From the NCBI RefSeq assembly GCF_900167095.1, contig NZ_FUXG01000013.1, positions 1 through 64,000 of the forward strand: DNA of 64,000 nucleotides, read 5' to 3'. The translations under genes were made by a program, and so were the position numbers. Of this stretch, positions 1 through 64,000 are shown in pieces; the stretch's first letter is position 1; each line of letters begins with the position of its first letter. The DNA comes from Oceanospirillum multiglobuliferum (GTDB lineage Bacteria; Pseudomonadota; Gammaproteobacteria; Pseudomonadales; Halomonadaceae). The notes beneath the pieces are model-generated. The model ran no database searches. It saw only the letters and a program-made list of their open reading frames with translations, and was not told the DNA's origin.

Positions 1-270
1 CTGACGCAGCATCAAAATCACGAGGTCAAACAGTTCATTACCCTGAGCAAGCTTTTTCACTGGTCGACAGCCTACTCTTCGAGCCTGACGGTTGGCTTGA
101 GCCTTAGGTGCTTCGTATAGGCCATCGGCAAGCTGGTTACGACGAATCTCTCGACTGATTGTTGAGGGGCTTCGATCAAGTAGGCGAGCAATACTTCGCA
201 GACTGAGATTGTGAAGCAGGCCAATTTGAATAGTGGCACGCTCTTCTATGTTGAGTTCTTTGTATGTCAT
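1..270 (-). CDS. IS30-family transposase, N-terminal part (runs off the left edge)
   Basis: The reverse strand reads from an ATG at 270 to the window edge without a stop, giving 90 residues that begin MTYKELNIEERATIQIG. This is the N-terminal helix-turn-helix region of IS30-type DDE transposases. The segment LSLRSIARLLDRSPSTISRE is the DNA-recognition helix pair that binds the element's inverted repeats. The catalytic DDE domain lies outside the window, so integrity cannot be judged. The 5' flank carries the element's terminal repeat region. The family assignment rests on the N-terminal motif and is fairly secure. Confidence 0.85.
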   Translation of the reverse strand, partial: MTYKELNIEERATIQIGLLHNLSLRSIARLLDRSPSTISREIRRNQLADGLYEAPKAQANRQARRVGCRPVKKLAQGNELFDLVILMLRQ

Positions 271-321
271 AACAACACCTTACCCGATATTGGATTAGGT
301 GTTGCACTCAGAATTTGCCGC
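1..321 (-). mobile_element. End of an IS30-family insertion sequence
   Basis: The transposase start at 270 is followed outward by about 50 noncoding bases. Near 300-320 there is a sequence resembling an IS30-family terminal repeat (gttgcactcagaatttgccg on the plus strand). The neighbouring gene's stop codon is at 335-337, so the element ends within about 15 bases of an intact gene. The exact outer boundary and the target-site duplication cannot be set because the other end is outside the window. Confidence 0.6.
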
Positions 322-334
322 TAAGCAGTAAAAG

Positions 335-1123
335 CTATGGTGAAGTTTGATAGTACTGTTGTTGTACCTTTGAAAAAAAGCCGTTATTAATAATTTGCTC
401 TATGCTCTGATTAAACAATTGTTCTTGCTTATAAAAAGGCGATTTTTTAGAAATACCTAAGTATAGAAGCGTGCTATTTTCAGGTTCAAAAGCAGCCTTG
501 GTGAATTGGTTGTGCCAGCGGCTCAAGCTAAGTTCATAATCTGCTTGGCAATCTGTTCCAATATAAGTGTCGATGCGTTTGGCGCTCAACAAAAACAGTA
601 AAGTGTTTTCTTGAGTTACGATATGCTTGTTAAGTTTGGTATCGTTATCAAATTCAAAGTAGTAAGCAGAACCCCTCACCATGCCTATTCTAAGATTGTA
701 AAGATCGCTGCTCTGTTGCAACTTTGCTTTATCTTCGTTTCGAATATAAAAGCGCGTGTTGCAGTGATAATAAGGGGGTGAAAGGTAGTGAATATATTGC
801 GCCCGCTCTTCTCGCCAAGCGATCCCTGTCATTAAGTCTAGTTCTCCAGTCTGCATCATCAGTAAGCAGCGTGCCCAAGGGCATTGTATGTATTGTATTT
901 TTAGCCCTTGCATTTGAGCGAGTTGGTTTAGCAGGTCGATGTCTATACCTTTAAACTCGCCTTGGGTTGCGATTCTGAATGGTTCCCACGCGCTGAATGC
1001 GACTCGAAGTACTTTGCCTATAGGATTGTTTTGTGTCGCTATCGCTAGGTTGTCACTGCTAGCGCTTGATGCAATTGAGCACAGCCAGAGTAATAATATC
1101 AGGGCAGATTTCTTTATTCCCAT
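335..1123 (-). CDS. Periplasmic substrate-binding protein, family 3
   Basis: The 262-residue protein has an N-terminal signal peptide (hydrophobic LILLLWLCSIASSASS, cleavage near residue 22). The rest resembles a bacterial extracellular solute-binding protein family 3 domain, with the pattern FRIATQGEFKGIDIDLLNQL near the start of the mature part and AGELDLMTG-like MQTGELDLMTGIAWREER in the first lobe. Such proteins bind amino acids or related small solutes in the periplasm. No permease or ATPase gene is adjacent, so it may be an orphan receptor or sensor rather than part of a transporter. The IS30 end lies just beyond its stop codon, but the reading frame appears intact. The ligand is unknown. 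Confidence 0.75.
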   Translation of the reverse strand: MGIKKSALILLLWLCSIASSASSDNLAIATQNNPIGKVLRVAFSAWEPFRIATQGEFKGIDIDLLNQLAQMQGLKIQYIQCPWARCLLMMQTGELDLMTGIAWREERAQYIHYLSPPYYHCNTRFYIRNEDKAKLQQSSDLYNLRIGMVRGSAYYFEFDNDTKLNKHIVTQENTLLFLLSAKRIDTYIGTDCQADYELSLSRWHNQFTKAAFEPENSTLLYLGISKKSPFYKQEQLFNQSIEQIINNGFFSKVQQQYYQTSP

Positions 1124-1225
1124 TGGATAATCCTGCTCACCTGTTTGATGCTACAAGTATAGCTTAGATATTTGGCGGTGCAGAAAGGTTGGGATTTTGG
1201 TGGGTTTTGTCGAGTCTATAAAGGC

Positions 1226-1337
1226 GGAAGCCCCCGCCAGCCACACCTCGGCACACGATCCGCTTGCTGTGGCTGCTCCCTTCCGGGCCTGACCAGGTTC
1301 ACAAGTTTCCGTTGCGAGGGGACCGACGAGGGCCTCC
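1226..1337 (-). ncRNA. ffs: 4.5S RNA, signal recognition particle RNA
   Basis: On the minus strand the 112-nt segment contains the conserved SRP RNA apical domain: CAGGCCCGGAAGGGAGCAGC, preceded by GAACCTGGT. This is the Ffh-binding asymmetric loop and GGAA-type tetraloop. The two ends pair over at least eight positions (GGAGGCCC near 1337 with GGGCTTCC near 1226), as expected for the single long hairpin of 4.5S RNA. With Ffh it targets inner-membrane proteins to FtsY and SecYEG. Open reading frames across this segment are accidental. End positions are taken from the terminal pairing and are accurate to a few bases. Confidence 0.95.
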
Positions 1338-1352
1338 ATAATTTGCTTGTGC

Positions 1353-1380
1353 GCTATAGCGCTTCAAACAACGTGCGTAA
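1353..1380 (-). promoter_or_regulatory. Probable promoter of the 4.5S RNA gene
   Basis: On the minus strand a TATAGC box (1353-1358) lies 16 bases downstream of TTACGC (1375-1380). It would start transcription about ten bases before the mature 5' end, consistent with a short precursor leader trimmed by RNase P. The -10 box sits inside a 12-bp perfect palindrome (GCGCTATAGCGC, 1351-1362). The call rests on spacing and hexamer similarity only. Confidence 0.4.
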
Positions 1381-1484
1381 TCTTAACACTATCAATTAGT
1401 TAGATACAACAGTTCTTTTCTTTGGTTGCTCGTTTTTATCAGAGTGTAATTGCTTTGCTCTATTGATAGGGCGATAAATCAAAA

Positions 1485-1519
1485 AAACACAAACCTATAG
1501 TAACGGGTTTGTGTTTTTT
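1485..1519. terminator. Bidirectional rho-independent terminator at the end of the AST operon
   Basis: ACACAAACC (1487-1495) pairs with GGTTTGTGT (1506-1514). It is flanked by an A-run on the left and a T-run on the right, so it can terminate the minus-strand astB transcript and any plus-strand transcript. It lies 16 bases past the astB stop. Confidence 0.85.
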
Positions 1520-1534
1520 GATATGCGCTAATGG

Positions 1535-2869
1535 CTAAATTTGGAACGGATACACCGAGCCTAAATTCAAAATGCGCGTTAGTTCGTCTAAAGCCGTGCG
1601 AGATTCAATTAGCAATTGAGGATCGGCTAGATCTGCCTCTGTTAAACGGTCGCGATAGTGACGCTCTACCCAGTTGTTTAGACTCTTAAACAGTGTCTCA
1701 CTCATGCGAGTCGATTGGTTAAATGCCTGTAGTTCAGCATCATTTAACACTACGCGCAAACGCAAACAGGCAGGCCCGCCACCATTGCACATACTTTGTT
1801 TCAAGTCGAAAACCTGTAGGTCGTCAATTGGGCTGCTGCCATCACGTAGCTCGGTTAAATACTGCCAAACCGCAGGGTTTTGACGGCATTCATCTGGAAT
1901 CACTAGCAAGGTGCGGCCATCGGTCAGGCTTAGCAATTGGCTGTTAAACAGATAGCTGGTGACCGCATCTTGTACTGTTACGCGGTTGTTTGGCACTTCA
2001 ATGATATTAAACTGACCGCCTAACTTTTGGCTCAACTCTTGTTTAACCTGTGTTTGGTCAACAAAAGCTAGCTCATGGCAGAACAAGGTGTTGCGGTTGC
2101 CCACGGCGATTACATCATTGTGAAAAACCCCTTGGTCTATTACTTCAGGGTTTTGTTGTGCGTAAACCACTTGGTTTGCACTTAAACCATGAATGCGTGC
2201 CACGGCCTCAGAAGCTTCTAGTGTGTGACGGGCGGGATAGCGTTTTGGCGCAGGACGATTGTTGTCAAACGCACTACGGCCATAGACAAAAAACTCAACC
2301 CCTGTATCGCCATAGTTATGGCAGAAACGAGTGTGATTGGCTGCACCTTCGTCACCAAAGTGTTCTACGCTGGGTAGTGCGCCATGATGAGTAAAGTGAG
2401 CTTTGTCACTGAAGGTGGCCTGCAAAATGCGCCCCGTGGTTTCGTGCTCAATAGAGCGGTGAAACTTATTGGTAAGATTGGCAGGGGTAAAATGTACCTT
2501 ACCATCTGCCGTATCTGCGCTCGGTGAAACCGTGGCTGCATTAGCCGTCCACATACTAGAGGCTGAGCAGCAAGCCGCCAAAATACGAGGGGCGTCTTTT
2601 GCTGCGCTGGCTAGCACCTCTGCATCACTGCCCGTAAAACCCAAGCGGCGCAAAGTGTTAATGTCAGGCCGCTCTTGTGGCGCTAATACCCCTTGCACTA
2701 AGCCCATGTCGTGCAGGGCTTTCATTTTGGCTAAGCCCTGCAAGGCCGCTAATTTAGGATTAGACGCCAATGCTTCGTTACTTTGTGACGCCACATTGCC
2801 AAAAGACAAGCCACTGTAGTTGTGAGTTGGGCCGACTAAACCATCAAAATTCGCTTCAAATGCTTTCAT
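1535..2869 (-). CDS. astB: N-succinylarginine dihydrolase
   Basis: Second enzyme of the arginine succinyltransferase (AST) pathway. It hydrolyses N2-succinylarginine to N2-succinylornithine, ammonia and carbon dioxide in the cytoplasm. The 444-residue protein matches AstB in length and in conserved blocks: [18 protein letters not shown] at the N terminus and [14 protein letters not shown] near the C terminus, the latter carrying the predicted catalytic Cys. The ATG at 2869 is preferred over the GTG two codons upstream because GGAG lies 7 nt before it. It is the last gene of a minus-strand operon and is followed by a strong terminator. Confidence 0.95.
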
Positions 2870-2893
2870 TCGCACTCTCCAATCGCTTGTCTA

Positions 2894-5396
<2,503 letters not shown>

Positions 5397-5562
5397 TGTT
5401 GGGATCACTCCATTTTTATGCTGTTGAACACAGTCTGATTTATTTTTAGACGTAGTTAGGCGACGCCTCTACTAGGCCAGTGTTTGTATTCATCTCTTTG
5501 GATTATAGAAGTTGAGCGATGTCAGAATGGTTTATCTTATCCTGACGCCCGCTTTTATCGGT

Positions 5563-6573
5563 TTACAACCAAACCACCCGTACCATTGAACGCCCATCAA
5601 GTTGTAGCGCCTGTGCTTGTTCTGGTGTGAGGGTGGGTTGTGATGCATCAAGTGGTGCAATCAAACAACGGTAGTTTTCTAAACCGTCGTTACTGATCAA
5701 CGCTAAAGGGGCTGTGCTGGTATCAAGAGCTGCAATTTGTACTTCAACCTGCTGGCTTTGACTAACGGTGCGTATATTATCAACGCGCGCCTCTAAGCTT
5801 GGCCCCGCATCAAAAATATCGACGTATTTGCGGTAGACAAAGCCTTCAGCTTCTAACAGATCGCTAACAGCCTGCATATCTTCACGTGGTTTACCCAATG
5901 CCGCTTGAGCCTCTTTGCTTAGTAACGGCACATAAACTGGATAGTGGGGCATAAGATCGGCAATAAAGCCTTTTGAGTTAATACCTGTCAGGTAATTAGC
6001 TTTATTGAAATCCATATTGAAAAAGTGACGACCTAGGCACTCCCAAAATGGAGACTGGTTGTTGTCGTCGGCAATTCCTTGCAGCTCAACCATCACTCTT
6101 GACGCAAAACGCTCAGGGTGAGCGGCCATAAACAACATGCGCGCACGGGATAACAAGTGCAGATTGCTTTCTTGGCGGTGTGCCTTGTCTAAAAACAAAG
6201 TACAAAGGCGTGAAGCCCCTGTGTAATCTTGGCACAAGTGTAACGCTGGAATACGGTTGTGAATTTGCAACTCGCCAGAGGCATGAACCACCTCATCAAT
6301 ACGATAGCTGTAAAACGGTGTTTCTAAACCAACGGCAGCTTCAACCCCTGACACGCCAATAATTTCACCTGTACTGGAGTTTTCTAGAACAAAGTGATAA
6401 CTCTCTTGTGCAGGGGCTGTTACAGCCTTGCGCAAAGATTGGCGGGTGCTATTGATCAAATGGCTTAGGTGATCACGGTTATTGGGCAGCGTAGTCATGC
6501 TGCCGCCAGAGATCACAGCAAGGCGTTCTAAACCTTGCAGGTCGTTGAATGTCAAAGGGCGAAGTAGAAACAT
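5563..6573 (-). CDS. aruF: Arginine/ornithine N-succinyltransferase, AruF-type subunit
   Basis: Paralogue of the downstream aruG product and the probable alpha subunit of a heteromeric arginine/ornithine succinyltransferase. The 336 residues keep the AstA-family blocks (GLETPFYSYRIDEVVHAS, CQDYTGASRLCTLFL, SPFWECLGRHFFNMDF, YVDIFDAGPSLEAR), but the N-terminal and C-terminal parts diverge. In Pseudomonas the two paralogues aruF and aruG lie side by side, and the same order is seen here. The ATG at 6573 follows the M20 hydrolase stop by two bases, so the two genes are probably co-translated. Confidence 0.9.
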   Translation of the reverse strand: MFLLRPLTFNDLQGLERLAVISGGSMTTLPNNRDHLSHLINSTRQSLRKAVTAPAQESYHFVLENSSTGEIIGVSGVEAAVGLETPFYSYRIDEVVHASGELQIHNRIPALHLCQDYTGASRLCTLFLDKAHRQESNLHLLSRARMLFMAAHPERFASRVMVELQGIADDNNQSPFWECLGRHFFNMDFNKANYLTGINSKGFIADLMPHYPVYVPLLSKEAQAALGKPREDMQAVSDLLEAEGFVYRKYVDIFDAGPSLEARVDNIRTVSQSQQVEVQIAALDTSTAPLALISNDGLENYRCLIAPLDASQPTLTPEQAQALQLDGRSMVRVVWL

Positions 6574-6575
6574 GA

Positions 6576-7802
6576 TTAAGGCTCCAACCAGCTTAGGTCA
6601 TCACTTGCCGCCAGCTTCATCAGCATAAGTGCGCTCAATTTCGCCCGCTGACTCAGACTGCTGACTTTGACATACTCATCCGCAGAGTGAATTTTGCCGC
6701 CTTGCACACCCAAAGTGTCAATATTGGGAATGCCTGCCGCAGCCAAATTATTACCATCGCAGCAACCGCCCGTAGGCAGCCATTGTAGCTGCATACCTAA
6801 GTCTTTACCGCAGGCTTGTGCCAGTTCAAATAGCTTCAAATTGGCAGGGCTTAGTACTTTGGGCTTGCGAGTAAAACCGCCGTGTAGTTCAATCAAAATC
6901 CCTTCTCGGGCATGAATACGCGCCACCAAGTCGGCCAGTTTGTTTTGACACCAGCGTTCATCTTCAGGACGTTCTAACCGAATGTTGAAACGAGAGATAC
7001 ACAGATCAGGCACGATATTGACCGCACCACCGCCCTCGATAAAGCCGGGGTTAATGGTGACCCCTTCACGTTTACCGTTTAGGTCATCGAGTGCAGAGAT
7101 AAAATCGCACATGGCACGAATGGCATTACGACCCAAATGATGTTCACGGCCTGCGTGTGCGGCGCGGCCTTTAATCACCACACTGAAATTGCCGCTGCCT
7201 TTACGCTCACCCGCTAAATTACCATCGGGGAAACTTGGCTCGTAGATCATGCCTAAATGCACACGTTTGGCAGCATCTGCAATTAACGGCGCAGAGCCTT
7301 GAGAACCAATCTCTTCGTCAGGATTAAACAGAATCTCCCAACCGATCTTCTCCGCCCAAGGGCTACGCTCTAAAGCCGCAATGGCATTTAACATCACCAT
7401 TAAACCGCCTTTTAAGTCGGCCACACCGGGGCCGTTTAATGTGTCGTCATCTAGCCATTTCACAGTTTGAAAAGGGTGATTGACGGCAAATACCGTATCC
7501 ATGTGGCCGCAGAAAAATACTTGTAAAGGTGCATCGGTACGCTTACGAATACGGATCGCATCCCCTAAAGCATGGGCTTCAACCTCACCTTTGGCATTTA
7601 CATTCTGGTAAGGTGCAACAGGAATAATTTCAACATCGCCGCCTAAAGGCGCAAACAACTCGATTAGCTTTTTGCCAACCTGATTCACCCCTTGCGCGTT
7701 AAAAGTGCCAGAGTTGATCTCTGCCAACGCAATCGTATTACGCAGCATTTCATCTTGCTGTCCATCAAGCCAATCTAACCAAGGGGTGAAATCTGTAGTC
7801 AT
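6576..7802 (-). CDS. M20-family metallohydrolase at the head of the AST operon
   Basis: Zinc-dependent amidohydrolase of the M20 / carboxypeptidase G2 type, 408 residues. Metal-site features are visible: FFCGHMDTVFAV (His and Asp ligand region), GPGVADLKGG (bridging Asp), NPDEEIGS (general base and ligand Glu), and a late His in GGKIHSADEYV. The dimerisation domain insert begins near AAHAGREHHLGRNA. It is the first gene of the arginine catabolic operon and is almost contiguous with aruF. The operon lacks a classical astE, so I infer that it could hydrolyse N-succinylglutamate or another acyl-amino acid, but this is not shown by sequence alone. Other M20 substrates remain possible. Confidence 0.85.
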   Translation of the reverse strand: MTTDFTPWLDWLDGQQDEMLRNTIALAEINSGTFNAQGVNQVGKKLIELFAPLGGDVEIIPVAPYQNVNAKGEVEAHALGDAIRIRKRTDAPLQVFFCGHMDTVFAVNHPFQTVKWLDDDTLNGPGVADLKGGLMVMLNAIAALERSPWAEKIGWEILFNPDEEIGSQGSAPLIADAAKRVHLGMIYEPSFPDGNLAGERKGSGNFSVVIKGRAAHAGREHHLGRNAIRAMCDFISALDDLNGKREGVTINPGFIEGGGAVNIVPDLCISRFNIRLERPEDERWCQNKLADLVARIHAREGILIELHGGFTRKPKVLSPANLKLFELAQACGKDLGMQLQWLPTGGCCDGNNLAAAGIPNIDTLGVQGGKIHSADEYVKVSSLSQRAKLSALMLMKLAASDDLSWLEP

Positions 7803-7951
7803 GTCGCTGTCCTATTGATCTGTTGTGATCATTATTGACTAGGGGGGCAACAGATTCTGTCAACGATGCGACCTGTTTTTTCAAATGAGGACATGGGGTT
7901 ATAGGGAGTGTAATTGGCTTGTTCAGAATAAGTACTTAGACTGTACCAGCC

Positions 7952-7978
7952 AAAACGGCCTCGAATTGAGGCCGTTTT
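7952..7978. terminator. Bidirectional rho-independent terminator
   Basis: AAAACGGCCTC pairs perfectly with GAGGCCGTTTT around a GAATT loop. It lies 27 bases beyond the stop of the minus-strand YchJ-like gene and upstream of the M20 gene, separating the two transcription units. Confidence 0.85.
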
Positions 7979-8005
7979 CAGTTTTCTAGCATCAAAATCA
8001 AAGTA

Positions 8006-8500
8006 TTAACGCAAACAGCACTTTTTATATTTTTTGCCGCTGCCACAGGTGCATGGATCGTTGCGGCCTACCGTCTTTTGTGAAGGTGGCGTGTAGTCCT
8101 TACCATGTACGAAGTACCAGCGCCCGTCTTCAAGCACAAATTCTGAGTCTTCAGAATGGTTGATAATAACGTCATTTTGACGATAGCGTGCGGTGAAGCA
8201 CACGCGTGCTAGTTTAGGGTCGCTAGATTCAGATTCGGTGTGAACAGTTAGTCCTAACCACTCAGATGATTCTGCCCAGTCTTTTAAATTGGTAAAGTCA
8301 TACTTAGCGCGCATGCTGGGTTGGGTGGTTTGTTCGATGTAGTCAATATTGGCCAGTGTATAAGCGGTATAGCGTGAACGCATTAATAATGCCGCTGTCT
8401 CTGGAAGTTGGTCACCTACAATATAAGGTGCACAGCATTGACCATACTCTTGTCCTGATGAGCAAGGGCAAGGCATGTTGTTTTCGATAGTTAAGGTCAT
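8006..8500 (-). CDS. YchJ-family protein with N- and C-terminal SEC-C motifs
   Basis: The 164-residue protein begins and ends with Cys-rich zinc-binding SEC-C motifs: CPCSSGQEYGQCC near residue 11 and NDPCTCGSGKKYKKCC at the C terminus. The central YchJ domain contains LMRSRYTAYTLANIDYI. SEC-C motifs bind zinc and occur in SecA and other proteins. The role of YchJ is not established, though the central fold resembles NTF2-like domains. It is transcribed divergently from msrA across a 49-bp gap, so the promoters must overlap. Confidence 0.85.
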   Translation of the reverse strand: MTLTIENNMPCPCSSGQEYGQCCAPYIVGDQLPETAALLMRSRYTAYTLANIDYIEQTTQPSMRAKYDFTNLKDWAESSEWLGLTVHTESESSDPKLARVCFTARYRQNDVIINHSEDSEFVLEDGRWYFVHGKDYTPPSQKTVGRNDPCTCGSGKKYKKCCLR

Positions 8501-8549
8501 AATGTCTACTCGGTTTTAATCTTCGCTGCATCATACTGGAGTTATCTCT

Positions 8550-9173
8550 ATGTTTCATTTCGAAAAAATACAATTACCCAATGCGGAGCAAGCATTAAAA
8601 GGCAGGGCAGAGTATGACTTTGTGCTGCCTCCGCATCGGTTATTCGGTTGCGATCTAGGCCAGTTTGATCAATACCCTAAGCGTTTACTATTAGGCATGG
8701 GTTGTTTTTGGGGGGCTGAACGTTTGTTCTGGCAGCAGCAGGGGGTGGTTTATACTGCTGTTGGTTATGCTGGTGGTCATACCCCTTTTGCTACTTATGA
8801 AGAGATTTGTAGTGGGCTAACAGGACATACAGAGGTGGTTGCAGTGGCTTATGATGAACAGCAAAGCCTTGAGCAGCTGTTGGCGCTGTTTTGGCAACGT
8901 CACGACCCTACTCAAGGTATGCGCCAAGGTAATGATACTGGTACTCAATACCGCTCAGCACTTTATTTATATTCAGAGCAAGATTTGGCATTGGCAATAG
9001 CGAGCCGTGACGCTTATCAAAAACAATTAGATAGTGCAGGATTTGGCGCCATTACCACGGAAATTGCTTTGGCGGATAAATTATATTTTGCAGAGCCATA
9101 TCATCAGCAATACTTAGATAAAAACCCTAACGGCTACTGCGGTTTGAAAGGCACAGGGGTGAGCTGTGCCTAA
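8550..9173 (+). CDS. msrA: Peptide methionine sulfoxide reductase A
   Basis: Reduces the S-epimer of methionine sulfoxide in proteins, repairing oxidative damage in the cytoplasm. The 207-residue protein has the catalytic GCFWGAER motif (nucleophilic Cys near residue 52) and the family blocks [26 protein letters not shown] and FWQRHDPTQ. The C-terminal [10 protein letters not shown] tail supplies resolving cysteines. The length and the extended N terminus are typical of the E. coli-type enzyme. It stands alone, divergent from the YchJ-like gene. Confidence 0.95.
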
Positions 9174-9311
9174 GTCAGTTTAATTAAGGTATAGCAAGAT
9201 CGAACAATTAAATGTGAGTTTGCCTGAGACAGTGTATAGAATAGTTGACACATCATCCGTTGCTGTCAATTTTGCACAGTGAGTCTAAACAAAAAGAGTG
9301 GTTAAGCTACC

Positions 9312-10865
9312 ATGCGATTAGAGATTATCTGCCAGAACCGCGTTGGCATTATGCGCGACATTCTAGAGGTGTTTGTAGAGTTCCGTATTAATGTGGTGAG
9401 AGCGGAAGCGGGCGGCGATAAATGTAGCGCTATTTATCTGTATATGCCCGGTATGCTCAATATTCAGTTGCAAAGCGTGCGTAGTCGGCTGGAGAAAATC
9501 GCAGGGGTTTATAAAGTGCGGCGTATCAATTTAATACCAAGTGAACGCCGTCACTTTGAATTGGATATTTTATTGCAGTCTCTTGATATTCCTGTGCTAT
9601 CTGTTGACAGTGATGGACGTGTTGTTGTCGCGAATATTGCCGCTGGGCGGGTGCTGGGCGTGCGTGTAGATGAAGTGCCGGGTATGTCTTTAGGCAAGCG
9701 CATTAAGAATCTTGATCTTGAAACTTTATTACCTAAGTTAGAGAGCCGTTTAAATGGTGTGCGCACAGAGATAAGGGGAGACGCTTTTTTAGCGGATATC
9801 AGCCCGATTTATTTTGAAGATAAGCTGACAGGTAAAGAGCCTGCTGGCGCTGTTATTTGTTTGCACCCTGTTGAAAGCTTAGGTGCCAAGCTGTACTCCA
9901 TTCATAGGCATGATGCTTACGGTTTTGATGCGTTGCAAATTCAAGCACCTAAGATGCTGAATTTAATTCGTGAAGCCAAGCGTATGGCCCCTTTAAATGC
10001 ACCATTATTGATTCAGGGTGAAACAGGTACGGGCAAAGAGATGCTAGCGCGTGCCTGCCATCAGAGCAGTCCTAGAGGTCGAGCGCCTTTTATGGTGCTG
10101 AACTGTGCTGCGCTACCAGATAATTTGGCAGAGTCTGAGCTATTTGGTTATGCCTCTTGTGCTTTTGAGGGTGCTCGTGTTGAAGGTAAGCTAGGCTTGT
10201 TAGACATCACCTCCGGTGGCACTATTTTTCTAGATGAAGTGGGTGAAATGAGCCCTCATCTGCAAGTGAAGCTGCTGCGCTTTCTGCAAGATGGTTGTTT
10301 TAGGCGTGTTGGCAGTGATGATGAAATACAAGTCGATGTACGGGTGATTTGCGCAACTCAAAAGGATTTATCGGAGCTTTGTGAACAAGGTGTTTTCCGC
10401 GAAGATCTATTTCACCGTCTGAATGTTTTGGCCTTAACTATTCCTCCATTACGCAATTGTAAAGAGGGCATTATCAGTTTGGCCGCTCACTTTATAGATC
10501 GGGCATGCCAACAAATTGGTGCGGAACTACCCAAACTGAGCGAGGGTGCTCAACAGTTGCTCAAAACCTACCATTGGCCCGGTAACGTGCGCCAGCTTGA
10601 AAATGTGCTCTATCAAGCGGTTTCTATTTGTGAAGGCCGTGAGATTAAGGCTGATCACATTCGCTTGCCAGCGTTACACCAAGGGTTGAATAGTGAGGTC
10701 GATCTGACAGGTAATTGGGGCAATATTATCGACCGCGTAGAGATACAAGTGCTCAGTGCGTTATATCCTGACTACCCTAGTAGCCGTTTACTGGCCAAGC
10801 GTTTAGGGGTGTCGCATACAACAATTGCGAATAAGTTAAGAAAATATGACATAGGCCAGTCATAA
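9312..10865 (+). CDS. TyrR/PhhR-like aromatic amino acid regulator
   Basis: The 517-residue protein has the TyrR layout: an N-terminal ACT domain (MRLEIICQNRVGIMRDILEV, residues 1-70), a PAS-like domain (about 80-190), an AAA+ enhancer-binding ATPase domain (Walker A GETGTGKE near 237, Walker B TIFLDEVGEM), and a C-terminal helix-turn-helix (SSRLLAKRLGVSHTTIANKL). The GAFTGA loop that contacts sigma-54 is replaced by CAFEGA. This fits TyrR-type proteins, which act on sigma-70 promoters. The likely role is control of aromatic amino acid metabolism in response to Tyr or Phe. No target gene is adjacent. Confidence 0.87.
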   Translation: MRLEIICQNRVGIMRDILEVFVEFRINVVRAEAGGDKCSAIYLYMPGMLNIQLQSVRSRLEKIAGVYKVRRINLIPSERRHFELDILLQSLDIPVLSVDSDGRVVVANIAAGRVLGVRVDEVPGMSLGKRIKNLDLETLLPKLESRLNGVRTEIRGDAFLADISPIYFEDKLTGKEPAGAVICLHPVESLGAKLYSIHRHDAYGFDALQIQAPKMLNLIREAKRMAPLNAPLLIQGETGTGKEMLARACHQSSPRGRAPFMVLNCAALPDNLAESELFGYASCAFEGARVEGKLGLLDITSGGTIFLDEVGEMSPHLQVKLLRFLQDGCFRRVGSDDEIQVDVRVICATQKDLSELCEQGVFREDLFHRLNVLALTIPPLRNCKEGIISLAAHFIDRACQQIGAELPKLSEGAQQLLKTYHWPGNVRQLENVLYQAVSICEGREIKADHIRLPALHQGLNSEVDLTGNWGNIIDRVEIQVLSALYPDYPSSRLLAKRLGVSHTTIANKLRKYDIGQS

Positions 10866-11025
10866 TCTTTCAGCAGCAGGCACAGTGCTTGATGCAGCCT
10901 ATTTTTATCCTTAAGTACAGTTTTGAATTTTAGACTTATTTAATGGTTTAAAGATTGCAGTTGTAGCAGCAGAGTGTTATCTATAAGTCTATGTTTTGAA
11001 TATATTTGTTCCAGTTGAGGTCAGC

Positions 11026-11670
11026 ATGGTTAAGCTGCTTATTGTTGATGATCACCATATCGTTCGTGCTGCTGTTTCAAAAATGCTGGCTGATGAAGAC
11101 TGGATTGAAATTGTCGGCGAAGTAGGAAGTGGTGAAGAAGCGGTACAGATGGTGAGAGAGATTGAGCCAGATGTTGTGCTTATGGATATTAAGATGCAGG
11201 GTATTGGTGGCCTAGAGGCAACCCGTAAAATTGTACGTATGCAGCCTGATTGCAAAGTGATTGCGCTGTCGGCACTGGTTGAAGAAACCTATGCGATGCG
11301 TGCCATGGAAGTAGGGGCATCTGGCTATCTTTCAAAAGGTACTGATCCTGCTGAAATGATACAGGCGATACGTCAGGTCAGCCGAGGCTTAAATTACATC
11401 AGCTCTGAAGTGGCACAAAAAGTGGCACTTAAACGCATGATGCCCGGTAATCAAAATCCTTTCGATGTGCTATCTGACAGGGAGCTACAGATTGCGTTGA
11501 TGGTGGTGAACTGCCACAAAGTAAACGATATTTCCGATAAACTGTTTTTAAGTCCTAAAACAGTGAACACTTATCGCTATCGGATTTTTGAGAAACTGAA
11601 TATCACCAGTGATGTTGAGTTAACTCATATGGCGATTCGTCATCAGCTGATTGATACAGAGTCTTTATAA
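11026..11670 (+). CDS. gacA: GacA/UvrY-family response regulator
   Basis: Two-component response regulator of 214 residues. The receiver domain starts LLIVDDHH, the phospho-acceptor Asp lies in DVVLMDIKM near residue 54, and a LuxR-type helix-turn-helix ends in SDKLFLSPKTVNTYRYRIFE. It is the partner of a BarA/GacS sensor kinase and activates CsrB/RsmZ-type small RNAs. The ATG at 11026 has GAGG five bases upstream and gives the standard GacA N terminus, so an upstream TTG is rejected. The gacA-uvrC-pgsA order is the conserved gammaproteobacterial arrangement and supports orthology. Confidence 0.94.
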   Translation: MVKLLIVDDHHIVRAAVSKMLADEDWIEIVGEVGSGEEAVQMVREIEPDVVLMDIKMQGIGGLEATRKIVRMQPDCKVIALSALVEETYAMRAMEVGASGYLSKGTDPAEMIQAIRQVSRGLNYISSEVAQKVALKRMMPGNQNPFDVLSDRELQIALMVVNCHKVNDISDKLFLSPKTVNTYRYRIFEKLNITSDVELTHMAIRHQLIDTESL

Positions 11671-11683
11671 TTCTAGCCTGCCC

Positions 11684-13507
11684 ATGACTGCATTTGACTC
11701 AAAAGCCTTTTTAAAAAGCTTATCCACCCATCCGGGTGTATATCGCATGTATGATGAGTCGAATCAGTTGCTCTATATTGGTAAGGCTAAGAACCTTAAG
11801 AACAGGGTTAGCAGTTACTTTCGCAGCAGCGGACTTAGCGGAAAGACTCAAGCTTTGGTTCAGCAGATTCACCATATAGAGTTCACCGTTACTAGCAGTG
11901 AAACTGAAGCGCTGCTGTTAGAGCAGACACAGATTAAAAATCATCGCCCGCCTTTCAATATTCTGATGCGCGATGACAAATCATACCCTTATATTTTTAT
12001 TAGTGCTTCAGACTACCCTCAAATTGAATACAGTCGAGGTAAAAAGAAGCGTGCAGGACAGTACTACGGCCCCTATCCTAACAGTAATGCGGTTAAAGAG
12101 ACTTTAAGCTTGCTGCACAAGGTTTTTAAGTTGCGCCAATGTGACGATAACTTTTTCAAAAACCGTAGTCGCCCCTGTTTACAGCATCAAATATCACGTT
12201 GCTCTGCGCCTTGCGTGGCGATTATTTCACAAGAAGACTATTTAAAAGATGTAGCCGCTGCACAAATGTTTTTACGCGGCCAAAGCTCAGAGTTACTAGA
12301 GCAGTTGCAGCAAAAGATGGATTTAGCGGCTGAAGCATTGAACTTTGAAAATGCCGCGCATTTGCGGGATCAGCTTATTCAGCTCAGAAAAATTCAAGAG
12401 CAACAATATGTTTATGGAGAGCAGGGTGATGCAGATGTCTTTGCGCTGGCCTCTCGTCCTGGTGGCATTGCAGTATCTGTGCTTTTTGTACGCGCAGGTC
12501 GGGTTTTAGGCTCGCGTCACTATTTTCCAACAGATCAGCTGTCCGATAGTCACAATGAAACTTTAGAGGCTTTTATTAGTCAGTTCTATCTTGCATCTGA
12601 AGGGCGAGAGATTCCTGCGGAATTAATCACCAATTTGGAGATTTCTGACCCTCAGCCTTTGATTGATGCAGTTCAGTTACTGCATAAAAAACGCGTAACA
12701 GTGAGCCATCAGGTACGCGCTTACCGTGCGCGTTGGTTGCAGTTAGCGATAACCAATGCCGAACAAGCGCTGATTAGCCATCTTGCTAGAAAAGGCACCT
12801 TTGAGGCGCGCTTTAAAGCATTGAAGCAAGTGCTAGGCTTGAACTTTCAGCCAGAGCGCTTAGAGTGCTTCGATATTAGCCACAGTTCAGGCGAAGCAAC
12901 CGTTGCATCTTGCGTTGTAATGGGCAAAGAAGGCCCCATTAAGTCAGAGTATCGCAAGTTTAATATCGAAGGGATTCAAGCCGGTGATGACTATGCGGCT
13001 ATGAAGCAGGCGCTTACCCGCCGTTACGAGCGCCTACAAAAAGGAGAGGGCAAAAAGCCAGATATATTGATTTTAGATGGTGGCAAAGGTCAGTTGAAAC
13101 AGGCTCAGGAAGTTTTCAAAGCGCTAGCTGTTACAGATGTTATCTTGTTGGCGGTATCAAAAGGCACTACTCGCAAACAGGGCTTTGAAACGTTATATCT
13201 TGAAACAACAGACCAAGTATTTGATTTATCTTCAGATTCAAAAGCGCTACACCTAATAGAACAAGTGCGCGATGAGTCACACCGCTTTGCCATTATCAAT
13301 CATCGTCATAAGCGAGATAAAACGCGTAGAACCTCCGGTTTCGAGTCTATCCCAGGTATAGGCCCTAAGCGTCGACAAGCGATATTGAGATTTTTTGGTG
13401 GCCAGCGAGAAGCTTTAAATGCCAGCATTCAAGAGCTCGCAAAAGTACCCGGAATTAGCGCTGCTTTAGCTGAGCAGATTTATAACCACTTACACCCAGA
13501 ACAGTAG
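11684..13507 (+). CDS. uvrC: UvrABC excinuclease subunit C
   Basis: Makes the 3' and 5' incisions in nucleotide excision repair. The 607-residue protein contains an N-terminal GIY-YIG nuclease domain (HPGVYRMYD, LLYIGKAKNLKNRV), a central UVR motif for UvrB contact (about residues 200-240), an RNase H-like endonuclease domain (ECFDISHSSGEATVAS, ILDGGKGQ), and C-terminal helix-hairpin-helix motifs (SIPGIGPKRRQAIL). The ATG at 11684 is chosen because it follows the gacA stop by 13 bases and gives the usual N terminus. It is co-transcribed with gacA and pgsA. Confidence 0.97.
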   Translation: MTAFDSKAFLKSLSTHPGVYRMYDESNQLLYIGKAKNLKNRVSSYFRSSGLSGKTQALVQQIHHIEFTVTSSETEALLLEQTQIKNHRPPFNILMRDDKSYPYIFISASDYPQIEYSRGKKKRAGQYYGPYPNSNAVKETLSLLHKVFKLRQCDDNFFKNRSRPCLQHQISRCSAPCVAIISQEDYLKDVAAAQMFLRGQSSELLEQLQQKMDLAAEALNFENAAHLRDQLIQLRKIQEQQYVYGEQGDADVFALASRPGGIAVSVLFVRAGRVLGSRHYFPTDQLSDSHNETLEAFISQFYLASEGREIPAELITNLEISDPQPLIDAVQLLHKKRVTVSHQVRAYRARWLQLAITNAEQALISHLARKGTFEARFKALKQVLGLNFQPERLECFDISHSSGEATVASCVVMGKEGPIKSEYRKFNIEGIQAGDDYAAMKQALTRRYERLQKGEGKKPDILILDGGKGQLKQAQEVFKALAVTDVILLAVSKGTTRKQGFETLYLETTDQVFDLSSDSKALHLIEQVRDESHRFAIINHRHKRDKTRRTSGFESIPGIGPKRRQAILRFFGGQREALNASIQELAKVPGISAALAEQIYNHLHPEQ

Positions 13508-13515
13508 TCCGTTAA

Positions 13516-14064
13516 ATGAAACTACCGAATATCCTTACTGCATTACGTATCGCCTGTATCCCATTAGTTGTATTGGTGTACTACTTACCCTTTGCTGATC
13601 ATCTATATTACGCAGCGGGTATTTTTGCATTAGCCGCTTGGACTGATTGGTTAGATGGTTATCTGGCGCGTAAGTTAAACCAAAGTACAGCCTTTGGTGC
13701 GTTTTTAGATCCTGTGGCAGACAAACTTATGGTGTGTGTGGCGCTAGGCTTATTGATAGAGGGGCACTCTAGCTGGCTATTAACCATACCTGCACTGATT
13801 ATTATTGGTCGAGAAATCGTAATCTCAGCGCTAAGAGAGTGGATGGCCGAGCTTGGTAAACGTGCCAGTATTGCTGTTTCGATGATCGGCAAGGCCAAAA
13901 CCTCGTTGCAGATGCTGTCTATTTTCATCCTGTTGAGCCAAACACCGGATACAACAACTGCTTATGTTGGCTTGGTTTTGCTCTATATTTCGGTGGTGTT
14001 AACCATCTGGTCAATGGTGCAATACCTGAAAGCCGCTTGGCCGGACTTAAAGTCAGGTATGTAA
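13516..14064 (+). CDS. pgsA: CDP-diacylglycerol-glycerol-3-phosphate 3-phosphatidyltransferase
   Basis: Inner-membrane enzyme making phosphatidylglycerophosphate, the committed step to phosphatidylglycerol and cardiolipin. The 182-residue protein has several membrane helices and the CDP-alcohol phosphotransferase signature DG-x2-AR-x8-G-x3-D-x3-D (DGYLAR ... GAFLDPVADK, residues 47-70). The gene begins eight bases after uvrC and is followed by the tRNA cluster, as in E. coli. Confidence 0.95.
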   Translation: MKLPNILTALRIACIPLVVLVYYLPFADHLYYAAGIFALAAWTDWLDGYLARKLNQSTAFGAFLDPVADKLMVCVALGLLIEGHSSWLLTIPALIIIGREIVISALREWMAELGKRASIAVSMIGKAKTSLQMLSIFILLSQTPDTTTAYVGLVLLYISVVLTIWSMVQYLKAAWPDLKSGM

Positions 14065-14106
14065 GCTAAGCACATGATTTTTTTTGAAATTATTTTAAAA
14101 AAACTA

Positions 14107-14134
14107 TTGACGCCCCCATAAGCTTGTATATAAT
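14107..14134 (+). promoter_or_regulatory. Strong sigma-70 promoter of the tRNA operon
   Basis: TTGACG (14107-14112) and a consensus TATAAT (14129-14134) are separated by 16 bases. Transcription would start near 14141, a few bases before tRNA-Gly. The region after the -10 box (ACGCACC) is GC-richer than its surroundings, as in stringently controlled stable-RNA promoters. Confidence 0.8.
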
Positions 14135-14148
14135 ACGCACCAAGTTCA

Positions 14149-14223
14149 GCGGGAATAGCTCAGTGGTAGAGCACAACCTTGCCAAGGTTGGGGTCGCGAG
14201 TTCGAGCCTCGTTTCCCGCTCCA
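14149..14223 (+). tRNA. tRNA-Gly (GCC)
   Basis: The 75-nt cloverleaf starts GCGGGAATAGCTCAG, has anticodon GCC in CCTTGCCAAGG, a T-arm GTTCGAGCC, an acceptor that pairs GCGGGAA with TTTCCCGC, and an encoded CCA. It is first in a three-tRNA operon. Confidence 0.98.
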
Positions 14224-14257
14224 AACTTACTAAGTGTAAGATGATGTATTAAGAGAT

Positions 14258-14331
14258 GGCCGGGTGGCAGAGTGGTCATGCAGCGGACTGCAACTCCGTG
14301 TACGCCGGTTCGATTCCGACCTCGGCCTCCA
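14258..14331 (+). tRNA. tRNA-Cys (GCA)
   Basis: The 74-nt cloverleaf begins GGCCGGGTGGCAGAG, has anticodon GCA in GGACTGCAACTCC, a T-arm GGTTCGATTCC, and an acceptor closing with CTCGGCC and an encoded TCCA. It lies 34 bases after tRNA-Gly, in the same order as glyW-cysT-leuZ of E. coli. Confidence 0.98.
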
Positions 14332-14348
14332 TGCTCTTAAGACAGATT

Positions 14349-14435
14349 GCCCGGATGGCGAAATAGGTAGACGCAAGGGACTTAAAATCCCTCGGTGGAA
14401 ACACCGTGCCGGTTCGATTCCGGCTCCGGGCACCA
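14349..14435 (+). tRNA. tRNA-Leu (TAA)
   Basis: The 87-nt class II tRNA begins GCCCGGATGGCGAAA, has anticodon TAA in GGGACTTAAAATCCC, a long variable arm (CGGTGGAAACACCG) and an encoded ACCA. The last of three tRNAs, it is followed by an inverted copy of its own 3' end and a terminator. Confidence 0.98.
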
Positions 14436-14467
14436 TTTGGTTGTTTCATGTTATTCCAAATGGTGCC
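14429..14467. repeat. Inverted repeat formed with the 3' end of tRNA-Leu
   Basis: GGCACCATTTGG (14429-14440, including the tRNA acceptor end and CCA) is repeated as its perfect reverse complement at 14456-14467, with a 15-nt loop. In the precursor it could fold back on the tRNA 3' end and affect 3' processing. It could also be a relic of integration at this tRNA gene. Confidence 0.7.
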
Positions 14468-14494
14468 AAAACACTTAGAAATCATATATAAAAC

Positions 14495-14517
14495 AAGCGC
14501 TTAAGGCGCTTTTTTTG
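14495..14517 (+). terminator. Terminator of the tRNA operon
   Basis: AAGCGC pairs with GCGCTT around a five-base loop and is followed directly by a run of T residues. It ends the pgsA-tRNA transcript. Confidence 0.85.
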
Positions 14518-14879
14518 TTTCCGCTTATTCCCGCCTTGTTTTATTTCAATCTAAAGTTTTAGATATATTGATTCGTATATGTTCAGTTCGATAACGGAGC
14601 GTATAGCTAAATGATCATAATCACCAAGCCTATCATTGATCACATAGCTTCTATGTGTCGTTTTATTCGCATTATACTGGACTTTTTTAGCCGTCAGTTG
14701 GTTCCATTTTTGGGATAGATCCGTAACAGCGCAATATGGCATTTCGGCTCAGTCTTAGTCTTTAAAAGTTTAAGGTGTAGCGTGCCTATTAAGCGTTGTC
14801 GAATTGTTCTTATAAGGGCTAAAGAACGGGGGGTTGATCAGATTTGATTGATACGAGGGATGTGAGGCCTAGAAACAAA
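14518..14879. other. Intergenic stretch downstream of the tRNAs
   Basis: About 360 bases without a convincing gene. A 63-codon minus-strand frame (14551-14742) has no recognisable domain and no clear ribosome-binding site. Downstream of tRNA genes such stretches often hold remnants of integrated elements, but no integrase or direct att repeat is visible. Confidence 0.5.
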
Positions 14880-14907
14880 CAAAGGCCAGACCGAAGTCTG
14901 ACCTTTG
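14880..14907. terminator. Terminator downstream of etfA
   Basis: CAAAGGCCAGAC pairs with GTCTGACCTTTG (one G-T pair) around a CGAA loop, 27 bases beyond the minus-strand etfA stop. It is active for the etfBA transcript and possibly in both directions. Confidence 0.75.
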
Positions 14908-14934
14908 TGGGTACGCCAGTGGTTTAAGCAAAAC

Positions 14935-15861
14935 TTATAGTTTGCCTTCCAACTCTGGCAGTGCGCTGAATAGGTCAGCCACTAAACCATAGTCTGCCAC
15001 TTGGAAAATTGGCGCTTCTTCGTCTTTGTTGATCGCAACAATGACTTTAGAGTCTTTCATACCCGCCAAGTGCTGAATCGCACCTGAGATACCTACCGCG
15101 ATATACAGTTCAGGTGCAACGATTTTACCTGTTTGACCTACTTGCATATCGTTTGGTACGAAGCCTGCGTCAACCGCTGCACGAGAAGCACCCACTGCTG
15201 CGCCTAGCTTGTCAGCTACTTTGTTCAGCAGTTCAAAGTTCTCACCGTTGCCCATACCGCGACCACCAGAGATGATCACTTTAGCAGCAGTCAGTTCTGG
15301 ACGATCAGATTTTGCCAGCTCTGCGCCAACAAAAGCAGACTTACCTGCATCTTGAACGCTTGCCAGTGCTTCGATGCTTGCGCTGCCATCGGCTGCTGCG
15401 GCATCAAAACCAGTAGCACGTACAGTGATCACTTTGATCGCATCTTCTGACTGGATCGTTGCAATCGCGTTACCCGCGTAGATAGGACGCTTGAAAGTAT
15501 CCGCAGATTCAACTGCGATAATTTCAGAGATCTGTGCTACGTCAAGCAGTGCAGCAACGCGTGGCAAAATGTTTTTGCCGTTTGAAGTTGCTGGTGCTAG
15601 AACGTGAGTAAAATCTTTACCCAGTTCAGCGACTAATAAAGAAACGTTTTCAGCTAACAGATGCTCGTAAGCAGCGTTGTCTGCAACTAAAACTTTGCTC
15701 ACACCGTTCAGTTTAGCCGCTTCTGCTGCCGCGTCTGCGCAGTTGCTTCCAGCAACCAGAACTGTGATTTCGCCGCCAATTTTCTGAGCTGCTGTAACCG
15801 TGTTAGCGGTTGCACCCAGTAGGCTTGCATTATTGTGATCAGCTACAACTAAGATACCCAT
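14935..15861 (-). CDS. etfA: Electron transfer flavoprotein alpha subunit
   Basis: FAD-binding subunit of the soluble ETF heterodimer, which takes electrons from acyl-CoA and other dehydrogenases and passes them to ETF-ubiquinone oxidoreductase. The 308-residue protein has the C-terminal FAD domain signature ([54 protein letters not shown]). Its start codon overlaps the etfB stop in a TAATG arrangement, so the two subunits are translationally coupled. The partner oxidoreductase is encoded divergently. Confidence 0.97.
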
Positions 15862-16610
15862 TAGATCACCTTCGCTTCGTTTTTCAGTTTTTCAACTAGC
15901 TCGTCTACGCTACCCACTTTGATGCCTGCGCTGCGTGCTGCTGGCGCTTCAACTTTCAGGGTTTTTACTTTAGACGCCACATCAACACCTAAATCAGCTG
16001 GTGTTTTTACATCTAGAGGCTTTTTCTTAGCCTTCATGATGTTAGGCAGAGACGCGTAACGAGGCTCGTTCAGACGTAGGTCTGTTGTCACAATTGCAGG
16101 TAGGTTCAGTGCAACAGTTTGCAAACCACCGTCGATTTCGCGGGTTACGCTAACTTTTTCACCGTCAACCGCCACTTCAGAGGCAAAAGTACCTTGTGGC
16201 ATGCCAGTTAAAGCACCCAACATTTGGCCTGTTTGGTTGTTGTCTGAATCAATAGACTGTTTGCCCATGATGACCAGACCTGGCTGTTCATCTGCAACCA
16301 CTTTAGCCAAAATTTTAGCAACGCCCAGAGAGTCTACCTTGTCAGCAGTCTCAACTAGGATAGCGCGATCAGCGCCTAGAGCCAGCGCAGTACGCAATTG
16401 CTCTTGAGCTTCTTTAGGACCGATAGATACCACAACGATTTCAGTGGCAACACCCTTTTCTTTTAGACGAACCGCTTCTTCCACTGCGATTTCGCAGAAT
16501 GGATTCATCGCCATTTTCACATTGGTCAGATCAACGTCAGTGTTGTCCGCTTTAACACGAATTTTGACGTTGTAGTCAATGACTCGTTTGACAGCAACTA
16601 ATACCTTCAT
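15861..16610 (-). CDS. etfB: Electron transfer flavoprotein beta subunit
   Basis: The 249-residue beta subunit of ETF carries the AMP-binding site. It has the characteristic N terminus ([19 protein letters not shown]), the segment [19 protein letters not shown] and the recognition loop [11 protein letters not shown]. It is the first gene of the etfBA operon. A PsrA-like operator lies about 170 bp upstream, so fatty-acid-responsive control is plausible. Confidence 0.97.
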
Positions 16611-16781
16611 AGATTCCTCGTTCTATATATCTGGGACGAGCTATTTATTGTTGGTGCTCGCACAATCAATTCAAGCGATCGCTAAACGATTAGACTTGAG
16701 CGAACCAACATCAACTTTAGTGATAGCAGGCCTAATCGTCGATTGGGGTTGATCAATAGACCTGTTAATCAGAATTCGTTT

Positions 16782-16795
16782 CAAACAAGCGTTTG
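16782..16795. promoter_or_regulatory. PsrA-like operator in the etf divergent region (etfBA side)
   Basis: CAAACAAGCGTTTG is a palindrome of the form CAAAC-N4-GTTTG, which matches the known PsrA (TetR-family, long-chain acyl-CoA or fatty-acid responsive) operator pattern of Pseudomonas. It lies in the 456-bp region between etfB and etfD. That a PsrA orthologue binds it is inferred. Confidence 0.55.
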
Positions 16796-16997
16796 CTGCA
16801 CCTGTCTGGAACATGATGACTATTTTTTCACTTTAGGTCAAATTCCATTCTAAACTGACCAGTCACATTTTTAAGGATATACTTGCTGCACTGCATAAAA
16901 CAGAGGCTATTGTTTTATTTCGCTATTTAATTTGAAAAAAATAAGCCCTTGAAGTCTATAAACAGGGGTAAAGACAAATTAACGGTTGACCGTAAGC

Positions 16998-17009
16998 AAA
17001 CGTCCGTTT
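16998..17009. promoter_or_regulatory. Second PsrA-like operator (etfD side)
   Basis: AAAC-GTCC-GTTT is a second half-symmetric match to the AAAC-N4-GTTT core, 57 bases upstream of the etfD start codon. Two such sites in one divergent intergenic region, one near each gene, strengthen the case for shared control. Confidence 0.5.
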
Positions 17010-17066
17010 TAAATGACCCTTGCAGAATAATTAAAAAATGCCAAAGTGCTGTTTGAGGAGAAGATC

Positions 17067-18716
17067 GTGGAAAGAGAATCGATGGAGTTCGACGTTGTTA
17101 TCGTCGGTGCTGGCCCTGCCGGCCTTTCAGCTGCTATTCGTTTAATGCAGCAAGCCAATGACGCCAGCCAAGAGTTGACGGTCTGTGTGGTTGAGAAAGG
17201 TTCTGAAGTCGGTGCTCATATTCTATCAGGTGCCGTTATTGAACCTTCTGCCCTGAATGAACTGATACCTGACTGGAAAGCACAAGGTGCGCCCCTGCTA
17301 ACTGAAGTGACTGAAGATCAGATTGTGATGCTGAAAGATGCTGAAAACAGTCAGACCTTCCCGAACGCCATTGTGCCTAAAACCATGCACAACGAAGGCA
17401 ACTACATTGTTTCTCTCGGTAATGTTTGCCGTTGGCTGGCCCAGCAAGCTGAAAACTTAGGGGTAGAAGTGTTCCCCGGCTTCGCGGCCTCAGAATTGAT
17501 TATTGAAGACGGCATCGTGCGCGGCATCATCACAGGTGATATGGGTGTTGCAGCGGATGGCAGCGAGAAGCATGATTTCATGCCGGGTATGGAGCTGCGC
17601 GCCAAATATACTCTGTTCTCTGAAGGTAGCCGTGGCCATTTAGGTAAGCAGTTGATCAGCCAGTTCAAACTGGATGAAGGCAAAGATGCTCAGCATTACG
17701 GTATCGGTATCAAAGAATTATGGGACATCGATCCTGCCAAACACCAAGCGGGCTTAGTGGTACACGGCTCTGGTTGGCCACTGTCTGAAAACGGTGCCAG
17801 TGGTGGTTTCTTCCTGTATCACGCAGAAAACAATCAGGTCGTAGTGGGTTTAATTACCGACCTGAACTACAGCAATCCACACCTCAGCCCATTTGATGAG
17901 TTTCAGCGTATGAAACACCATCCAGTACTGAAACAGTATCTGGAAGGCGGTAAGCGCGTGTCTTATGGTGCGCGTGCCATCACCAAAGGCGGCTACAACT
18001 GCTTGCCAAAAATGACCTTCCCGGGTGGTTTATTGATCGGTTGTGATGCGGGTACGTTGAACTTCTCAAAAATCAAAGGCACTCACACCGCCATGAAGTC
18101 TGGCATGGTAGCGGCAGAAACTATTTTCAGTGCGATTCAAGGTGGTGATGAAGGCGGCAAAGAATTAACCGCATTTACCGCAGCATGGGAAAGCACTTGG
18201 GCCTTTAAAGAGCTTTACGGCAGCCGTAACTTTGGCCCTGCGATGCACAAATTTGGCCCAATGCTGGGCGGTGCATTTAACTTTGTGGATCAAAACCTGT
18301 TCAGCATTCCAGTGACGCTACATGACACGGAAGAAGACTATGCCCAGTTGAAGCCTGCGGCATCAGTAAGTCCAATTCAGTATCCAAAACCGGATGGTGT
18401 TTTGAGTTTTGACAAACTGACCTCGGTGTTCCTGTCGAACACCAACCATGCAGAAGATCAGCCTTGTCACCTGAAGTTGAAAGACGACAGCATTCCGTTG
18501 CAAGTCAATCTGCCGAAGTGGGCAGAGCCAGCACAACGCTTCTGCCCAGCTGGGGTTTATGAAGTGGTGAAGGATGATGTAACAGGAGCTGATCGCTTCC
18601 AGATCAACTCTCAAAACTGCGTACACTGCAAAACCTGTGACATTAAAGATCCGTCACAGAACATCACTTGGGTGACACCGGAAGGCGCGGGTGGCCCGAA
18701 CTATCCGAATATGTAA
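17067..18716 (+). CDS. etfD: Electron transfer flavoprotein-ubiquinone oxidoreductase
   Basis: Membrane-associated FAD and [4Fe-4S] enzyme that oxidises reduced ETF and reduces ubiquinone. The 549-residue protein has an N-terminal dinucleotide fold (VVIVGAGPAGLSAA), the segment VEKGSEVGAHILSGAV, and the C-terminal cluster cysteines in RFCPAGVYE and NCVHCKTCDIKDP. The GTG at 17067 is chosen because GAGGAG lies six bases upstream and the product then begins MERESMEFDVV, like Pseudomonas orthologues. An upstream GTG at 17046 is less likely. It is divergent from etfBA, so the whole electron path to quinone is encoded here. Confidence 0.96.
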   Translation: MERESMEFDVVIVGAGPAGLSAAIRLMQQANDASQELTVCVVEKGSEVGAHILSGAVIEPSALNELIPDWKAQGAPLLTEVTEDQIVMLKDAENSQTFPNAIVPKTMHNEGNYIVSLGNVCRWLAQQAENLGVEVFPGFAASELIIEDGIVRGIITGDMGVAADGSEKHDFMPGMELRAKYTLFSEGSRGHLGKQLISQFKLDEGKDAQHYGIGIKELWDIDPAKHQAGLVVHGSGWPLSENGASGGFFLYHAENNQVVVGLITDLNYSNPHLSPFDEFQRMKHHPVLKQYLEGGKRVSYGARAITKGGYNCLPKMTFPGGLLIGCDAGTLNFSKIKGTHTAMKSGMVAAETIFSAIQGGDEGGKELTAFTAAWESTWAFKELYGSRNFGPAMHKFGPMLGGAFNFVDQNLFSIPVTLHDTEEDYAQLKPAASVSPIQYPKPDGVLSFDKLTSVFLSNTNHAEDQPCHLKLKDDSIPLQVNLPKWAEPAQRFCPAGVYEVVKDDVTGADRFQINSQNCVHCKTCDIKDPSQNITWVTPEGAGGPNYPNM

Positions 18717-18738
18717 TATTGGGTTAGTGCTTGAATCT

Positions 18739-18764
18739 AAAAAGAGGCCGAATGGCCTCTTTTT
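18739..18764. terminator. Terminator after etfD
   Basis: AAAAAGAGGCC pairs with GGCCTCTTTTT around a four-base loop, 22 bases beyond the etfD stop. The A and T flanks make it usable in both directions. Confidence 0.9.
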
Positions 18765-19080
18765 AGCATTTGTCACTTATGTTTTACATTAATATCAACG
18801 ATATTCTGCATTCTACTTTGACTGAAGCAGCGACACTCATTTGCCCGATACCCTGTTTGGTGTCGTGATCAACTTTTCTCTTGACGCCAAACTTTGGCGC
18901 TCTAAAATGCCGCGCACCCTCTCTTTCTGAATGATGATATTCATCTTTATTTTGCGAAAAAACTCTTTTATTCCCATAAGCCTGTTACGCTATATAAATA
19001 GCCCAACGTGTTGTAATGTGACCGTGTATTTTACTAAGCACTTGTATCCGTTCGGAAATTTAATAATCGGAATCTGAGTT
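18765..19080. other. Upstream region of the rim operon
   Basis: About 315 bases without a gene. A small perfect palindrome (CGCCAAACTTTGGCG, 18885-18899) is the only obvious structure. An AT-rich TATATAAAT segment near 18993 could belong to the rim promoter, but no convincing -35 partner is seen. Confidence 0.4.
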
Positions 19081-19533
19081 ATGACAGAAAAGAAGGTGGT
19101 TGGCTGGCGGGAGGCGATCTGTCTGCCGGCCTTAGGCGTTGATGAAGTGATTGCCAAAGTTGACACCGGAGCGAGAACCTCTGCACTACATGCTTATTTT
19201 GTTGAGCCTTTTACGAAAGAAAATGGTGAAGAGTGGGTTCGTTTTGGTTTACATCCCATTCGCAAGCAGCAAACACCTGAGTTAATAGTTGAAGCTAAGG
19301 TTAAAGATCGTCGAAAGGTGAGTGACTCTGGTGGTCATAGCGAAGACCGCTATGTGATTGAAACTGACCTGTTACTGGGTAACCAAACTGTACGGGCAGA
19401 AATTACCTTAACAGATCGCGAAAGCATGGCTTATCGCATGCTGTTAGGGCGTACCGCGTTACGCGGACACTTTATTGTGGACTCTGATCTATCCTATGCA
19501 TTGTCTAAGCCTCAGAGCCATCAGATTGATTAA
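19081..19533 (+). CDS. RimB-like retropepsin-fold protease (ATP-dependent zinc protease family)
   Basis: The 150-residue protein belongs to the COG4067 family, called putative ATP-dependent zinc proteases but with a retropepsin-like fold. The active-site type motif AKVDTGARTSALHA is visible near residue 29 (Asp-Thr-Gly-Ala). In Pseudomonas fluorescens the homologue RimB acts with RimK in controlling glutamylation of ribosomal protein S6. It lies 18 bases upstream of rimK in one operon, which supports that role here. Proteolytic activity is inferred from the family, not seen directly. Confidence 0.8.
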   Translation: MTEKKVVGWREAICLPALGVDEVIAKVDTGARTSALHAYFVEPFTKENGEEWVRFGLHPIRKQQTPELIVEAKVKDRRKVSDSGGHSEDRYVIETDLLLGNQTVRAEITLTDRESMAYRMLLGRTALRGHFIVDSDLSYALSKPQSHQID

Positions 19534-19551
19534 ATTACCTAAGGGGTAGTT

Positions 19552-20457
19552 ATGAAAATTGGTATTTTGTCACGAAATGGAAATTTGTATTCAACTCGTC
19601 GTTTGGTCGAGGCGTGTGAGGCAAAAGGGCATACGGTACAAGTGATTGATACCTTGAAATGCTACATGGACATTACGTCATCTTCCCCTGCCGTGTGGTA
19701 TCACGGTGAAAAGTTAGAAGGTTTTGATGCCATCATTCCTCGGATTGGTGCGTCGATTACCCATTACGGTTTAGCGGTGATTCGTCAGTTTGAAATGATG
19801 GGGGCTTATACGGTAACAGAGTCCATCGCTTTGGGGCGTTCTCGCGATAAGCTGCGTTCTTTGCAGTTGTTATCCCGTAAGGGTATTGGAATGCCCAAAA
19901 CAGGTTTTGCCCATGATATGGATAACACAAAAGATTTGATCAACCTTGTAGGTGGTGCGCCATTGGTGATCAAACTGACCGAAGGCACCCAAGGTAAGGG
20001 TGTGGTACTGGCGGAAACACGCAAAGCTGCGGAAAGTGTGATTGATGCTTTCCGTGAGCTTGAAGCAGATATTTTGGTTCAGGAATTCATTAAAGAAGCG
20101 GGCGGTGCCGATGTACGCTGTTTTGTTGTAGGTAAAAAAGTGGTTGCTGCAATGGAGCGTGTTGCGGCTGAAGGAGAGTTTCGTTCAAACCTGCATCGTG
20201 GTGGCACTGCTCGTTTAACCAAGTTAACTGCGGCAGAACGTTCCACTGCACTAAAGGCAGCGCAGTGTATGGGTTTAAATGTGGCAGGGGTAGATCTATT
20301 ACGCTCTAATCGAGGCCCATTGGTGATGGAAGTGAACTCTTCTCCAGGTTTAGAAGGGATTGAAACGGCCACTAAAAAAGATATTGCGGGCATGATTATT
20401 GAATTTATTGAGTTAAATGCTCGTCCGAACAATACTAAAACGCGTGGTAATGGCTGA
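19552..20457 (+). CDS. rimK: RimK, alpha-L-glutamate ligase of ribosomal protein S6
   Basis: ATP-grasp ligase that adds glutamates to the C terminus of ribosomal protein S6. The 301-residue protein matches E. coli RimK in length and blocks: [48 protein letters not shown] (ATP-grasp loop), [11 protein letters not shown] and [14 protein letters not shown] (metal and ATP site). AAGGGG lies upstream of the ATG. It sits between a RimB-like protease and an AstE-like hydrolase, two candidate removers or processors of its product. Confidence 0.95.
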
Positions 20458-20470
20458 TATTCCAGCACAT

Positions 20471-20518
20471 AAAGGCATCTTCGGATGCCTTTATCCTATA
20501 GGCGACCTTGAGTCGCCT
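20471..20518 (+). terminator. Tandem hairpins after rimK
   Basis: Two adjacent perfect hairpins follow rimK: AAAGGCATC-TTCG-GATGCCTTT (20471-20492) and GGCGAC-CTTGA-GTCGCC (20501-20517). Neither has a long T-run, so partial termination or mRNA-end protection is as likely as full termination. Expression of the next gene could be read-through. Confidence 0.6.
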
Positions 20519-20590
20519 GATGTATTGATTACAGAATAATAAGCCGCCCGCTGATCTTTGGATGAACAGTTAAGGGCTGGAGCAAGATGC

Positions 20591-21655
20591 ATGAGAGCAG
20601 AACCAATCGAAATTAATGGAACCTTCATTAAACCTGGTGAGAAAAAGACCCTTAGTATTCCAGTAGCCGCAATGGTGACCAACGCCGATGTTGAACTGAC
20701 AGTACAAGTAATACATGGTCGCAGACCTGGGCCAGTACTATTAGTATCGGCAGCGATTCATGGTGATGAGTTAAACGGCGTTGAGATTATTCGGCGTTTA
20801 TTGAAGCTACGTCAGTTACAGTCTCTATCTGGTACATTGATTGTAGTACCTATTGTTAACGTACATGGTTTTCTGGCACATAGCCGCTATTTGCCAGATG
20901 GTCGTGATTTGAATCGCAGTTTTCCCGGCTCGCCCAAAGGCTCCTTGGCCGCGCGTTTGGCGCATACCTTTTTGGCCTCAGTGGTATCGCATGCCACTCA
21001 CGGTATCGACCTTCATACGGGGGCTCGTCATCGCGCTAACTTGCCGCAAATACGTTTTGATCCTAGCGATAGTCGCAGTGAAGAGATGGCACGTGCTTTT
21101 GGTTTGCCGGTTATTCTGCACTCAGAAAGTAAAGAGGGTACTTTACGAGGTGCGGCCGCAGCCTTAGGTATTCCGATGATTCTTTATGAAGCAGGGGAAG
21201 CGCTACGATTTGATGAGGTTTGTATTCGAGCTGGGATGAATGGCATCGTCAATGTGATGCGTAAATTAGGGATGATTCGCCGAACCAAGCGTAAAACTGT
21301 ACCAATGGAGCCTTCGGTTGCGTTGAACTCTTTATGGGTTCGCTCGCCTGCGAGTGGTATCTTACGTACATTGCTGCCACTGGGTGCCAAAACCAGTAAA
21401 AGTAGTGTGATTGGTGTTGTGGCAGACCCTTTAGGTGAAACAGAAGTAGAAGTAACAGCTCCTTGTGAGGGCGTTGTTATTGGGCGGGTGAATTTACCAT
21501 TGGTGCATGAAGGCGAAGCGCTCTTCCACATTGCTCGTTTCAGCCAAGATGCAAATGAGGTCGTTGATCAAGTAGAGGCGTTCACGGGTGAGCTAGAGCC
21601 GGACACACCGCTGGAGCCTCCTTCACAGCCTGATTTGGCACCTATTATCAGTTGA
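20591..21655 (+). CDS. AstE/aspartoacylase-family zinc hydrolase next to rimK
   Basis: A 354-residue member of the succinylglutamate desuccinylase/aspartoacylase superfamily (M14-like zinc carboxypeptidase fold). Zinc ligands are visible in AAIHGDELNG (His and Glu) and GIDLHTGARH (His). The likely catalytic Glu lies in LYEAGEALRF. The C-terminal 100 residues form a beta-rich domain (ASGILRTLLPLGAKTSKSSV) typical of COG3608 proteins and absent from classical AstE. The ATG at 20591 has GGAG eight bases upstream. The rim context suggests a glutamate- or acyl-amino-acid hydrolase rather than the AST-pathway AstE. The substrate is unknown. Confidence 0.8.
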   Translation: MRAEPIEINGTFIKPGEKKTLSIPVAAMVTNADVELTVQVIHGRRPGPVLLVSAAIHGDELNGVEIIRRLLKLRQLQSLSGTLIVVPIVNVHGFLAHSRYLPDGRDLNRSFPGSPKGSLAARLAHTFLASVVSHATHGIDLHTGARHRANLPQIRFDPSDSRSEEMARAFGLPVILHSESKEGTLRGAAAALGIPMILYEAGEALRFDEVCIRAGMNGIVNVMRKLGMIRRTKRKTVPMEPSVALNSLWVRSPASGILRTLLPLGAKTSKSSVIGVVADPLGETEVEVTAPCEGVVIGRVNLPLVHEGEALFHIARFSQDANEVVDQVEAFTGELEPDTPLEPPSQPDLAPIIS

Positions 21656-21722
21656 TAGTTGGTAAGGGAATTCCGTTGGAGTAGGTTCTCTGTCGTTCTA
21701 AGTATCTGGTCAACGACGCTTT

Positions 21723-21753
21723 GATATTTTCCGGCCTATGGCCGGAAAATATC
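21723..21753. terminator. Perfect palindromic hairpin between convergent genes
   Basis: GATATTTTCCGGCC pairs perfectly with its reverse complement around a three-base TAT loop. It separates the convergent AstE-like and YbjN-like genes. There is no long terminal T-run, so termination strength is uncertain. Confidence 0.6.
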
Positions 21754-21814
21754 AGAATCACTTTGCAGTAAAACCTCTGCATAAGTGCTTAGGTCATAAC
21801 GTATTTACTTGAAA

Positions 21815-22303
21815 CTAGTGTAGTGACACACTTTCGCTTTCGTCATCCTCTTCGCTCTCACCCTGATCTGGGTAAGTTAAAATCCCCATCTCTTGACAGT
21901 CTGTAACCAGCTGGCGTGTTGTCTCCATCGTAGTCAGTAGAAAGTGCCTGAACTGGCTAAAAGAGACTCCGGCACGAGTGTGCAGCGTATCCATGATGAT
22001 GAGCTTGGGAAGAGACTCGTCTGTAACCTCTAAAAACAGCTTTATATGAGGAAAAGCAACATTCATGCGACTTAGCTCAATTGTCATTGGCAATAGCGCC
22101 GTCGGTCTAATTTCAAGCTCAGAGGTAATATACAGATGATCAGATTCAACAAAAATACGGCTATCAAGTACGCCGTCTAGCTGTTGCAAATCAGTTAGAT
22201 GTAGGCCGTCACAGTGTTCACAGACAAAGTTAGTGGTTGAACCTTCGTTTAACCAGCGTCTTACTTGTTCAGAATCAGGTACAAAAATAGGTTCCATAAC
22301 CAC
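21815..22303 (-). CDS. YbjN-like / secretion-chaperone-fold protein
   Basis: A 162-residue acidic protein with no signal peptide. It begins with a short helix (DSEQVRRWLNEG) and a CEHCDGLHL segment. The C-terminal GVSFSQFRHFLLTTMETTRQLV has the shape of the final helix of YbjN and type III chaperone-like domains. The tail is very acidic (GESEEDDESESV). I infer a YbjN-type fold from pattern only and do not assign a function. It is a single gene, convergent with the AstE-like gene. Confidence 0.55.
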   Translation of the reverse strand: MVMEPIFVPDSEQVRRWLNEGSTTNFVCEHCDGLHLTDLQQLDGVLDSRIFVESDHLYITSELEIRPTALLPMTIELSRMNVAFPHIKLFLEVTDESLPKLIIMDTLHTRAGVSFSQFRHFLLTTMETTRQLVTDCQEMGILTYPDQGESEEDDESESVSLH

Positions 22304-22632
22304 CCTCGTTACGCCACCGATAACGGAAAATATGATGGCGAATAGTATTACGATGGCAGGCCTTGGGGAATGCGCATCAGATCTTGGCCATTATAGCGAT
22401 AGACGCAGGTAATTTATACCAATCACATCCTATGCAAGCGACCTGGGATGTTCTCTGTATCTCATCGTGAACTTTATGAACAAAATGCGCTTAAAGCATA
22501 AAAAAGCCTTTAAGTGCACAATCTTCTCGTCATTCAAAACCTTCACTAGAGTGAGCGAATGTTCTACTTGCCGTGAACTAACAAACGCAACTCAAAAAAC
22601 ACTCAATAACAATAAACACTGAGGTTTTGACT
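22304..22632. other. Upstream region of tctCBA
   Basis: About 330 bases between divergent genes. A ten-bp stem (22487-22496 with 22508-22517, one G-T pair) lies about 115 bases before tctC. No tctDE two-component regulator is adjacent, and no clear promoter hexamers were found. Confidence 0.45.
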
Positions 22633-23661
22633 ATGAAACTCTTCCAACAGGCTAAAAGCCAGCAGACTCGCGCTGTGTCTCGCACTCGCCGTGCCTTTAT
22701 GCAACTGACCCTTGCAGTTTCTTGTGCAGGTTTACTGGGCGGGGCTTTTTCAGCGCATGCCGCACAGGTCGATAGCATTCACTTTTTAATCCCCGGTGGT
22801 GCAGGGGGCGGCTGGGATGGTACCGCTCGTGGAACAGGTGAGGCTTTAAAAAAATCAGGTTTAGTTGAAACTATTTCATTTGAAAACCTATCTGGTGGCG
22901 GTGGTGGCAAAGCGATTGCCCACCTGATTGAAACTGCTGGTCAGCAGAAAAACACCTTAATGGTTAACTCAACGCCCATCATTATTCGTTCTTTAACGGG
23001 TGTGTTTCCTCAGTCATTCCGTGACCTTGTACCTGTTGCCGCCACTGTTGCTGACTACGGTGCGTTAGTCGTGCGTAAAGATAGTCCATACCATCATTGG
23101 AGTGAAGTGGTACGCGACTTTAAAAAGAACCCTGCCAAAGTGAAATTCGCGGGTGGTTCAACCCGTGGCAGCTTAGACCACTTGATTCCTGCTGCTGCCA
23201 TTAAAGAAGAAGGTTTAGATCCGCGTACCTTACGTTATGTGGCCTATGACGCAGGTGGTAAAGCGATGGCAGGTTTACTGTCAGGTGAAACGGCACTGCT
23301 ATCGACTGGTTTAGGCGAAGCCTTAGAGATGAGTAAAGCTGGTCAGATTCGTATTCTAGCGATTACCGCTGAAGAGCGTGTATCTGACGCACCTGATGTG
23401 CCAACACTAAAAGAGATGGGCAATAACACTGTTTTTGCAAACTGGCGTGGTTTCTTTGCTGCACCGGGCACAAGCAGTGAAGAGGCTGAGAAATATGCCA
23501 AAGTACTGGGCGATATGTACAAAACAGACGCTTGGGAAACGGTACGTTCACGTAATGGTTGGGTCAACTTGTACAAACCTACCACTGAGTTTAGTCAATT
23601 CCTTGAGCGTCAAGAAAAACAAGTGGGCAACCTGATGCGTGAATTGGGCTTTTTGAAATAA
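22633..23661 (+). CDS. tctC: Tripartite tricarboxylate transporter, periplasmic binding protein TctC
   Basis: Bug-family extracytoplasmic receptor that delivers a tri- or dicarboxylate to the TctAB membrane complex. The 342-residue protein has a signal peptide with an arginine-rich start (SRTRRAFMQLTLAVSCAG) and cleavage after AHA near residue 44. The mature protein starts with VDSIHFLIPGGAGGGWDGTA, the classic TctC ligand-loop motif. The ATG at 22633 is preferred over the TTG two codons upstream because GAGG is eight bases before it. The substrate cannot be fixed; citrate-type carboxylates are usual for the family. Confidence 0.93.
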   Translation: MKLFQQAKSQQTRAVSRTRRAFMQLTLAVSCAGLLGGAFSAHAAQVDSIHFLIPGGAGGGWDGTARGTGEALKKSGLVETISFENLSGGGGGKAIAHLIETAGQQKNTLMVNSTPIIIRSLTGVFPQSFRDLVPVAATVADYGALVVRKDSPYHHWSEVVRDFKKNPAKVKFAGGSTRGSLDHLIPAAAIKEEGLDPRTLRYVAYDAGGKAMAGLLSGETALLSTGLGEALEMSKAGQIRILAITAEERVSDAPDVPTLKEMGNNTVFANWRGFFAAPGTSSEEAEKYAKVLGDMYKTDAWETVRSRNGWVNLYKPTTEFSQFLERQEKQVGNLMRELGFLK

Positions 23662-23714
23662 GCCCAAGCTTAACCGCACGACGTTTTTTTATTACCGCTT
23701 GTTTGACCTTTGAT

Positions 23715-23733
23715 ACGGGAGCTTTGCTCCCGT
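23715..23733 (+). other. Intercistronic hairpin between tctC and tctB
   Basis: ACGGGAGC-TTT-GCTCCCGT forms a perfect eight-bp stem about 50 bases after the tctC stop. It probably protects the tctC mRNA end or causes partial termination, giving an excess of binding protein over membrane subunits, as is common for binding-protein transporters. Confidence 0.6.
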
Positions 23734-23746
23734 TCTGGAGTCTGTG

Positions 23747-24274
23747 ATGTCTACGCCCCAACGTAAATCTTTAAGCGAAGACCTAATTGGTAGCCTGCTT
23801 TTTCTAGCATTCTCCGCTGGTTACGCTTATTCGGCTACGCTGATTCCCGCTTATCCGGGAGATGAATACGAGCCTTTTACGGCTCAAACCTTGCCTTTAG
23901 CCTTATCAACAATGGGTGTTGTGCTCTCTCTGCTTTTGCTTGTGGGTACTTTAAAAACACGCAATGCACAAAACTCAGAGCAAGCGCTACAGCAGCGCGC
24001 TACCTGCATGACCGATGTGAAGCCTGACTATGATTGGAAAACCGTACTACAGCTGATCGCTTTAATGTTGTTCTATGCCGTGGGTCTAAAATGGCTCGGT
24101 TTTATTATTGCTACCACGGTGTTCTTAGCGGTGGGCTATTGGGTATTAGGTGAGCGTCGTAAAAAGATTTTATTCGGGGCCTCTTTGCCTTTTGTTCTGC
24201 TGTTTTGGTTCGCTTTAACTCAGTTGCTTGATATTTATTTAGCACCCGGCCAACTCTTCCACCTTTTAGGATAA
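23747..24274 (+). CDS. tctB: Tripartite tricarboxylate transporter, small membrane subunit TctB
   Basis: The 175-residue protein has four predicted membrane helices, the TctB family layout: one near residues 15-35, one near 45-65, then a pair (LQLIALMLFYAVGLKWLGF and FGASLPFVLLFWFALTQLL). It is an accessory subunit of the secondary tripartite tricarboxylate transporter. GGAG lies six bases before the ATG at 23747. It sits between tctC and tctA, as in other TTT operons. Confidence 0.88.
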   Translation: MSTPQRKSLSEDLIGSLLFLAFSAGYAYSATLIPAYPGDEYEPFTAQTLPLALSTMGVVLSLLLLVGTLKTRNAQNSEQALQQRATCMTDVKPDYDWKTVLQLIALMLFYAVGLKWLGFIIATTVFLAVGYWVLGERRKKILFGASLPFVLLFWFALTQLLDIYLAPGQLFHLLG

Positions 24275-24285
24275 GGAGTCATACC

Positions 24286-25824
24286 ATGTTAGATGGCATT
24301 ATGACGGGTATCAGCACCGCTGTTTTACCAATCAACCTTTTTATGGTGTTTATCGGCTGTTTCGTCGGCACTTTTATCGGCATGTTGCCAGGCTTAGGCC
24401 CTGTTTCAGCCATCGCGTTGATGATCCCGATTACCTACGGCCTTGATCCCGCATCTGGCATCATTTTGATGGCGGGGGTGTATTACGGCGCGATTTTTGG
24501 AGGTTCGACCTCTTCGATTTTGATTAACGCACCGGGCTGCTCAAGCACCGTTGTGACAGCCTTTGATGGCTACCCTATGGCGCAGAAAGGTCAGGCGGGT
24601 AAAGCATTGGCTCTGGCGGCTTATGCGTCCTTTACAGGGGGCACCATCTCAGCCATTTTCTTGCTGGTTGCTGCGCCAATGTTGGCCAGTGTGTCGCTGA
24701 GTTTCCAGTCGGCAGATTACTTTGCGTTGATGGTCTTAGGCTTAACCGCTGTGGCAGCGTTCTCGGGTAAAGGCCAAGTGCTGAAAGCGATGCTGATGAC
24801 GGTATTGGGCTTGATGATCTCAACCATAGGTACTGACCGTTCCAGTGGGGTTGAGCGCTTTACCTTTGGCAATATTGATTTAATGGATGGTATCAGTTTC
24901 TTGCTGCTGGCGATGGCGACCTTTGCATTGGCTGAGGTGGTGATGGCGGTATTGAAGCGTGATCACCTGAAAGAAGAAGAGAACCAAACCGACACCTCTG
25001 CCATTGGCAGCATGAAAGTGACTGCGGAAGAGGTCAAAGAGGTTGCTCCTACGGCACTGCGTTCTTCTGTTTTAGGCTTTATCGTGGGCGTATTACCCGG
25101 TGCGGGTGCAACCATCGCGGCCTTCTTGGCTTACGGTATGGAGCGTAATCTGGCCAGTGCCAAAGAGAAGCTGAAGTTTGGTACGGGAAGCTTACGAGGT
25201 TTGGTTGCCCCTGAGTCGGCCAATAATGCCGCATCATCAGGCTCTTTTGTACCGCTATTGACCCTTGGTATTCCAGGCTCAGGTACAACGGCTATTATGT
25301 TGGGGGCTTTAATCGCTTACGGTATTCAGCCGGGGCCAAGAATGTTGGTGGATAACCCCGATGTGTTTTGGTCAGTGATTATCTCAATGTACATCGGCAA
25401 TATTGTGCTGCTGATTTTGAATCTGCCACTGATCCCTTATATCTCAAAGCTGTTGATGGTGCCGCGTACGGTATTGGTGCCTATGATTCTGTTCTTTGCG
25501 ATTACCGGTGTGTATCTGGTGTCATTCAACACCTTTGATATTTATATGATGGTGTTTTTCTGCATGGCGGCAATTGGTTTGCGCATGTTGAACTTTCCAA
25601 TGGCGCCCTTACTACTGGGTTTTGTATTGGGTGGCTTAATGGAGGATAACCTACGCCGCGCTTTAATTATTAGTGATGGCAGTTTGTCATTCTTGTGGGA
25701 GCGTCCAATTACAGCGGTCATTATGACTTTGGCGCTGATGGTCTTATTAGCGCCAGTTTTGCGGAACTTTTTTCCGAAAAGTCGTTCCAAATCAACGAGT
25801 GTGACAAGTGCAGAGGCCAATTAA
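24286..25824 (+). CDS. tctA: Tripartite tricarboxylate transporter, large membrane subunit TctA
   Basis: The 512-residue integral membrane protein has about 12 hydrophobic segments and the two conserved TctA glycine-proline motifs: GTFIGMLPGLGPVSAIALM near residue 25 and GFIVGVLPGAGATIAAFLAY near residue 265. The segment GGSTSSILINAPG is the substrate-site loop. It forms the transport channel and couples uptake to the ion gradient. AAGGAG precedes the ATG closely. It is the last gene of tctCBA, followed by a terminator. Confidence 0.95.
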   Translation: MLDGIMTGISTAVLPINLFMVFIGCFVGTFIGMLPGLGPVSAIALMIPITYGLDPASGIILMAGVYYGAIFGGSTSSILINAPGCSSTVVTAFDGYPMAQKGQAGKALALAAYASFTGGTISAIFLLVAAPMLASVSLSFQSADYFALMVLGLTAVAAFSGKGQVLKAMLMTVLGLMISTIGTDRSSGVERFTFGNIDLMDGISFLLLAMATFALAEVVMAVLKRDHLKEEENQTDTSAIGSMKVTAEEVKEVAPTALRSSVLGFIVGVLPGAGATIAAFLAYGMERNLASAKEKLKFGTGSLRGLVAPESANNAASSGSFVPLLTLGIPGSGTTAIMLGALIAYGIQPGPRMLVDNPDVFWSVIISMYIGNIVLLILNLPLIPYISKLLMVPRTVLVPMILFFAITGVYLVSFNTFDIYMMVFFCMAAIGLRMLNFPMAPLLLGFVLGGLMEDNLRRALIISDGSLSFLWERPITAVIMTLALMVLLAPVLRNFFPKSRSKSTSVTSAEAN

Positions 25825-25882
25825 GTTTTAGCTTTTGTACTGTGTTTTCAAAATGGGTCGAGCACTGAACATGCTCGGATTT

Positions 25883-25922
25883 GCCGATGATGACTGATAG
25901 GAGTTGTCATCGGCTTTTTTTC
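25883..25922 (+). terminator. Terminator of tctCBA
   Basis: GCCGATGA pairs with TCATCGGC, with further pairing of TGAC with GTTG inside. It is followed by a run of T residues. Confidence 0.85.
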
Positions 25923-26044
25923 GTTTCGCCCCCTCTTACTCTGCTTGAATCTCATCTTGATATTGAATTCTGATACGCTTACCCTCTGTCTTTATTAGGC
26001 TACTTAGATTAAGTGCCCTGTTTTCAAGTAATTAGAGTTTAATT

Positions 26045-26284
26045 ATGTCTAAGCTAAGTCTGTTTTTAACCACACTGTTATTTAGTCTTGCCAGCTCAGT
26101 TAGCTATGCTGACTGCTCTCTTGAACAGACCATCTGTGAAACAAGCTGCAAGGTACGCTATCTAAATGACACTTTTGGCAAAATGGGTTGTATGACTAAA
26201 TGTGCCGCAGAGCGTGGTGTTTGCTCTACTAAGTCGGGTGCTAAAACAGCTACCGAAAAAACGAAAGAATTAATAAAAGATTAA
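26045..26284 (+). CDS. Small secreted protein with a symmetric twin-CX3C cysteine pattern
   Basis: A 79-residue protein with a clear signal peptide (LSLFLTTLLFSLASSVSYA, cleavage near residue 22). The mature part holds six Cys in the mirror-symmetric pattern C-x6-C-x3-C-x13-C-x3-C-x6-C (residues 24, 31, 35, 49, 53, 60), followed by a Lys/Thr-rich tail. The pattern suggests a disulfide-linked helical hairpin in the periplasm. I do not recognise a named family. It stands alone between tctA and a DUF454 gene. Confidence 0.75.
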   Translation: MSKLSLFLTTLLFSLASSVSYADCSLEQTICETSCKVRYLNDTFGKMGCMTKCAAERGVCSTKSGAKTATEKTKELIKD

Positions 26285-26361
26285 TTCGCTGACAAAATGC
26301 TGCATCTGATCCAAAATAACGATATTGCTCAATCTGTTAGCACAGACAAAAGGACATCGGC

Positions 26362-26769
26362 ATGCAGCAGTTTAAACGCCCACTGTATTTAGCCGCAGGC
26401 TGGTTGGCGCTACTTTTAGGTGCAATTGGTGTTGCGTTGCCACTGCTGCCAACTACGCCTTTTGTGATATTGGCCGCATTTTTTTTCTCTAAAGGCTCTG
26501 AACGCCTACATCAAAAGCTACTGAACCAACCTACCTTTGGCCCAATCATTAAAGCTTGGGAGAAATACCACGTGATTCCACATAAGGTGAAGCTGGTTTC
26601 AACCACTATGATGATCACGATGGTAAGCTATCCGTTGTTTTTTCGCCCTTTTGCCCTATGGCTAAAAGTGTTGGTGATTTTTACGGTGTTTTATGGTATG
26701 TGGTTTGTCTGGCGCTATCGCTCAGAGCCGGAGTTTGTCTCGGTTGCTCGTTATATGGATAAGGTTTAA
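26362..26769 (+). CDS. YbaN-type DUF454 inner-membrane protein
   Basis: A 135-residue protein with an N-terminal hydrophobic pair (YLAAGWLALLLGAIGVALPL), the family motif LPTTPFVILAAFFFSKGSERLH, and further membrane helices near residues 75-115. This is the DUF454/YbaN signature. Function is unknown. It appears to be a single gene preceded by AAAAGGA. Confidence 0.85.
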   Translation: MQQFKRPLYLAAGWLALLLGAIGVALPLLPTTPFVILAAFFFSKGSERLHQKLLNQPTFGPIIKAWEKYHVIPHKVKLVSTTMMITMVSYPLFFRPFALWLKVLVIFTVFYGMWFVWRYRSEPEFVSVARYMDKV

Positions 26770-26919
26770 TAAACATACAAAAGAAGCTTTGTCGGCTATT
26801 GTTAGTAAAGTGCTAGATCTATATCGATAACCTGTGCTATTCATAAGCACGTAATAATGCTACCGCATAATAAAAAGCCTCGTTAATACACAATCATTGC
26901 CTGTAAGTGAGTGCCCGAG

Positions 26920-29013
26920 ATGAAAATTAAAACAAGAATTGCACTGGCTACCGGAGCCTGCCTCATCTTCTCCTCTCTCACGCTTTTAACCGCGATTGCA
27001 TGGAAAAATAGTGCGGTAGAAGCGAAAACAACCACTTTGGTCAGCCAAGAGCTGACTGAAAAAGCGCGGGCGCAGCTGTCGGCGTTAGCCGAAGCTCAAG
27101 CGGGGAAAACGGCCTCAGAATTGAATAAAGCGATGTATGTTGCCAAAGGTATGGCGGACACCATGACCAGCTTTATTGCTCAAAATGGTCTAGAAACCCA
27201 ACGCCAACCTTTCTACGAATACACTAAGGCGATGCTGGAGCAAAATAGCAACGTCATGGGCACTTATATCGCTTGGTTACCTAATGCGGTCGATGGAAAG
27301 GATCAAGAATCGATAGGCCTCTCCCATACTTACGATAATGGTCAATTTGCGCCATATTGGTATAGAAATGCTGACGCGAGCTTAGGATATCGTGCGTTAG
27401 ATTTAAAAACAGTCTATGACAATATTGCCAAAGGTAATACCGACTCCTCTTGGTACAGTTGTCCAGTCGATACGGGGAAAACCTGCCTGGCAGAGCCTTA
27501 TTCTTGGGAGGCCGGAGGTCGAACCATTGTAGGTACCTCTATTACGATGCCGATTATCGTAGGCGGTCAGATCAAAGGTATGACGGGTATTGATATGGAG
27601 CTTAGTTTTTTAAGCAAGCTGGCTAAAGAAGCGGATCAGTCGCTGTACTCTGGGCAAGGTCAGGTATTACTGATCAGTCATACGGGGCTTGTCGCAGCGG
27701 ACTCAGATGGTCAACAGGCTTTGGCTAAAACGTATCAAGGTGCACAGAAAGATCAAATTTTAAAATTGGTCGTCAGTGGATTACCTGAAATATTACAAGC
27801 AGATGGCCGACTGTGGGCGGTACAACCAATTACTCTTGCGGGAGTGAATACCCCTTGGGCGGCGGTCATCAATTTAGATGAAAAAGTTGTTTTAGCTGGC
27901 GCAATCAAAGCTCAGGCCTCTATGGCGGAGCAGTTCAGTGAAAGCTTAATGACGTCCATTCTTATTGGCGCCACCATTGCAGGTTTAGGCATTGTATTGC
28001 TAACGATTATTGCGCATAGCATTGCAACGCCCATCCGTCGTGCCGCGGAGATGATTAACCAATTAGCTTCTCAAGATGGTGATTTGACGCAGCGCTTAAG
28101 CTTACAGCGAGATGATGAAGTGGGCGATCTGGCTCGGGGGATTGATGCCTTTATCGAAAAGACCCACGGTATTGTGAAAGATATTGCCGCTGAAATGAGT
28201 AGTGTTGAAAGCTCAGCCTACAGAGCCACAGAGATTTCTAACAACAGTGCGATAGGCATTGAAAAGCAACGAGCTGAAGTTGATCAAATTGCGACGGCGA
28301 TTAATGAGATGTCGGCCTCCGCTGGAGAGGTTGCGTTGATTGCCACTAATACGGCTAATTCATCCAGTGAGGCGAAAGCTTCTGTAGACAGCAGTGCGCA
28401 GAATGTTTACGAGAGTACTCGTTCAATTCGGGAACTGTCGGAGCAGATCAGTAATACCTCAACTTTGATGGATCTACTTTCTCAAGACAGCGACAACATC
28501 AGTCAAATTGTTGACTCTATTCAAGGCATCTCTGAACAAACTAACTTGTTGGCCCTAAATGCCGCAATTGAAGCAGCTCGTGCAGGAGAGTCTGGACGAG
28601 GCTTTGCAGTAGTGGCTGATGAGGTACGTAACCTTGCCTCCAAAACACAGAAATCTACGGAGGAAATTCAGGCTCTCATCAACAAACTGCAAGAGCGGGC
28701 AAAGAACGCGGTTGGTGCGATGAAGAAAGGCAACGAACAGTCAGGGCTTTGCTTGGAGTTGGCAGAAGAGGCATCGTTACACCTACAGCATGTTGTCACG
28801 GTGATTACTGAAATAGATAACATGACCACTCAGATGGCCAGTGTCGTTGAAGAGCAAAGAGCTGTAACAGAAGATATTACGCGCAATGTTGTGAATATCA
28901 GTGACGAAACAAATTTAGTGGCGAGTGGGGTTGTTGATGCGAATAAAGAAAGCCAGTCGCTATTGTCTCTCGTAAAAAAATTGGAAAAGCAATTGGGTCG
29001 GTTCCGTTACTAA
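26920..29013 (+). CDS. Methyl-accepting chemotaxis protein with a dCache-type sensor
   Basis: A 697-residue chemoreceptor. It has a membrane helix near residues 10-30, a large periplasmic double-Cache-like domain (about 35-340, containing [20 protein letters not shown] and GMTGIDMEL), a second membrane helix ([19 protein letters not shown]), HAMP (about 365-420), and the signalling hairpin tip [20 protein letters not shown]. The ligand is unknown, and the R-x-W-Y amino-acid motif of the neighbouring receptor is absent. The ATG at 26920 is preferred over the GTG three codons upstream. It is convergent with the second chemoreceptor, with a terminator between. Confidence 0.92.
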
Positions 29014-29035
29014 AATTGACCACATTTTATGCTGA

Positions 29036-29068
29036 AAAAAATGCCTGACGATGTGTCAGGCATTTTTA
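29036..29068. terminator. Bidirectional terminator between convergent chemoreceptor genes
   Basis: ATGCCTGAC pairs with GTCAGGCAT around GATGT, with an A-run upstream and a T-run downstream. Confidence 0.9.
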
Positions 29069-29094
29069 ATTTCAGTGATGTATTGTCCAGATTA

Positions 29095-30986
29095 TTAAAG
29101 CTTAAAGCGTCCTACTTGATCGTGTAAACGATCTGCCAACTGATTTAACTGAGCCGCACGCTGTTTGGCTTGATCTGATTCACCAGAAAGCTGATCAGCA
29201 ATATCACGAATACGCAGTGTGTTTTCAGAGATATTTTTGTTTACCAAACTCTGCTCTTCGGTTGCAGCAGCGGTTTGGGTCGACATATCACTGATGCTGG
29301 TGATGGCATCAGTGATATGTCGACCAGCTTCTCGTAGGCACGGTTGGCTTCCTCTACACTGTCACTTGCTTGTTCACGACTTCTGGACATGATTTTCACT
29401 GCATCGGCAGACGCTTTTTGCAGGCTATCAATCATACCTTGAATCTCTTCCGTGGATTGATGGGTACGTTGTGACAATACCCGCACCTCATCAGCCACTA
29501 CGGCGAAGCCACGCCCTTGCTCGCCTGCACGCGCTGCTTCAATAGCTGCGTTCAGTGCAAGTAGGTTAGTTTGCTCTGCAATACCTTGAATCGTCGACAG
29601 GATAGAGTTGATCTGTTGTGCGTGCTCACTCAAACGGTCGATTACGGTTGCGGCATCTTGAATTTGACCAGCCAGACTATCAATCGAGAGGCGACTTTTC
29701 TCAACCACCTTCTGACCCTCTTGGCTGGCTGAAGCGCACTGTTGAGAGGCTGCCGCGGTATTTTCAGCATTATTGGCAATTTCATGGGTAGCGGTTGCCA
29801 TCTCCTCAACAGCTGCGGCTACCATTGAGACCTCTTGCATCTGAAGCTGTACATCATCACTGGTGCGTTGTGCCACCTGTGCGCTGGCATTTGCCGTTTC
29901 GCGCAGATTAATGGCCAAGCTGGAGATGTCTTGAATGATGTGATGCATTGAGCCGACAAAGTGGTTGAAGTGCGACGCCAGTGCACCGACCTCATCGTGG
30001 CTGTGCACGGTGAGTCGTTTGGTTAGGTCGCCACCGCCTTTGGCAATCTCTTCCAGTGCAACGCCAATCTCTGTGAGAGGTTTCAGTACACGAGACACCA
30101 TCATCATGCTCATAGCAGCAGCGATCACAATCAACACCAGCGACACGAGGCTGTTCACGATGAGCAGTTGTTTCACCGGAGACATCACATGACCTTGGTG
30201 TAAGGCAACCCCCACATAGAAACGAGAGTTGCCCACTTTTTGAAAGCGCATCAGGTAATCAATCCCGTTAATTTTTTCGATCAGCATCTGCTGGCTATTG
30301 GCCAAACGGGTCATAGTACCTTGGTTGAGCTCTTGGCCAATTTGGCTGAGCGGTTTCATGCGCAAAGACTGGTCAGGGTGTGCTACGACAATACCGGATT
30401 CATCCACCAACATCACGAAGCCTTTGTCACCGACATCAATGCGTTCAATCACATCCACAACTTCTGCCAAGCCCAAGTCGGCACCAACCACCCCTTTTAA
30501 CTGGCCGTTTTGAATCGCTGGACTGGCAACGGAAAGAATCAGCAGACCTGAGCTGGCATCTTTATAAGGTTCGGTGAATATTGTTTTGCCAGCTTTCTGA
30601 GCCTCTAAGTACCAAGGGCGTTTGGTTGGATCAAAGCCTTCTTCATCCAGAATTTTCTGAATTTCAACATTGGAAAAGAGCGCGCGACCATCGGCCCGGC
30701 CATAATAGAACACATCAAAGCCACCCGCTTTTTCAGCTTGCTGCAAGAAAGGGAGTAAGTGGGGTTGTTCAATTGACAGTTTGGCAAAAGACTCCGCCAC
30801 TAATGCCTTGTTTTTTAACCACGCGTTAATAGTGACACTGGCATCATTTACAACACGTTTGGTGTCGGTACTGACTGACTCTTCAATTTCCTTTTTTAAG
30901 TCGTTATATCCTATATATGTCAGCGTTAACGTAATCACGAGCACTGGCAACAGAACAACCGCCAATACTTTGTTTTTTAGCGTCAT
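29095..30986 (-). pseudogene. Methyl-accepting chemotaxis protein disrupted by a frameshift near its C terminus
   Basis: The first 565 or so codons encode a complete receptor: membrane helix 1 ([20 protein letters not shown]), a dCache_1 sensor, helix 2, HAMP, and signalling tip [20 protein letters not shown]. After AYEKLVDI the frame changes and ends at 29241. The expected continuation ([20 protein letters not shown] through GRFKL) lies in another frame down to 29095. The break falls in a perfect 19-bp inverted repeat (29279-29324). The sensor holds R-x-WY, Y and D residues ([22 protein letters not shown]) that resemble the amino-acid-binding dCache motif. The truncated product lacks the last methylation helix and C-terminal tail. 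A sequencing or assembly error is the alternative. Confidence 0.85.
29279..29324. repeat. Perfect 19-bp inverted repeat at the chemoreceptor frameshift
   Basis: The arms 29279-29297 and 29306-29324 are exact reverse complements separated by the 8-base loop TGGTGATG. The repeat lies inside coding sequence. The normal chemoreceptor frame is restored if two bases are removed from the arm that is 5' on the coding strand (29306-29324 region). Confidence 0.95.
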
Positions 30987-31294
30987 TGCTAGATCCTCTT
31001 CGGGGAGAAGGTTTTTTTAATTGTGTTTTTAAGTTAGCAGCATTTTGAGAGAACAAACTGGGAATTTAGAGGCTTGTTACAAAATATAGGTGCTGTAGAC
31101 AAAAGTCTAATCTATGAGCGGTATTTTATATAGTCAGAAATTATGGTTGTAACAAAAATAAATATTTAGATTTGAATGAACTGTAGTTTATAGCACTAAT
31201 CATTTGCTTCAAAGTGGTGGTATGCACTACTTTTGTGCTTTTGCACTGTTTTGAGTCTAGCCGAGCTGATGGGGGTGTTGTTGGCTTCAATGGC
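30987..31294. other. Intergenic region between the chemoreceptor and htpG
   Basis: About 300 AT-rich bases upstream of the minus-strand chemoreceptor. GAGGAT precedes its ATG. No sigma-28 flagellar promoter and no other gene were recognised. Confidence 0.4.
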
Positions 31295-31328
31295 AAAAAA
31301 AAACCATTGGTGGTAGCCAATGGGTTTT
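31295..31328. terminator. Terminator downstream of htpG
   Basis: AACCATTGG pairs with CCAATGGGTT around TGGTAG. On the minus strand it ends in a long T-run (the A-run at 31295-31303), fitting termination of htpG. Confidence 0.85.
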
Positions 31329-31358
31329 GATCAAAAGGGTTTGAAGTTTAAGTGATGG

Positions 31359-33263
31359 TCAGTTCACCAGCTCTAACAACAGTTTGTTAAGGCGATGTAC
31401 ATAAGCCGCAGCGTCTTTTAGCTGGCGACCTTCTGCCAGCATTGCTTGGTCCAGCACGATGCGCGCTAAATCAGCAAAACGCTCTTCGTCCTGCTCTTGA
31501 TCCAGCTTCAGGATCAGAGGGTGGCTTGGGTTAAGCTCCAGAATTGGCTTGCTTTCTGGCATTGCTTGACCTGCTGCCGCCATGATTTGGCGCATCTGCT
31601 CACCCATATCTCCCTCTGTCAATACAACGCAAGCAGGCGAGTCGGTTAAGCGGTGCGTTACGCGCACATCAGAAACTTGCTCTTTCAGCAATTCTTTAGA
31701 GCGTTCGACCATACCTTGTACCTGCTTGGCCGCCTCTTCCTGTGCTTGCTTGTCCTCTTCTGACTCGGTTTCGCCTAGGTCTAGCTCGCCCTTGGCGACA
31801 TCTTGGAATGACTTGCCGTCAAACTCGGTCAGGTGGCTCATTAGCCATTCATCAATGCGGTCAGTCAGCAGTAATACTTCGATACCTTTCTTACGGAAGA
31901 TCTCTAAGTGTGGGCTGTTCTTAGCGGTGTTGTAGCTATCGGCGACTAAGTAGTACAGCTTAGTTTGGCCTTCTTTCATACGCGCAACATAGTCGGCTAG
32001 GCCAACATTTTGCACATCGCTGTCGCCCTGTGTTGAGGCAAAGCGCAGCAGTTTGGCAATTTTCTCGCGGTTGGCATAGTCTTCGCCCGGTCCCTCTTTG
32101 ATCACGTTACCAAACTCATTCCAGAAGGTTTGGTATTTTTCCGCGTCAGAGGTTGCCAGTTTAGACAGCATGTCTAGAACACGCTTGGTTAGCGCCCCTT
32201 TCATCGACGTGATGTTAGGGTCTTGTTGCAGAATCTCACGAGAGACGTTCAGCGACAGGTCGTTAGAGTCCACTACACCTTTAATAAAGCGCAGGTAAAG
32301 TGGTAGGAACTGCTCTGCGTCATCCATAATGAATACGCGCTGTACGTATAGTTTCAGGCCGCGAGAGGCTTCACGATGGTACAGATCAAATGGCGCACGT
32401 GACGGTAGATACAGCAAGCTGGTGTATTCCAGTTTGCCTTCAACTTTGTTGTGGCTCCACGTCAGTGGATCGGTGAAGTCATGTGCCACATGCTTGTAAA
32501 ACTCTTGATACTCTTCATCTTTCACATCAGTACGGCTACGTGTCCAAAGGGCTTTGGCTTCGTTAACCGCTTCAAACTCGGGTGTTGCAGGCTTTTCTTC
32601 ATCTTTGCCGTAGAAGGGTTTTTCCATCAGCACAGGCACAGCAATGTGGTCAGAGTATTTGCGAATCAGGTTGCGTAGGCGATAGTCTTCTGCAAACTCT
32701 TTTTCATCGGCTTTCAGGTGCAGAATAATGGTGGTGCCGCGTTCTGCTTTTTCAACAGTTTCAACGGTGAACTGGCCATCACCTTTAGAAACCCAGCGTA
32801 CCGCTTCAGCCGTAGTACTACCTGCTTTACGAGTAATCACTTCCACTTCATCGGCCACGATAAAAGAGGAGTAGAAGCCCACGCCGAACTGGCCAATCAA
32901 CTGAGAGTCTTTCTTTTGATCGCCCGTCAGTTTGCCCAAGAACTCAGCCGTACCTGATTTTGCGATGGTGCCCAGGTGATCAATCACCTCTTGGCGTGTC
33001 ATACCGATACCTGAGTCGCTGATGCTCAGGGTGTTGTTGTCAGTGTCCGCAACAATCTTAACTTGTAGATCCGGTTGACCATCGTACAGGCTGTCATTTT
33101 CTAAGGCTTCATAACGCAGCTTATCGCAGGCATCAGAGGCGTTAGAGATCAACTCACGCAAGAAAATCTCTTTGTTTGAGTACAATGAATGGATCATCAG
33201 GTGCAGCAGCTGTTTTACTTCTGTCTGAAAACCAAGGGTTTCTTTCTGTGCATCAGTAGACAT
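31359..33263 (-). CDS. htpG: Hsp90-family chaperone HtpG
   Basis: ATP-dependent molecular chaperone, 634 residues. The GHKL ATPase domain shows [40 protein letters not shown] and [15 protein letters not shown]. The middle domain contains [11 protein letters not shown] and the client-binding C-terminal domain follows. The ATG at 33263 is preferred over an upstream TTG because GGAG lies about nine bases before it and the product then starts [12 protein letters not shown]. It is transcribed alone, after a hairpin-containing leader region. Confidence 0.97.
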
Positions 33264-33340
33264 CGAGTCAAACTCCAATTGCGTTAAAACAGTTTCATGG
33301 ATCGAATGAAAATATAAAGTGATCTGAAACAGGTCAGTTG

Positions 33341-33374
33341 AGCAAGTTCAGCCCAGTACGGTGCTGAACTTGCT
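33341..33374. other. Twelve-bp perfect hairpin upstream of htpG
   Basis: AGCAAGTTCAGC pairs perfectly with GCTGAACTTGCT around a 10-base loop, about 80 bases upstream of the htpG start codon and 80 beyond the thioesterase stop. It has no T-run on the minus strand. It may be a weak terminator for the thioesterase pair or a structural element of the htpG leader. Confidence 0.7.
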
Positions 33375-33450
33375 ATCTGTTTGAAAAGGTGGGGATAAAA
33401 AGAAATATTTCAAGTGTGGTAGAGGTAGTAGATTGTGCTTAAATTAGAAT

Positions 33451-33903
33451 CTATTCCTCATCATCTAATAAAAAATGTGCCCTTGAGCTGGCAATGGGCG
33501 TTTCGCGGTTTTTTTGCCATGCCACCACATGCACATTTGCCACACGGCGACCTTGTCTGTTTAACGTGCAGGTGGCAAATGTTGGTTTCATATTACCAGA
33601 GCGCAAATAATCAACCGTGAGGTCAATAATTTTAGGCACTTGAATGACATCAAGTCGCATCATCATGTTCAGAGTGGCTGCCGTTTCCATAAAGCCTGCA
33701 ATTACACCACCGTGTAGAGCGGGTAAAATGGGATTGCCAGTATTTGTAGGTAATGGCTCCATGCGAAAGATAATTTCATCACCCATGGTTTGAGCCGACA
33801 AGCCGATAAACTTTGCATAAGGGATCTTATCCAGAAGCGCCTCCCAATCCCCTTCTCTTTGAGTGCGGGTGATCAGCTCTACCATTGAGTCAACTTCATT
33901 CAT
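33451..33903 (-). CDS. PaaI-type hotdog-fold thioesterase (second of a pair)
   Basis: A 150-residue cytoplasmic protein of the hotdog acyl-CoA thioesterase superfamily. The motif ALHGGVIAGFMETAATL near residue 62 matches the PaaI-type HGG active-site segment. The end (ASSRAHFLLDD) is the usual terminal strand. It probably hydrolyses an acyl- or aryl-CoA, substrate unknown. Its start overlaps the stop of the upstream thioesterase by four bases, so the two are translationally coupled and may form a heteromer. Confidence 0.82.
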   Translation of the reverse strand: MNEVDSMVELITRTQREGDWEALLDKIPYAKFIGLSAQTMGDEIIFRMEPLPTNTGNPILPALHGGVIAGFMETAATLNMMMRLDVIQVPKIIDLTVDYLRSGNMKPTFATCTLNRQGRRVANVHVVAWQKNRETPIASSRAHFLLDDEE

Positions 33904-34376
33904 GGCTCTACTCCAAATACCGCAGCATCCATTTCTACTGGGGTTTTATCAGCTCCCAATCGCATAAAGTTAGCGACGGCTCTTGCTACAGGCAGCCCCT
34001 TGTCTTGGTAAACTTCGCCCTCTGTGAACACAATCTGAGGGGTGATTTTGATCACGCGAGCTTCACAGTACAGTGCTTTGTTGGCAACGGCAGGGCGTAG
34101 ATGGTCTATTCTCAGATCAAGCGTGGGACACATTTCAAATCTAGGCAGGGCGCATACCACAACCGAGCCACAGGCGGTGTCCAGAAGAGTTGAAATCACA
34201 CCGCTGTGAATCAGTTGTTTGCGTGCGTTGCCAATTAAGTGTTCGGCAAAGGGGACAGTGAATACCACATGTTGATCATCGGCCTCTAATGCCGACATTT
34301 GCAGTATCTGACAGTGCGGCAGTACGGAGATAAAGCGCTGCATGCCTGCTAAATATTGTGCTTTGGGAAATCGCAT
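33900..34376 (-). CDS. PaaI-type hotdog-fold thioesterase (first of a pair)
   Basis: A 158-residue hotdog-fold protein with the segment LIHSGVISTLLDTACGSVV near residue 58, where the HGG of PaaI-type enzymes reads HSG. It continues with LRIDHLRPA and VARAVANFMRLG. It resembles the next gene in fold but differs strongly in sequence. The ATGA overlap with the downstream gene suggests a two-subunit thioesterase. The substrate is not evident. Confidence 0.8.
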   Translation of the reverse strand: MRFPKAQYLAGMQRFISVLPHCQILQMSALEADDQHVVFTVPFAEHLIGNARKQLIHSGVISTLLDTACGSVVVCALPRFEMCPTLDLRIDHLRPAVANKALYCEARVIKITPQIVFTEGEVYQDKGLPVARAVANFMRLGADKTPVEMDAAVFGVEP

Positions 34377-34421
34377 AAAAGCTCTCTGTTTGATCGGTTG
34401 GGCTTAGGCTAGGATATAGAA

Positions 34422-35291
34422 TCAGTCGCCGCCGCCGCGTAGTAGCGCATCAACTTCAAGCTGTAGATTCGTCATGTCTGTACTAAGTCGCGTAACACTG
34501 CTGATCAGCTGGCGGCGAGATGCATCTATAGAATCTAAGCGATTTTGGTGATCTTTGAGTGTACGGTCCACGTCACCATTAGAGTTTTGTGCCTTTTGTG
34601 TCTCAAGCTGACTCAGCTGCTCACTAAGTGTATTGGTGCGTTGTTGTAAATCGTTTAGTCGAGTTTCTAAAGCTGACTTTAATGCCTCGCGCAACATACC
34701 TTCTGACTCTGTTAACTGAGATAGTGCAAGTTGTTGTGCGTTTATCTGCTCTGTTAATGCGATTTGCTGATTGCCAATTTTGGTGTTGAGAAACTCTTGC
34801 TCAGTCTTCAAAGTTTGGGTTGCAATATTACGAGTCGTACTTTCATCTGTAAGTACTTGCTGCAAGCGCTTAAGTTCAGACTGTACCATTGAAAACTGCG
34901 TTTTTAAGGCTGATATCGCCTTGTCGTTGCTATCAATGTCTTTTCGATTACGTTTATTGCTCAGATCCCACAGCTTACGTATTTCAGACTCATTTGTTTG
35001 AATACGATTCTCTAAAGTGGCTCCTGACTTAGAAAGGTCTCGCCCTGTAGCCGTCAGTTCATCTTCTAGTGTTTTAATGCGACTAAGAGATTGGCTCAGT
35101 TGGATATTTTGTTTGTTTAAGGTTTGGCTCAGTTGAGTATTTTGAAAATATAGCCCTCCGAGACCGGCCGCGAGAATGATGACAAAGCCCCAAAGCAAGC
35201 CATTGCCGCTGCGGGAAGAAGGTGAAATACGATTAGGTGCCAAGCTATCGCGCTCAGGTATTATTTTCAATTCGTCGTTGTCATGCGCCAT
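34422..35291 (-). CDS. Single-pass membrane protein with a long periplasmic coiled coil
   Basis: A 289-residue protein: an N-terminal cytoplasmic tail (residues 1-30), one membrane helix (LLWGFVIILAAGLGGLYF), then about 240 residues of Gln-, Leu- and Thr-rich heptads typical of a long coiled coil, ending in RGGGD. It has no enzymatic motif. Such proteins often act as envelope spacers or division-associated factors, but no family is recognised and no function is assigned. It is divergent from sodB. Confidence 0.7.
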   Translation of the reverse strand: MAHDNDELKIIPERDSLAPNRISPSSRSGNGLLWGFVIILAAGLGGLYFQNTQLSQTLNKQNIQLSQSLSRIKTLEDELTATGRDLSKSGATLENRIQTNESEIRKLWDLSNKRNRKDIDSNDKAISALKTQFSMVQSELKRLQQVLTDESTTRNIATQTLKTEQEFLNTKIGNQQIALTEQINAQQLALSQLTESEGMLREALKSALETRLNDLQQRTNTLSEQLSQLETQKAQNSNGDVDRTLKDHQNRLDSIDASRRQLISSVTRLSTDMTNLQLEVDALLRGGGD

Positions 35292-35639
35292 TGCTGCCTA
35301 TCCAAATCTATTAATTCTGTAGAATCAAAAAGTTAATAACTAGAGCATATCGTATGCTGCTTGTTATGGGTTGTGCCTGTGAAGTTGAAAGACTATTACA
35401 TTGTGCCATTAAAATAAATCGACAGATAATATCCAACCTTTTCACTCAGAAATAGAAAATCCACAATTGTAATGCTATTATCTCGGCACCTGAGCTTAAT
35501 ATAAGGGTGAGGCTTAAAGACTGCTACAATTGAAAAAAATCTTTAAGCCCCCACTTGATAGTCATTATGCCGAGGCGCTATTCACCGTGAAGAATAGTCG
35601 TCTCTTATTTTTAGACCTGAGTTGACTGGAGATACAACC
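35292..35639. other. Divergent upstream region of sodB
   Basis: About 350 bases between the coiled-coil gene and sodB. GGAG lies about ten bases before the sodB ATG. No clear Fur box or promoter pair could be assigned by eye. Confidence 0.4.
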
Positions 35640-36224
35640 ATGGCTTTTGAATTGCCTGCACTGCCGTATGCGAAAGATGCGTTACTACCACACATTTCTG
35701 TGGAAACCTTAGAATTTCACCACGGTAAACACCACAACACATATGTAGACAAACTGAACGGCCTAGTTCCTGGCACTGAGTTTGAAGGTAAAACTCTGGA
35801 AGAGATCATCATGGCTGCGCCTGCTGGTCCAGTATTTAACAATGCTGCGCAAGTTTGGAACCACACTTTCTACTGGAACAGCTTGTCTCCAAATGGTGGC
35901 GGTGAGCCTACTGGTGCTCTGGCAGATGCTATCAATGCTAAGTGGGGTTCTTTTGACGCGTTCAAAGCTGAGTTCAACGACAAAGCAGTGAACAACTTCG
36001 CGTCTAGCTGGACTTGGTTGGTGAAAAACGCTGACGGTTCTTTAGAAATCGTTAACACCAGCAACGCTGGCACGCCAATGACTAACGGTCAGACTGCGCT
36101 GTTAACGGTTGACCTGTGGGAACACGCTTACTACATCGACTACCGCAATGTTCGCCCTAACTACCTAGGTGGTTTCTGGGCATTGGCAAATTGGGAATTC
36201 GCAGCGCAAAACTTCGCCGCTTAA
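35640..36224 (+). CDS. sodB: Superoxide dismutase [Fe]
   Basis: Converts superoxide to hydrogen peroxide and oxygen in the cytoplasm. The 194-residue protein has the expected metal ligands: His in ETLEFHHGKHH (residue 27), His in AAQVWNHTFYW (about 74), and Asp and His in LLTVDLWEHAYYIDY (about 157 and 161). AAQVWNHTFYWNSL is the Fe-type rather than Mn-type signature. The ATG at 35640 gives the standard start MAFELPALPYAKDAL. An upstream start at 35622 is rejected. It is followed by its own terminator. Confidence 0.97.
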   Translation: MAFELPALPYAKDALLPHISVETLEFHHGKHHNTYVDKLNGLVPGTEFEGKTLEEIIMAAPAGPVFNNAAQVWNHTFYWNSLSPNGGGEPTGALADAINAKWGSFDAFKAEFNDKAVNNFASSWTWLVKNADGSLEIVNTSNAGTPMTNGQTALLTVDLWEHAYYIDYRNVRPNYLGGFWALANWEFAAQNFAA

Positions 36225-36242
36225 TTTCTTGGTTTGTATGTG

Positions 36243-36268
36243 AAAAGCGGGCATTTGCCCGCTTTTTT
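36243..36268 (+). terminator. Terminator of sodB
   Basis: AAAGCGGGC pairs with GCCCGCTTT around a short ATTT loop and is followed by a T-run. Confidence 0.9.
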
Positions 36269-36373
36269 TATATCCAAATTTTCACCTTTGTAGGAGGTGC
36301 GCCAGTAACAATTGTTATATATTGTGAATAAGCCTTTCTTTTATGGTTGTTAATGGTAATTAAGGATAACCTT

Positions 36374-36868
36374 ATGATGATTAAGCCTATTCATTCGATT
36401 ACAGCGGCTCTTGTTTCTCTGTTGCTACTGACTTTTCTAATCGCAACACCACTGCAAGCGGATCAAAATATATTGACTGTAACAGGAGAGGTGACAGGAT
36501 CTAATCATCACTTCTCGTTGGCAGACTTAAAGGCGATGCCGAACTATCAAGTGAAAACCGAAACGATCTGGACAGATCAAGAACATACTTATACTGCTAT
36601 TTCGGTGGCGCAACTCTTGGAAAAGCTAGGTGCTAAAGGCCAAAACTTACGCTTTATTGCTTTGAATGATTATGCCATTGAGGTTCCAGTCGATATATTA
36701 CTAGAGCACAACGCTTTTATTGCGTTTGAGCAGGATGGCAAACCTATGCGTATCCGAGACAAAGGCCCACTTTGGGTGCTTTATCCATTTAGTGATCAAC
36801 CACAAATTAATACGCCTTTTTATCAAGCACACTGTGCATGGCAGCTGAAAACCATAGAGGTCTTCTAA
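36374..36868 (+). CDS. Secreted sulfite-oxidase-fold (molybdopterin-binding-domain-like) protein
   Basis: A 164-residue protein with a signal peptide (SITAALVSLLLLTFLIATPLQA) followed by a short oxidoreductase molybdopterin-binding-type domain: LTVTGEV, FSLADLKAMPNYQV, YTAISVAQLLEKLGAKG, LNDYAIEVPVDILLEHNAFIA, and GPLWVLYPFSD. The only Cys lies near the C terminus (residue 154), not at the usual molybdenum-ligand position, so it probably does not bind the cofactor. AAGGA precedes the ATG at 36374. The gene lies five bases before a membrane hybrid histidine kinase, suggesting a periplasmic sensor partner. Confidence 0.78.
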   Translation: MMIKPIHSITAALVSLLLLTFLIATPLQADQNILTVTGEVTGSNHHFSLADLKAMPNYQVKTETIWTDQEHTYTAISVAQLLEKLGAKGQNLRFIALNDYAIEVPVDILLEHNAFIAFEQDGKPMRIRDKGPLWVLYPFSDQPQINTPFYQAHCAWQLKTIEVF

Positions 36869-36873
36869 TTGCT

Positions 36874-38694
36874 ATGAAAAATCTGCACCGTTATCAGCCA
36901 GTTGCACTTGCAGGAACTTTATTGATCCTAGTTTGTGTTATTGCCTTTTCCCTTTTTAAGTTGGAAAAAGAGATCGACGAGTTTGGTTTGTTCACTAAAG
37001 ATGAACGTTATTGGAATAGTACTCGTGTAGAAATGGAGTTGTTACGGTTAATCAATCAGCTGAATTTTTTTGTGATTACGGAAACTGATGAAAGCCGTGC
37101 AGCAATTGATATTCGCAAAGAAATTCTTTGGAGTAGAGTCAATATCATCACCCAAGGTAGTACAAAGGAGCTAATTGAGCAGATTGACCAAAGCTCATTG
37201 GAAACCGCTTATCGTTTGATTGGATTATTAGAAAAGTTAGATCGCGATATTGCCAGCTTAACGCCCAATAAAGCCAAACACTACAGTGCTCAATTTGAAG
37301 ATTTTGTAGCGCTGTATATGCAAGCCTCCCGCACGGTGGCTTCTGCAATATCTGAGGTTGAGAGTACTTTCGCAATTAAAGTGCAGCATAACTACAGATT
37401 AATGGCGATGTTGCTGCTATTGGTTCTAATGATAGGTAGTCTTTTTACTTGGGTAAATTACCGAGAGTTACGGCGTAATCAACGGCTTGCTCGTGAAGCA
37501 GCTGCTGCAAATCAGGCTAAAAGTGAGTTTCTGTCTAACATGAGTCATGAAATTCGAACGCCACTTAACGGTATTATTGGTTCTTTACAGTTGATGCGAT
37601 TAGAGCAGTTGCCACCGACGTTAACACCTTTGATCCAAGACATGAATGCCTGTAGTCAGAATCTTTTACAGCTTTTAAACTCAATTTTGGATTTATCACG
37701 TTTACAGCAGCAAAAACTACAGTTGGAATATCAAGCATTTAGTTTGCATCAAGCTGTAGAGGATGTGGTTAGAGTCGTTAACGGTAGTATTCAAAGCAAG
37801 AAACTACAGCTCAATATACGTAAAGATCCAGCACTGCCTAGCATTATCATGGGCGATCACTTTAGGTTGCAGCAGGTTTTAATAAACCTGCTCAGCAATG
37901 CGGCAAAATTCACTTCAGAGGGGCATGTCACTCTTCGTCTTTTACTCAATAGACAGTTAGATGAGCAGCACTATGAGATTAAAATTGAAGTATCAGATAC
38001 GGGTATAGGTATTTCTCCAGAAGCTCAACAGCAGATATTTTCACCTTTCACTCAGGCCGATAGTTCAACCACAAGGCGCTTTGGTGGTAGTGGTTTAGGC
38101 TTGTCGCTGTGCAAGGAAATTATCAGTTCTATGGGCGGAGAAATCGGTGTTCGAAGCCAAATTGGTCAAGGCTCAACTTTTTGGATTTTACTAAATGTTG
38201 AAGTTGCAGACTCTACAGCTGTAATCACCAATATGGAATCTGCCATACCTGATGTTCAAGCGACTGCTTTGGTTTCTGCTTCAAATCATCATCAGGCTAA
38301 AAATAGTGATAGTGACAGACCTGCACTTATATTGGTTGTCGAAGACAATGTGATTAACGCTAATCTTGCAGGGGCTATATTAAAGAAATTAGGCTATCAA
38401 TGTGAGTTTGCAGAAAATGGTCAGATTGCATTTGAGATGTGTCAGCAGCAGCAGTATCAATTGATATTGATGGATTGCCAGATGCCTGTTATGGACGGTT
38501 TAGCTTGTACGTTCAAGTTGCGTGCTGAGTCTAATCTGAATCAGTCAACCCCCATAGTAGCGCTTACCGCTAATGCTATGTTAGAAGATCAGCAACGTTG
38601 TATAGAAGTTGGTATGAATGCATTTATTGCTAAACCTGTCAGTATTCAGCGTTTGCAAGGCGTCTTAGAACAGTATATTGCAGAACTTAAATAG
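36874..38694 (+). CDS. Membrane-bound hybrid sensor histidine kinase
   Basis: A 606-residue protein. Domains in order are membrane helix 1 (ALAGTLLILVCVIAFSLF), a helical periplasmic region of about 150 residues, helix 2 (LMAMLLLLVLMIGSLFTWV), HisKA with SEFLSNMSHEIRTPLNG (phospho-His near residue 225), HATPase_c with FGGSGLGLSLCKEI, and a C-terminal receiver with LILVVEDN and phospho-Asp in LMDCQMPVMDG. Phosphate should pass from His to the receiver and on to an unlinked Hpt protein. The ATG at 36874 is chosen. Its partner is likely the secreted protein encoded five bases upstream. Confidence 0.9.
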   Translation: MKNLHRYQPVALAGTLLILVCVIAFSLFKLEKEIDEFGLFTKDERYWNSTRVEMELLRLINQLNFFVITETDESRAAIDIRKEILWSRVNIITQGSTKELIEQIDQSSLETAYRLIGLLEKLDRDIASLTPNKAKHYSAQFEDFVALYMQASRTVASAISEVESTFAIKVQHNYRLMAMLLLLVLMIGSLFTWVNYRELRRNQRLAREAAAANQAKSEFLSNMSHEIRTPLNGIIGSLQLMRLEQLPPTLTPLIQDMNACSQNLLQLLNSILDLSRLQQQKLQLEYQAFSLHQAVEDVVRVVNGSIQSKKLQLNIRKDPALPSIIMGDHFRLQQVLINLLSNAAKFTSEGHVTLRLLLNRQLDEQHYEIKIEVSDTGIGISPEAQQQIFSPFTQADSSTTRRFGGSGLGLSLCKEIISSMGGEIGVRSQIGQGSTFWILLNVEVADSTAVITNMESAIPDVQATALVSASNHHQAKNSDSDRPALILVVEDNVINANLAGAILKKLGYQCEFAENGQIAFEMCQQQQYQLILMDCQMPVMDGLACTFKLRAESNLNQSTPIVALTANAMLEDQQRCIEVGMNAFIAKPVSIQRLQGVLEQYIAELK

Positions 38695-38752
38695 ACTTGG
38701 GTTAATGCCATTGCGTCGTGATTCGCGAGCTCAATGTTACTACTGAATGTAG

Positions 38753-38785
38753 GTTAACAAAGGCGCAATATGCGCCTTTGTTAAC
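38753..38785. terminator. Bidirectional terminator with 15-bp perfect stem
   Basis: GTTAACAAAGGCGCA pairs exactly with TGCGCCTTTGTTAAC around a three-base loop. It separates the convergent kinase and MFS genes. Confidence 0.85.
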
Positions 38786-38795
38786 TTGTGTATTA

Positions 38796-40010
38796 TTAAC
38801 TTTTAGCCGCAGCCAGCCGAGCAGACTCATCTAGTATATGAGCAGTACGGTCTGAAAATTTAAGCCAAACAATCAACAATGTACCCAAGGCAACAAAACC
38901 ACCTGCCAGCCATAAACCAATATCATAGTACCCTGTCTGCTCTGCAATCATGCCTGTTAGCGCTGGGGCTATCACTTGTGCAGCACCGTAAGACAGTGTC
39001 ATTTTGCCCATTAGTTTAGCAGGCTTGGTCGGGTATAAACGCCCAGCCATGGTTAGGACTAAACTAACGCAGCCGACAAATGTTCCGCCAAAGAGCAAGG
39101 CACTGAACAGAGCTACTTCAAGGCTGTGATAAAACGTCGGTAAAACAATCCCCGCGATTTGTAGGCTATAGGCCAAAATTAATGCATTGAGGTAACCCAA
39201 TTTACGCGCGATTAAATCCCAGTTCATCACCGCTGGCGCTGCGGCCAAACCCACTACTGCAAAGGTTAAAGCGCCCATACCAGACAAGGCGGGAATACGC
39301 TCCACAATGGTGACAATAAAGGTTGCACTGATCACATATCCATAGCCTGCACAAAAGTAAGCCGCCAACATCAAACGCATAAACTTCTTGGTAGGAGGAT
39401 TGTCCTGTAGCGCTTGGCCTGTGGAGGTTGTAGGTGCAGTGTCTGGTTTTGGTAACCAAAGCCAAGCGGGAATCGCCAATATCACAGCAATTAGCGAAAA
39501 CCATAACCACTGTTCAGACCAGCTTAATGACCAGCGCAACATTAACTCCACCGCAATGGCGGCTACCACAATGCCGATACCCACCCCCGAAAAGTGAATA
39601 CCCAATTCACTTCGGTGATGATGACGAATCAGCCAGTTAAGGATTAAGCCAGAAGCAATCAACATTGACCCTGCACTGCTAAGGCCAGATAAAAAGCGTA
39701 ATATCGACCACAACAACATATTATCGGTAAAAGCCATAGCGGCTGTCGTCACAATCGCAGTCACTAAACCAAAGCGGTACAAGGTATCTTTCAGTTTAAG
39801 ATCGCTGACAGATGCTGCAATTAAAGCACCCAACATATAGCCTACGTAGTTAATGGCCGCTAACCAGCCTCCTTCCGCGTCACCCATCCAAGTTTGATCT
39901 TGCATCACAGGTAATAAAGGTGTGTAAGCAAAACGCGCAATACCCACGCATAAAATCTGGCTGAAAAGCCCTGCCAGCAGCACTTTTATTCGGGTAGTCG
40001 AGTGATTCAT
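38796..40010 (-). CDS. YbfB/YjiJ-type MFS transporter
   Basis: A 404-residue protein with 12 predicted membrane helices. It begins with the family pattern LCVGIARFAYTPLLPVMQ and contains LAAINYVGYMLGALIA and LRFLSGLSSAGSMLIASGL, characteristic of the YbfB/YjiJ branch of the major facilitator superfamily. The substrate is unknown, and no neighbouring gene suggests one. It is a single gene with a strong terminator at its 3' end. Confidence 0.85.
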   Translation of the reverse strand: MNHSTTRIKVLLAGLFSQILCVGIARFAYTPLLPVMQDQTWMGDAEGGWLAAINYVGYMLGALIAASVSDLKLKDTLYRFGLVTAIVTTAAMAFTDNMLLWSILRFLSGLSSAGSMLIASGLILNWLIRHHHRSELGIHFSGVGIGIVVAAIAVELMLRWSLSWSEQWLWFSLIAVILAIPAWLWLPKPDTAPTTSTGQALQDNPPTKKFMRLMLAAYFCAGYGYVISATFIVTIVERIPALSGMGALTFAVVGLAAAPAVMNWDLIARKLGYLNALILAYSLQIAGIVLPTFYHSLEVALFSALLFGGTFVGCVSLVLTMAGRLYPTKPAKLMGKMTLSYGAAQVIAPALTGMIAEQTGYYDIGLWLAGGFVALGTLLIVWLKFSDRTAHILDESARLAAAKS

Positions 40011-40313
40011 CTCTCATCTTATCCTTTTGATTATTCTTATAATTTAAGCCATAGACAAAGCTTTTCAATGATCGTCAGCTTAATGCTTCTATTAGATCAG
40101 GGATAATGATTAATTAAGATAGCCTTCATCTGTTTTTGTGATGAGGCTACAGTTGGGCTGATGATCATGTTGGCAGGCTAAAATTTGAGAAGTGCTATTT
40201 GGCAAACAAAGCATTACAGGGATGGGGTCGTTTTTCTATAGACTTATTGCCACTCAGTATGTCTATACTATTCAATAAGTTAAGCCGTCAGGTCTCAGAG
40301 AAAGGTACTATAG
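40011..40313. other. Intergenic region between the MFS gene and the HIT gene
   Basis: About 300 bases between divergent genes. AAAGG precedes the HIT gene start. A TATACT box near 40266 may be its -10 element, but the -35 is unclear. Nothing else is recognised. Confidence 0.4.
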
Positions 40314-40742
40314 ATGTTCACACTACACTCTCGCTTAGAGCAAGACACTATTCCCGTGGCAGATCTAGGTGTTAGCCGTTTATGTATGATGAATGATGCT
40401 CGATACCCTTGGTTTATTTTAATTCCTAGAGTTGGGGGTATTACAGAGCTTTACGAGTTAGAGCAAGAGGTGCTTGTACAAGTGATGAAAGAGTCTTGTG
40501 CTTTAGCTGAAGCGATGATGCAAGCCTTTCATGGACAAAAGATGAATGTCGCAGCTCTTGGTAATATTGTGCCACAGCTGCATATTCATCATGTAGTGCG
40601 AGCAGAGGGCGACGCTGCTTGGCCTGCCCCCGTTTGGGGTGTTGGACAAACAGAACCCATGGGTACCGCACAGGCACGCGCCCGTATTCAGGTTTTACTT
40701 CCAGAGCTTATTACTCGCTTACCAGACTTAGCTGTCGCTTAA
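40314..40742 (+). CDS. HIT-family nucleotide-binding protein
   Basis: A 142-residue histidine-triad protein. The catalytic triad segment reads LHIHHVVR near residue 90 (the HxHxH core, with a variation in the third position), preceded by MNVAALGNIVPQ, as in HIT hydrolases and Ap4A-related phosphohydrolases. It probably cleaves nucleotide phosphoramidates or dinucleotides. The next gene starts 18 bases downstream, and the two form an operon. Confidence 0.85.
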   Translation: MFTLHSRLEQDTIPVADLGVSRLCMMNDARYPWFILIPRVGGITELYELEQEVLVQVMKESCALAEAMMQAFHGQKMNVAALGNIVPQLHIHHVVRAEGDAAWPAPVWGVGQTEPMGTAQARARIQVLLPELITRLPDLAVA

Positions 40743-40760
40743 TCGGATTGAGGAGGCTTT

Positions 40761-41909
40761 ATGCAACTGCGAGTACTGCAGCAACTTAGCGAGTTAAGTC
40801 CTTCTCAATGGTCACAACTGCAACTTACTGGTAATCCTTTTTTAAACCCAGTTTTTTTAACCGCACTAGAGCACACAAGTGTTGTGGGTGGGGATACTGG
40901 CTGGCAACCTTGTCATCTATTGTTAGAAGATGCGCAAGGTATAGCGGCGTTAATGCCCACATATGTTAAGTACCACTCTTATGGTGAATATGTTTTTGAC
41001 TGGGTTTGGGCTGAGGCCTATGAAAGCCAGCATTTAGAATATTACCCCAAGCTAGTCAGTGCGATTCCTTACACGCCCAGCGAAGGCAGCAGAGTGTTAC
41101 TGAGAATAGATTATAGTTTTGAGCAAGTACTACCGCACTTTTTAGCAGGTATTCAGCAATTGGTACGACAATATAAGCTCTCCAGCTGGCATCTACTGTT
41201 CCCTGACCAGCACAGCTACCAACAAGGCTTAAAGCAAAATTTATTAGGGCGTACAAGTTGTCAATATCATTGGCAGAATACTGAAGGCTGGCAAGATTTT
41301 GAGCAGTTTCTGAATAGTTTTAGTGCTAAGAAAAGGAAAAATGTTCGACAGGAACGGCGTAAAATTGTAGATCAAGGTATTAAACTAAGACGTGTGCGGG
41401 GAGCAGAAATAAGTCAGTCTCAGCTGAGACATTTTTATCAGTGCTACCAAACAACTTACCAGCAACGTGGCCGGCAAGGATATCTAAACATGGATTTTTT
41501 CCAGTATCTAGTAGAGCAGATGCCTGAGAAAATTATGTTGGTAGAAGCTTACATCAAGGACGAATTGGAACAAAATTGCAGTATTGCCGCCGCGCTGTTT
41601 TTTTATGATCAGTCTCGCCTTTATGGTCGATATTGGGGAAGTCGAGCTGATGTTGATTGTCTGCACTTTGAGGTTTGTTATTACCAAGGTATAGAGTTCT
41701 GTTTAGAACAGGGTTTAACCCACTTCGACCCCGGCACACAGGGTGAGCATAAGGTTGCCAGAGGTTTTTCGCCTTATTTGACACATTCAAACCATTGGAT
41801 TGCAGAACCCTTATTTTCACAGACTATTCAGCAGTGGCTTAAGTCGGAACAGCAACAAATAGAGGCCTATGCTCAAGCGATAGACTTAAAAACTCCGTTC
41901 AGAAAATAG
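40761..41909 (+). CDS. GNAT/FemAB-like acyltransferase (DUF482 / PF04339 type)
   Basis: A 382-residue protein of the family called peptidogalycan biosynthesis or GNAT N-acetyltransferase. Diagnostic segments are NPFLNPVFLTALE at the start, YVKYHSYGEYVFDWVWA, a basic stretch SAKKRKNVRQERRK, YGRYWGS, LHFEVCYYQGIEFCLE and FDPGTQGEHKVARGF. It probably transfers an acyl or aminoacyl group, but the substrate is not established. GGAGG precedes the ATG. It is coupled with a HIT protein. Confidence 0.85.
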   Translation: MQLRVLQQLSELSPSQWSQLQLTGNPFLNPVFLTALEHTSVVGGDTGWQPCHLLLEDAQGIAALMPTYVKYHSYGEYVFDWVWAEAYESQHLEYYPKLVSAIPYTPSEGSRVLLRIDYSFEQVLPHFLAGIQQLVRQYKLSSWHLLFPDQHSYQQGLKQNLLGRTSCQYHWQNTEGWQDFEQFLNSFSAKKRKNVRQERRKIVDQGIKLRRVRGAEISQSQLRHFYQCYQTTYQQRGRQGYLNMDFFQYLVEQMPEKIMLVEAYIKDELEQNCSIAAALFFYDQSRLYGRYWGSRADVDCLHFEVCYYQGIEFCLEQGLTHFDPGTQGEHKVARGFSPYLTHSNHWIAEPLFSQTIQQWLKSEQQQIEAYAQAIDLKTPFRK

Positions 41910-42110
41910 ATAAATTAGAGCCGCACTTCCAAAAACTGAATAACTGCCTTACTCTTTGTTTGTAAAGAAAAACTTTATTATTGATCTTTGTCCAAGTCAT
42001 AGATGCATGTGTTTGACATGTAGAATGATTAAGTATTGACTATCAACAAGTTACTCCCTCACTAAAGCATATTTGCTCAAGCATGAGCATTAACAATAAG
42101 ATTGTTCAGT

Positions 42111-43721
42111 ATGAAAAAATTATTAGTCGTGGAAGACAGTGCCCTTTTTGCCAAAATGCTGAGTAAGCAACTTGCAGAAAATAATCTTTTTGAAGTGCAC
42201 ATGGCATACAGTCATAAAGAAGCAGAGGTGCTACTCAGTCGACATGACTTCTTTGCTGCAATTACCGACTTAGTGTTACCAGATGCTGGCGAGGGGCAAA
42301 TCGTTGGTACTGTTGTGAAGAAAAATATCCCCGTAATTGCATTAACAGGCTCAATGAGTGATGAATTGCAAAAGCAGATCTCATCCATGCCTATTGTTGA
42401 CTATGTAATTAAAGAAGGGAAAAGCGATCTTTGCTATGCCGTTCGCTTAGCTGAGTTGCTATTAGACACTAAAGGTGTTGATATATTAGTAGTTGATGAT
42501 TCAAGGGTTGCACTTGCCAGTGTAATAAGTTTACTAGAGCCATTACTGTTTAATATTCATACGGCTAGCTCTGGTAAGGAAGCTTTGGAAATTTTGAAAG
42601 CCAATCCAAAAATCTCACTTATGGTAACCGATCATGAAATGCCTGAGATGACAGGATTAGAGCTATCCCGTGAAGTTCGCCGACACCATGACGAACTTAC
42701 TTTACCGATTATTGCGGTAACAGGTATGCGAGAGCCAAAGTTAGAAGCTCGTTTTCTTAAAAGTGGCGTAAACGACTTTTTGATTAAGCCGTTCTCCCGC
42801 GAAGAGTTTATCAGTCGTATTGTCACGTTAGTCAGCGCCCGTGAGCGCTATAAACAGATTCAGCGCTATGCCGATACCGTTGATCGTTATGTGATTTCAT
42901 CCAGCACTGATGAACACGGTATTATTCGGGCCGTTAGCCAAGCTTTCTGTGATATTTCAGGCTATAGTCGAGAAGAGCTGTTGGGGCGGAATCACAATAT
43001 TGTGCGTCACCCTGATATGCCAAATTCACTCTATCAGTCGTTATGGCAGACAGTTAAGTCAGGCAAGAGCTGGCGTGGCGAAGTTAAGAACAGTAAGAAA
43101 GATGGGAGCTATTACTGGGTTGACGTTAATATCGAACCTCAGTTTGATTCTCAAGGCCAAATTAATGGCTTTACCGCCATTCGACAAGACATCACCAATA
43201 AAAAATATGTTGAAGAGCTTTCTATCACCGATCCTATGACAGGGCTATATAATCGTCGTTACTTTTCTGACCAGTTTCCAGTTTATGCTGAGAAGGCTGA
43301 AGAAAAGGGCGATTTGCTTGCCTTTTTGATGTTTGACGTTGATAAATTCAAGCAATATAACGATAACTATGGCCACCAAGCAGGCGACCACGTATTGATT
43401 GAATGTGCTAAGGCCTTTAAAACTTTAGCTAAAGAGATAGAGGCTTTACCTTTCCGTTTAGGTGGAGAGGAGTTTGCTTTACTCTTTACAACAGACTCTG
43501 CCGACCTCGCACAAACAAGGGCTGAAATTGCACGAAAAGCGATTCAAGACCTTGCCATTCCTCACGCTTATAATACCGCTGCTGAAGTGATCACTGCTTC
43601 TTTTGGACTATGTTTGATTAAACATAATGCCGACATCGAAGAGACCTATAAAAAAGCAGACGACGCACTGTATGAAGCCAAAGAGCAAGGCCGTAACCGT
43701 GTAATTACGTTGCACTTGTAG
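42111..43721 (+). CDS. REC-REC-PAS-GGDEF diguanylate cyclase response regulator
   Basis: A 536-residue cytoplasmic signalling protein with no membrane segment. It has two receiver domains in tandem: LLVVEDS with phospho-Asp 53 in ITDLVLPD, and ILVVDDS with Asp in MVTDHEMPEMTG. A PAS/PAC domain follows (ISGYSREELLGRNHNIVRHPDMP; YWVDVNIEPQFD). The C-terminal GGDEF domain has its active motif RLGGEEFALLF at about 449-459. No RxxD inhibitory site precedes GGEEF, so product inhibition may be absent. It likely makes cyclic di-GMP under phosphorelay control. The ATG at 42111 is preferred over an upstream TTG. Confidence 0.92.
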   Translation: MKKLLVVEDSALFAKMLSKQLAENNLFEVHMAYSHKEAEVLLSRHDFFAAITDLVLPDAGEGQIVGTVVKKNIPVIALTGSMSDELQKQISSMPIVDYVIKEGKSDLCYAVRLAELLLDTKGVDILVVDDSRVALASVISLLEPLLFNIHTASSGKEALEILKANPKISLMVTDHEMPEMTGLELSREVRRHHDELTLPIIAVTGMREPKLEARFLKSGVNDFLIKPFSREEFISRIVTLVSARERYKQIQRYADTVDRYVISSSTDEHGIIRAVSQAFCDISGYSREELLGRNHNIVRHPDMPNSLYQSLWQTVKSGKSWRGEVKNSKKDGSYYWVDVNIEPQFDSQGQINGFTAIRQDITNKKYVEELSITDPMTGLYNRRYFSDQFPVYAEKAEEKGDLLAFLMFDVDKFKQYNDNYGHQAGDHVLIECAKAFKTLAKEIEALPFRLGGEEFALLFTTDSADLAQTRAEIARKAIQDLAIPHAYNTAAEVITASFGLCLIKHNADIEETYKKADDALYEAKEQGRNRVITLHL

Positions 43722-43828
43722 GCTTAGAATATACTTTCAAAACTAGGGAAAGCTAAGTGCTGCGCGCCAAGGTGGCGTCATATTAAGCACATGCAGTGCT
43801 TTTCTGATCAAAATAAAAGGATATGGAC

Positions 43829-45157
43829 ATGACTGAATCTGTCGCTCGTTTTGAGCTTATAGAACAAGAGCTTAATCGTGTGGATGGTTATGCTCCATCG
43901 CAAGGTCACCCTAAGCACCTCAAAATGGCAAATAATCCATTTGTATTTCTGAGAGGTTCAGCACAACTTTTTTATGCTGACTTAGCTTCTGGCGTTATCA
44001 AGCTACCGCCCTCACTTTATAAGCTGCCGCTCACCACAATTATGGGGGATTGTCACAGCGCTAACTTTGGCTTTTTAAGTGAAGAGGGTTCTCATGGTGA
44101 CAGCATTATTTTTTGTCCCAATGATTTTGATGACGCTTGTATCGGTCATGCGGCATGGGACTTACTACGCTTCGCTGTTAGTTTGGCGCTAGCAGTTGAC
44201 TACGCCCAAGGTATTCAGCAAGGTCTGTATACGACAGAATATGAGGTGAAAGACAAACCTGCTGTAAGCAGTGCTGAGACTCGGGCTGCAATCGAAGCCT
44301 TTTTGGAAGCTTATACCGATATTTGTCATGAAGGTTTGTCTGATCCTCAAAGCCGTTTATTTGCGATATCTGGCTTCCACTCGGGGCATATTTTGTCAAA
44401 GCGCTACCAAAAAGCTTTAGGTCGAACTTGTGGCGGTGAGGCTTTTACCGAAAAAAGCTCTCTTGCTAAAGCGGTTGATCTAAATGTTTTACCGCTACGT
44501 TTTAAAGCATTGCCAGAGCGCTTTAATGCAATTAGTGCACTATTGTATCAAGAGATAGAGGAAACTTTTGCCCCTTATGTTGACGATAGCATTATTGATA
44601 TTGTTCAGCGTGTTAATGCTGGCACTGGTTCTGTCAATATGGCGCGCTACTACCTGCTAGTGGGGCCTAAAACTCAAGAGGGCATAACGCCAGATTTGGC
44701 TTTGTACCACATCGTTGAGGTTAAGAAACAACGTCATGCCGCGCCTTTATTCCATTTTCCCAGCTTGAGCCCTGTTAATCAATTAAACCCTGCACACCTG
44801 ACTGTTAACTGCCAACTCAGAATGCAACGTCGACCAGATTTGGTATTAGATGAAGCGGAATGGCAAGGTGCACATTGGCTTATTCGCTCTCGCCATCACG
44901 CCCGAGTGGGTATTGATCCAGAGCAGATTACCTTTGGCAAAAAAGCAGTTAAAGGTGGATTCATTGATTATGCTGCAACCTGTGGTGAGGCTTTGGCGCT
45001 TGCACATTGTCGCGGAGATCGTCGTTCCACTCAGTTTGAAGCTGCGGTATCTGAGTTATTACCTGATCAAGTTCAAAGTTTGATCAATTGTGCTCTAGAT
45101 TATGCAGAGCAGGTTAAACAAGATTGCAAAGTGCTAAGGCAGATGCTGGCGGGGTAA
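43829..45157 (+). CDS. DUF2252 family protein
   Basis: A 442-residue protein with the DUF2252 pattern: NPFVFLRGSAQLFYADL near the N terminus, TTIMGDCHSANFGFL, and PNDFDDACIGHAAWDLLRFAVSL. The HGD/DFD-like arrangement (GDCHSANFG then FDDA) resembles the catalytic core of aminoglycoside phosphotransferase-like kinases, so a phosphotransferase role is plausible but unproved. The ATG at 43829 has AAAAGG eight bases upstream; the ATG at 43823 is too close to it. Confidence 0.85.
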   Translation: MTESVARFELIEQELNRVDGYAPSQGHPKHLKMANNPFVFLRGSAQLFYADLASGVIKLPPSLYKLPLTTIMGDCHSANFGFLSEEGSHGDSIIFCPNDFDDACIGHAAWDLLRFAVSLALAVDYAQGIQQGLYTTEYEVKDKPAVSSAETRAAIEAFLEAYTDICHEGLSDPQSRLFAISGFHSGHILSKRYQKALGRTCGGEAFTEKSSLAKAVDLNVLPLRFKALPERFNAISALLYQEIEETFAPYVDDSIIDIVQRVNAGTGSVNMARYYLLVGPKTQEGITPDLALYHIVEVKKQRHAAPLFHFPSLSPVNQLNPAHLTVNCQLRMQRRPDLVLDEAEWQGAHWLIRSRHHARVGIDPEQITFGKKAVKGGFIDYAATCGEALALAHCRGDRRSTQFEAAVSELLPDQVQSLINCALDYAEQVKQDCKVLRQMLAG

Positions 45158-45172
45158 TCTTAACTGATAGCT

Positions 45173-45208
45173 TAAGGTGAAGCTTATTTAATTAAGCCTC
45201 ACCTTAAA
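45173..45208. terminator. Bidirectional terminator between convergent genes
   Basis: TAAGGTGA-AGCTTA and TAAGC-CTCACCTTA form an interrupted stem around TTTAAT, between the DUF2252 gene and the minus-strand yccF-like gene. AT-rich flanks support termination. Confidence 0.65.
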
Positions 45209-45217
45209 TAGTATCGA

Positions 45218-45640
45218 TTAACTGCGGTGTACCGCATTGGCAGTTTCGTTACTGACAATGGTTTGTCCCACAGGTGCAAAGGAAATTATCGCCAGCTTAA
45301 TATGTTGGATAGCGAATGGTATACCAATAATGGTGACCGCACACATCACCGCTGAGGTGAGATGTCCAATAGCAAGCCAGATACCTGCAAACAAAATCCA
45401 GAGAACATTACCAATGAAGCCTAATGTACCAGTGCCAATATCTTTTTTACCTGTTAGCTTTTCTCTGCTAATGGCCTGTTTGCCGAAAGGAAAAAAAGAA
45501 AACTGAGCAATGACAAAGCAAGAGCGCCCCCACGGAATGCCGATAATGGTACAGAATGCTAGAATGCCAAATAAAAACCACGCTAGCCCCATAAATACGC
45601 CGCCAAATAAAAACCATATGATATTGCCGATCAAACGCAT
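45218..45640 (-). CDS. yccF: YccF-family inner-membrane protein
   Basis: A 140-residue protein with a duplicated pattern: IGNIIWFLFGGVFMGLAWFL with TIIGIPWG in the first half, and IGNVLWILFAGIWLAIGHL with TIIGIPFAIQ in the second. This is the YccF (DUF307) signature, with four membrane helices. Function is unknown. It is a single gene on the minus strand. Confidence 0.9.
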   Translation of the reverse strand: MRLIGNIIWFLFGGVFMGLAWFLFGILAFCTIIGIPWGRSCFVIAQFSFFPFGKQAISREKLTGKKDIGTGTLGFIGNVLWILFAGIWLAIGHLTSAVMCAVTIIGIPFAIQHIKLAIISFAPVGQTIVSNETANAVHRS

Positions 45641-45723
45641 TGCTTTACCTTGGCCTTTCGAGCCGTAACTTGAGAAGTTTGCTAGACTACAGTTATGAGC
45701 TCTTGATATTCAAGGACTAATTT

Positions 45724-45744
45724 CGGAGGTTCTTTACACCTCCG
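45724..45744. other. Hairpin between the binding-protein gene and yccF
   Basis: CGGAGGT pairs with ACCTCCG around a seven-base loop, about 55 bases past the stop of the minus-strand binding protein. It may be a weak terminator, although it lacks a T-run. Confidence 0.5.
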
Positions 45745-45798
45745 AGCTATCCGCACTAGGTATTTGTTATATTGAAGCAGAGTCTTTGGTCAGCCTGA

Positions 45799-46599
45799 TT
45801 ATTTTGGTGTCTGCATTGCCCAATCGTTTAATGCGCGCTCTAGGTATTGCTCCATTCTACCCTCTTCGGCAAATTGTATTAGGGTTTGCTCTAACTTGTG
45901 CTTAAACGCTTGATTATTACAGGCAGACTTCTGCGACATGGTTAAAAATAGCGCTTGCTCTGTAATTGGTGTGGTGCTGGTTTCAATATTATTGATGTCC
46001 AGTTGTTTTGCGTAGGCTTTTGCAGGGTTCTCTTCGTAGACTAGATAGTCGACCCGTTGAGCATTTAACATCCGCAAAGCTTGCTCTAGGCTGGCAACAT
46101 AACTGATATTCAGATCAGACTTAGCATACTCATCAAACTCTTGCCCAAAACTATTATTGATTACAGTCATGCCTTGTAAGCTTTTTAAATCTGACCATTC
46201 AGAATAAGCAATAGGATGCTCAGTGTTAAACCAAACGGAAGTCTGTGTTTTTTGAAAGGCAGGATATAAATAGTCCATGTATAAAGTTCTGGGCTGAGTA
46301 AAAAAAGCCCCTGCTATCATGTCTACTCGCCCAGCAGCCGTCTCTTGCTGCACCCTACCCCAAGGACCGCTATATATTAAGCTAATCTTAGTGGAGGTCT
46401 CTTTGGCAAGATCATCAATAAGGTATCGAATAGCACCCACTAATTGCCTAGGATCCTTTGGTGATCGCCAAAGGTAAGGGGGATACTCAGCGTTGCCACT
46501 GGCAGTTAGGCCTGAACATGAACTGTCAGCTTTTAGCTGAGAGGTAAAACCAACACTTGTCAGGGCCAGCATCATTACAACTGTTTTGATCAATGGCAT
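45799..46599 (-). CDS. Periplasmic substrate-binding protein, family 3
   Basis: A 266-residue protein with a signal peptide (LIKTVVMMLALTSVGFTSQLKA) and a family 3 solute-binding domain: GNAEYPPYLWRSPKDPRQLVGA, WGRVQQETAAGRVDMIAGAFF, and LNAQRVDYLVYEE in the second lobe. It resembles the gene at 335-1123 in class but not closely in sequence. No transporter genes adjoin, so it may be an orphan receptor. The ATG at 46599 has GGAG upstream; the longer frame from 46650 lacks one. Confidence 0.8.
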   Translation of the reverse strand: MPLIKTVVMMLALTSVGFTSQLKADSSCSGLTASGNAEYPPYLWRSPKDPRQLVGAIRYLIDDLAKETSTKISLIYSGPWGRVQQETAAGRVDMIAGAFFTQPRTLYMDYLYPAFQKTQTSVWFNTEHPIAYSEWSDLKSLQGMTVINNSFGQEFDEYAKSDLNISYVASLEQALRMLNAQRVDYLVYEENPAKAYAKQLDINNIETSTTPITEQALFLTMSQKSACNNQAFKHKLEQTLIQFAEEGRMEQYLERALNDWAMQTPK

Positions 46600-46751
46600 A
46601 GTCTTTACTCCTATAAGTAGACCCGCCTTTAAAATTTTATTGTAGAACAATATTATTAAAAAGAGATATTAAAAGGCTAAGGTAATCCCCCTGAAAAATA
46701 GCGGTACTCAAAAGTAGAGTTTTCTCGTAGTCTACATGCAGGATATTCAAC

Positions 46752-46889
46752 ATGAAAAAGTCATGTTATACCGATAGCCAAATCATGGTGACTTTGAAAC
46801 AGACCGAAGCAGGCTCGCTTGTTCCTGAGCTTTGCTGCAAGAATGATATTAGTTCAGCCAGATGTTATAAAAGATGAGCTAAATATGGT
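46752..46889 (+). pseudogene. Remnant of an IS3-family orfA (transposase helix-turn-helix part)
   Basis: From the ATG at 46752 the frame reads MKKSCYTDSQIMVTLKQTEA and continues GSLVPELCCKNDISSARCYK, then R-stop, then AKYG. Intact IS3-group OrfA proteins of this type read much the same, with FYKWRAKYGG at the point of the stop (TGA at 46875-46877). Only about 45 codons remain and no orfB, inverted repeats or direct repeats are found, so this is an old decayed fragment in the 385-bp gap between the binding-protein and MFS genes. Confidence 0.8.
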
Positions 46890-46984
46890 TATGGCATTGT
46901 TACTCATATTGGTGGACAAAATCAGCGCGCTTCTTTCTTCTTTATGCTCTAATGCTGACCCCCAAATTTTGAAGGGATATTACG

Positions 46985-48217
46985 ATGTCTAATGCTAAAT
47001 CATCTCTATCCGCAGGGCAGGCCAGTGGTGTGCAAGTGACAACAGGCTTATTGTTGATGTTATCGGCACTGACGGCTTTAGCACCTCTGGGAACTGATAT
47101 TTATCTTGCGGCAGTGCCAAGTATGGCGCTCGATTTTTCCGTCGCAATTCATGATGTAGAAGCCTCTATTAGCTACTTTCTAGTAGGTTTGAGTTTAGGC
47201 CAGCTATTGGGAGGGCCATTATCGGATCGCTTTGGCCGCCGTAAATTAGTTATCAGTGGACTGGGGCTTTTCGCCTTGTCTAGTTTGGGTATTCTCTTTT
47301 CAGAGGGCTTAATTCAACTGTGGCTATTTCGCTTTATTCAAGCTTTAGGTGGGGGGCTTGCAATGGTGAATAGCTCAGCGATTATCCGAGACCTCAGCTC
47401 GGGAAAAGCAGGGGCTGCAAATATCATTCGAGTAATGCAAGTGATGATGATTGCGCCTTTGGCTGCTCCGATCATCGGTATGTTGATCTTACAAATTAGT
47501 AACTGGAATAACATCTTTGTATTTTTAATGCTTTATAGCCTGATTTTGATGCTACTGTTCTACCGTTATTTACCAGAAACCAGTCCAATGCAAGCAAGCG
47601 GTAATTGGTTTAGTAATTACTTTGCAGTGATTCGAGAGTATCGGGTTTGGGGGTTTATCGCATCGACTTGTGCAGCCTATGCAGGACTCTTGGGCTTTAT
47701 TACAGCATCTCCTGGAGTATTGATGGGTTACTTCGGGCTATCTGAAACCCTTTACCCTTTTGTATTCGGTTTCAATGTCTTGATGATGGTGTTGATGAGT
47801 CGAGCTAACTTACGGTTGCTAGGTCGGTTTGAATCATCGCAGCTGATCTCAATTGGACAAGGCATGCAGCTGTTATCCAGCAGTCTTATGTTGGCTTATA
47901 TTCTGCTTTCTGAGCAGCATACACTCTATATCTTGATTCCATTAACAATGCTGTTTATGGGAAGCCACAGTTTTGTTGTTGCTAACAGTATCGCTTGTAC
48001 AACAGAACTATTTCCGCAACGCGCAGGCACTGCTACCGCTTTAATAGCTGCGCTAGGTTTCTTCTCTGGCGGTCTATCAGGCGGCATTATCGGCTATTTT
48101 TCTGATGGTACACCGCTACCTATGGTCAGTGTTCTATTTGTAGCTTGTCTAACGGGCATCGGTATTCGTTGGATTACTCGATGTTCAGGTTGCAAAAAAA
48201 TTAGCTCCATCACCTGA
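46985..48217 (+). CDS. Bcr/CflA-type multidrug efflux MFS transporter
   Basis: A 410-residue, 12-helix drug:H+ antiporter of the major facilitator superfamily. Hallmarks are the helix 1 segment LTALAPLGTDIYLAAVPSM, the loop motif GGPLSDRFGRRKLVISG, and FRFIQALGGGLAMVNSSAII (antiporter motif region of helix 4). The substrate range is unknown. The last 20 or so residues (ITRCSGCKKISSIT) are unusual for the family. GAAGGG precedes the ATG. It stands between an IS remnant and a decayed gene. Confidence 0.88.
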   Translation: MSNAKSSLSAGQASGVQVTTGLLLMLSALTALAPLGTDIYLAAVPSMALDFSVAIHDVEASISYFLVGLSLGQLLGGPLSDRFGRRKLVISGLGLFALSSLGILFSEGLIQLWLFRFIQALGGGLAMVNSSAIIRDLSSGKAGAANIIRVMQVMMIAPLAAPIIGMLILQISNWNNIFVFLMLYSLILMLLFYRYLPETSPMQASGNWFSNYFAVIREYRVWGFIASTCAAYAGLLGFITASPGVLMGYFGLSETLYPFVFGFNVLMMVLMSRANLRLLGRFESSQLISIGQGMQLLSSSLMLAYILLSEQHTLYILIPLTMLFMGSHSFVVANSIACTTELFPQRAGTATALIAALGFFSGGLSGGIIGYFSDGTPLPMVSVLFVACLTGIGIRWITRCSGCKKISSIT

Positions 48218-48290
48218 GCGATTTCTGCTAGAAGCTCGTTGGCTGTAAAAACACAATGTGGATGCTGATATAGTAAATAAGGAATCCTAG

Positions 48291-48880
48291 AAATCGAGGT
48301 TATCTCAATCTCAAAATATCGTTGAGCTACTTAAGGTTAACTCAGGCCAAAAGTTTAACGCCCGTCAAATTGAGAAAAACGGTCTAGAAATTCGCGTGGT
48401 AATGGCGGTAATCAATGGTTGCACCCTGATATTGTGGCGATGCAGCTAGTAGATAAAGAATGGAATGATCTAATAAGAGCTTGCGTAAAGCAGGGAGCAG
48501 GGCAAAGCGTTCGCCTATGGTCTTTTGAGGTAAGAAAAGAGCTCTCAGGCTCAAATGCGAGGAAAAGCTTCTTCCAAGCCGTTAGTAATTCTGGCTGGGC
48601 AAACGAGGGTTATCTAGTTGTAACATCAATATCTGACTTAAGCGTAGAGCAAGAGTTAAGAATGCTATCAGCACCTCATGGTATTGGCGTGATTTTATTA
48701 AATCCTGAAAATCTAAGTGAAAGTGAAATGATGCTGCCAGCAAGGTCAAGAGCTGAAGTTGACTGGCAATCAGTCAATCGAATTCTAGTGGAGAACGAAG
48801 ATTTTAAAGATTACATAGAGTTTGTTTCTACTTATTATCAAACAGGTAGAGTGAGAGCTAGAGACTGGAATAAAGTTTAA
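48291..48880 (+). pseudogene. Decayed COG2958/HrgA-like gene with an internal deletion
   Basis: A 5' fragment around 48300-48375 reads LSQSQNIVELLKVNSGQKFN followed by ARQIE, like the N-terminal winged-helix (HARE-type) region of COG2958/HrgA proteins, but it has no start codon. In another frame from 48374 the sequence reads EKRSRNSRGNGGNQWLHPDI and continues to 48880 (LWSFEVRKEL, FFQAVSNSGWANEGYLV, HGIGVILLNPE, ending RARDWNKV), matching the C-terminal part. The middle of the gene is missing and the halves are out of frame. The 3' part alone keeps an open frame of 153 codons from a TTG at 48419, but I think it is not a real start. HrgA relatives often lie near restriction-modification genes. 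Confidence 0.7.
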
Positions 48881-48949
48881 CTTCACTTATTTTTACATGA
48901 ACAAAAAATTCTACTGCTCTTTGAAACTGGAAGTGGTAACTATGGTTGG

Positions 48950-48987
48950 ATGAGCCGAACCTCTTCATAATAGGCGGCTCATTTTTA
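48950..48987 (+). terminator. Terminator after the COG2958-like remnant
   Basis: TGAGCCG (48951-48957) pairs with CGGCTCA (48975-48981) and is followed by TTTTT. It also separates the converging hisC transcript. Confidence 0.75.
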
Positions 48988-49002
48988 ATAGCGCGGGGTT
49001 TC

Positions 49003-50067
49003 TCAGGCTAGCTTAGGATGCTCTTTTAGTGCTGATATCATCGCTTCCATCTCTTGGCGCGTACCGATTGTGATCCGTAAGAAGTTCTCAATACTTGGCT
49101 TAGTAAAATGACGCACTAAAATATTGCGACTGCGCAGGTGTGTCATGAGCTCTGCGCCACTGATCTCTGGATGGCTGGCAAAAATAAAGTTTGTGCTTGA
49201 AGGTAGGGCATTGAAGCCTAATGCAGTCAGTTGCTCATCTGTCCATTGACGATCTGCTATGATCTGTTGAGTGGTCTGCTCAAAGTAGCGTTGATCCTCT
49301 ATGGCTGCACTGGCCGCTGCAATGGCCAGCATGTCTAATGGGTAGGAGTTAAACGAGTTTTTAACGCGCTCTAGTCCTGCAATAAGCTCTGGGCTTCCAA
49401 TGGCAAAGCCAACCCGCATACCTGCTAAGCTGCGAGACTTGGACAGTGTTTGAATCACCAGCAGATTGGGGTACTGGTTCACCAGTGTCACTGCACTTTC
49501 AGCTCCAAAATCCACATAAGCCTCATCGACAACCACAACAGTTTCGGTGTTTTCTTGCAATAAAGCTTCAATATCTGTTAACGGCAAAGCAACGCCTGTT
49601 GGCGCATTTGGGTTTGCAAAAATAATGCCGCCGTTTGGTTGAGCATAGTCAGCTAGGTTGATTCTATAGTCTGTCGTTAAGGGCACATGCTGTGTTTTGA
49701 TCTGATAAAGATCGCAATACACATCATAGAAACTATAGGTTGTGCTAGGCAGTAGTAGCGGTAAGGGTTGGCGGAAGAATGCCATAAATGTGTGAGCAAG
49801 TACTTCATCTGAGCCGTTACCGACAAAAACCTGATCGTAATCCACATGGAAATGCTGAGCGAGGGTTTGCTTCAGTTGTGTTGAGTCAGGATCTGAGTAC
49901 AAACGCAGACGCTCTTTAGGGAAGTGCGTAAGTACTTCTACCACCTTAGGAGATGGTGGATAAGGGTTTTCGTTGGTGTTGAGCTTAATAATATTGCCCT
50001 GCTTGGGTTGTTCACCTGGCACGTAGGGCTGAAGGGATAAGATCGCCTCACTCCAAAACTTACTCAT
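49003..50067 (-). CDS. hisC: Histidinol-phosphate aminotransferase
   Basis: PLP-dependent class I/II aminotransferase, 354 residues. It converts imidazole-acetol phosphate to histidinol phosphate in histidine biosynthesis, and related enzymes also act on aromatic keto acids. Motifs are NTNENPYPPSPKV near residue 30, VFVGNGSDEVLAHTF, NPNAPTGVALP, DEAYVDFG, and the PLP lysine in TLSKSRSLAGMRVGFAIG. It is not in a his operon, as is common for one of the HisC paralogues in gammaproteobacteria. A role in Phe/Tyr synthesis is a reasonable alternative. Confidence 0.9.
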   Translation of the reverse strand: MSKFWSEAILSLQPYVPGEQPKQGNIIKLNTNENPYPPSPKVVEVLTHFPKERLRLYSDPDSTQLKQTLAQHFHVDYDQVFVGNGSDEVLAHTFMAFFRQPLPLLLPSTTYSFYDVYCDLYQIKTQHVPLTTDYRINLADYAQPNGGIIFANPNAPTGVALPLTDIEALLQENTETVVVVDEAYVDFGAESAVTLVNQYPNLLVIQTLSKSRSLAGMRVGFAIGSPELIAGLERVKNSFNSYPLDMLAIAAASAAIEDQRYFEQTTQQIIADRQWTDEQLTALGFNALPSSTNFIFASHPEISGAELMTHLRSRNILVRHFTKPSIENFLRITIGTRQEMEAMISALKEHPKLA

Positions 50068-50340
50068 TTGCTACAAACTCTTCTGTTAGCGATAACGCAT
50101 GGGTCAAAGGTGTCTAGCGTAGCATTGCGCCAGTTTTTCAGCTACGGACATTTCTGATTTGGTGGAGATTCAGTTTTTTCAAAGGGAGGTCGAGCGGCTT
50201 TGTAAAAATAATTTTACAGTAGTATGTTCTGGTTATTTGTTTTTATATAGTTGAAAAAGCTGGTTTAATTGGTTTTGTGATAGTATTGATGTTGAAGAAT
50301 CGATTCTTTATCAGAGAATCGATCTGACCTATGGATGAGT
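50068..50340. other. Intergenic region between hisC and the yitT leader
   Basis: About 270 bases. An inverted repeat ATCGATTC ... GAATCGAT (50295-50322) with a short loop is the main structure. It may be a regulator-binding palindrome or a hairpin. No gene is seen. Confidence 0.45.
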
Positions 50341-50553
50341 GGCCGATCATATCCTGTTTTTGTGCCATTTGTTCCGCGCTCCAATAACAATAATTTTGCG
50401 ACATCTTCTCAGCCCTATCGGGCTTTGGGTCAGAAGCGTCACTCTGTCGATTGATCTGGACAGAGCCGTTCCGCTTAGGTCAAAAGCCGAAGCGGTCATT
50501 GTGTCTATCAATCCTCTACCGAAGATTGGTTTAAAGTTATTGGAGCGTTATCA
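50341..50553 (+). promoter_or_regulatory. Hairpin-rich leader upstream of yitT (candidate cis-regulatory RNA)
   Basis: The 200-base stretch before the YitT gene contains three consecutive perfect stems: AGCCC-TATC-GGGCT (50411-50424), CTCTGTC ... GACAGAG (50442-50465), and CCGCTT ... AAGCGG (50471-50495). It also has two similar GGTCA-A-AAGC segments (around 50428 and 50478). I do not recognise a known riboswitch. A 72-codon frame runs through it and overlaps the yitT ATG by four bases, but its product looks non-natural. Confidence 0.4.
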
Positions 50554-51180
50554 ATGAAAGAACATGCCACTCACTGGCTCTCTATTTTAGAAGCTTGTCT
50601 ACTGGTCGCACTGGGTGTGCAGATGATTAATGCCGCAGGCCTGTTAGTCGGCGGTACGGCAGGCTTAGGTCTGATAGCACAACAAATGCTACCGAATCTC
50701 TCTTTTGGACAGCTTTTCTTTGTGATTAACTTGCCTTTTTATGCGGTCGCAATCCGCTATATGGGGACAACCTTCACCCTGCGCACCTTTGGCGCGGTGA
50801 CGCTGTTATCTTTACTCTCTGATTTGATTGAAAACACCATTAGTTTGCAGTTGGCGCATCCATTAATCGCTTCTATTTTAGGGGGGCTGTTAATTGGTTT
50901 TGGTTTGACGATTCTGATTCGCCACAATGCGTCGATTGGAGGTATTACGATTATGGCGGTTTTTTTAGAGCGAAGAATGAATATCAATGCTGCTAAAACA
51001 ACGCTGTGTACTGATGTGTCAATTTTATTGCTGGGTTTGGCGTTTTTCGATTTGATGACAGTGGGCTACTCCTTAGTGGCATTTGTGGCGGTGAGCTCGG
51101 TGTTGGGGCGCTATCGCCAGCCGAAGGTGGTGCTACCCGCAGTGGTACTCAACCCTAATGTTGTGGCCGCCAAAGGTTAA
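50554..51180 (+). CDS. YitT-family integral membrane protein
   Basis: A 208-residue protein with five or six membrane helices of the YitT / DUF161 type. The hallmark is LLVGGTAGLGLIAQQML near residue 30, followed by LSFGQLFFVINLPFYAVAI and LLIGFGLTILIRHNASIGGITIMAVFLE. The C-terminal cytoplasmic domain of longer YitT proteins is absent, giving a membrane-only form. The role is unknown, probably transport. The leader upstream is hairpin-rich. Confidence 0.85.
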   Translation: MKEHATHWLSILEACLLVALGVQMINAAGLLVGGTAGLGLIAQQMLPNLSFGQLFFVINLPFYAVAIRYMGTTFTLRTFGAVTLLSLLSDLIENTISLQLAHPLIASILGGLLIGFGLTILIRHNASIGGITIMAVFLERRMNINAAKTTLCTDVSILLLGLAFFDLMTVGYSLVAFVAVSSVLGRYRQPKVVLPAVVLNPNVVAAKG

Positions 51181-51384
51181 GACATTAATATGGTTGATAT
51201 AAACCAAGTTTAAAGCGCCTACATTTAAATCTGATGTTGAGTTAAATAAATAGATGAGCGCTTTAGGTGGCTAATCGGCTAAAGCCAGGTCTTGTATGGC
51301 CTGTATCGAATGAAATGCAGTTGAAACGACTTTTTTTCAATATTTATGATAATAATGCATTTATTTAGTAGCTTGTTTCTAAAG
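51181..51384. other. Intergenic region between yitT and the cold-shock promoter
   Basis: About 200 AT-rich bases. AAAGCGC and GCGCTTT could pair across a 40-base gap, but this is not a convincing terminator. No gene is recognised. Confidence 0.35.
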
Positions 51385-51387
51385 CCT

Positions 51388-51562
51388 TGTTATACTGCTC
51401 CTCGTTCGGTGATGAAGCTAACGCGAAGTAACCGACACCCGGAGAGGTCTTATGGCTGTCCTCAGGCTCGGGATTGTAGAGTCTGATGAGTAAAACCTGT
51501 CACTTGAGTGATAGGGCATTAAGAAAGGCCAGTAAGCTGGCAATAGAAGTTAAGAGAATGTT
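51388..51562 (+). promoter_or_regulatory. Promoter and long 5' leader of the cold-shock gene
   Basis: An extended -10 element (TGTTATACT, hexamer 51391-51396) lies about 165 bases before the CspA-type start codon. The transcript would carry a leader of roughly 160 bases, which is typical of cspA mRNAs, where the leader works as a temperature-responsive structure. The leader ends with AAGAGA just before the ATG. Structure was not computed. Confidence 0.6.
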
Positions 51563-51772
51563 ATGTCAAATTTAGTTCAAGGTACTGTTAAGTGGTTCAA
51601 TGACGAGAAAGGCTTCGGCTTCATTGAGCAGGAAGGTGGTAAAGACGTATTCGTACACCACAGTGCAATTAACGGTAACGGCCGTAAGACCCTTCACGAA
51701 GGCCAACAAGTAACAATGCAAGTTGTTGCTGGTCAGAAAGGTCCACAAGCTGAGAACGTAACTCCGGTTTAA
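51563..51772 (+). CDS. CspA-family cold-shock protein
   Basis: A 69-residue single cold-shock domain that binds single-stranded RNA and DNA. Both RNP motifs are present: KGFGFIEQ (RNP1) and VFVHHSAI (RNP2), preceded by [13 protein letters not shown]. It acts as an RNA chaperone in cold adaptation or growth-phase control. The long leader suggests post-transcriptional control. It is followed by a strong terminator. Confidence 0.97.
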
Positions 51773-51787
51773 GTTCTAGTTTGAAGC

Positions 51788-51813
51788 AAAGCCCAGTCAT
51801 TGTACTGGGCTTT
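51788..51813 (+). terminator. Terminator of the cold-shock gene
   Basis: AAAGCCCAGT pairs with ACTGGGCTTT around CATTGT, followed by a T-rich tract. Confidence 0.9.
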
Positions 51814-51989
51814 GTTGTTTCTGCTCTATTACTTTATTGATCAGATTCATCTCGTTTGTTCTGTTTTATCCCATTCTTATATCTTTCCCTCTGCTTTCAT
51901 AGCTTTAGAATAAAGTAGTGCTATCTGCTTGTTTGTCTTAGGTTTACACTGCGCTTAGATCTCTTCTTTTGCCATATTGGGTGATAAAA

Positions 51990-53270
51990 ATGGCCAATAA
52001 TAAAAAACTTTTGCATCAGGTTCGCCAGTTGTCTGACAAAATGGTTGAGCTACAAGCACCTATTCGTGTGTTAGATGCAGTGAACTGGGATAAAAGTGTA
52101 AAGCAGGAGTTTTTTAAGTATAAGGCAGAGCGCCTGCCCAATATTACCCGTGATACTTATCTGCAACGAGATTTAGGCTTTGACCCAGAAAACTTGCGCC
52201 ATGCCTTCAGTACCTTGGAGCAAGAGATCAGCCGCACCATCGGGCAGTTAAACCCTATGGCCCGTTTGATGAAGCGGATGTGTACTGAGTACCGTCAAGT
52301 GTTGCGTATGATTGAGTCACGGGGAACGCCGGACTTTCATTACTATTCCGTTGAGCTTTACGGTCATCCGCATGATGTTTTCCATGCGGGCGACCCAACG
52401 CTTGCTGAACTGGCCATTATGTTGGAAGAGCCGTTGGTTCGTCTGATGGATCACAGTATCTTACCGGATGACCCTAAAGATATTCCAGCAGAACAGGCCC
52501 TTTCTTACCTTGATAGTGTATTGAATAAAAGCATGCCGGGGCTGAATGCGCGCGTGATTCTGTCTGACGGTATTGTCAGTGACGCAGCGGCAGGTAGTGA
52601 TTACATTAAACTCAATAAAGAAGTGATGTTTTCTCAGAGAGAGCTTGATCTGCTAGAGGCTCATGAAGGCTGGATTCATGTGGGAACCACTCAAAATGGT
52701 TTGGCCCAACCTTATCTGACCTGTTTAGCAAAAGGTACGCCTAGCTCAACAGTGACCCAAGAAGGCTTAGCGGTATTAACTGAGATCATTACGCTACGCT
52801 CTACTCCAAGGCGGTTATCTAAACTGATTAATCGAATTCGGGCGGTTACTTTAGCAACGGATGGCGCAGATTTTATAGAGGTGTTCCGTTATCTGCGTGA
52901 CAAGGGTTTGAGTGAAGAGGATAGCTATACTATTGCCAGTCGCACTTTTCGTGGCAGCTTGCCGGATGGTTTGCCCTTCACTAAAGATTTGGCTTATATC
53001 AAAGGCTTTGTGCTGACGTATAACTTCTTCCGAGTTGCGGTGCAAAAGGGTCGGATTGATCTGTTACCTCTGCTTTTGGTGGGCAAAATCAACCTTGATG
53101 ATTTCCGCTTGATCAGTGAGTTGCATGAGCAAGGCATTGTGGTGGCACCTAAGTTCTTACCGCCACACTTTCAAGATCTGCGCGGCTTAGTGACTTGGTT
53201 AAGTTTTGGCCGCTTTATTGGCTCGTTGAAGTTTGACCAATTGGAAAAAGATTACAGCCCATTATTTTAG
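51990..53270 (+). CDS. QEGLA-motif (MATCAP / DUF1704-type) metallopeptidase
   Basis: A 426-residue protein called flavohemoglobin expression-modulating QEGLA motif protein in databases. The motif TVTQEGLAVLTE is present near residue 258. A zinc-peptidase-like HEGWIH (HExxxH) segment lies near residue 230, as in the MATCAP tyrosine carboxypeptidase family. It has no signal peptide. The native substrate in bacteria is unknown. GGGTGA precedes the ATG at 51990; an upstream TTG is rejected. It is not linked to an hmp gene here. Confidence 0.85.
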   Translation: MANNKKLLHQVRQLSDKMVELQAPIRVLDAVNWDKSVKQEFFKYKAERLPNITRDTYLQRDLGFDPENLRHAFSTLEQEISRTIGQLNPMARLMKRMCTEYRQVLRMIESRGTPDFHYYSVELYGHPHDVFHAGDPTLAELAIMLEEPLVRLMDHSILPDDPKDIPAEQALSYLDSVLNKSMPGLNARVILSDGIVSDAAAGSDYIKLNKEVMFSQRELDLLEAHEGWIHVGTTQNGLAQPYLTCLAKGTPSSTVTQEGLAVLTEIITLRSTPRRLSKLINRIRAVTLATDGADFIEVFRYLRDKGLSEEDSYTIASRTFRGSLPDGLPFTKDLAYIKGFVLTYNFFRVAVQKGRIDLLPLLLVGKINLDDFRLISELHEQGIVVAPKFLPPHFQDLRGLVTWLSFGRFIGSLKFDQLEKDYSPLF

Positions 53271-53328
53271 GTTGAAACTGATTGATGCTATTTCCCCTTA
53301 ATTGATCTCTTTGATTGCGAGGCAGCTT

Positions 53329-54702
53329 GTGAAACGTCGGGAATTTTTACAATTGGGTGCATTATCAACAGCAGGTTTGTGTTTACCTCGCTGGTCTTTA
53401 GCTCAGGTGAATGCTGTGCAGCCTTATCATTACCGACTGACAGCAGAATTGGCTGAGGCAGAGCTGGTTACAGGTATTAAAACGCCTGTGATGGCTTTTA
53501 ATGGTCAAACACCAGCACCCATTATTCGAGCCAAACAGGGGCAGCCGATTCGTATTGAGTTTGAAAATAAACTCAACGAACCCACGACTATTCATTGGCA
53601 TGGGCTGCGTATTCCAATTGAAATGGATGGTGTGCCTTTTCTAAGCCAACCACCTGTCATGCCTGGCGAAACTTTTGTCTACGAGTTTACACCTCCTGAT
53701 GGGGGTACTTTTTGGTACCACCCCCATATGAACAGTGTTGAACAGTTAGGTCGCGGTTTGGTTGGCGCATTAGTGGTTGAAGAGGCCGTTAAACCGAGCT
53801 TCGATATCGACGAAACTTTGATCTTAAAGCACTGGCATATTAATGATCAGGGCGAGTGGCAAGTGTTGAGCCAGCCCCGTTATGCAGCGCGTATGGGAAC
53901 ACCGGGCGAGTGGGGGACAGTGAATGGTCTCAAACAGCCTCAATATCGCTATCCAGCTGGCAGTTTAGTACGGTTGCGGGTTGTAAATGTCGATAATACC
54001 ATGACCTATCACTTGCGTTTGAAAGGTGTTGAGGCACAAGTCATCGCCATTGATGGCAATCCAATTTCAGAGCCTTACCCTCTTATGCAACATAAAATGG
54101 GGCCGGGGATGCGTTTGGATGTGGCGTTTATTATGCCGAATACTGCCAAGCCTTTTGTGTTAGAGCATATGCGAGGAAAATTTGGTTTTCCTATGGCCAG
54201 CTTTGCCCGTAATGAACAGGTTGTGGCGCACCAAAAAAGAACCCTGCCAAAGTTGCCTCTTAACCCTATTCCTGTGCCTGATCTGACCAATGCCGAAACG
54301 GTGAACTTCATTTTTGAGTGGGAAGGGGCGATCAGTCCTAGCGATCAATCCGGACAGGCGCACCCCACATTCTGGTTGATCAATCGTCGCCCTTGGCAAG
54401 GTATGGGGCCGGGTAATATCCCAGAGCCAGTGGCAAATTTAAAGCTGGGTAAAAGCTATATATTTGATCTGCGCAACAACACTCAATACCACCATCCCAT
54501 TCACCTGCATGGGCATACGTTCTGGGTGCTAGAAATGGATGGCGAGCCTGTAAAACCTTTTCATACCGATACGATCTTGTTGGGTAAGAATGGTCGAGCT
54601 AAGGCTGCTTTTGTGGCTGACAATCCGGGGCGATGGATGTACCACTGCCATGTAATTGAGCATATGAAAACAGGTTTGATGGGCTATATTCAGGTCAGTT
54701 AG
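53329..54702 (+). CDS. Tat-exported multicopper oxidase (laccase-like)
   Basis: A 457-residue, three-cupredoxin oxidase. The N terminus VKRREFLQLG is a twin-arginine signal with a hydrophobic stretch ending in SLA. All copper motifs are present: IHWHGL, WYHPHM, HHPIHLHGHTF, and YHCHVIEHMKTGLM with the type 1 Met. It should oxidise a phenol, metal or other donor and reduce oxygen to water in the periplasm. The GTG at 53329 is chosen because GAGG lies six bases upstream. It converges on a second multicopper oxidase and may form part of the same functional locus. Confidence 0.93.
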   Translation: MKRREFLQLGALSTAGLCLPRWSLAQVNAVQPYHYRLTAELAEAELVTGIKTPVMAFNGQTPAPIIRAKQGQPIRIEFENKLNEPTTIHWHGLRIPIEMDGVPFLSQPPVMPGETFVYEFTPPDGGTFWYHPHMNSVEQLGRGLVGALVVEEAVKPSFDIDETLILKHWHINDQGEWQVLSQPRYAARMGTPGEWGTVNGLKQPQYRYPAGSLVRLRVVNVDNTMTYHLRLKGVEAQVIAIDGNPISEPYPLMQHKMGPGMRLDVAFIMPNTAKPFVLEHMRGKFGFPMASFARNEQVVAHQKRTLPKLPLNPIPVPDLTNAETVNFIFEWEGAISPSDQSGQAHPTFWLINRRPWQGMGPGNIPEPVANLKLGKSYIFDLRNNTQYHHPIHLHGHTFWVLEMDGEPVKPFHTDTILLGKNGRAKAAFVADNPGRWMYHCHVIEHMKTGLMGYIQVS

Positions 54703-54706
54703 TAAT

Positions 54707-54738
54707 AAGGGCAAGCGGCTATTCAGCGGCTTGCCCTT
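54707..54738. terminator. Bidirectional terminator between the two multicopper oxidase genes
   Basis: AAGGGCAAGC pairs with GCTTGCCCTT around an inner GC-containing loop. It serves both convergent units. Confidence 0.8.
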
Positions 54739-54751
54739 TATGAACTATTGA

Positions 54752-56299
54752 TTAAGTCGGTTGATAAACATTAATTGCTTGCATCATACCCAGGTCTTCA
54801 TGGGTCAAATTATGGCAATGGAAAACAAAAGTACCTGTGTAATCTTTAAAGCGTGTTCTGAAACGAAGACGCTGGAAAGGCTCCAAGTTGACAGTGTCTA
54901 ACCAAATACCGGACTTTACGCCACCACCAGAAATCATCTGAAATGGATTCACATGAATATGGAAGGGGTGTGACTCTGCGGTGTGGTTATAAACCTCCCA
55001 CTCTTCCACGGCATTCAGTGGAATCTGCCAAGCATTGCTACAAGAGAAAGGCTCGCCATTGATGGTGTATTTTGGCCCTGTAGGGTCACCGGATAGACCA
55101 AACTCTAAACGCCGACCGAAGGTTACCTCATCATCTTTAATGTTATCCAATGAAGCTGGGCGTGGTAATTTACCGCTATATAGTGGCATATCTTGGCTAT
55201 CGCCTGTGACTTCAAGGTAGGCGACAACTTCATTCTCAACCCCTTCTGCGCCACTGTGTATTGGGTATAGGCCCGGTTTTTTAGCTTTGATCAATAGATC
55301 CGCACGGTTGCCTGGAATCAATACCAGCTGGTCGATCGCTTCTGTTTTTTCTAGTGGATTGCCGTCGAAACAAAGCGCAGTCATTTGGTGCTCTTCAATG
55401 CTCAGCTTCATATTCGCCATATGACTGGCGTTTACCATGCGCCAGTACTGAACTTCACCCGAGCGCATCGTAATGGTTGGCTTTAGCTGGCCATTGATAT
55501 AGATGTCGCCATAGGTGTTCAGCAAGTCGTAGTTTTCACAGACGCCGATTGAGCTGCCGAGTAAGCTTTTGCTCCACTCTGTTTCAAAGCGCTGAGTTTG
55601 AAAGCAGATCACCTGCTCTTTTGCGGCTGCAATTTCTGGAATGCTGTTAAGCCCCTCTTCTCCTTCACTTTCAATGATCAGCGCCCCCGCCATGCCACTA
55701 GCAACTTGTAGTGATACTGAGCCATGAAAATGGGCATGATAGAAATAAGTACCCGGTGGATGATCTTTGGGGATTTGATAAACGTAGTGTTCGCTTTGCT
55801 GATAACTCACCAATAATAAAATATTGTCTGAAGGGCTATTCGGTGAAACATGAACACCATGCACGTGCATATTGGTGACGTTAAAACCACGGGGCTTGTT
55901 ATCACTATCATCTGGAATGGCGGTACAAAGATCCTGCAATGGGTCGTAGGGTAGCTTGTTGTGTAGGCTTAAACGAATGGTGTCCCCTGCTTTTACTCGT
56001 AAAGTTCTACCAATAGGCAGGCCATCGTAGCAGCGCAACATGACGGGCTGTCCACCAAGATCGAACCTGCCGTACTGTGCGTCAATACTGACTTGCAGCA
56101 GGCCATTTTTAGCTACCTCTTCTTTTGGATTGATCAATTTAGGTGACGGACCAAGGCGCGCCATTGAGCGATTAATGGCAGGCATTGCACAGCCAATGCT
56201 ACCGCCCAAAATGCCACTAGCGGCTGTGACGCCTAAACCTTTCAATAAGGTTCTGCGATTCAATTGAGTCGAGTGTAATAAGCTTTTATCTTTTTTCAT
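54752..56299 (-). CDS. Tat-exported multicopper oxidase, last gene of the GMC operon
   Basis: A 515-residue multicopper oxidase. It has a Tat signal (NRRTLLKGLG then AASGILGGSIGCA). A Cys follows the hydrophobic stretch, so lipoprotein processing is possible. Copper motifs are complete: MHVHGVHV, YFYHAHFHG, HPFHIHVNPF, and FHCHNLTHEDLGMM. Its ATG overlaps the GMC flavoprotein stop codon by four bases, a sign of translational coupling and perhaps of a stable complex. I infer that it accepts electrons from the flavoprotein. Its own substrate is otherwise unknown. It differs clearly from the convergent oxidase at 53329-54702. Confidence 0.92.
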   Translation of the reverse strand: MKKDKSLLHSTQLNRRTLLKGLGVTAASGILGGSIGCAMPAINRSMARLGPSPKLINPKEEVAKNGLLQVSIDAQYGRFDLGGQPVMLRCYDGLPIGRTLRVKAGDTIRLSLHNKLPYDPLQDLCTAIPDDSDNKPRGFNVTNMHVHGVHVSPNSPSDNILLLVSYQQSEHYVYQIPKDHPPGTYFYHAHFHGSVSLQVASGMAGALIIESEGEEGLNSIPEIAAAKEQVICFQTQRFETEWSKSLLGSSIGVCENYDLLNTYGDIYINGQLKPTITMRSGEVQYWRMVNASHMANMKLSIEEHQMTALCFDGNPLEKTEAIDQLVLIPGNRADLLIKAKKPGLYPIHSGAEGVENEVVAYLEVTGDSQDMPLYSGKLPRPASLDNIKDDEVTFGRRLEFGLSGDPTGPKYTINGEPFSCSNAWQIPLNAVEEWEVYNHTAESHPFHIHVNPFQMISGGGVKSGIWLDTVNLEPFQRLRFRTRFKDYTGTFVFHCHNLTHEDLGMMQAINVYQPT

Positions 56300-58104
56300 G
56301 CCGACGCTCCCTGTGTTGGCTGGAAGAACTGACTGAGAATATGTTCAGCACTGCGCAATCCTAAGGCTGCAGCAGTAAGAGAAGGTGATGCGCTACCAAC
56401 GCTTAGATAATTAGCGGTGCCTACGACATATAAGTTAGGGTTATCAAAACTCTGGCAGAATCGATTCACAACGGCATTGCTGGGGTTGTCGCCCATACAT
56501 ACAGTACCTGCGATTACCGCATCGCCAGAACTTAGGCTAAGTTTGTACTCTTTGGCATAATCTCCACGAATAAAAGCCTCCCAGTCCTGATCGCTATCCG
56601 TTGGCATTGGGTCATCGGTTATGGTTCTAATACCTAGCTTATGGAAAACACTCATGTGCCAATTCCATGCGGTACGGCAGCCCTTGAGGGTGTATTCATC
56701 TAGTTTAAAGTTAACCTCTGGGCGAGGTAACCCTAGTGGATCAAGCTTGTCAGATAAGGTGATACGGTTATCGGCATGCGGTAAAACTTCAATGGTGCTG
56801 TGTAGGTTAATCTGGCGAGCAGTACGGTTATCAATATACTGGCGTAACTCATCACCATATAAGCCCTGTGCGATACCGCTTTTAGCCTCATCAAGTGGGC
56901 CATTAGCAAAACGAAAAGCAGCATTGATAATAAAAGGCGCGATAGAGGCATAGTCTTTACGAAACTCACCATCACGCCATTGGCCAAAAGCACCTGTCGC
57001 GCTGACAGGACCTCTGTAAGGGTAAACGGGCATGCTTTCAGGTGCATAGCCAATGGTATTGACGTTGGCAAATCCCATTAAGTTGCGACCTACTTGGTCG
57101 GAAGAGTTAGATAAACCTGCTTTAGGTACATTGTGCTTACCTGCTGATAACAGCATCAAACGAGCACTTTCAACGGCATGGGCAGCTAAAACATAAACCT
57201 TTGCCCTAGCAACACCAATAGGGCCAGTTTTAGGATCAGCATCAAAATTACGGTAGTAAATACCCGAAACTTCACCTTTATTATCTAACGCAACTTGGTA
57301 AGCCACACGGTTTGGTAGCACTCTGGTTCCTAGTTGTTCTGCCTTGTGAACGTGCACGCTGGCATCGTATTTTGCTCCAATAGGGCAAATCGGTAAGCAA
57401 CTTGAATTGCCACAACATTGAGGCCGATTATCTCTAGGAATGGAGTTACGGCAGTGAGGGATAGGTTGGCTGTCTGGGCCAAGGTTATTATCTGCAACAC
57501 CTGCGCCTAGCGTTCTATCCAAATAGGAACGAGGTACAACAGGCATTGGATAACCTTTGTCTCTTGGTGGTGCTATACAGCTAGCGTCCCCTGCAACTCC
57601 CCACGCATCTTCAACCTGATTGTAGTAAGGCTGAATCTCGTTGTAATTGATAGGCCAATTTTTACCTACGTTATACGAGGTTTTCATTGTAAAGTCATTT
57701 GGGAATAGGCGCTCTGCATGGCCTGTCCAATGCCAAGAGGTTCCACCCACCAAGCGCATAAAAAAGCCTTCAAAAGCCATCTGTTTTAAAGGCTCTTGTG
57801 GCGCACCTTCAGGGGGTAAGTTAGGCTGCACATAGTAGCTTAGAGGGTCATCATCATCCGGGACAGGTGCCCAGGGCATCATTTCGTAAGGCGAGTTTGC
57901 ACCTTTATCTACACTGCTCTTAAAACGATTAATGGCATTGACCCGATCAACTCTTGCACCTGCATCTAAGATCACAACATTTAAACCTTGCTGTGACAGT
58001 TTCCAAGCCATCATACCGCCGACAACGCCAGCCCCAATAATGACGACATCGGCATCAATGGTTTCCTGTGGGTTTGACTCACTGTATCTTGTTTGTTCCG
58101 ACAT
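56296..58104 (-). CDS. GMC-family flavoprotein with a [3Fe-4S]-type Cys motif
   Basis: A 602-residue FAD-dependent GMC oxidoreductase of the membrane FAD-glucose/fructose dehydrogenase class. The dinucleotide fold is DVVIIGAGVVGGMMAWKLSQ near residue 19. The segment RPQCCGNSSCLPICPIGA gives Cys 230, 231, 236 and 240 in the CC-x4-C-x3-C arrangement that binds a [3Fe-4S] cluster in bacterial FAD-glucose dehydrogenase. The protein has no signal peptide, so it probably crosses the membrane with the small subunit encoded upstream. At the C terminus the usual catalytic His and the second His/Asn appear replaced by Val (about 530, VIAGTVCMG) and Ser (about 573, SASPSLT). GGAG precedes the ATG. Confidence 0.9.
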   Translation of the reverse strand: MSEQTRYSESNPQETIDADVVIIGAGVVGGMMAWKLSQQGLNVVILDAGARVDRVNAINRFKSSVDKGANSPYEMMPWAPVPDDDDPLSYYVQPNLPPEGAPQEPLKQMAFEGFFMRLVGGTSWHWTGHAERLFPNDFTMKTSYNVGKNWPINYNEIQPYYNQVEDAWGVAGDASCIAPPRDKGYPMPVVPRSYLDRTLGAGVADNNLGPDSQPIPHCRNSIPRDNRPQCCGNSSCLPICPIGAKYDASVHVHKAEQLGTRVLPNRVAYQVALDNKGEVSGIYYRNFDADPKTGPIGVARAKVYVLAAHAVESARLMLLSAGKHNVPKAGLSNSSDQVGRNLMGFANVNTIGYAPESMPVYPYRGPVSATGAFGQWRDGEFRKDYASIAPFIINAAFRFANGPLDEAKSGIAQGLYGDELRQYIDNRTARQINLHSTIEVLPHADNRITLSDKLDPLGLPRPEVNFKLDEYTLKGCRTAWNWHMSVFHKLGIRTITDDPMPTDSDQDWEAFIRGDYAKEYKLSLSSGDAVIAGTVCMGDNPSNAVVNRFCQSFDNPNLYVVGTANYLSVGSASPSLTAAALGLRSAEHILSQFFQPTQGASA

Positions 58105-58151
58105 TATTGCACTCCATTTTTGATCTAGAGAATTCCGTTATGAGACAAAGC

Positions 58152-58775
58152 TTAAGCTTTTGTTGCAGGAGGATTTGCCCAGTACCCAAATGGGCCTCCG
58201 CAAGTCGCTGATGGTTTAGTAAAATCACAGGCTTGCCAAACCAATGCTTCGTCATAACTGATCATCGCAGTGATAGAGCCATTGGCATTTAAGAGAGGCT
58301 TGGGGTTAGTGTGCCCACGTAAATTGCTACAAATACGTTGCACATTGGCATTGGTTAAATACTTAGGGCTGATCTCTATTTGCCCTAAATACCATGCAGT
58401 TAGCGTGCGATGTGCTAGCTTGTTCCACACAGAACTAAAAGGATCGAATGTACGGTTGTGCTTAATCTCAGCAGAGAGTTGACGTATGTGGTAGGGGTTG
58501 AAATCGGTTAGAAATAGCAGTTGCAATATATCGTGACCCAATTGCATATAAGAACGATCAAGTTCAATCCCTGTTAAGAATGAACTGATCTCTAAAAAAT
58601 CAATAACAAGATCTTGATCTTGAGTCGAGGCAAATACAGAGGATAAAGGCGTGGCAGCAAGGGCAGCTGCAACCGCTATTTGTTTGAGTATATTGCGCCG
58701 CTCAAGAGAGTCTGGCTGATTGTTGAGGACTTTATCGCGATAATCAAGTTTAGGATTGGATAGATGTTTCATCAT
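58152..58775 (-). CDS. Tat-signal small subunit of the GMC dehydrogenase (gluconate-2-dehydrogenase subunit 3 / FAD-GDH gamma type)
   Basis: A 207-residue protein with a twin-arginine signal (ERRNILKQIAVAAALAATPL, cleavage near SVFA). The helical mature part (FLEISSFLTGIELDRSYMQL, then AHRTLTAWYLGQIE) is like the small subunit of membrane sugar dehydrogenases, whose Tat signal carries the folded flavoprotein out of the cytoplasm. Cys near the C terminus (WQACDFTKPSATCGGPFGYW) may form a disulfide. The ATG at 58775 has GGA upstream. It lies 47 bases before the GMC gene in the same operon. Confidence 0.75.
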   Translation of the reverse strand: MMKHLSNPKLDYRDKVLNNQPDSLERRNILKQIAVAAALAATPLSSVFASTQDQDLVIDFLEISSFLTGIELDRSYMQLGHDILQLLFLTDFNPYHIRQLSAEIKHNRTFDPFSSVWNKLAHRTLTAWYLGQIEISPKYLTNANVQRICSNLRGHTNPKPLLNANGSITAMISYDEALVWQACDFTKPSATCGGPFGYWANPPATKA

Positions 58776-58842
58776 ATAATTCCACTTTTTAGACAAAATA
58801 ACTGCCTATTTTAAAGGTTAAACATAGTTTATTTGTCACTTG

Positions 58843-59556
58843 CTAGACTGGGGGTTGATTACAAGCGCTTAAAAACATATTGCACTCAAACTGCATGCAC
58901 TTCGAGAATATATCAATTGCTAGTTGTTGATTCATTTCATTCGCATGTGCATTGATAAAATCTGCCATACTTTTAGGTGCGTCAACTACTTGATTGGCTT
59001 TAATCCAGCTACTGTATAAATTCTGCGGTGTTGCATAGTGGTTCAAACTAACTCCAATGTAAGTCCATAATGAGATACAAGGCGTCATGGCGACAATAAA
59101 ATAGAGGGGGTCAAGTTCTTCTGCTACATAGCGTTCAAAGCTAGCATATTGTTGGGCGATGCTTGTGAGTTTTATCCCTGCGGGGTCTTTAATGTGCCAA
59201 CCTGCGAAAACTTCAGCGTTATAGTTTTCATAGTCTTTCTGACGCGCCTCACAGAAACTCTTGATCTCTGGGTTTTGGGCTTTTGGGATCACTATGTCGT
59301 AATCTGCCACCGAATAACTACAGTATGCTGCATCTAACACAGTAAATTGGCCATATTGGTCAGGGTCTAATGTGCAGTGTGCAATGCCTTGTATAAAGTC
59401 AGAGTGTAGTGCTGTTTGTTGATACAAAGTGGTTGCAGCCCACATTTGGTCATATAAGGAGGATGGGCTGGCGTCAGTTTGTAGTTGTGGTCGGAGGTTG
59501 ATGCTTTTTAATGGAGTCTTTGAGCGAGGAGAACGGCTCAATAAAGAGTTAAACAT
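58843..59556 (-). CDS. TenA/heme-oxygenase-fold protein, first gene of the GMC operon
   Basis: A 237-residue, mostly helical cytoplasmic protein. The run FIQGIAHCTLDPDQYGQFTV, then LDAAYCSYSV, AEVFAGWHIKD, and YASFERYVAEELDPLYFIVA resembles the TenA/THI-4 helical-bundle fold. The YLxQD-type signature of thiaminase II is not kept. It heads a four-gene operon with a Tat small subunit, a GMC flavoprotein and a multicopper oxidase. TenA-like proteins can be hydrolases or, in the heme-oxygenase-like superfamily, diiron oxygenases. No function is assigned. Confidence 0.6.
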   Translation of the reverse strand: MFNSLLSRSPRSKTPLKSINLRPQLQTDASPSSLYDQMWAATTLYQQTALHSDFIQGIAHCTLDPDQYGQFTVLDAAYCSYSVADYDIVIPKAQNPEIKSFCEARQKDYENYNAEVFAGWHIKDPAGIKLTSIAQQYASFERYVAEELDPLYFIVAMTPCISLWTYIGVSLNHYATPQNLYSSWIKANQVVDAPKSMADFINAHANEMNQQLAIDIFSKCMQFECNMFLSACNQPPV

Positions 59557-60147
59557 GCTTCTATCCTTGAGAGTTAAGCTAAGGTTTTAGTTACTAACCA
59601 ATATTCGGCTATAGCAGGCTAGTGCTCTATTGCTTGCATGTTTTTATAATATAGGCGGTATTCTTTTAGTGCTAGAAAATTTTATTAATATCGGATTGAT
59701 ATCATTTTTATATCCCTCTTGTTAATTATGATATAGGACTGGCGAACTTTGCTTGTCTTGTTTCAAGTATAAGGGGTTTGTGTGAATTTTAGGTTTTTAC
59801 TTATTAGCTAAATGAGGGTGGCAAGCTCTCTTTACAGATGCTTGGTGTTAAGTAGGGGGGAGTCTGTGCGCATGGTCTTGGCAGAATGAGTGTCTATATA
59901 TTGCTAGAGTTTGGATTTTTCAGAGCGCTAAATAGGGTGGTGAGCTCTCGTTTGAGATCGTCTATATATCGTGTGGTTTTTCTAGGGTCAAAAACCAGGA
60001 CGAACCAATTGATATTGGGCAATGAAATAATTAAAAGGATTAAAGCTTTGTTAGAAATTGTTATTTTTTGTAGTATGATCAACGAGTTCTCTGGGTGATA
60101 GGTTTTCGATTGCAGTGTTGCGCTCGTTTGGTTTTATGGAGGTGGTT
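59557..60147. other. AT-rich divergent region with no convincing gene
   Basis: About 590 bases separating the GMC operon from the next plus-strand unit. A 70-codon frame at 59886-60098 has no recognisable domain and is probably chance. A JUMPstart-like stretch lies near 59835-59872. The base composition is more AT-rich than to the left, suggesting a boundary between native and acquired DNA. Confidence 0.5.
59835..59872 (+). promoter_or_regulatory. Possible JUMPstart/ops-like element
   Basis: The stretch CAGATGCTTGGTGTTAAGTA, followed by GGGGGGAGTCTGTGCGC, resembles the JUMPstart consensus (CAG...GCT.TGGTAGCTGTTAAG..AGGGGCGGTAGCGTG) found in untranslated leaders of polysaccharide operons and used by RfaH. 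The ops core is imperfect (about seven of eleven positions by eye), so this is tentative. It precedes a gene with features of surface-polysaccharide clusters. Confidence 0.3.
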
Positions 60148-62574
60148 GTGGGTGTAGTCAAAAAGGTGATATATAGGGATGATTCGGCACTTAGCAGTCC
60201 ACGTCACAGAAATCTCTTTTTAGACATGGAAGAGAATATTCATATTCACTATCGCGACCTTAGAATTGAGCTGAGCCGAGCCGAGTTCGAAGAGTTCTCT
60301 GCTGCATTCAACAGCCAGTCAAAAGAATTGCTACAGATTATTACGGATAAAAACTATCAGGATGGAGTTTTAGCAAATGCTAATCAAGAGGATGTCAGGA
60401 TTTGGACTGAGTCAAGGCTTAGCACTGATGTCAAATACCACCCTCGTCGGATCTCATTAGAAGATTGTGGTGATGGATACCACTTGCACTATCGCCAATA
60501 TAAAATTCTGTTAGATGATATTGATTTTCGTGAGCTTACTAGAATATTTAGTAGCGTGGATATTGATGCTCCTTATGCCAGAAGCTATGACGAGGTGTTA
60601 CAGCTAATTAAAGATAACGATGTTGACTTTACACTAGATGCCTCAAATGTACCTGGGAAAATTCTGGGATTAAAAGTTGCGAAATACCATTTACCTAAAG
60701 TACGCGATATTTTTCAATATATAGGTTTTAACACAACTTCTGAAAACAATATTCGAGTTTATGAAGGTGAAGTTTTAAAGGTTTTTGTAACTCATGATGA
60801 GTTTAAGGTGCCTGCAGACTACAAAAAAATCCGAGAGTACTCTGACTCCTATAGGTTGTTTGACTTTATCTCTAAGAATAAAAACAGTATTTCAGTTGAT
60901 GATATAAATTTAATAAAAAGTCAGGTTGTTGATCTTTATTATACGGTTAAGTCAGGGACTGTTGTTAATGTCGAGTCTGATCCCGAGTGTTGGTTGTATC
61001 TACCTGCTACAAAAAAAGTGATTTACCCATATTCTTCCAGTGGCCTTTCAGGGGCGAAGGATGCAGATGCTCTCTATAAAAAATGGTCGGCATTAGTAGC
61101 TTTGTATGACATTGGTTTCATTAAGCCGACTAAAAAGTCTTTTGATAAGAAGTATCAAAATGAGCTGTATGAAAAGATTTTGTCTACAATAAAGAATAAT
61201 GTGGCAACGAAATCTGCTGTTGAAAGAGTCTGGATTATGGGCTCTGCTGCGAGAAAAGACATGGGTACATATAATGCACCCTTTGTACATGGCAGAATGC
61301 TGAAGTTAGGCTCTGATATAGATATACTTATTGAAATTGATCCGACAAGAGAAGCGGATGTGCCAAAAGATTGGCATTTGATTAACACCATGTCCTCAAA
61401 TAAGTGTGCCGTTTACCATTTGGAACAGATACCGATTATTAGCGATATCGGTTACTGGGAAAATCTGCTGCCACACACACCGCTAACACAGCACTTGATA
61501 GATGCTTATGTTTACTTTCCATCTAGAGGGTTCTCAAAAGAGCGAGATGCCTTTCTCAATAGGTTTAAAGCAATTTGCATATATGACCGATCTAAAGAGG
61601 GTGTAATACATTCTAGCGGTAAGCTTGGAGAGTTATCCAGAATTGTAGCTGAACACTATCCTTTAGATGATGTTATTGTTGAGGCTATGAATGTCTCAAC
61701 AGAGAATGAGGTGTACAAAGTTTATAGTAAGCAAGGTATATATTTGTTAAAGCTTTTCAAGGTCTCAGGGAATTACCCTCAAAGCCGAGTAGAGGAACAT
61801 GTTTTTTATGAGTTTGATCTGATTGCTCGATTAGTTGATTTAGGTGTTAAAACGGCGAAGATAGTACCTGTGAAAACAGGGGGTGTTTTGAAAGTCAATG
61901 ATCATCCTGCCCTGTTATTTGAATTTCTTCCAGGTGTTATAAATAAAAAACCAGAATATGATATTGATGCATATTCAAGGTCGCTGTCTAGCTTACATCT
62001 TGCTCAGATTAATAACGAAATTGAACTGCCAGAGCTTTTTACTTTTAAAGATACGGCTAAAATATGGTTGGATGCATATCCTGGATATTTAGAATTAGCT
62101 GATAGAAGCGAGTCGCTGAAGCTTAGTTTTGATATTATGAATAGAGTTTATGACTCTGTATCAGACTTAGAAAAGCTTGCAAAGAATAGCAAGGGTGTAG
62201 AAATTTTACATAATCATGGTGATGTCGCATCAAAAAATATCATGATTGATAATGGTGAGGCTGTTTTTTTCGACTTTAACAATGCTTTTTATGGGCCTAG
62301 AATTATTGATGTTTTAGATGGCGCTTTTGAGCTTTCCATGGCAGAAAAGTATATGGATGAAATTGATTTCTCTAGATTTCATGTTTTTGTTGATAGTTAT
62401 AGAGCATATGCGCCTTTTAATAAGGCCGAAGAGAAAAATATACATTATTGGGTGGTTTTATTGGGTTTGATTAAATTCACTAAAGAAATTAGAGTAATGG
62501 TTAGCGGGGATAAGAGCGGCTTGAGGGAAAAAAGAGCTCATGCAATTGCAAATTTCATTTCATCACTAAATTAA
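60148..62574 (+). CDS. Multidomain nucleotidyltransferase-phosphotransferase fusion with duplicated N-terminal motif
   Basis: An 808-residue protein. The N-terminal part has two copies of a motif (NIHIHYRDLRIELSRAEFEE near residue 27, GYHLHYRQYKILLDDIDFRE near 111). A nucleotidyltransferase-like segment follows (VWIMGSAARKDMG and SDIDILIEID near 365-405). The C-terminal third is an aminoglycoside-phosphotransferase-like kinase (VYSKQGIYLLKLF, ILHNHGDVASKNIMID and VFFDFNNAFYGPR). The roles are inferred from these motifs. It may modify or activate a sugar or lipid carrier in envelope glycan synthesis, but no substrate is known. The GTG at 60148 has GGAGG five bases upstream; the ATG at 60136 is the alternative. 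AT-rich codons differ from the left part of the window. Confidence 0.75.
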   Translation: MGVVKKVIYRDDSALSSPRHRNLFLDMEENIHIHYRDLRIELSRAEFEEFSAAFNSQSKELLQIITDKNYQDGVLANANQEDVRIWTESRLSTDVKYHPRRISLEDCGDGYHLHYRQYKILLDDIDFRELTRIFSSVDIDAPYARSYDEVLQLIKDNDVDFTLDASNVPGKILGLKVAKYHLPKVRDIFQYIGFNTTSENNIRVYEGEVLKVFVTHDEFKVPADYKKIREYSDSYRLFDFISKNKNSISVDDINLIKSQVVDLYYTVKSGTVVNVESDPECWLYLPATKKVIYPYSSSGLSGAKDADALYKKWSALVALYDIGFIKPTKKSFDKKYQNELYEKILSTIKNNVATKSAVERVWIMGSAARKDMGTYNAPFVHGRMLKLGSDIDILIEIDPTREADVPKDWHLINTMSSNKCAVYHLEQIPIISDIGYWENLLPHTPLTQHLIDAYVYFPSRGFSKERDAFLNRFKAICIYDRSKEGVIHSSGKLGELSRIVAEHYPLDDVIVEAMNVSTENEVYKVYSKQGIYLLKLFKVSGNYPQSRVEEHVFYEFDLIARLVDLGVKTAKIVPVKTGGVLKVNDHPALLFEFLPGVINKKPEYDIDAYSRSLSSLHLAQINNEIELPELFTFKDTAKIWLDAYPGYLELADRSESLKLSFDIMNRVYDSVSDLEKLAKNSKGVEILHNHGDVASKNIMIDNGEAVFFDFNNAFYGPRIIDVLDGAFELSMAEKYMDEIDFSRFHVFVDSYRAYAPFNKAEEKNIHYWVVLLGLIKFTKEIRVMVSGDKSGLREKRAHAIANFISSLN

Positions 62575-62580
62575 TAAAAA

Positions 62581-64000
62581 ATGTTTATAGTAGAATCTTC
62601 TAAAATTGAAAAATTTAGTCTGAAAAAATATGGCCTTCAGATATTGAAGACCGCAAGTATTTTATTGTTGCTGTCAGCTTGTAGTGTTTCTGATGGAAAG
62701 AACAGTGATGATATTGTTACTTTGCCTGAAATTGGCGATCAAGTTGATAGTATTAATGCAGTATCTGCTAATGACGAAAAAAAGGTTGGCTACTCCAGGG
62801 GCGTGATGCCTAGTGATATTGGCTTCGACTTATGGTGGCGCTTTGTAGGTAGTGATGAGCTTGAGATGCTTATAGATCGAGCTGTTGTTAACAGTCAGAC
62901 ACTGCAAATTTCAGCTCAAAGAGTTGTTCAAGCGAAAGCCTTGTCAATACAAGCAGACGCATCATCATTGCCAGATGTGAACGCCAAAGCAGGGTATAGC
63001 ATCAATGCTCCTAAAAGCGGTGTGGATTCAACTGCAAAAGGGGGTTCACCTAAAGCGAATAGTGGCACTTACAATATAGGATTGGATGCGACCTATACTG
63101 TTGATCTATGGGGGCAAAGAGAGAACTTGTCCCGGTCATCGGACTTGAAGCTAAAGCAAGCGATCTATCAGTATGATGCTGAGCTTCTTAATTTAGTGAC
63201 CGAACTTTCTAAAAGATATTTGGAATATTTATCTTTGAATGACCGTATTGCTAATGCAAAAGAAAGCGAACAAGCTTTAGCCTCTATGTTAACTTCTATG
63301 GAGGCATTGTATGAGCAGGGTGATGCAACCGCTGTAGAGATGCAGATGCAACGTTCTTCGGTTTATAATTCAAAAATACTATTGCCATCATTATTATTAC
63401 AGCAAAAGAAGCTTGAGCATCAAATTGCCCGTCTTGTTGGTGTAGCACCCGGTGAACTTGCTTTATCTAATAACGGACTGTCTTCGGTTCGCTTGCCTGC
63501 AGATGTAAGATCAATATCATCAAGCTATATTTTAAGGCGACCTGATGTTCGTGCGATTGAAGCCGCTATGCTGGCTGCTGATGCTGACTTGCATGTCGCC
63601 CGAGCAGCACTATTACCATCGTTAACACTCTCATCAGGCGTTGGCTTTGGTAGTTCAAACTTTGATGAGCTATTTCAGCCTCATACATTAATGTGGAATT
63701 TTATTTCCAGCTTAACAGCGACTATTTTTGACGGTGGTAAAAAAGAGCAGCAGGTTAAATACTCTCAGGCGGTTAGAGCAGAGCTTGTAGAGTCTTATGT
63801 GTTTACATTATATGCAGGCTTGCAGAGTGCGAAAGATGCGCTGGCAAGCTTAGAATATTCTGAGGATAGGCTTGAGATACAGCGTGTCTCAACAGAGGCT
63901 TCTAAAATTGCATATGAATTTGGCTTTGAGTCGTATCAAGTTGGTGGAATTGACTTTCTAACATTTTTGGATTCGGCCCATTCTTATCAAAAAAGGAAAG
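62581..64000 (+). CDS. NodT/TolC-family outer-membrane efflux lipoprotein (3' end outside the window)
   Basis: An open frame of 473 codons runs from the ATG at 62581 to the window edge. The N-terminal signal ends in a lipobox (LLLLSACS, Cys near residue 34). The mature part has the outer-membrane factor pattern: DLWWRFVGSDELEMLIDRAV, QTLQISAQRVVQAKALSIQA, TYTVDLWGQRENLSRSSDLK, and YILRRPDVRAIEAAMLAADA (the RRPDV motif of NodT-type proteins). It would form the outer-membrane channel of an RND or related efflux or export system, whose pump genes may lie to the right. It starts six bases after the previous gene, indicating one operon. Confidence 0.9.
   Translation, partial: MFIVESSKIEKFSLKKYGLQILKTASILLLLSACSVSDGKNSDDIVTLPEIGDQVDSINAVSANDEKKVGYSRGVMPSDIGFDLWWRFVGSDELEMLIDRAVVNSQTLQISAQRVVQAKALSIQADASSLPDVNAKAGYSINAPKSGVDSTAKGGSPKANSGTYNIGLDATYTVDLWGQRENLSRSSDLKLKQAIYQYDAELLNLVTELSKRYLEYLSLNDRIANAKESEQALASMLTSMEALYEQGDATAVEMQMQRSSVYNSKILLPSLLLQQKKLEHQIARLVGVAPGELALSNNGLSSVRLPADVRSISSSYILRRPDVRAIEAAMLAADADLHVARAALLPSLTLSSGVGFGSSNFDELFQPHTLMWNFISSLTATIFDGGKKEQQVKYSQAVRAELVESYVFTLYAGLQSAKDALASLEYSEDRLEIQRVSTEASKIAYEFGFESYQVGGIDFLTFLDSAHSYQKRK

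Follow-up and report, generated by a model that had tools for sequence, protein, structure and literature searches.

The window analysed here is the whole 64,000-nucleotide stretch of Oceanospirillum multiglobuliferum DNA. Six-frame translation identifies five intact genes between positions 53302 and 59556, each at the place assigned to it in a preliminary description of this DNA. That description had grouped a TenA-like gene, a Tat-signal small subunit, a GMC flavoprotein and a multicopper oxidase (MCO) into one four-gene operon that is faced by a second multicopper oxidase. The features referred to below, with residues of Burkholderia cepacia glucose dehydrogenase (BcGDH) given for comparison, are as follows:

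53302..54702, plus strand: second, convergent multicopper oxidase; a resident gene next to a QEGLA gene, outside the cassette
54704..54742: terminator-like inverted repeat lying in the gap between the converging MCO genes, read by eye
54752..56299, minus strand: cassette MCO, with its own Tat signal and a full set of copper ligands
56296..56299, minus strand: 4-nt stop/start overlap of the GMC and MCO genes; the same overlap occurs in Marinomonas (L040)
56296..58104, minus strand: GMC flavoprotein of the same type as the BcGDH/FDH large subunits, missing the catalytic His/Asn pair
56386..56388, minus strand: Ser573 codon, at the position of the BcGDH catalytic Asn519
56515..56517, minus strand: Val530 codon, at the position of the BcGDH catalytic His476
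57385..57417, minus strand: codons for Cys230, Cys231, Cys236 and Cys240, equivalent to BcGDH Cys212, 213, 218 and 222
57730..57732, minus strand: His125 codon, equivalent by alignment to the FAD-linked His105 of BcGDH
58152..58796, minus strand: Tat-signal small subunit, hitchhiker/gamma-like (PF12318), with the RR motif at residues 33-34
58843..59556, minus strand: TenA-like helical protein, an upstream, co-directional neighbour outside the conserved cassette

Several structural details of the preliminary description hold at this resolution. The 4-nt overlap that it reported is present, its [3Fe-4S]-type cysteine motif (CCGNSSCLPIC) aligns to the ligand cysteines of BcGDH, and the MCO that it called complete has all copper ligands in place (H145, H147, H188, H190, H444, H447, H449, H494, C495, H496, H500 and the axial M505). 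It had also remarked on the lack of a local CXXCH cytochrome gene, and there is indeed no CXXCH-containing ORF of at least 60 aa in the 44-64 kb portion of the window. The small subunit matches the PF12318 FAD-SLDH family in a Pfam search (E 8.6e-9, above the cut-off), and its Cys199 is likely the partner of the second Cys of the GMC. Its gene precedes the GMC gene in every cassette locus with a readable flank.

Analysis of the flanking genes indicates that the operon was drawn too widely. The TenA-like gene was considered as a fourth operon gene and rejected, as it is absent from other cassettes and as the genus-mate G005 keeps it without the other three genes. Among the related genomes searched, this gene was present in just that one (68%), where it lies about 78 kb from a site that contains HisC, YitT, MCO and QEGLA genes. 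The protein itself scores 20.7 bits against the TENA_THI-4 profile, for which the cut-off is 22 bits, and it matches the TenA relative BT3146 at E 1.6e-31 with Cys, Asp and Glu conserved by eye. The facing MCO is intact and convergent as described, but was likewise rejected as a partner because it sits far from the cassette MCOs in the MCO tree and because the genus-mates G004 and G005 have HisC, YitT, this MCO and QEGLA together with no cassette. An inverted repeat, AAGGGCAAGC...GCTTGCCCTT at about 54707-54739, separates the convergent gene from the cassette and, by its form, might terminate transcription in both directions. What is conserved is a set of three genes, encoding the Tat small subunit, the GMC and the MCO. 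It is this trio that recurs in Marinomonas and on two Skermanella plasmids.

The GMC flavoprotein is clearly related to well-characterized dehydrogenases, as it matches PDB entries 6a2u and 7w2j at E 1e-96 to 1e-94. A single-chain predicted model superposes on fructose dehydrogenase (FDH) and BcGDH with Z 46-52 and rmsd 1.7-1.8 A over about 530 residues, and neither VIA-align nor Foldseek listed any family closer than these. In BcGDH, His476 and Asn519 form the catalytic pair, His105 carries FAD, Cys212, Cys218 and Cys222 are the [3Fe-4S] ligands and Cys213 forms a disulfide to the small subunit (PMC6719666). Every one of the 116 aligned GMCs keeps the FAD-linking His and all three cluster Cys. 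The catalytic columns differ sharply between two sets of sequences: in the His column, all 15 members of a clade that includes the window protein have Val or Ile and the 101 other GMCs all have His; in the Asn column, the same 15 have Ser, Ala or Pro and the same 101 have Asn. An Asp-His motif that nearly all other members keep is also lost in all 15. Tyr91, Trp168, His217, His309, Tyr363 and Phe466 never vary within the clade, and in other GMCs they are less frequent or missing. The GMCs without the catalytic His form a single clade (bootstrap/SH-aLRT 100/99), and the His-bearing sequences all fall on the other side of the tree, so that one loss explains the pattern. Comparison of close pairs gave dN/dS values of 0.06-0.19 for both GMC and MCO, indicative of purifying selection, which argues against decay of either gene. 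Because no member has the His/Asn pair, this clade cannot use the textbook sugar-dehydrogenase mechanism, and the sequences do not bear out an ordinary FAD sugar or alcohol dehydrogenase, as the dehydrogenase-laccase complex of the preliminary description would imply. The flavin anchor and the cluster ligands have been retained, as has the small-subunit Cys, and this argues for a flavin-to-cluster wire that would still work.

A scan of the genome collection with the GMC alignment yielded 80 loci, and the clade members among the loci analysed fall into distinct arrangements. Type A comprises four loci, those of the window, Marinomonas (L040) and Skermanella (L035 and L036), with the gene order small subunit-GMC-MCO. 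In the trio of Marinomonas sp. SBI8L (L040, read from the locus and its flanks) the GMC and MCO are 75% and 64% identical to those of the window, and the best plasmid relatives of the window MCO are in Skermanella rosea and Skermanella mucosa, where the same order is found. Type B comprises six alphaproteobacterial loci (L037, L098, L042, L043, L044 and L154) from Salipiger sp. CCB-MM3, S. mangrovisoli, Chelativorans, Agrobacterium sp. a22-2, Paracoccus isoporae and genome G1146. The type B order is MCO, one-heme cytochrome c (PF00034), a phytochelatin-synthase-like protein (PF05023, E 4e-54), small subunit, GMC and a membrane protein. Type C, from four Rhizobiales (L150-L153), has the small subunit and GMC, with a linked membrane protein in three. 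In the three type C loci where it could be read, a protein of about 490 aa that has a single CXXCH and matches no Pfam family adjoins the GMC; a small cytochrome c and a PF05023 protein were read in two, and in the others the sequence (a contig or a fetched stretch) ends close by. No clade-type MCO was found in the type C genomes, where the best scores are 84-185 bits versus 650 in a type B genome. The three types are supported as GMC subclades (A 100/98, B 100/99, C 100/97), with C sister to B. One position ahead of the Asn519 column, types B and C have an Asn, and this residue may have a shifted role.

A Chromatiales MAG (G511) has PF05023, small-subunit and GMC genes on one contig and a related MCO on another. 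It was considered as a case of the GMC without an MCO, which was rejected once the MCO was found on the separate contig. Fusion of this MCO to another protein, suggested by an open frame of 1134 aa, was also rejected since the frame is a stop-free reading of GC-rich DNA and has an internal Tat start (MNWTRRRFL). By eye, the Chromatiales MCO adjoins SCO1-like and MFS-like ORFs (L120, positions 1-4750). Signal-peptide proteins of the PF05023 family are linked to the flavoprotein in L037 (9837-10529), L042, L043, L044, L098, L154 and L041.

The clade is sparse in sampled genomes. At the higher score level it was detected in 1 of 294 genomes from the order of the window, 5 of 397 from the order of G513 and 3 of 391 from that of G515, and genus-mates of the window have no GMC at E 1e-30 or better. 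Where the His-less GMC does occur, the clade MCO is present in 11 of 15 genomes or records. At the level of loci the association is 10 of 15, versus none of the 77 His-bearing GMC loci with long flanks having a clade MCO within 4 kb (Fisher 4e-10, a P value that overstates independence as the 15 are a single clade). The recurrence of the trio in other genera and classes indicates that its arrangement is more than chance.

In the cassette MCO, the ligands of the type 1 copper and of the trinuclear site do not vary across all 11 cassette relatives compared. Its predicted model, which has a mean pLDDT of 69 and rests on six sequences, matches Thermus laccase. Cassette MCOs group as one clade at weak support (71/81). 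One Skermanella plasmid also encodes a second, larger MCO of 679 aa (L121, 5009-7048) that belongs to another MCO branch.

In BcGDH the electron wire ends at a heme that lies some 8 A away from the cluster (PMC9727119). The four type A loci have no linked cytochrome gene, the Marinomonas and Skermanella flanks containing no CXXCH ORF of cytochrome kind, and there the MCO is the sole other conserved partner and the sole conserved candidate acceptor. Across the clade, an MCO and a heme-motif protein alternate beside the GMC, and a heme-motif protein in the place of the MCO, as seen in type C, is what an acceptor role of the MCO would predict. From type A and from this alternation, the MCO plausibly occupies that slot, with O2 as the terminal oxidant. 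Local absence of a cytochrome proves nothing by itself, because a His-bearing sister group of 14 loci (L045, L047, L070 and L155-L165) has the small subunit and GMC and no cytochrome or MCO gene in the vicinity, indicating that unlinked acceptors exist in this family. Whether cytochrome c is always absent, a point raised by the preliminary description, is answered in the negative by the six type B cassettes that pair the MCO with a one-heme cytochrome c. Its proposal that the MCO takes the place of the cytochrome is supported in part.

Comparison with known systems clarifies what is shared and what is not. The window GMC has the large-subunit fold of BcGDH (6a2u/8grj) and Gluconobacter FDH (7w2j/8jej) and, by alignment, shares with the DET-type FAD dehydrogenases both the His predicted to link FAD (His125) and the Cys set of the putative [3Fe-4S] cluster (C230, C236 and C240). 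The extra disulfide Cys and the Tat hitchhiker small subunit are further features in common (PMC6719666). However, DET-type enzymes keep His476/Asn519 where the window GMC has V530/S573, and they have a three-heme cytochrome c subunit, which the window set lacks, an MCO being linked instead. The trio should therefore not be filed as a DET-type member, although on the electron-transfer side it probably works like one. The window MCO shares the fold and complete copper ligand set of three-domain MCOs such as Thermus thermophilus laccase (2xu9); it is 28% identical to the latter, differs from it in being encoded with a flavo-iron-sulfur protein, and with its cassette relatives forms a weakly supported subfamily of its own. 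Cellobiose dehydrogenase and pyranose oxidase/dehydrogenase also have the GMC fold, and to our knowledge none of them has a [3Fe-4S] cluster or an MCO subunit. These enzymes keep a His/His or His/Asn pair (PMC6719666). Full-text searches of open-licence papers turned up no account of a GMC with an MCO, of phytochelatin synthase with an MCO or of a flavin dehydrogenase-laccase complex, in line with the preliminary description, which knew of no described system with this exact composition.

These observations suggest that the trio constitutes an undescribed electron-to-oxygen enzyme complex. There is about an even prospect, in our judgement, that the small subunit, GMC and MCO form a Tat-exported periplasmic redox complex or pair that passes electrons to O2. 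We only tentatively put forward the fuller version, to which we give a little under an even chance, of an undescribed flavin/iron-sulfur/copper oxidase in which a GMC without His/Asn chemistry delivers electrons from its [3Fe-4S] cluster to an MCO in the cytochrome c slot. We infer export, cofactor loading, complex formation and the direction of electron flow as follows. The small subunit would escort the pre-folded GMC through Tat export, and the GMC would carry FAD bound through its His and, at its surface, a [3Fe-4S] cluster. Electrons from the cluster would pass to the type 1 copper of the MCO, itself exported by its own Tat signal, and from there to the trinuclear copper site, where O2 would be reduced to water. 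The one-heme cytochrome c of type B may be an extra carrier or an alternative acceptor, and the single-CXXCH protein of type C appears to stand in for the MCO. The GMC half-reaction would run without a His/Asn base, on a substrate that may be acidic, easily oxidised or a one-electron donor; alternatively, the catalytic groups may have been relocated to His217, His309, Tyr91, Trp168 and Tyr363. The Skermanella operon lies between transporter genes and genes for glyoxylate carboligase and hydroxypyruvate isomerase, which is a weak hint, peculiar to Skermanella, of a small hydroxy-acid substrate.

Not all of the evidence favours this oxidase. The four type C genomes without a clade MCO indicate that the MCO is not obligatory for the GMC, and the cytochrome c of type B could be the true acceptor there. 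Both facts fit a model in which the MCO works on its own as a laccase or metallo-oxidase, acting on the same substrate, on its product or on a metal, so that GMC and MCO share an operon through a common pathway and not through electrons, the GMC using a soluble cytochrome or quinone encoded elsewhere. Such a role would suit the nearest relatives of the MCO, Thermus laccase and the CueO-type enzymes, which act alone, as well as the related GMC group without any linked acceptor. It does not readily account for the alternation of heme-motif protein and MCO beside one GMC clade, nor for type A conserving the MCO alone as a further partner, and we regard it as rather unlikely.

The loss of the catalytic residues and Asp-His motif throughout the clade could instead mean that the GMC has ceased to be an enzyme in itself and is a redox-active scaffold, electron relay or sensor that acts with the MCO and, in relatives, with a PF05023 protein in periplasmic copper or thiol handling. 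The linkage of PF05023 in both type B and type C, as well as in the Chromatiales MAG, is consistent with this, as is the SCO1-like ORF seen by eye next to the Chromatiales MCO. However, the clade has new invariant residues, selection is strongly purifying, and the window genome and two Skermanella plasmids have no PF05023 match, making such a function decidedly improbable. Clear family and fold membership is what speaks for an ordinary sugar or alcohol dehydrogenase with an MCO adjacent by chance, but given the missing catalytic pair and an MCO linkage that is kept across classes, there is very little likelihood of it.

If the proposed oxidase is real, then a well-studied dehydrogenase family relevant to biosensors could have either cytochromes or a copper enzyme that reduces O2 on its acceptor side, the two being interchangeable, and a natural heme-free flavin-to-O2 complex would be useful for enzymatic fuel cells. 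A clade that retains the FAD-linking His and cluster Cys yet has no catalytic pair is in addition a sharp test case: either GMC chemistry can dispense with the His/Asn pair, or these proteins are electron carriers in some other process.

Two further observations concern the surroundings of the cassette in the window. A QEGLA/MATCAP-family gene and an MCO gene are adjacent in three species of the genus (window 51969-54702, L172 and L173), with the order of the two swapped in the window relative to the other two. On the other side, positions 60115-62574 encode an 819-aa protein whose C-terminal part contains an APH-like phosphotransferase domain, preceded by a possible nucleotidyltransferase motif, and this gene lies in a stretch of low G+C content (about 0.37 versus 0.45).
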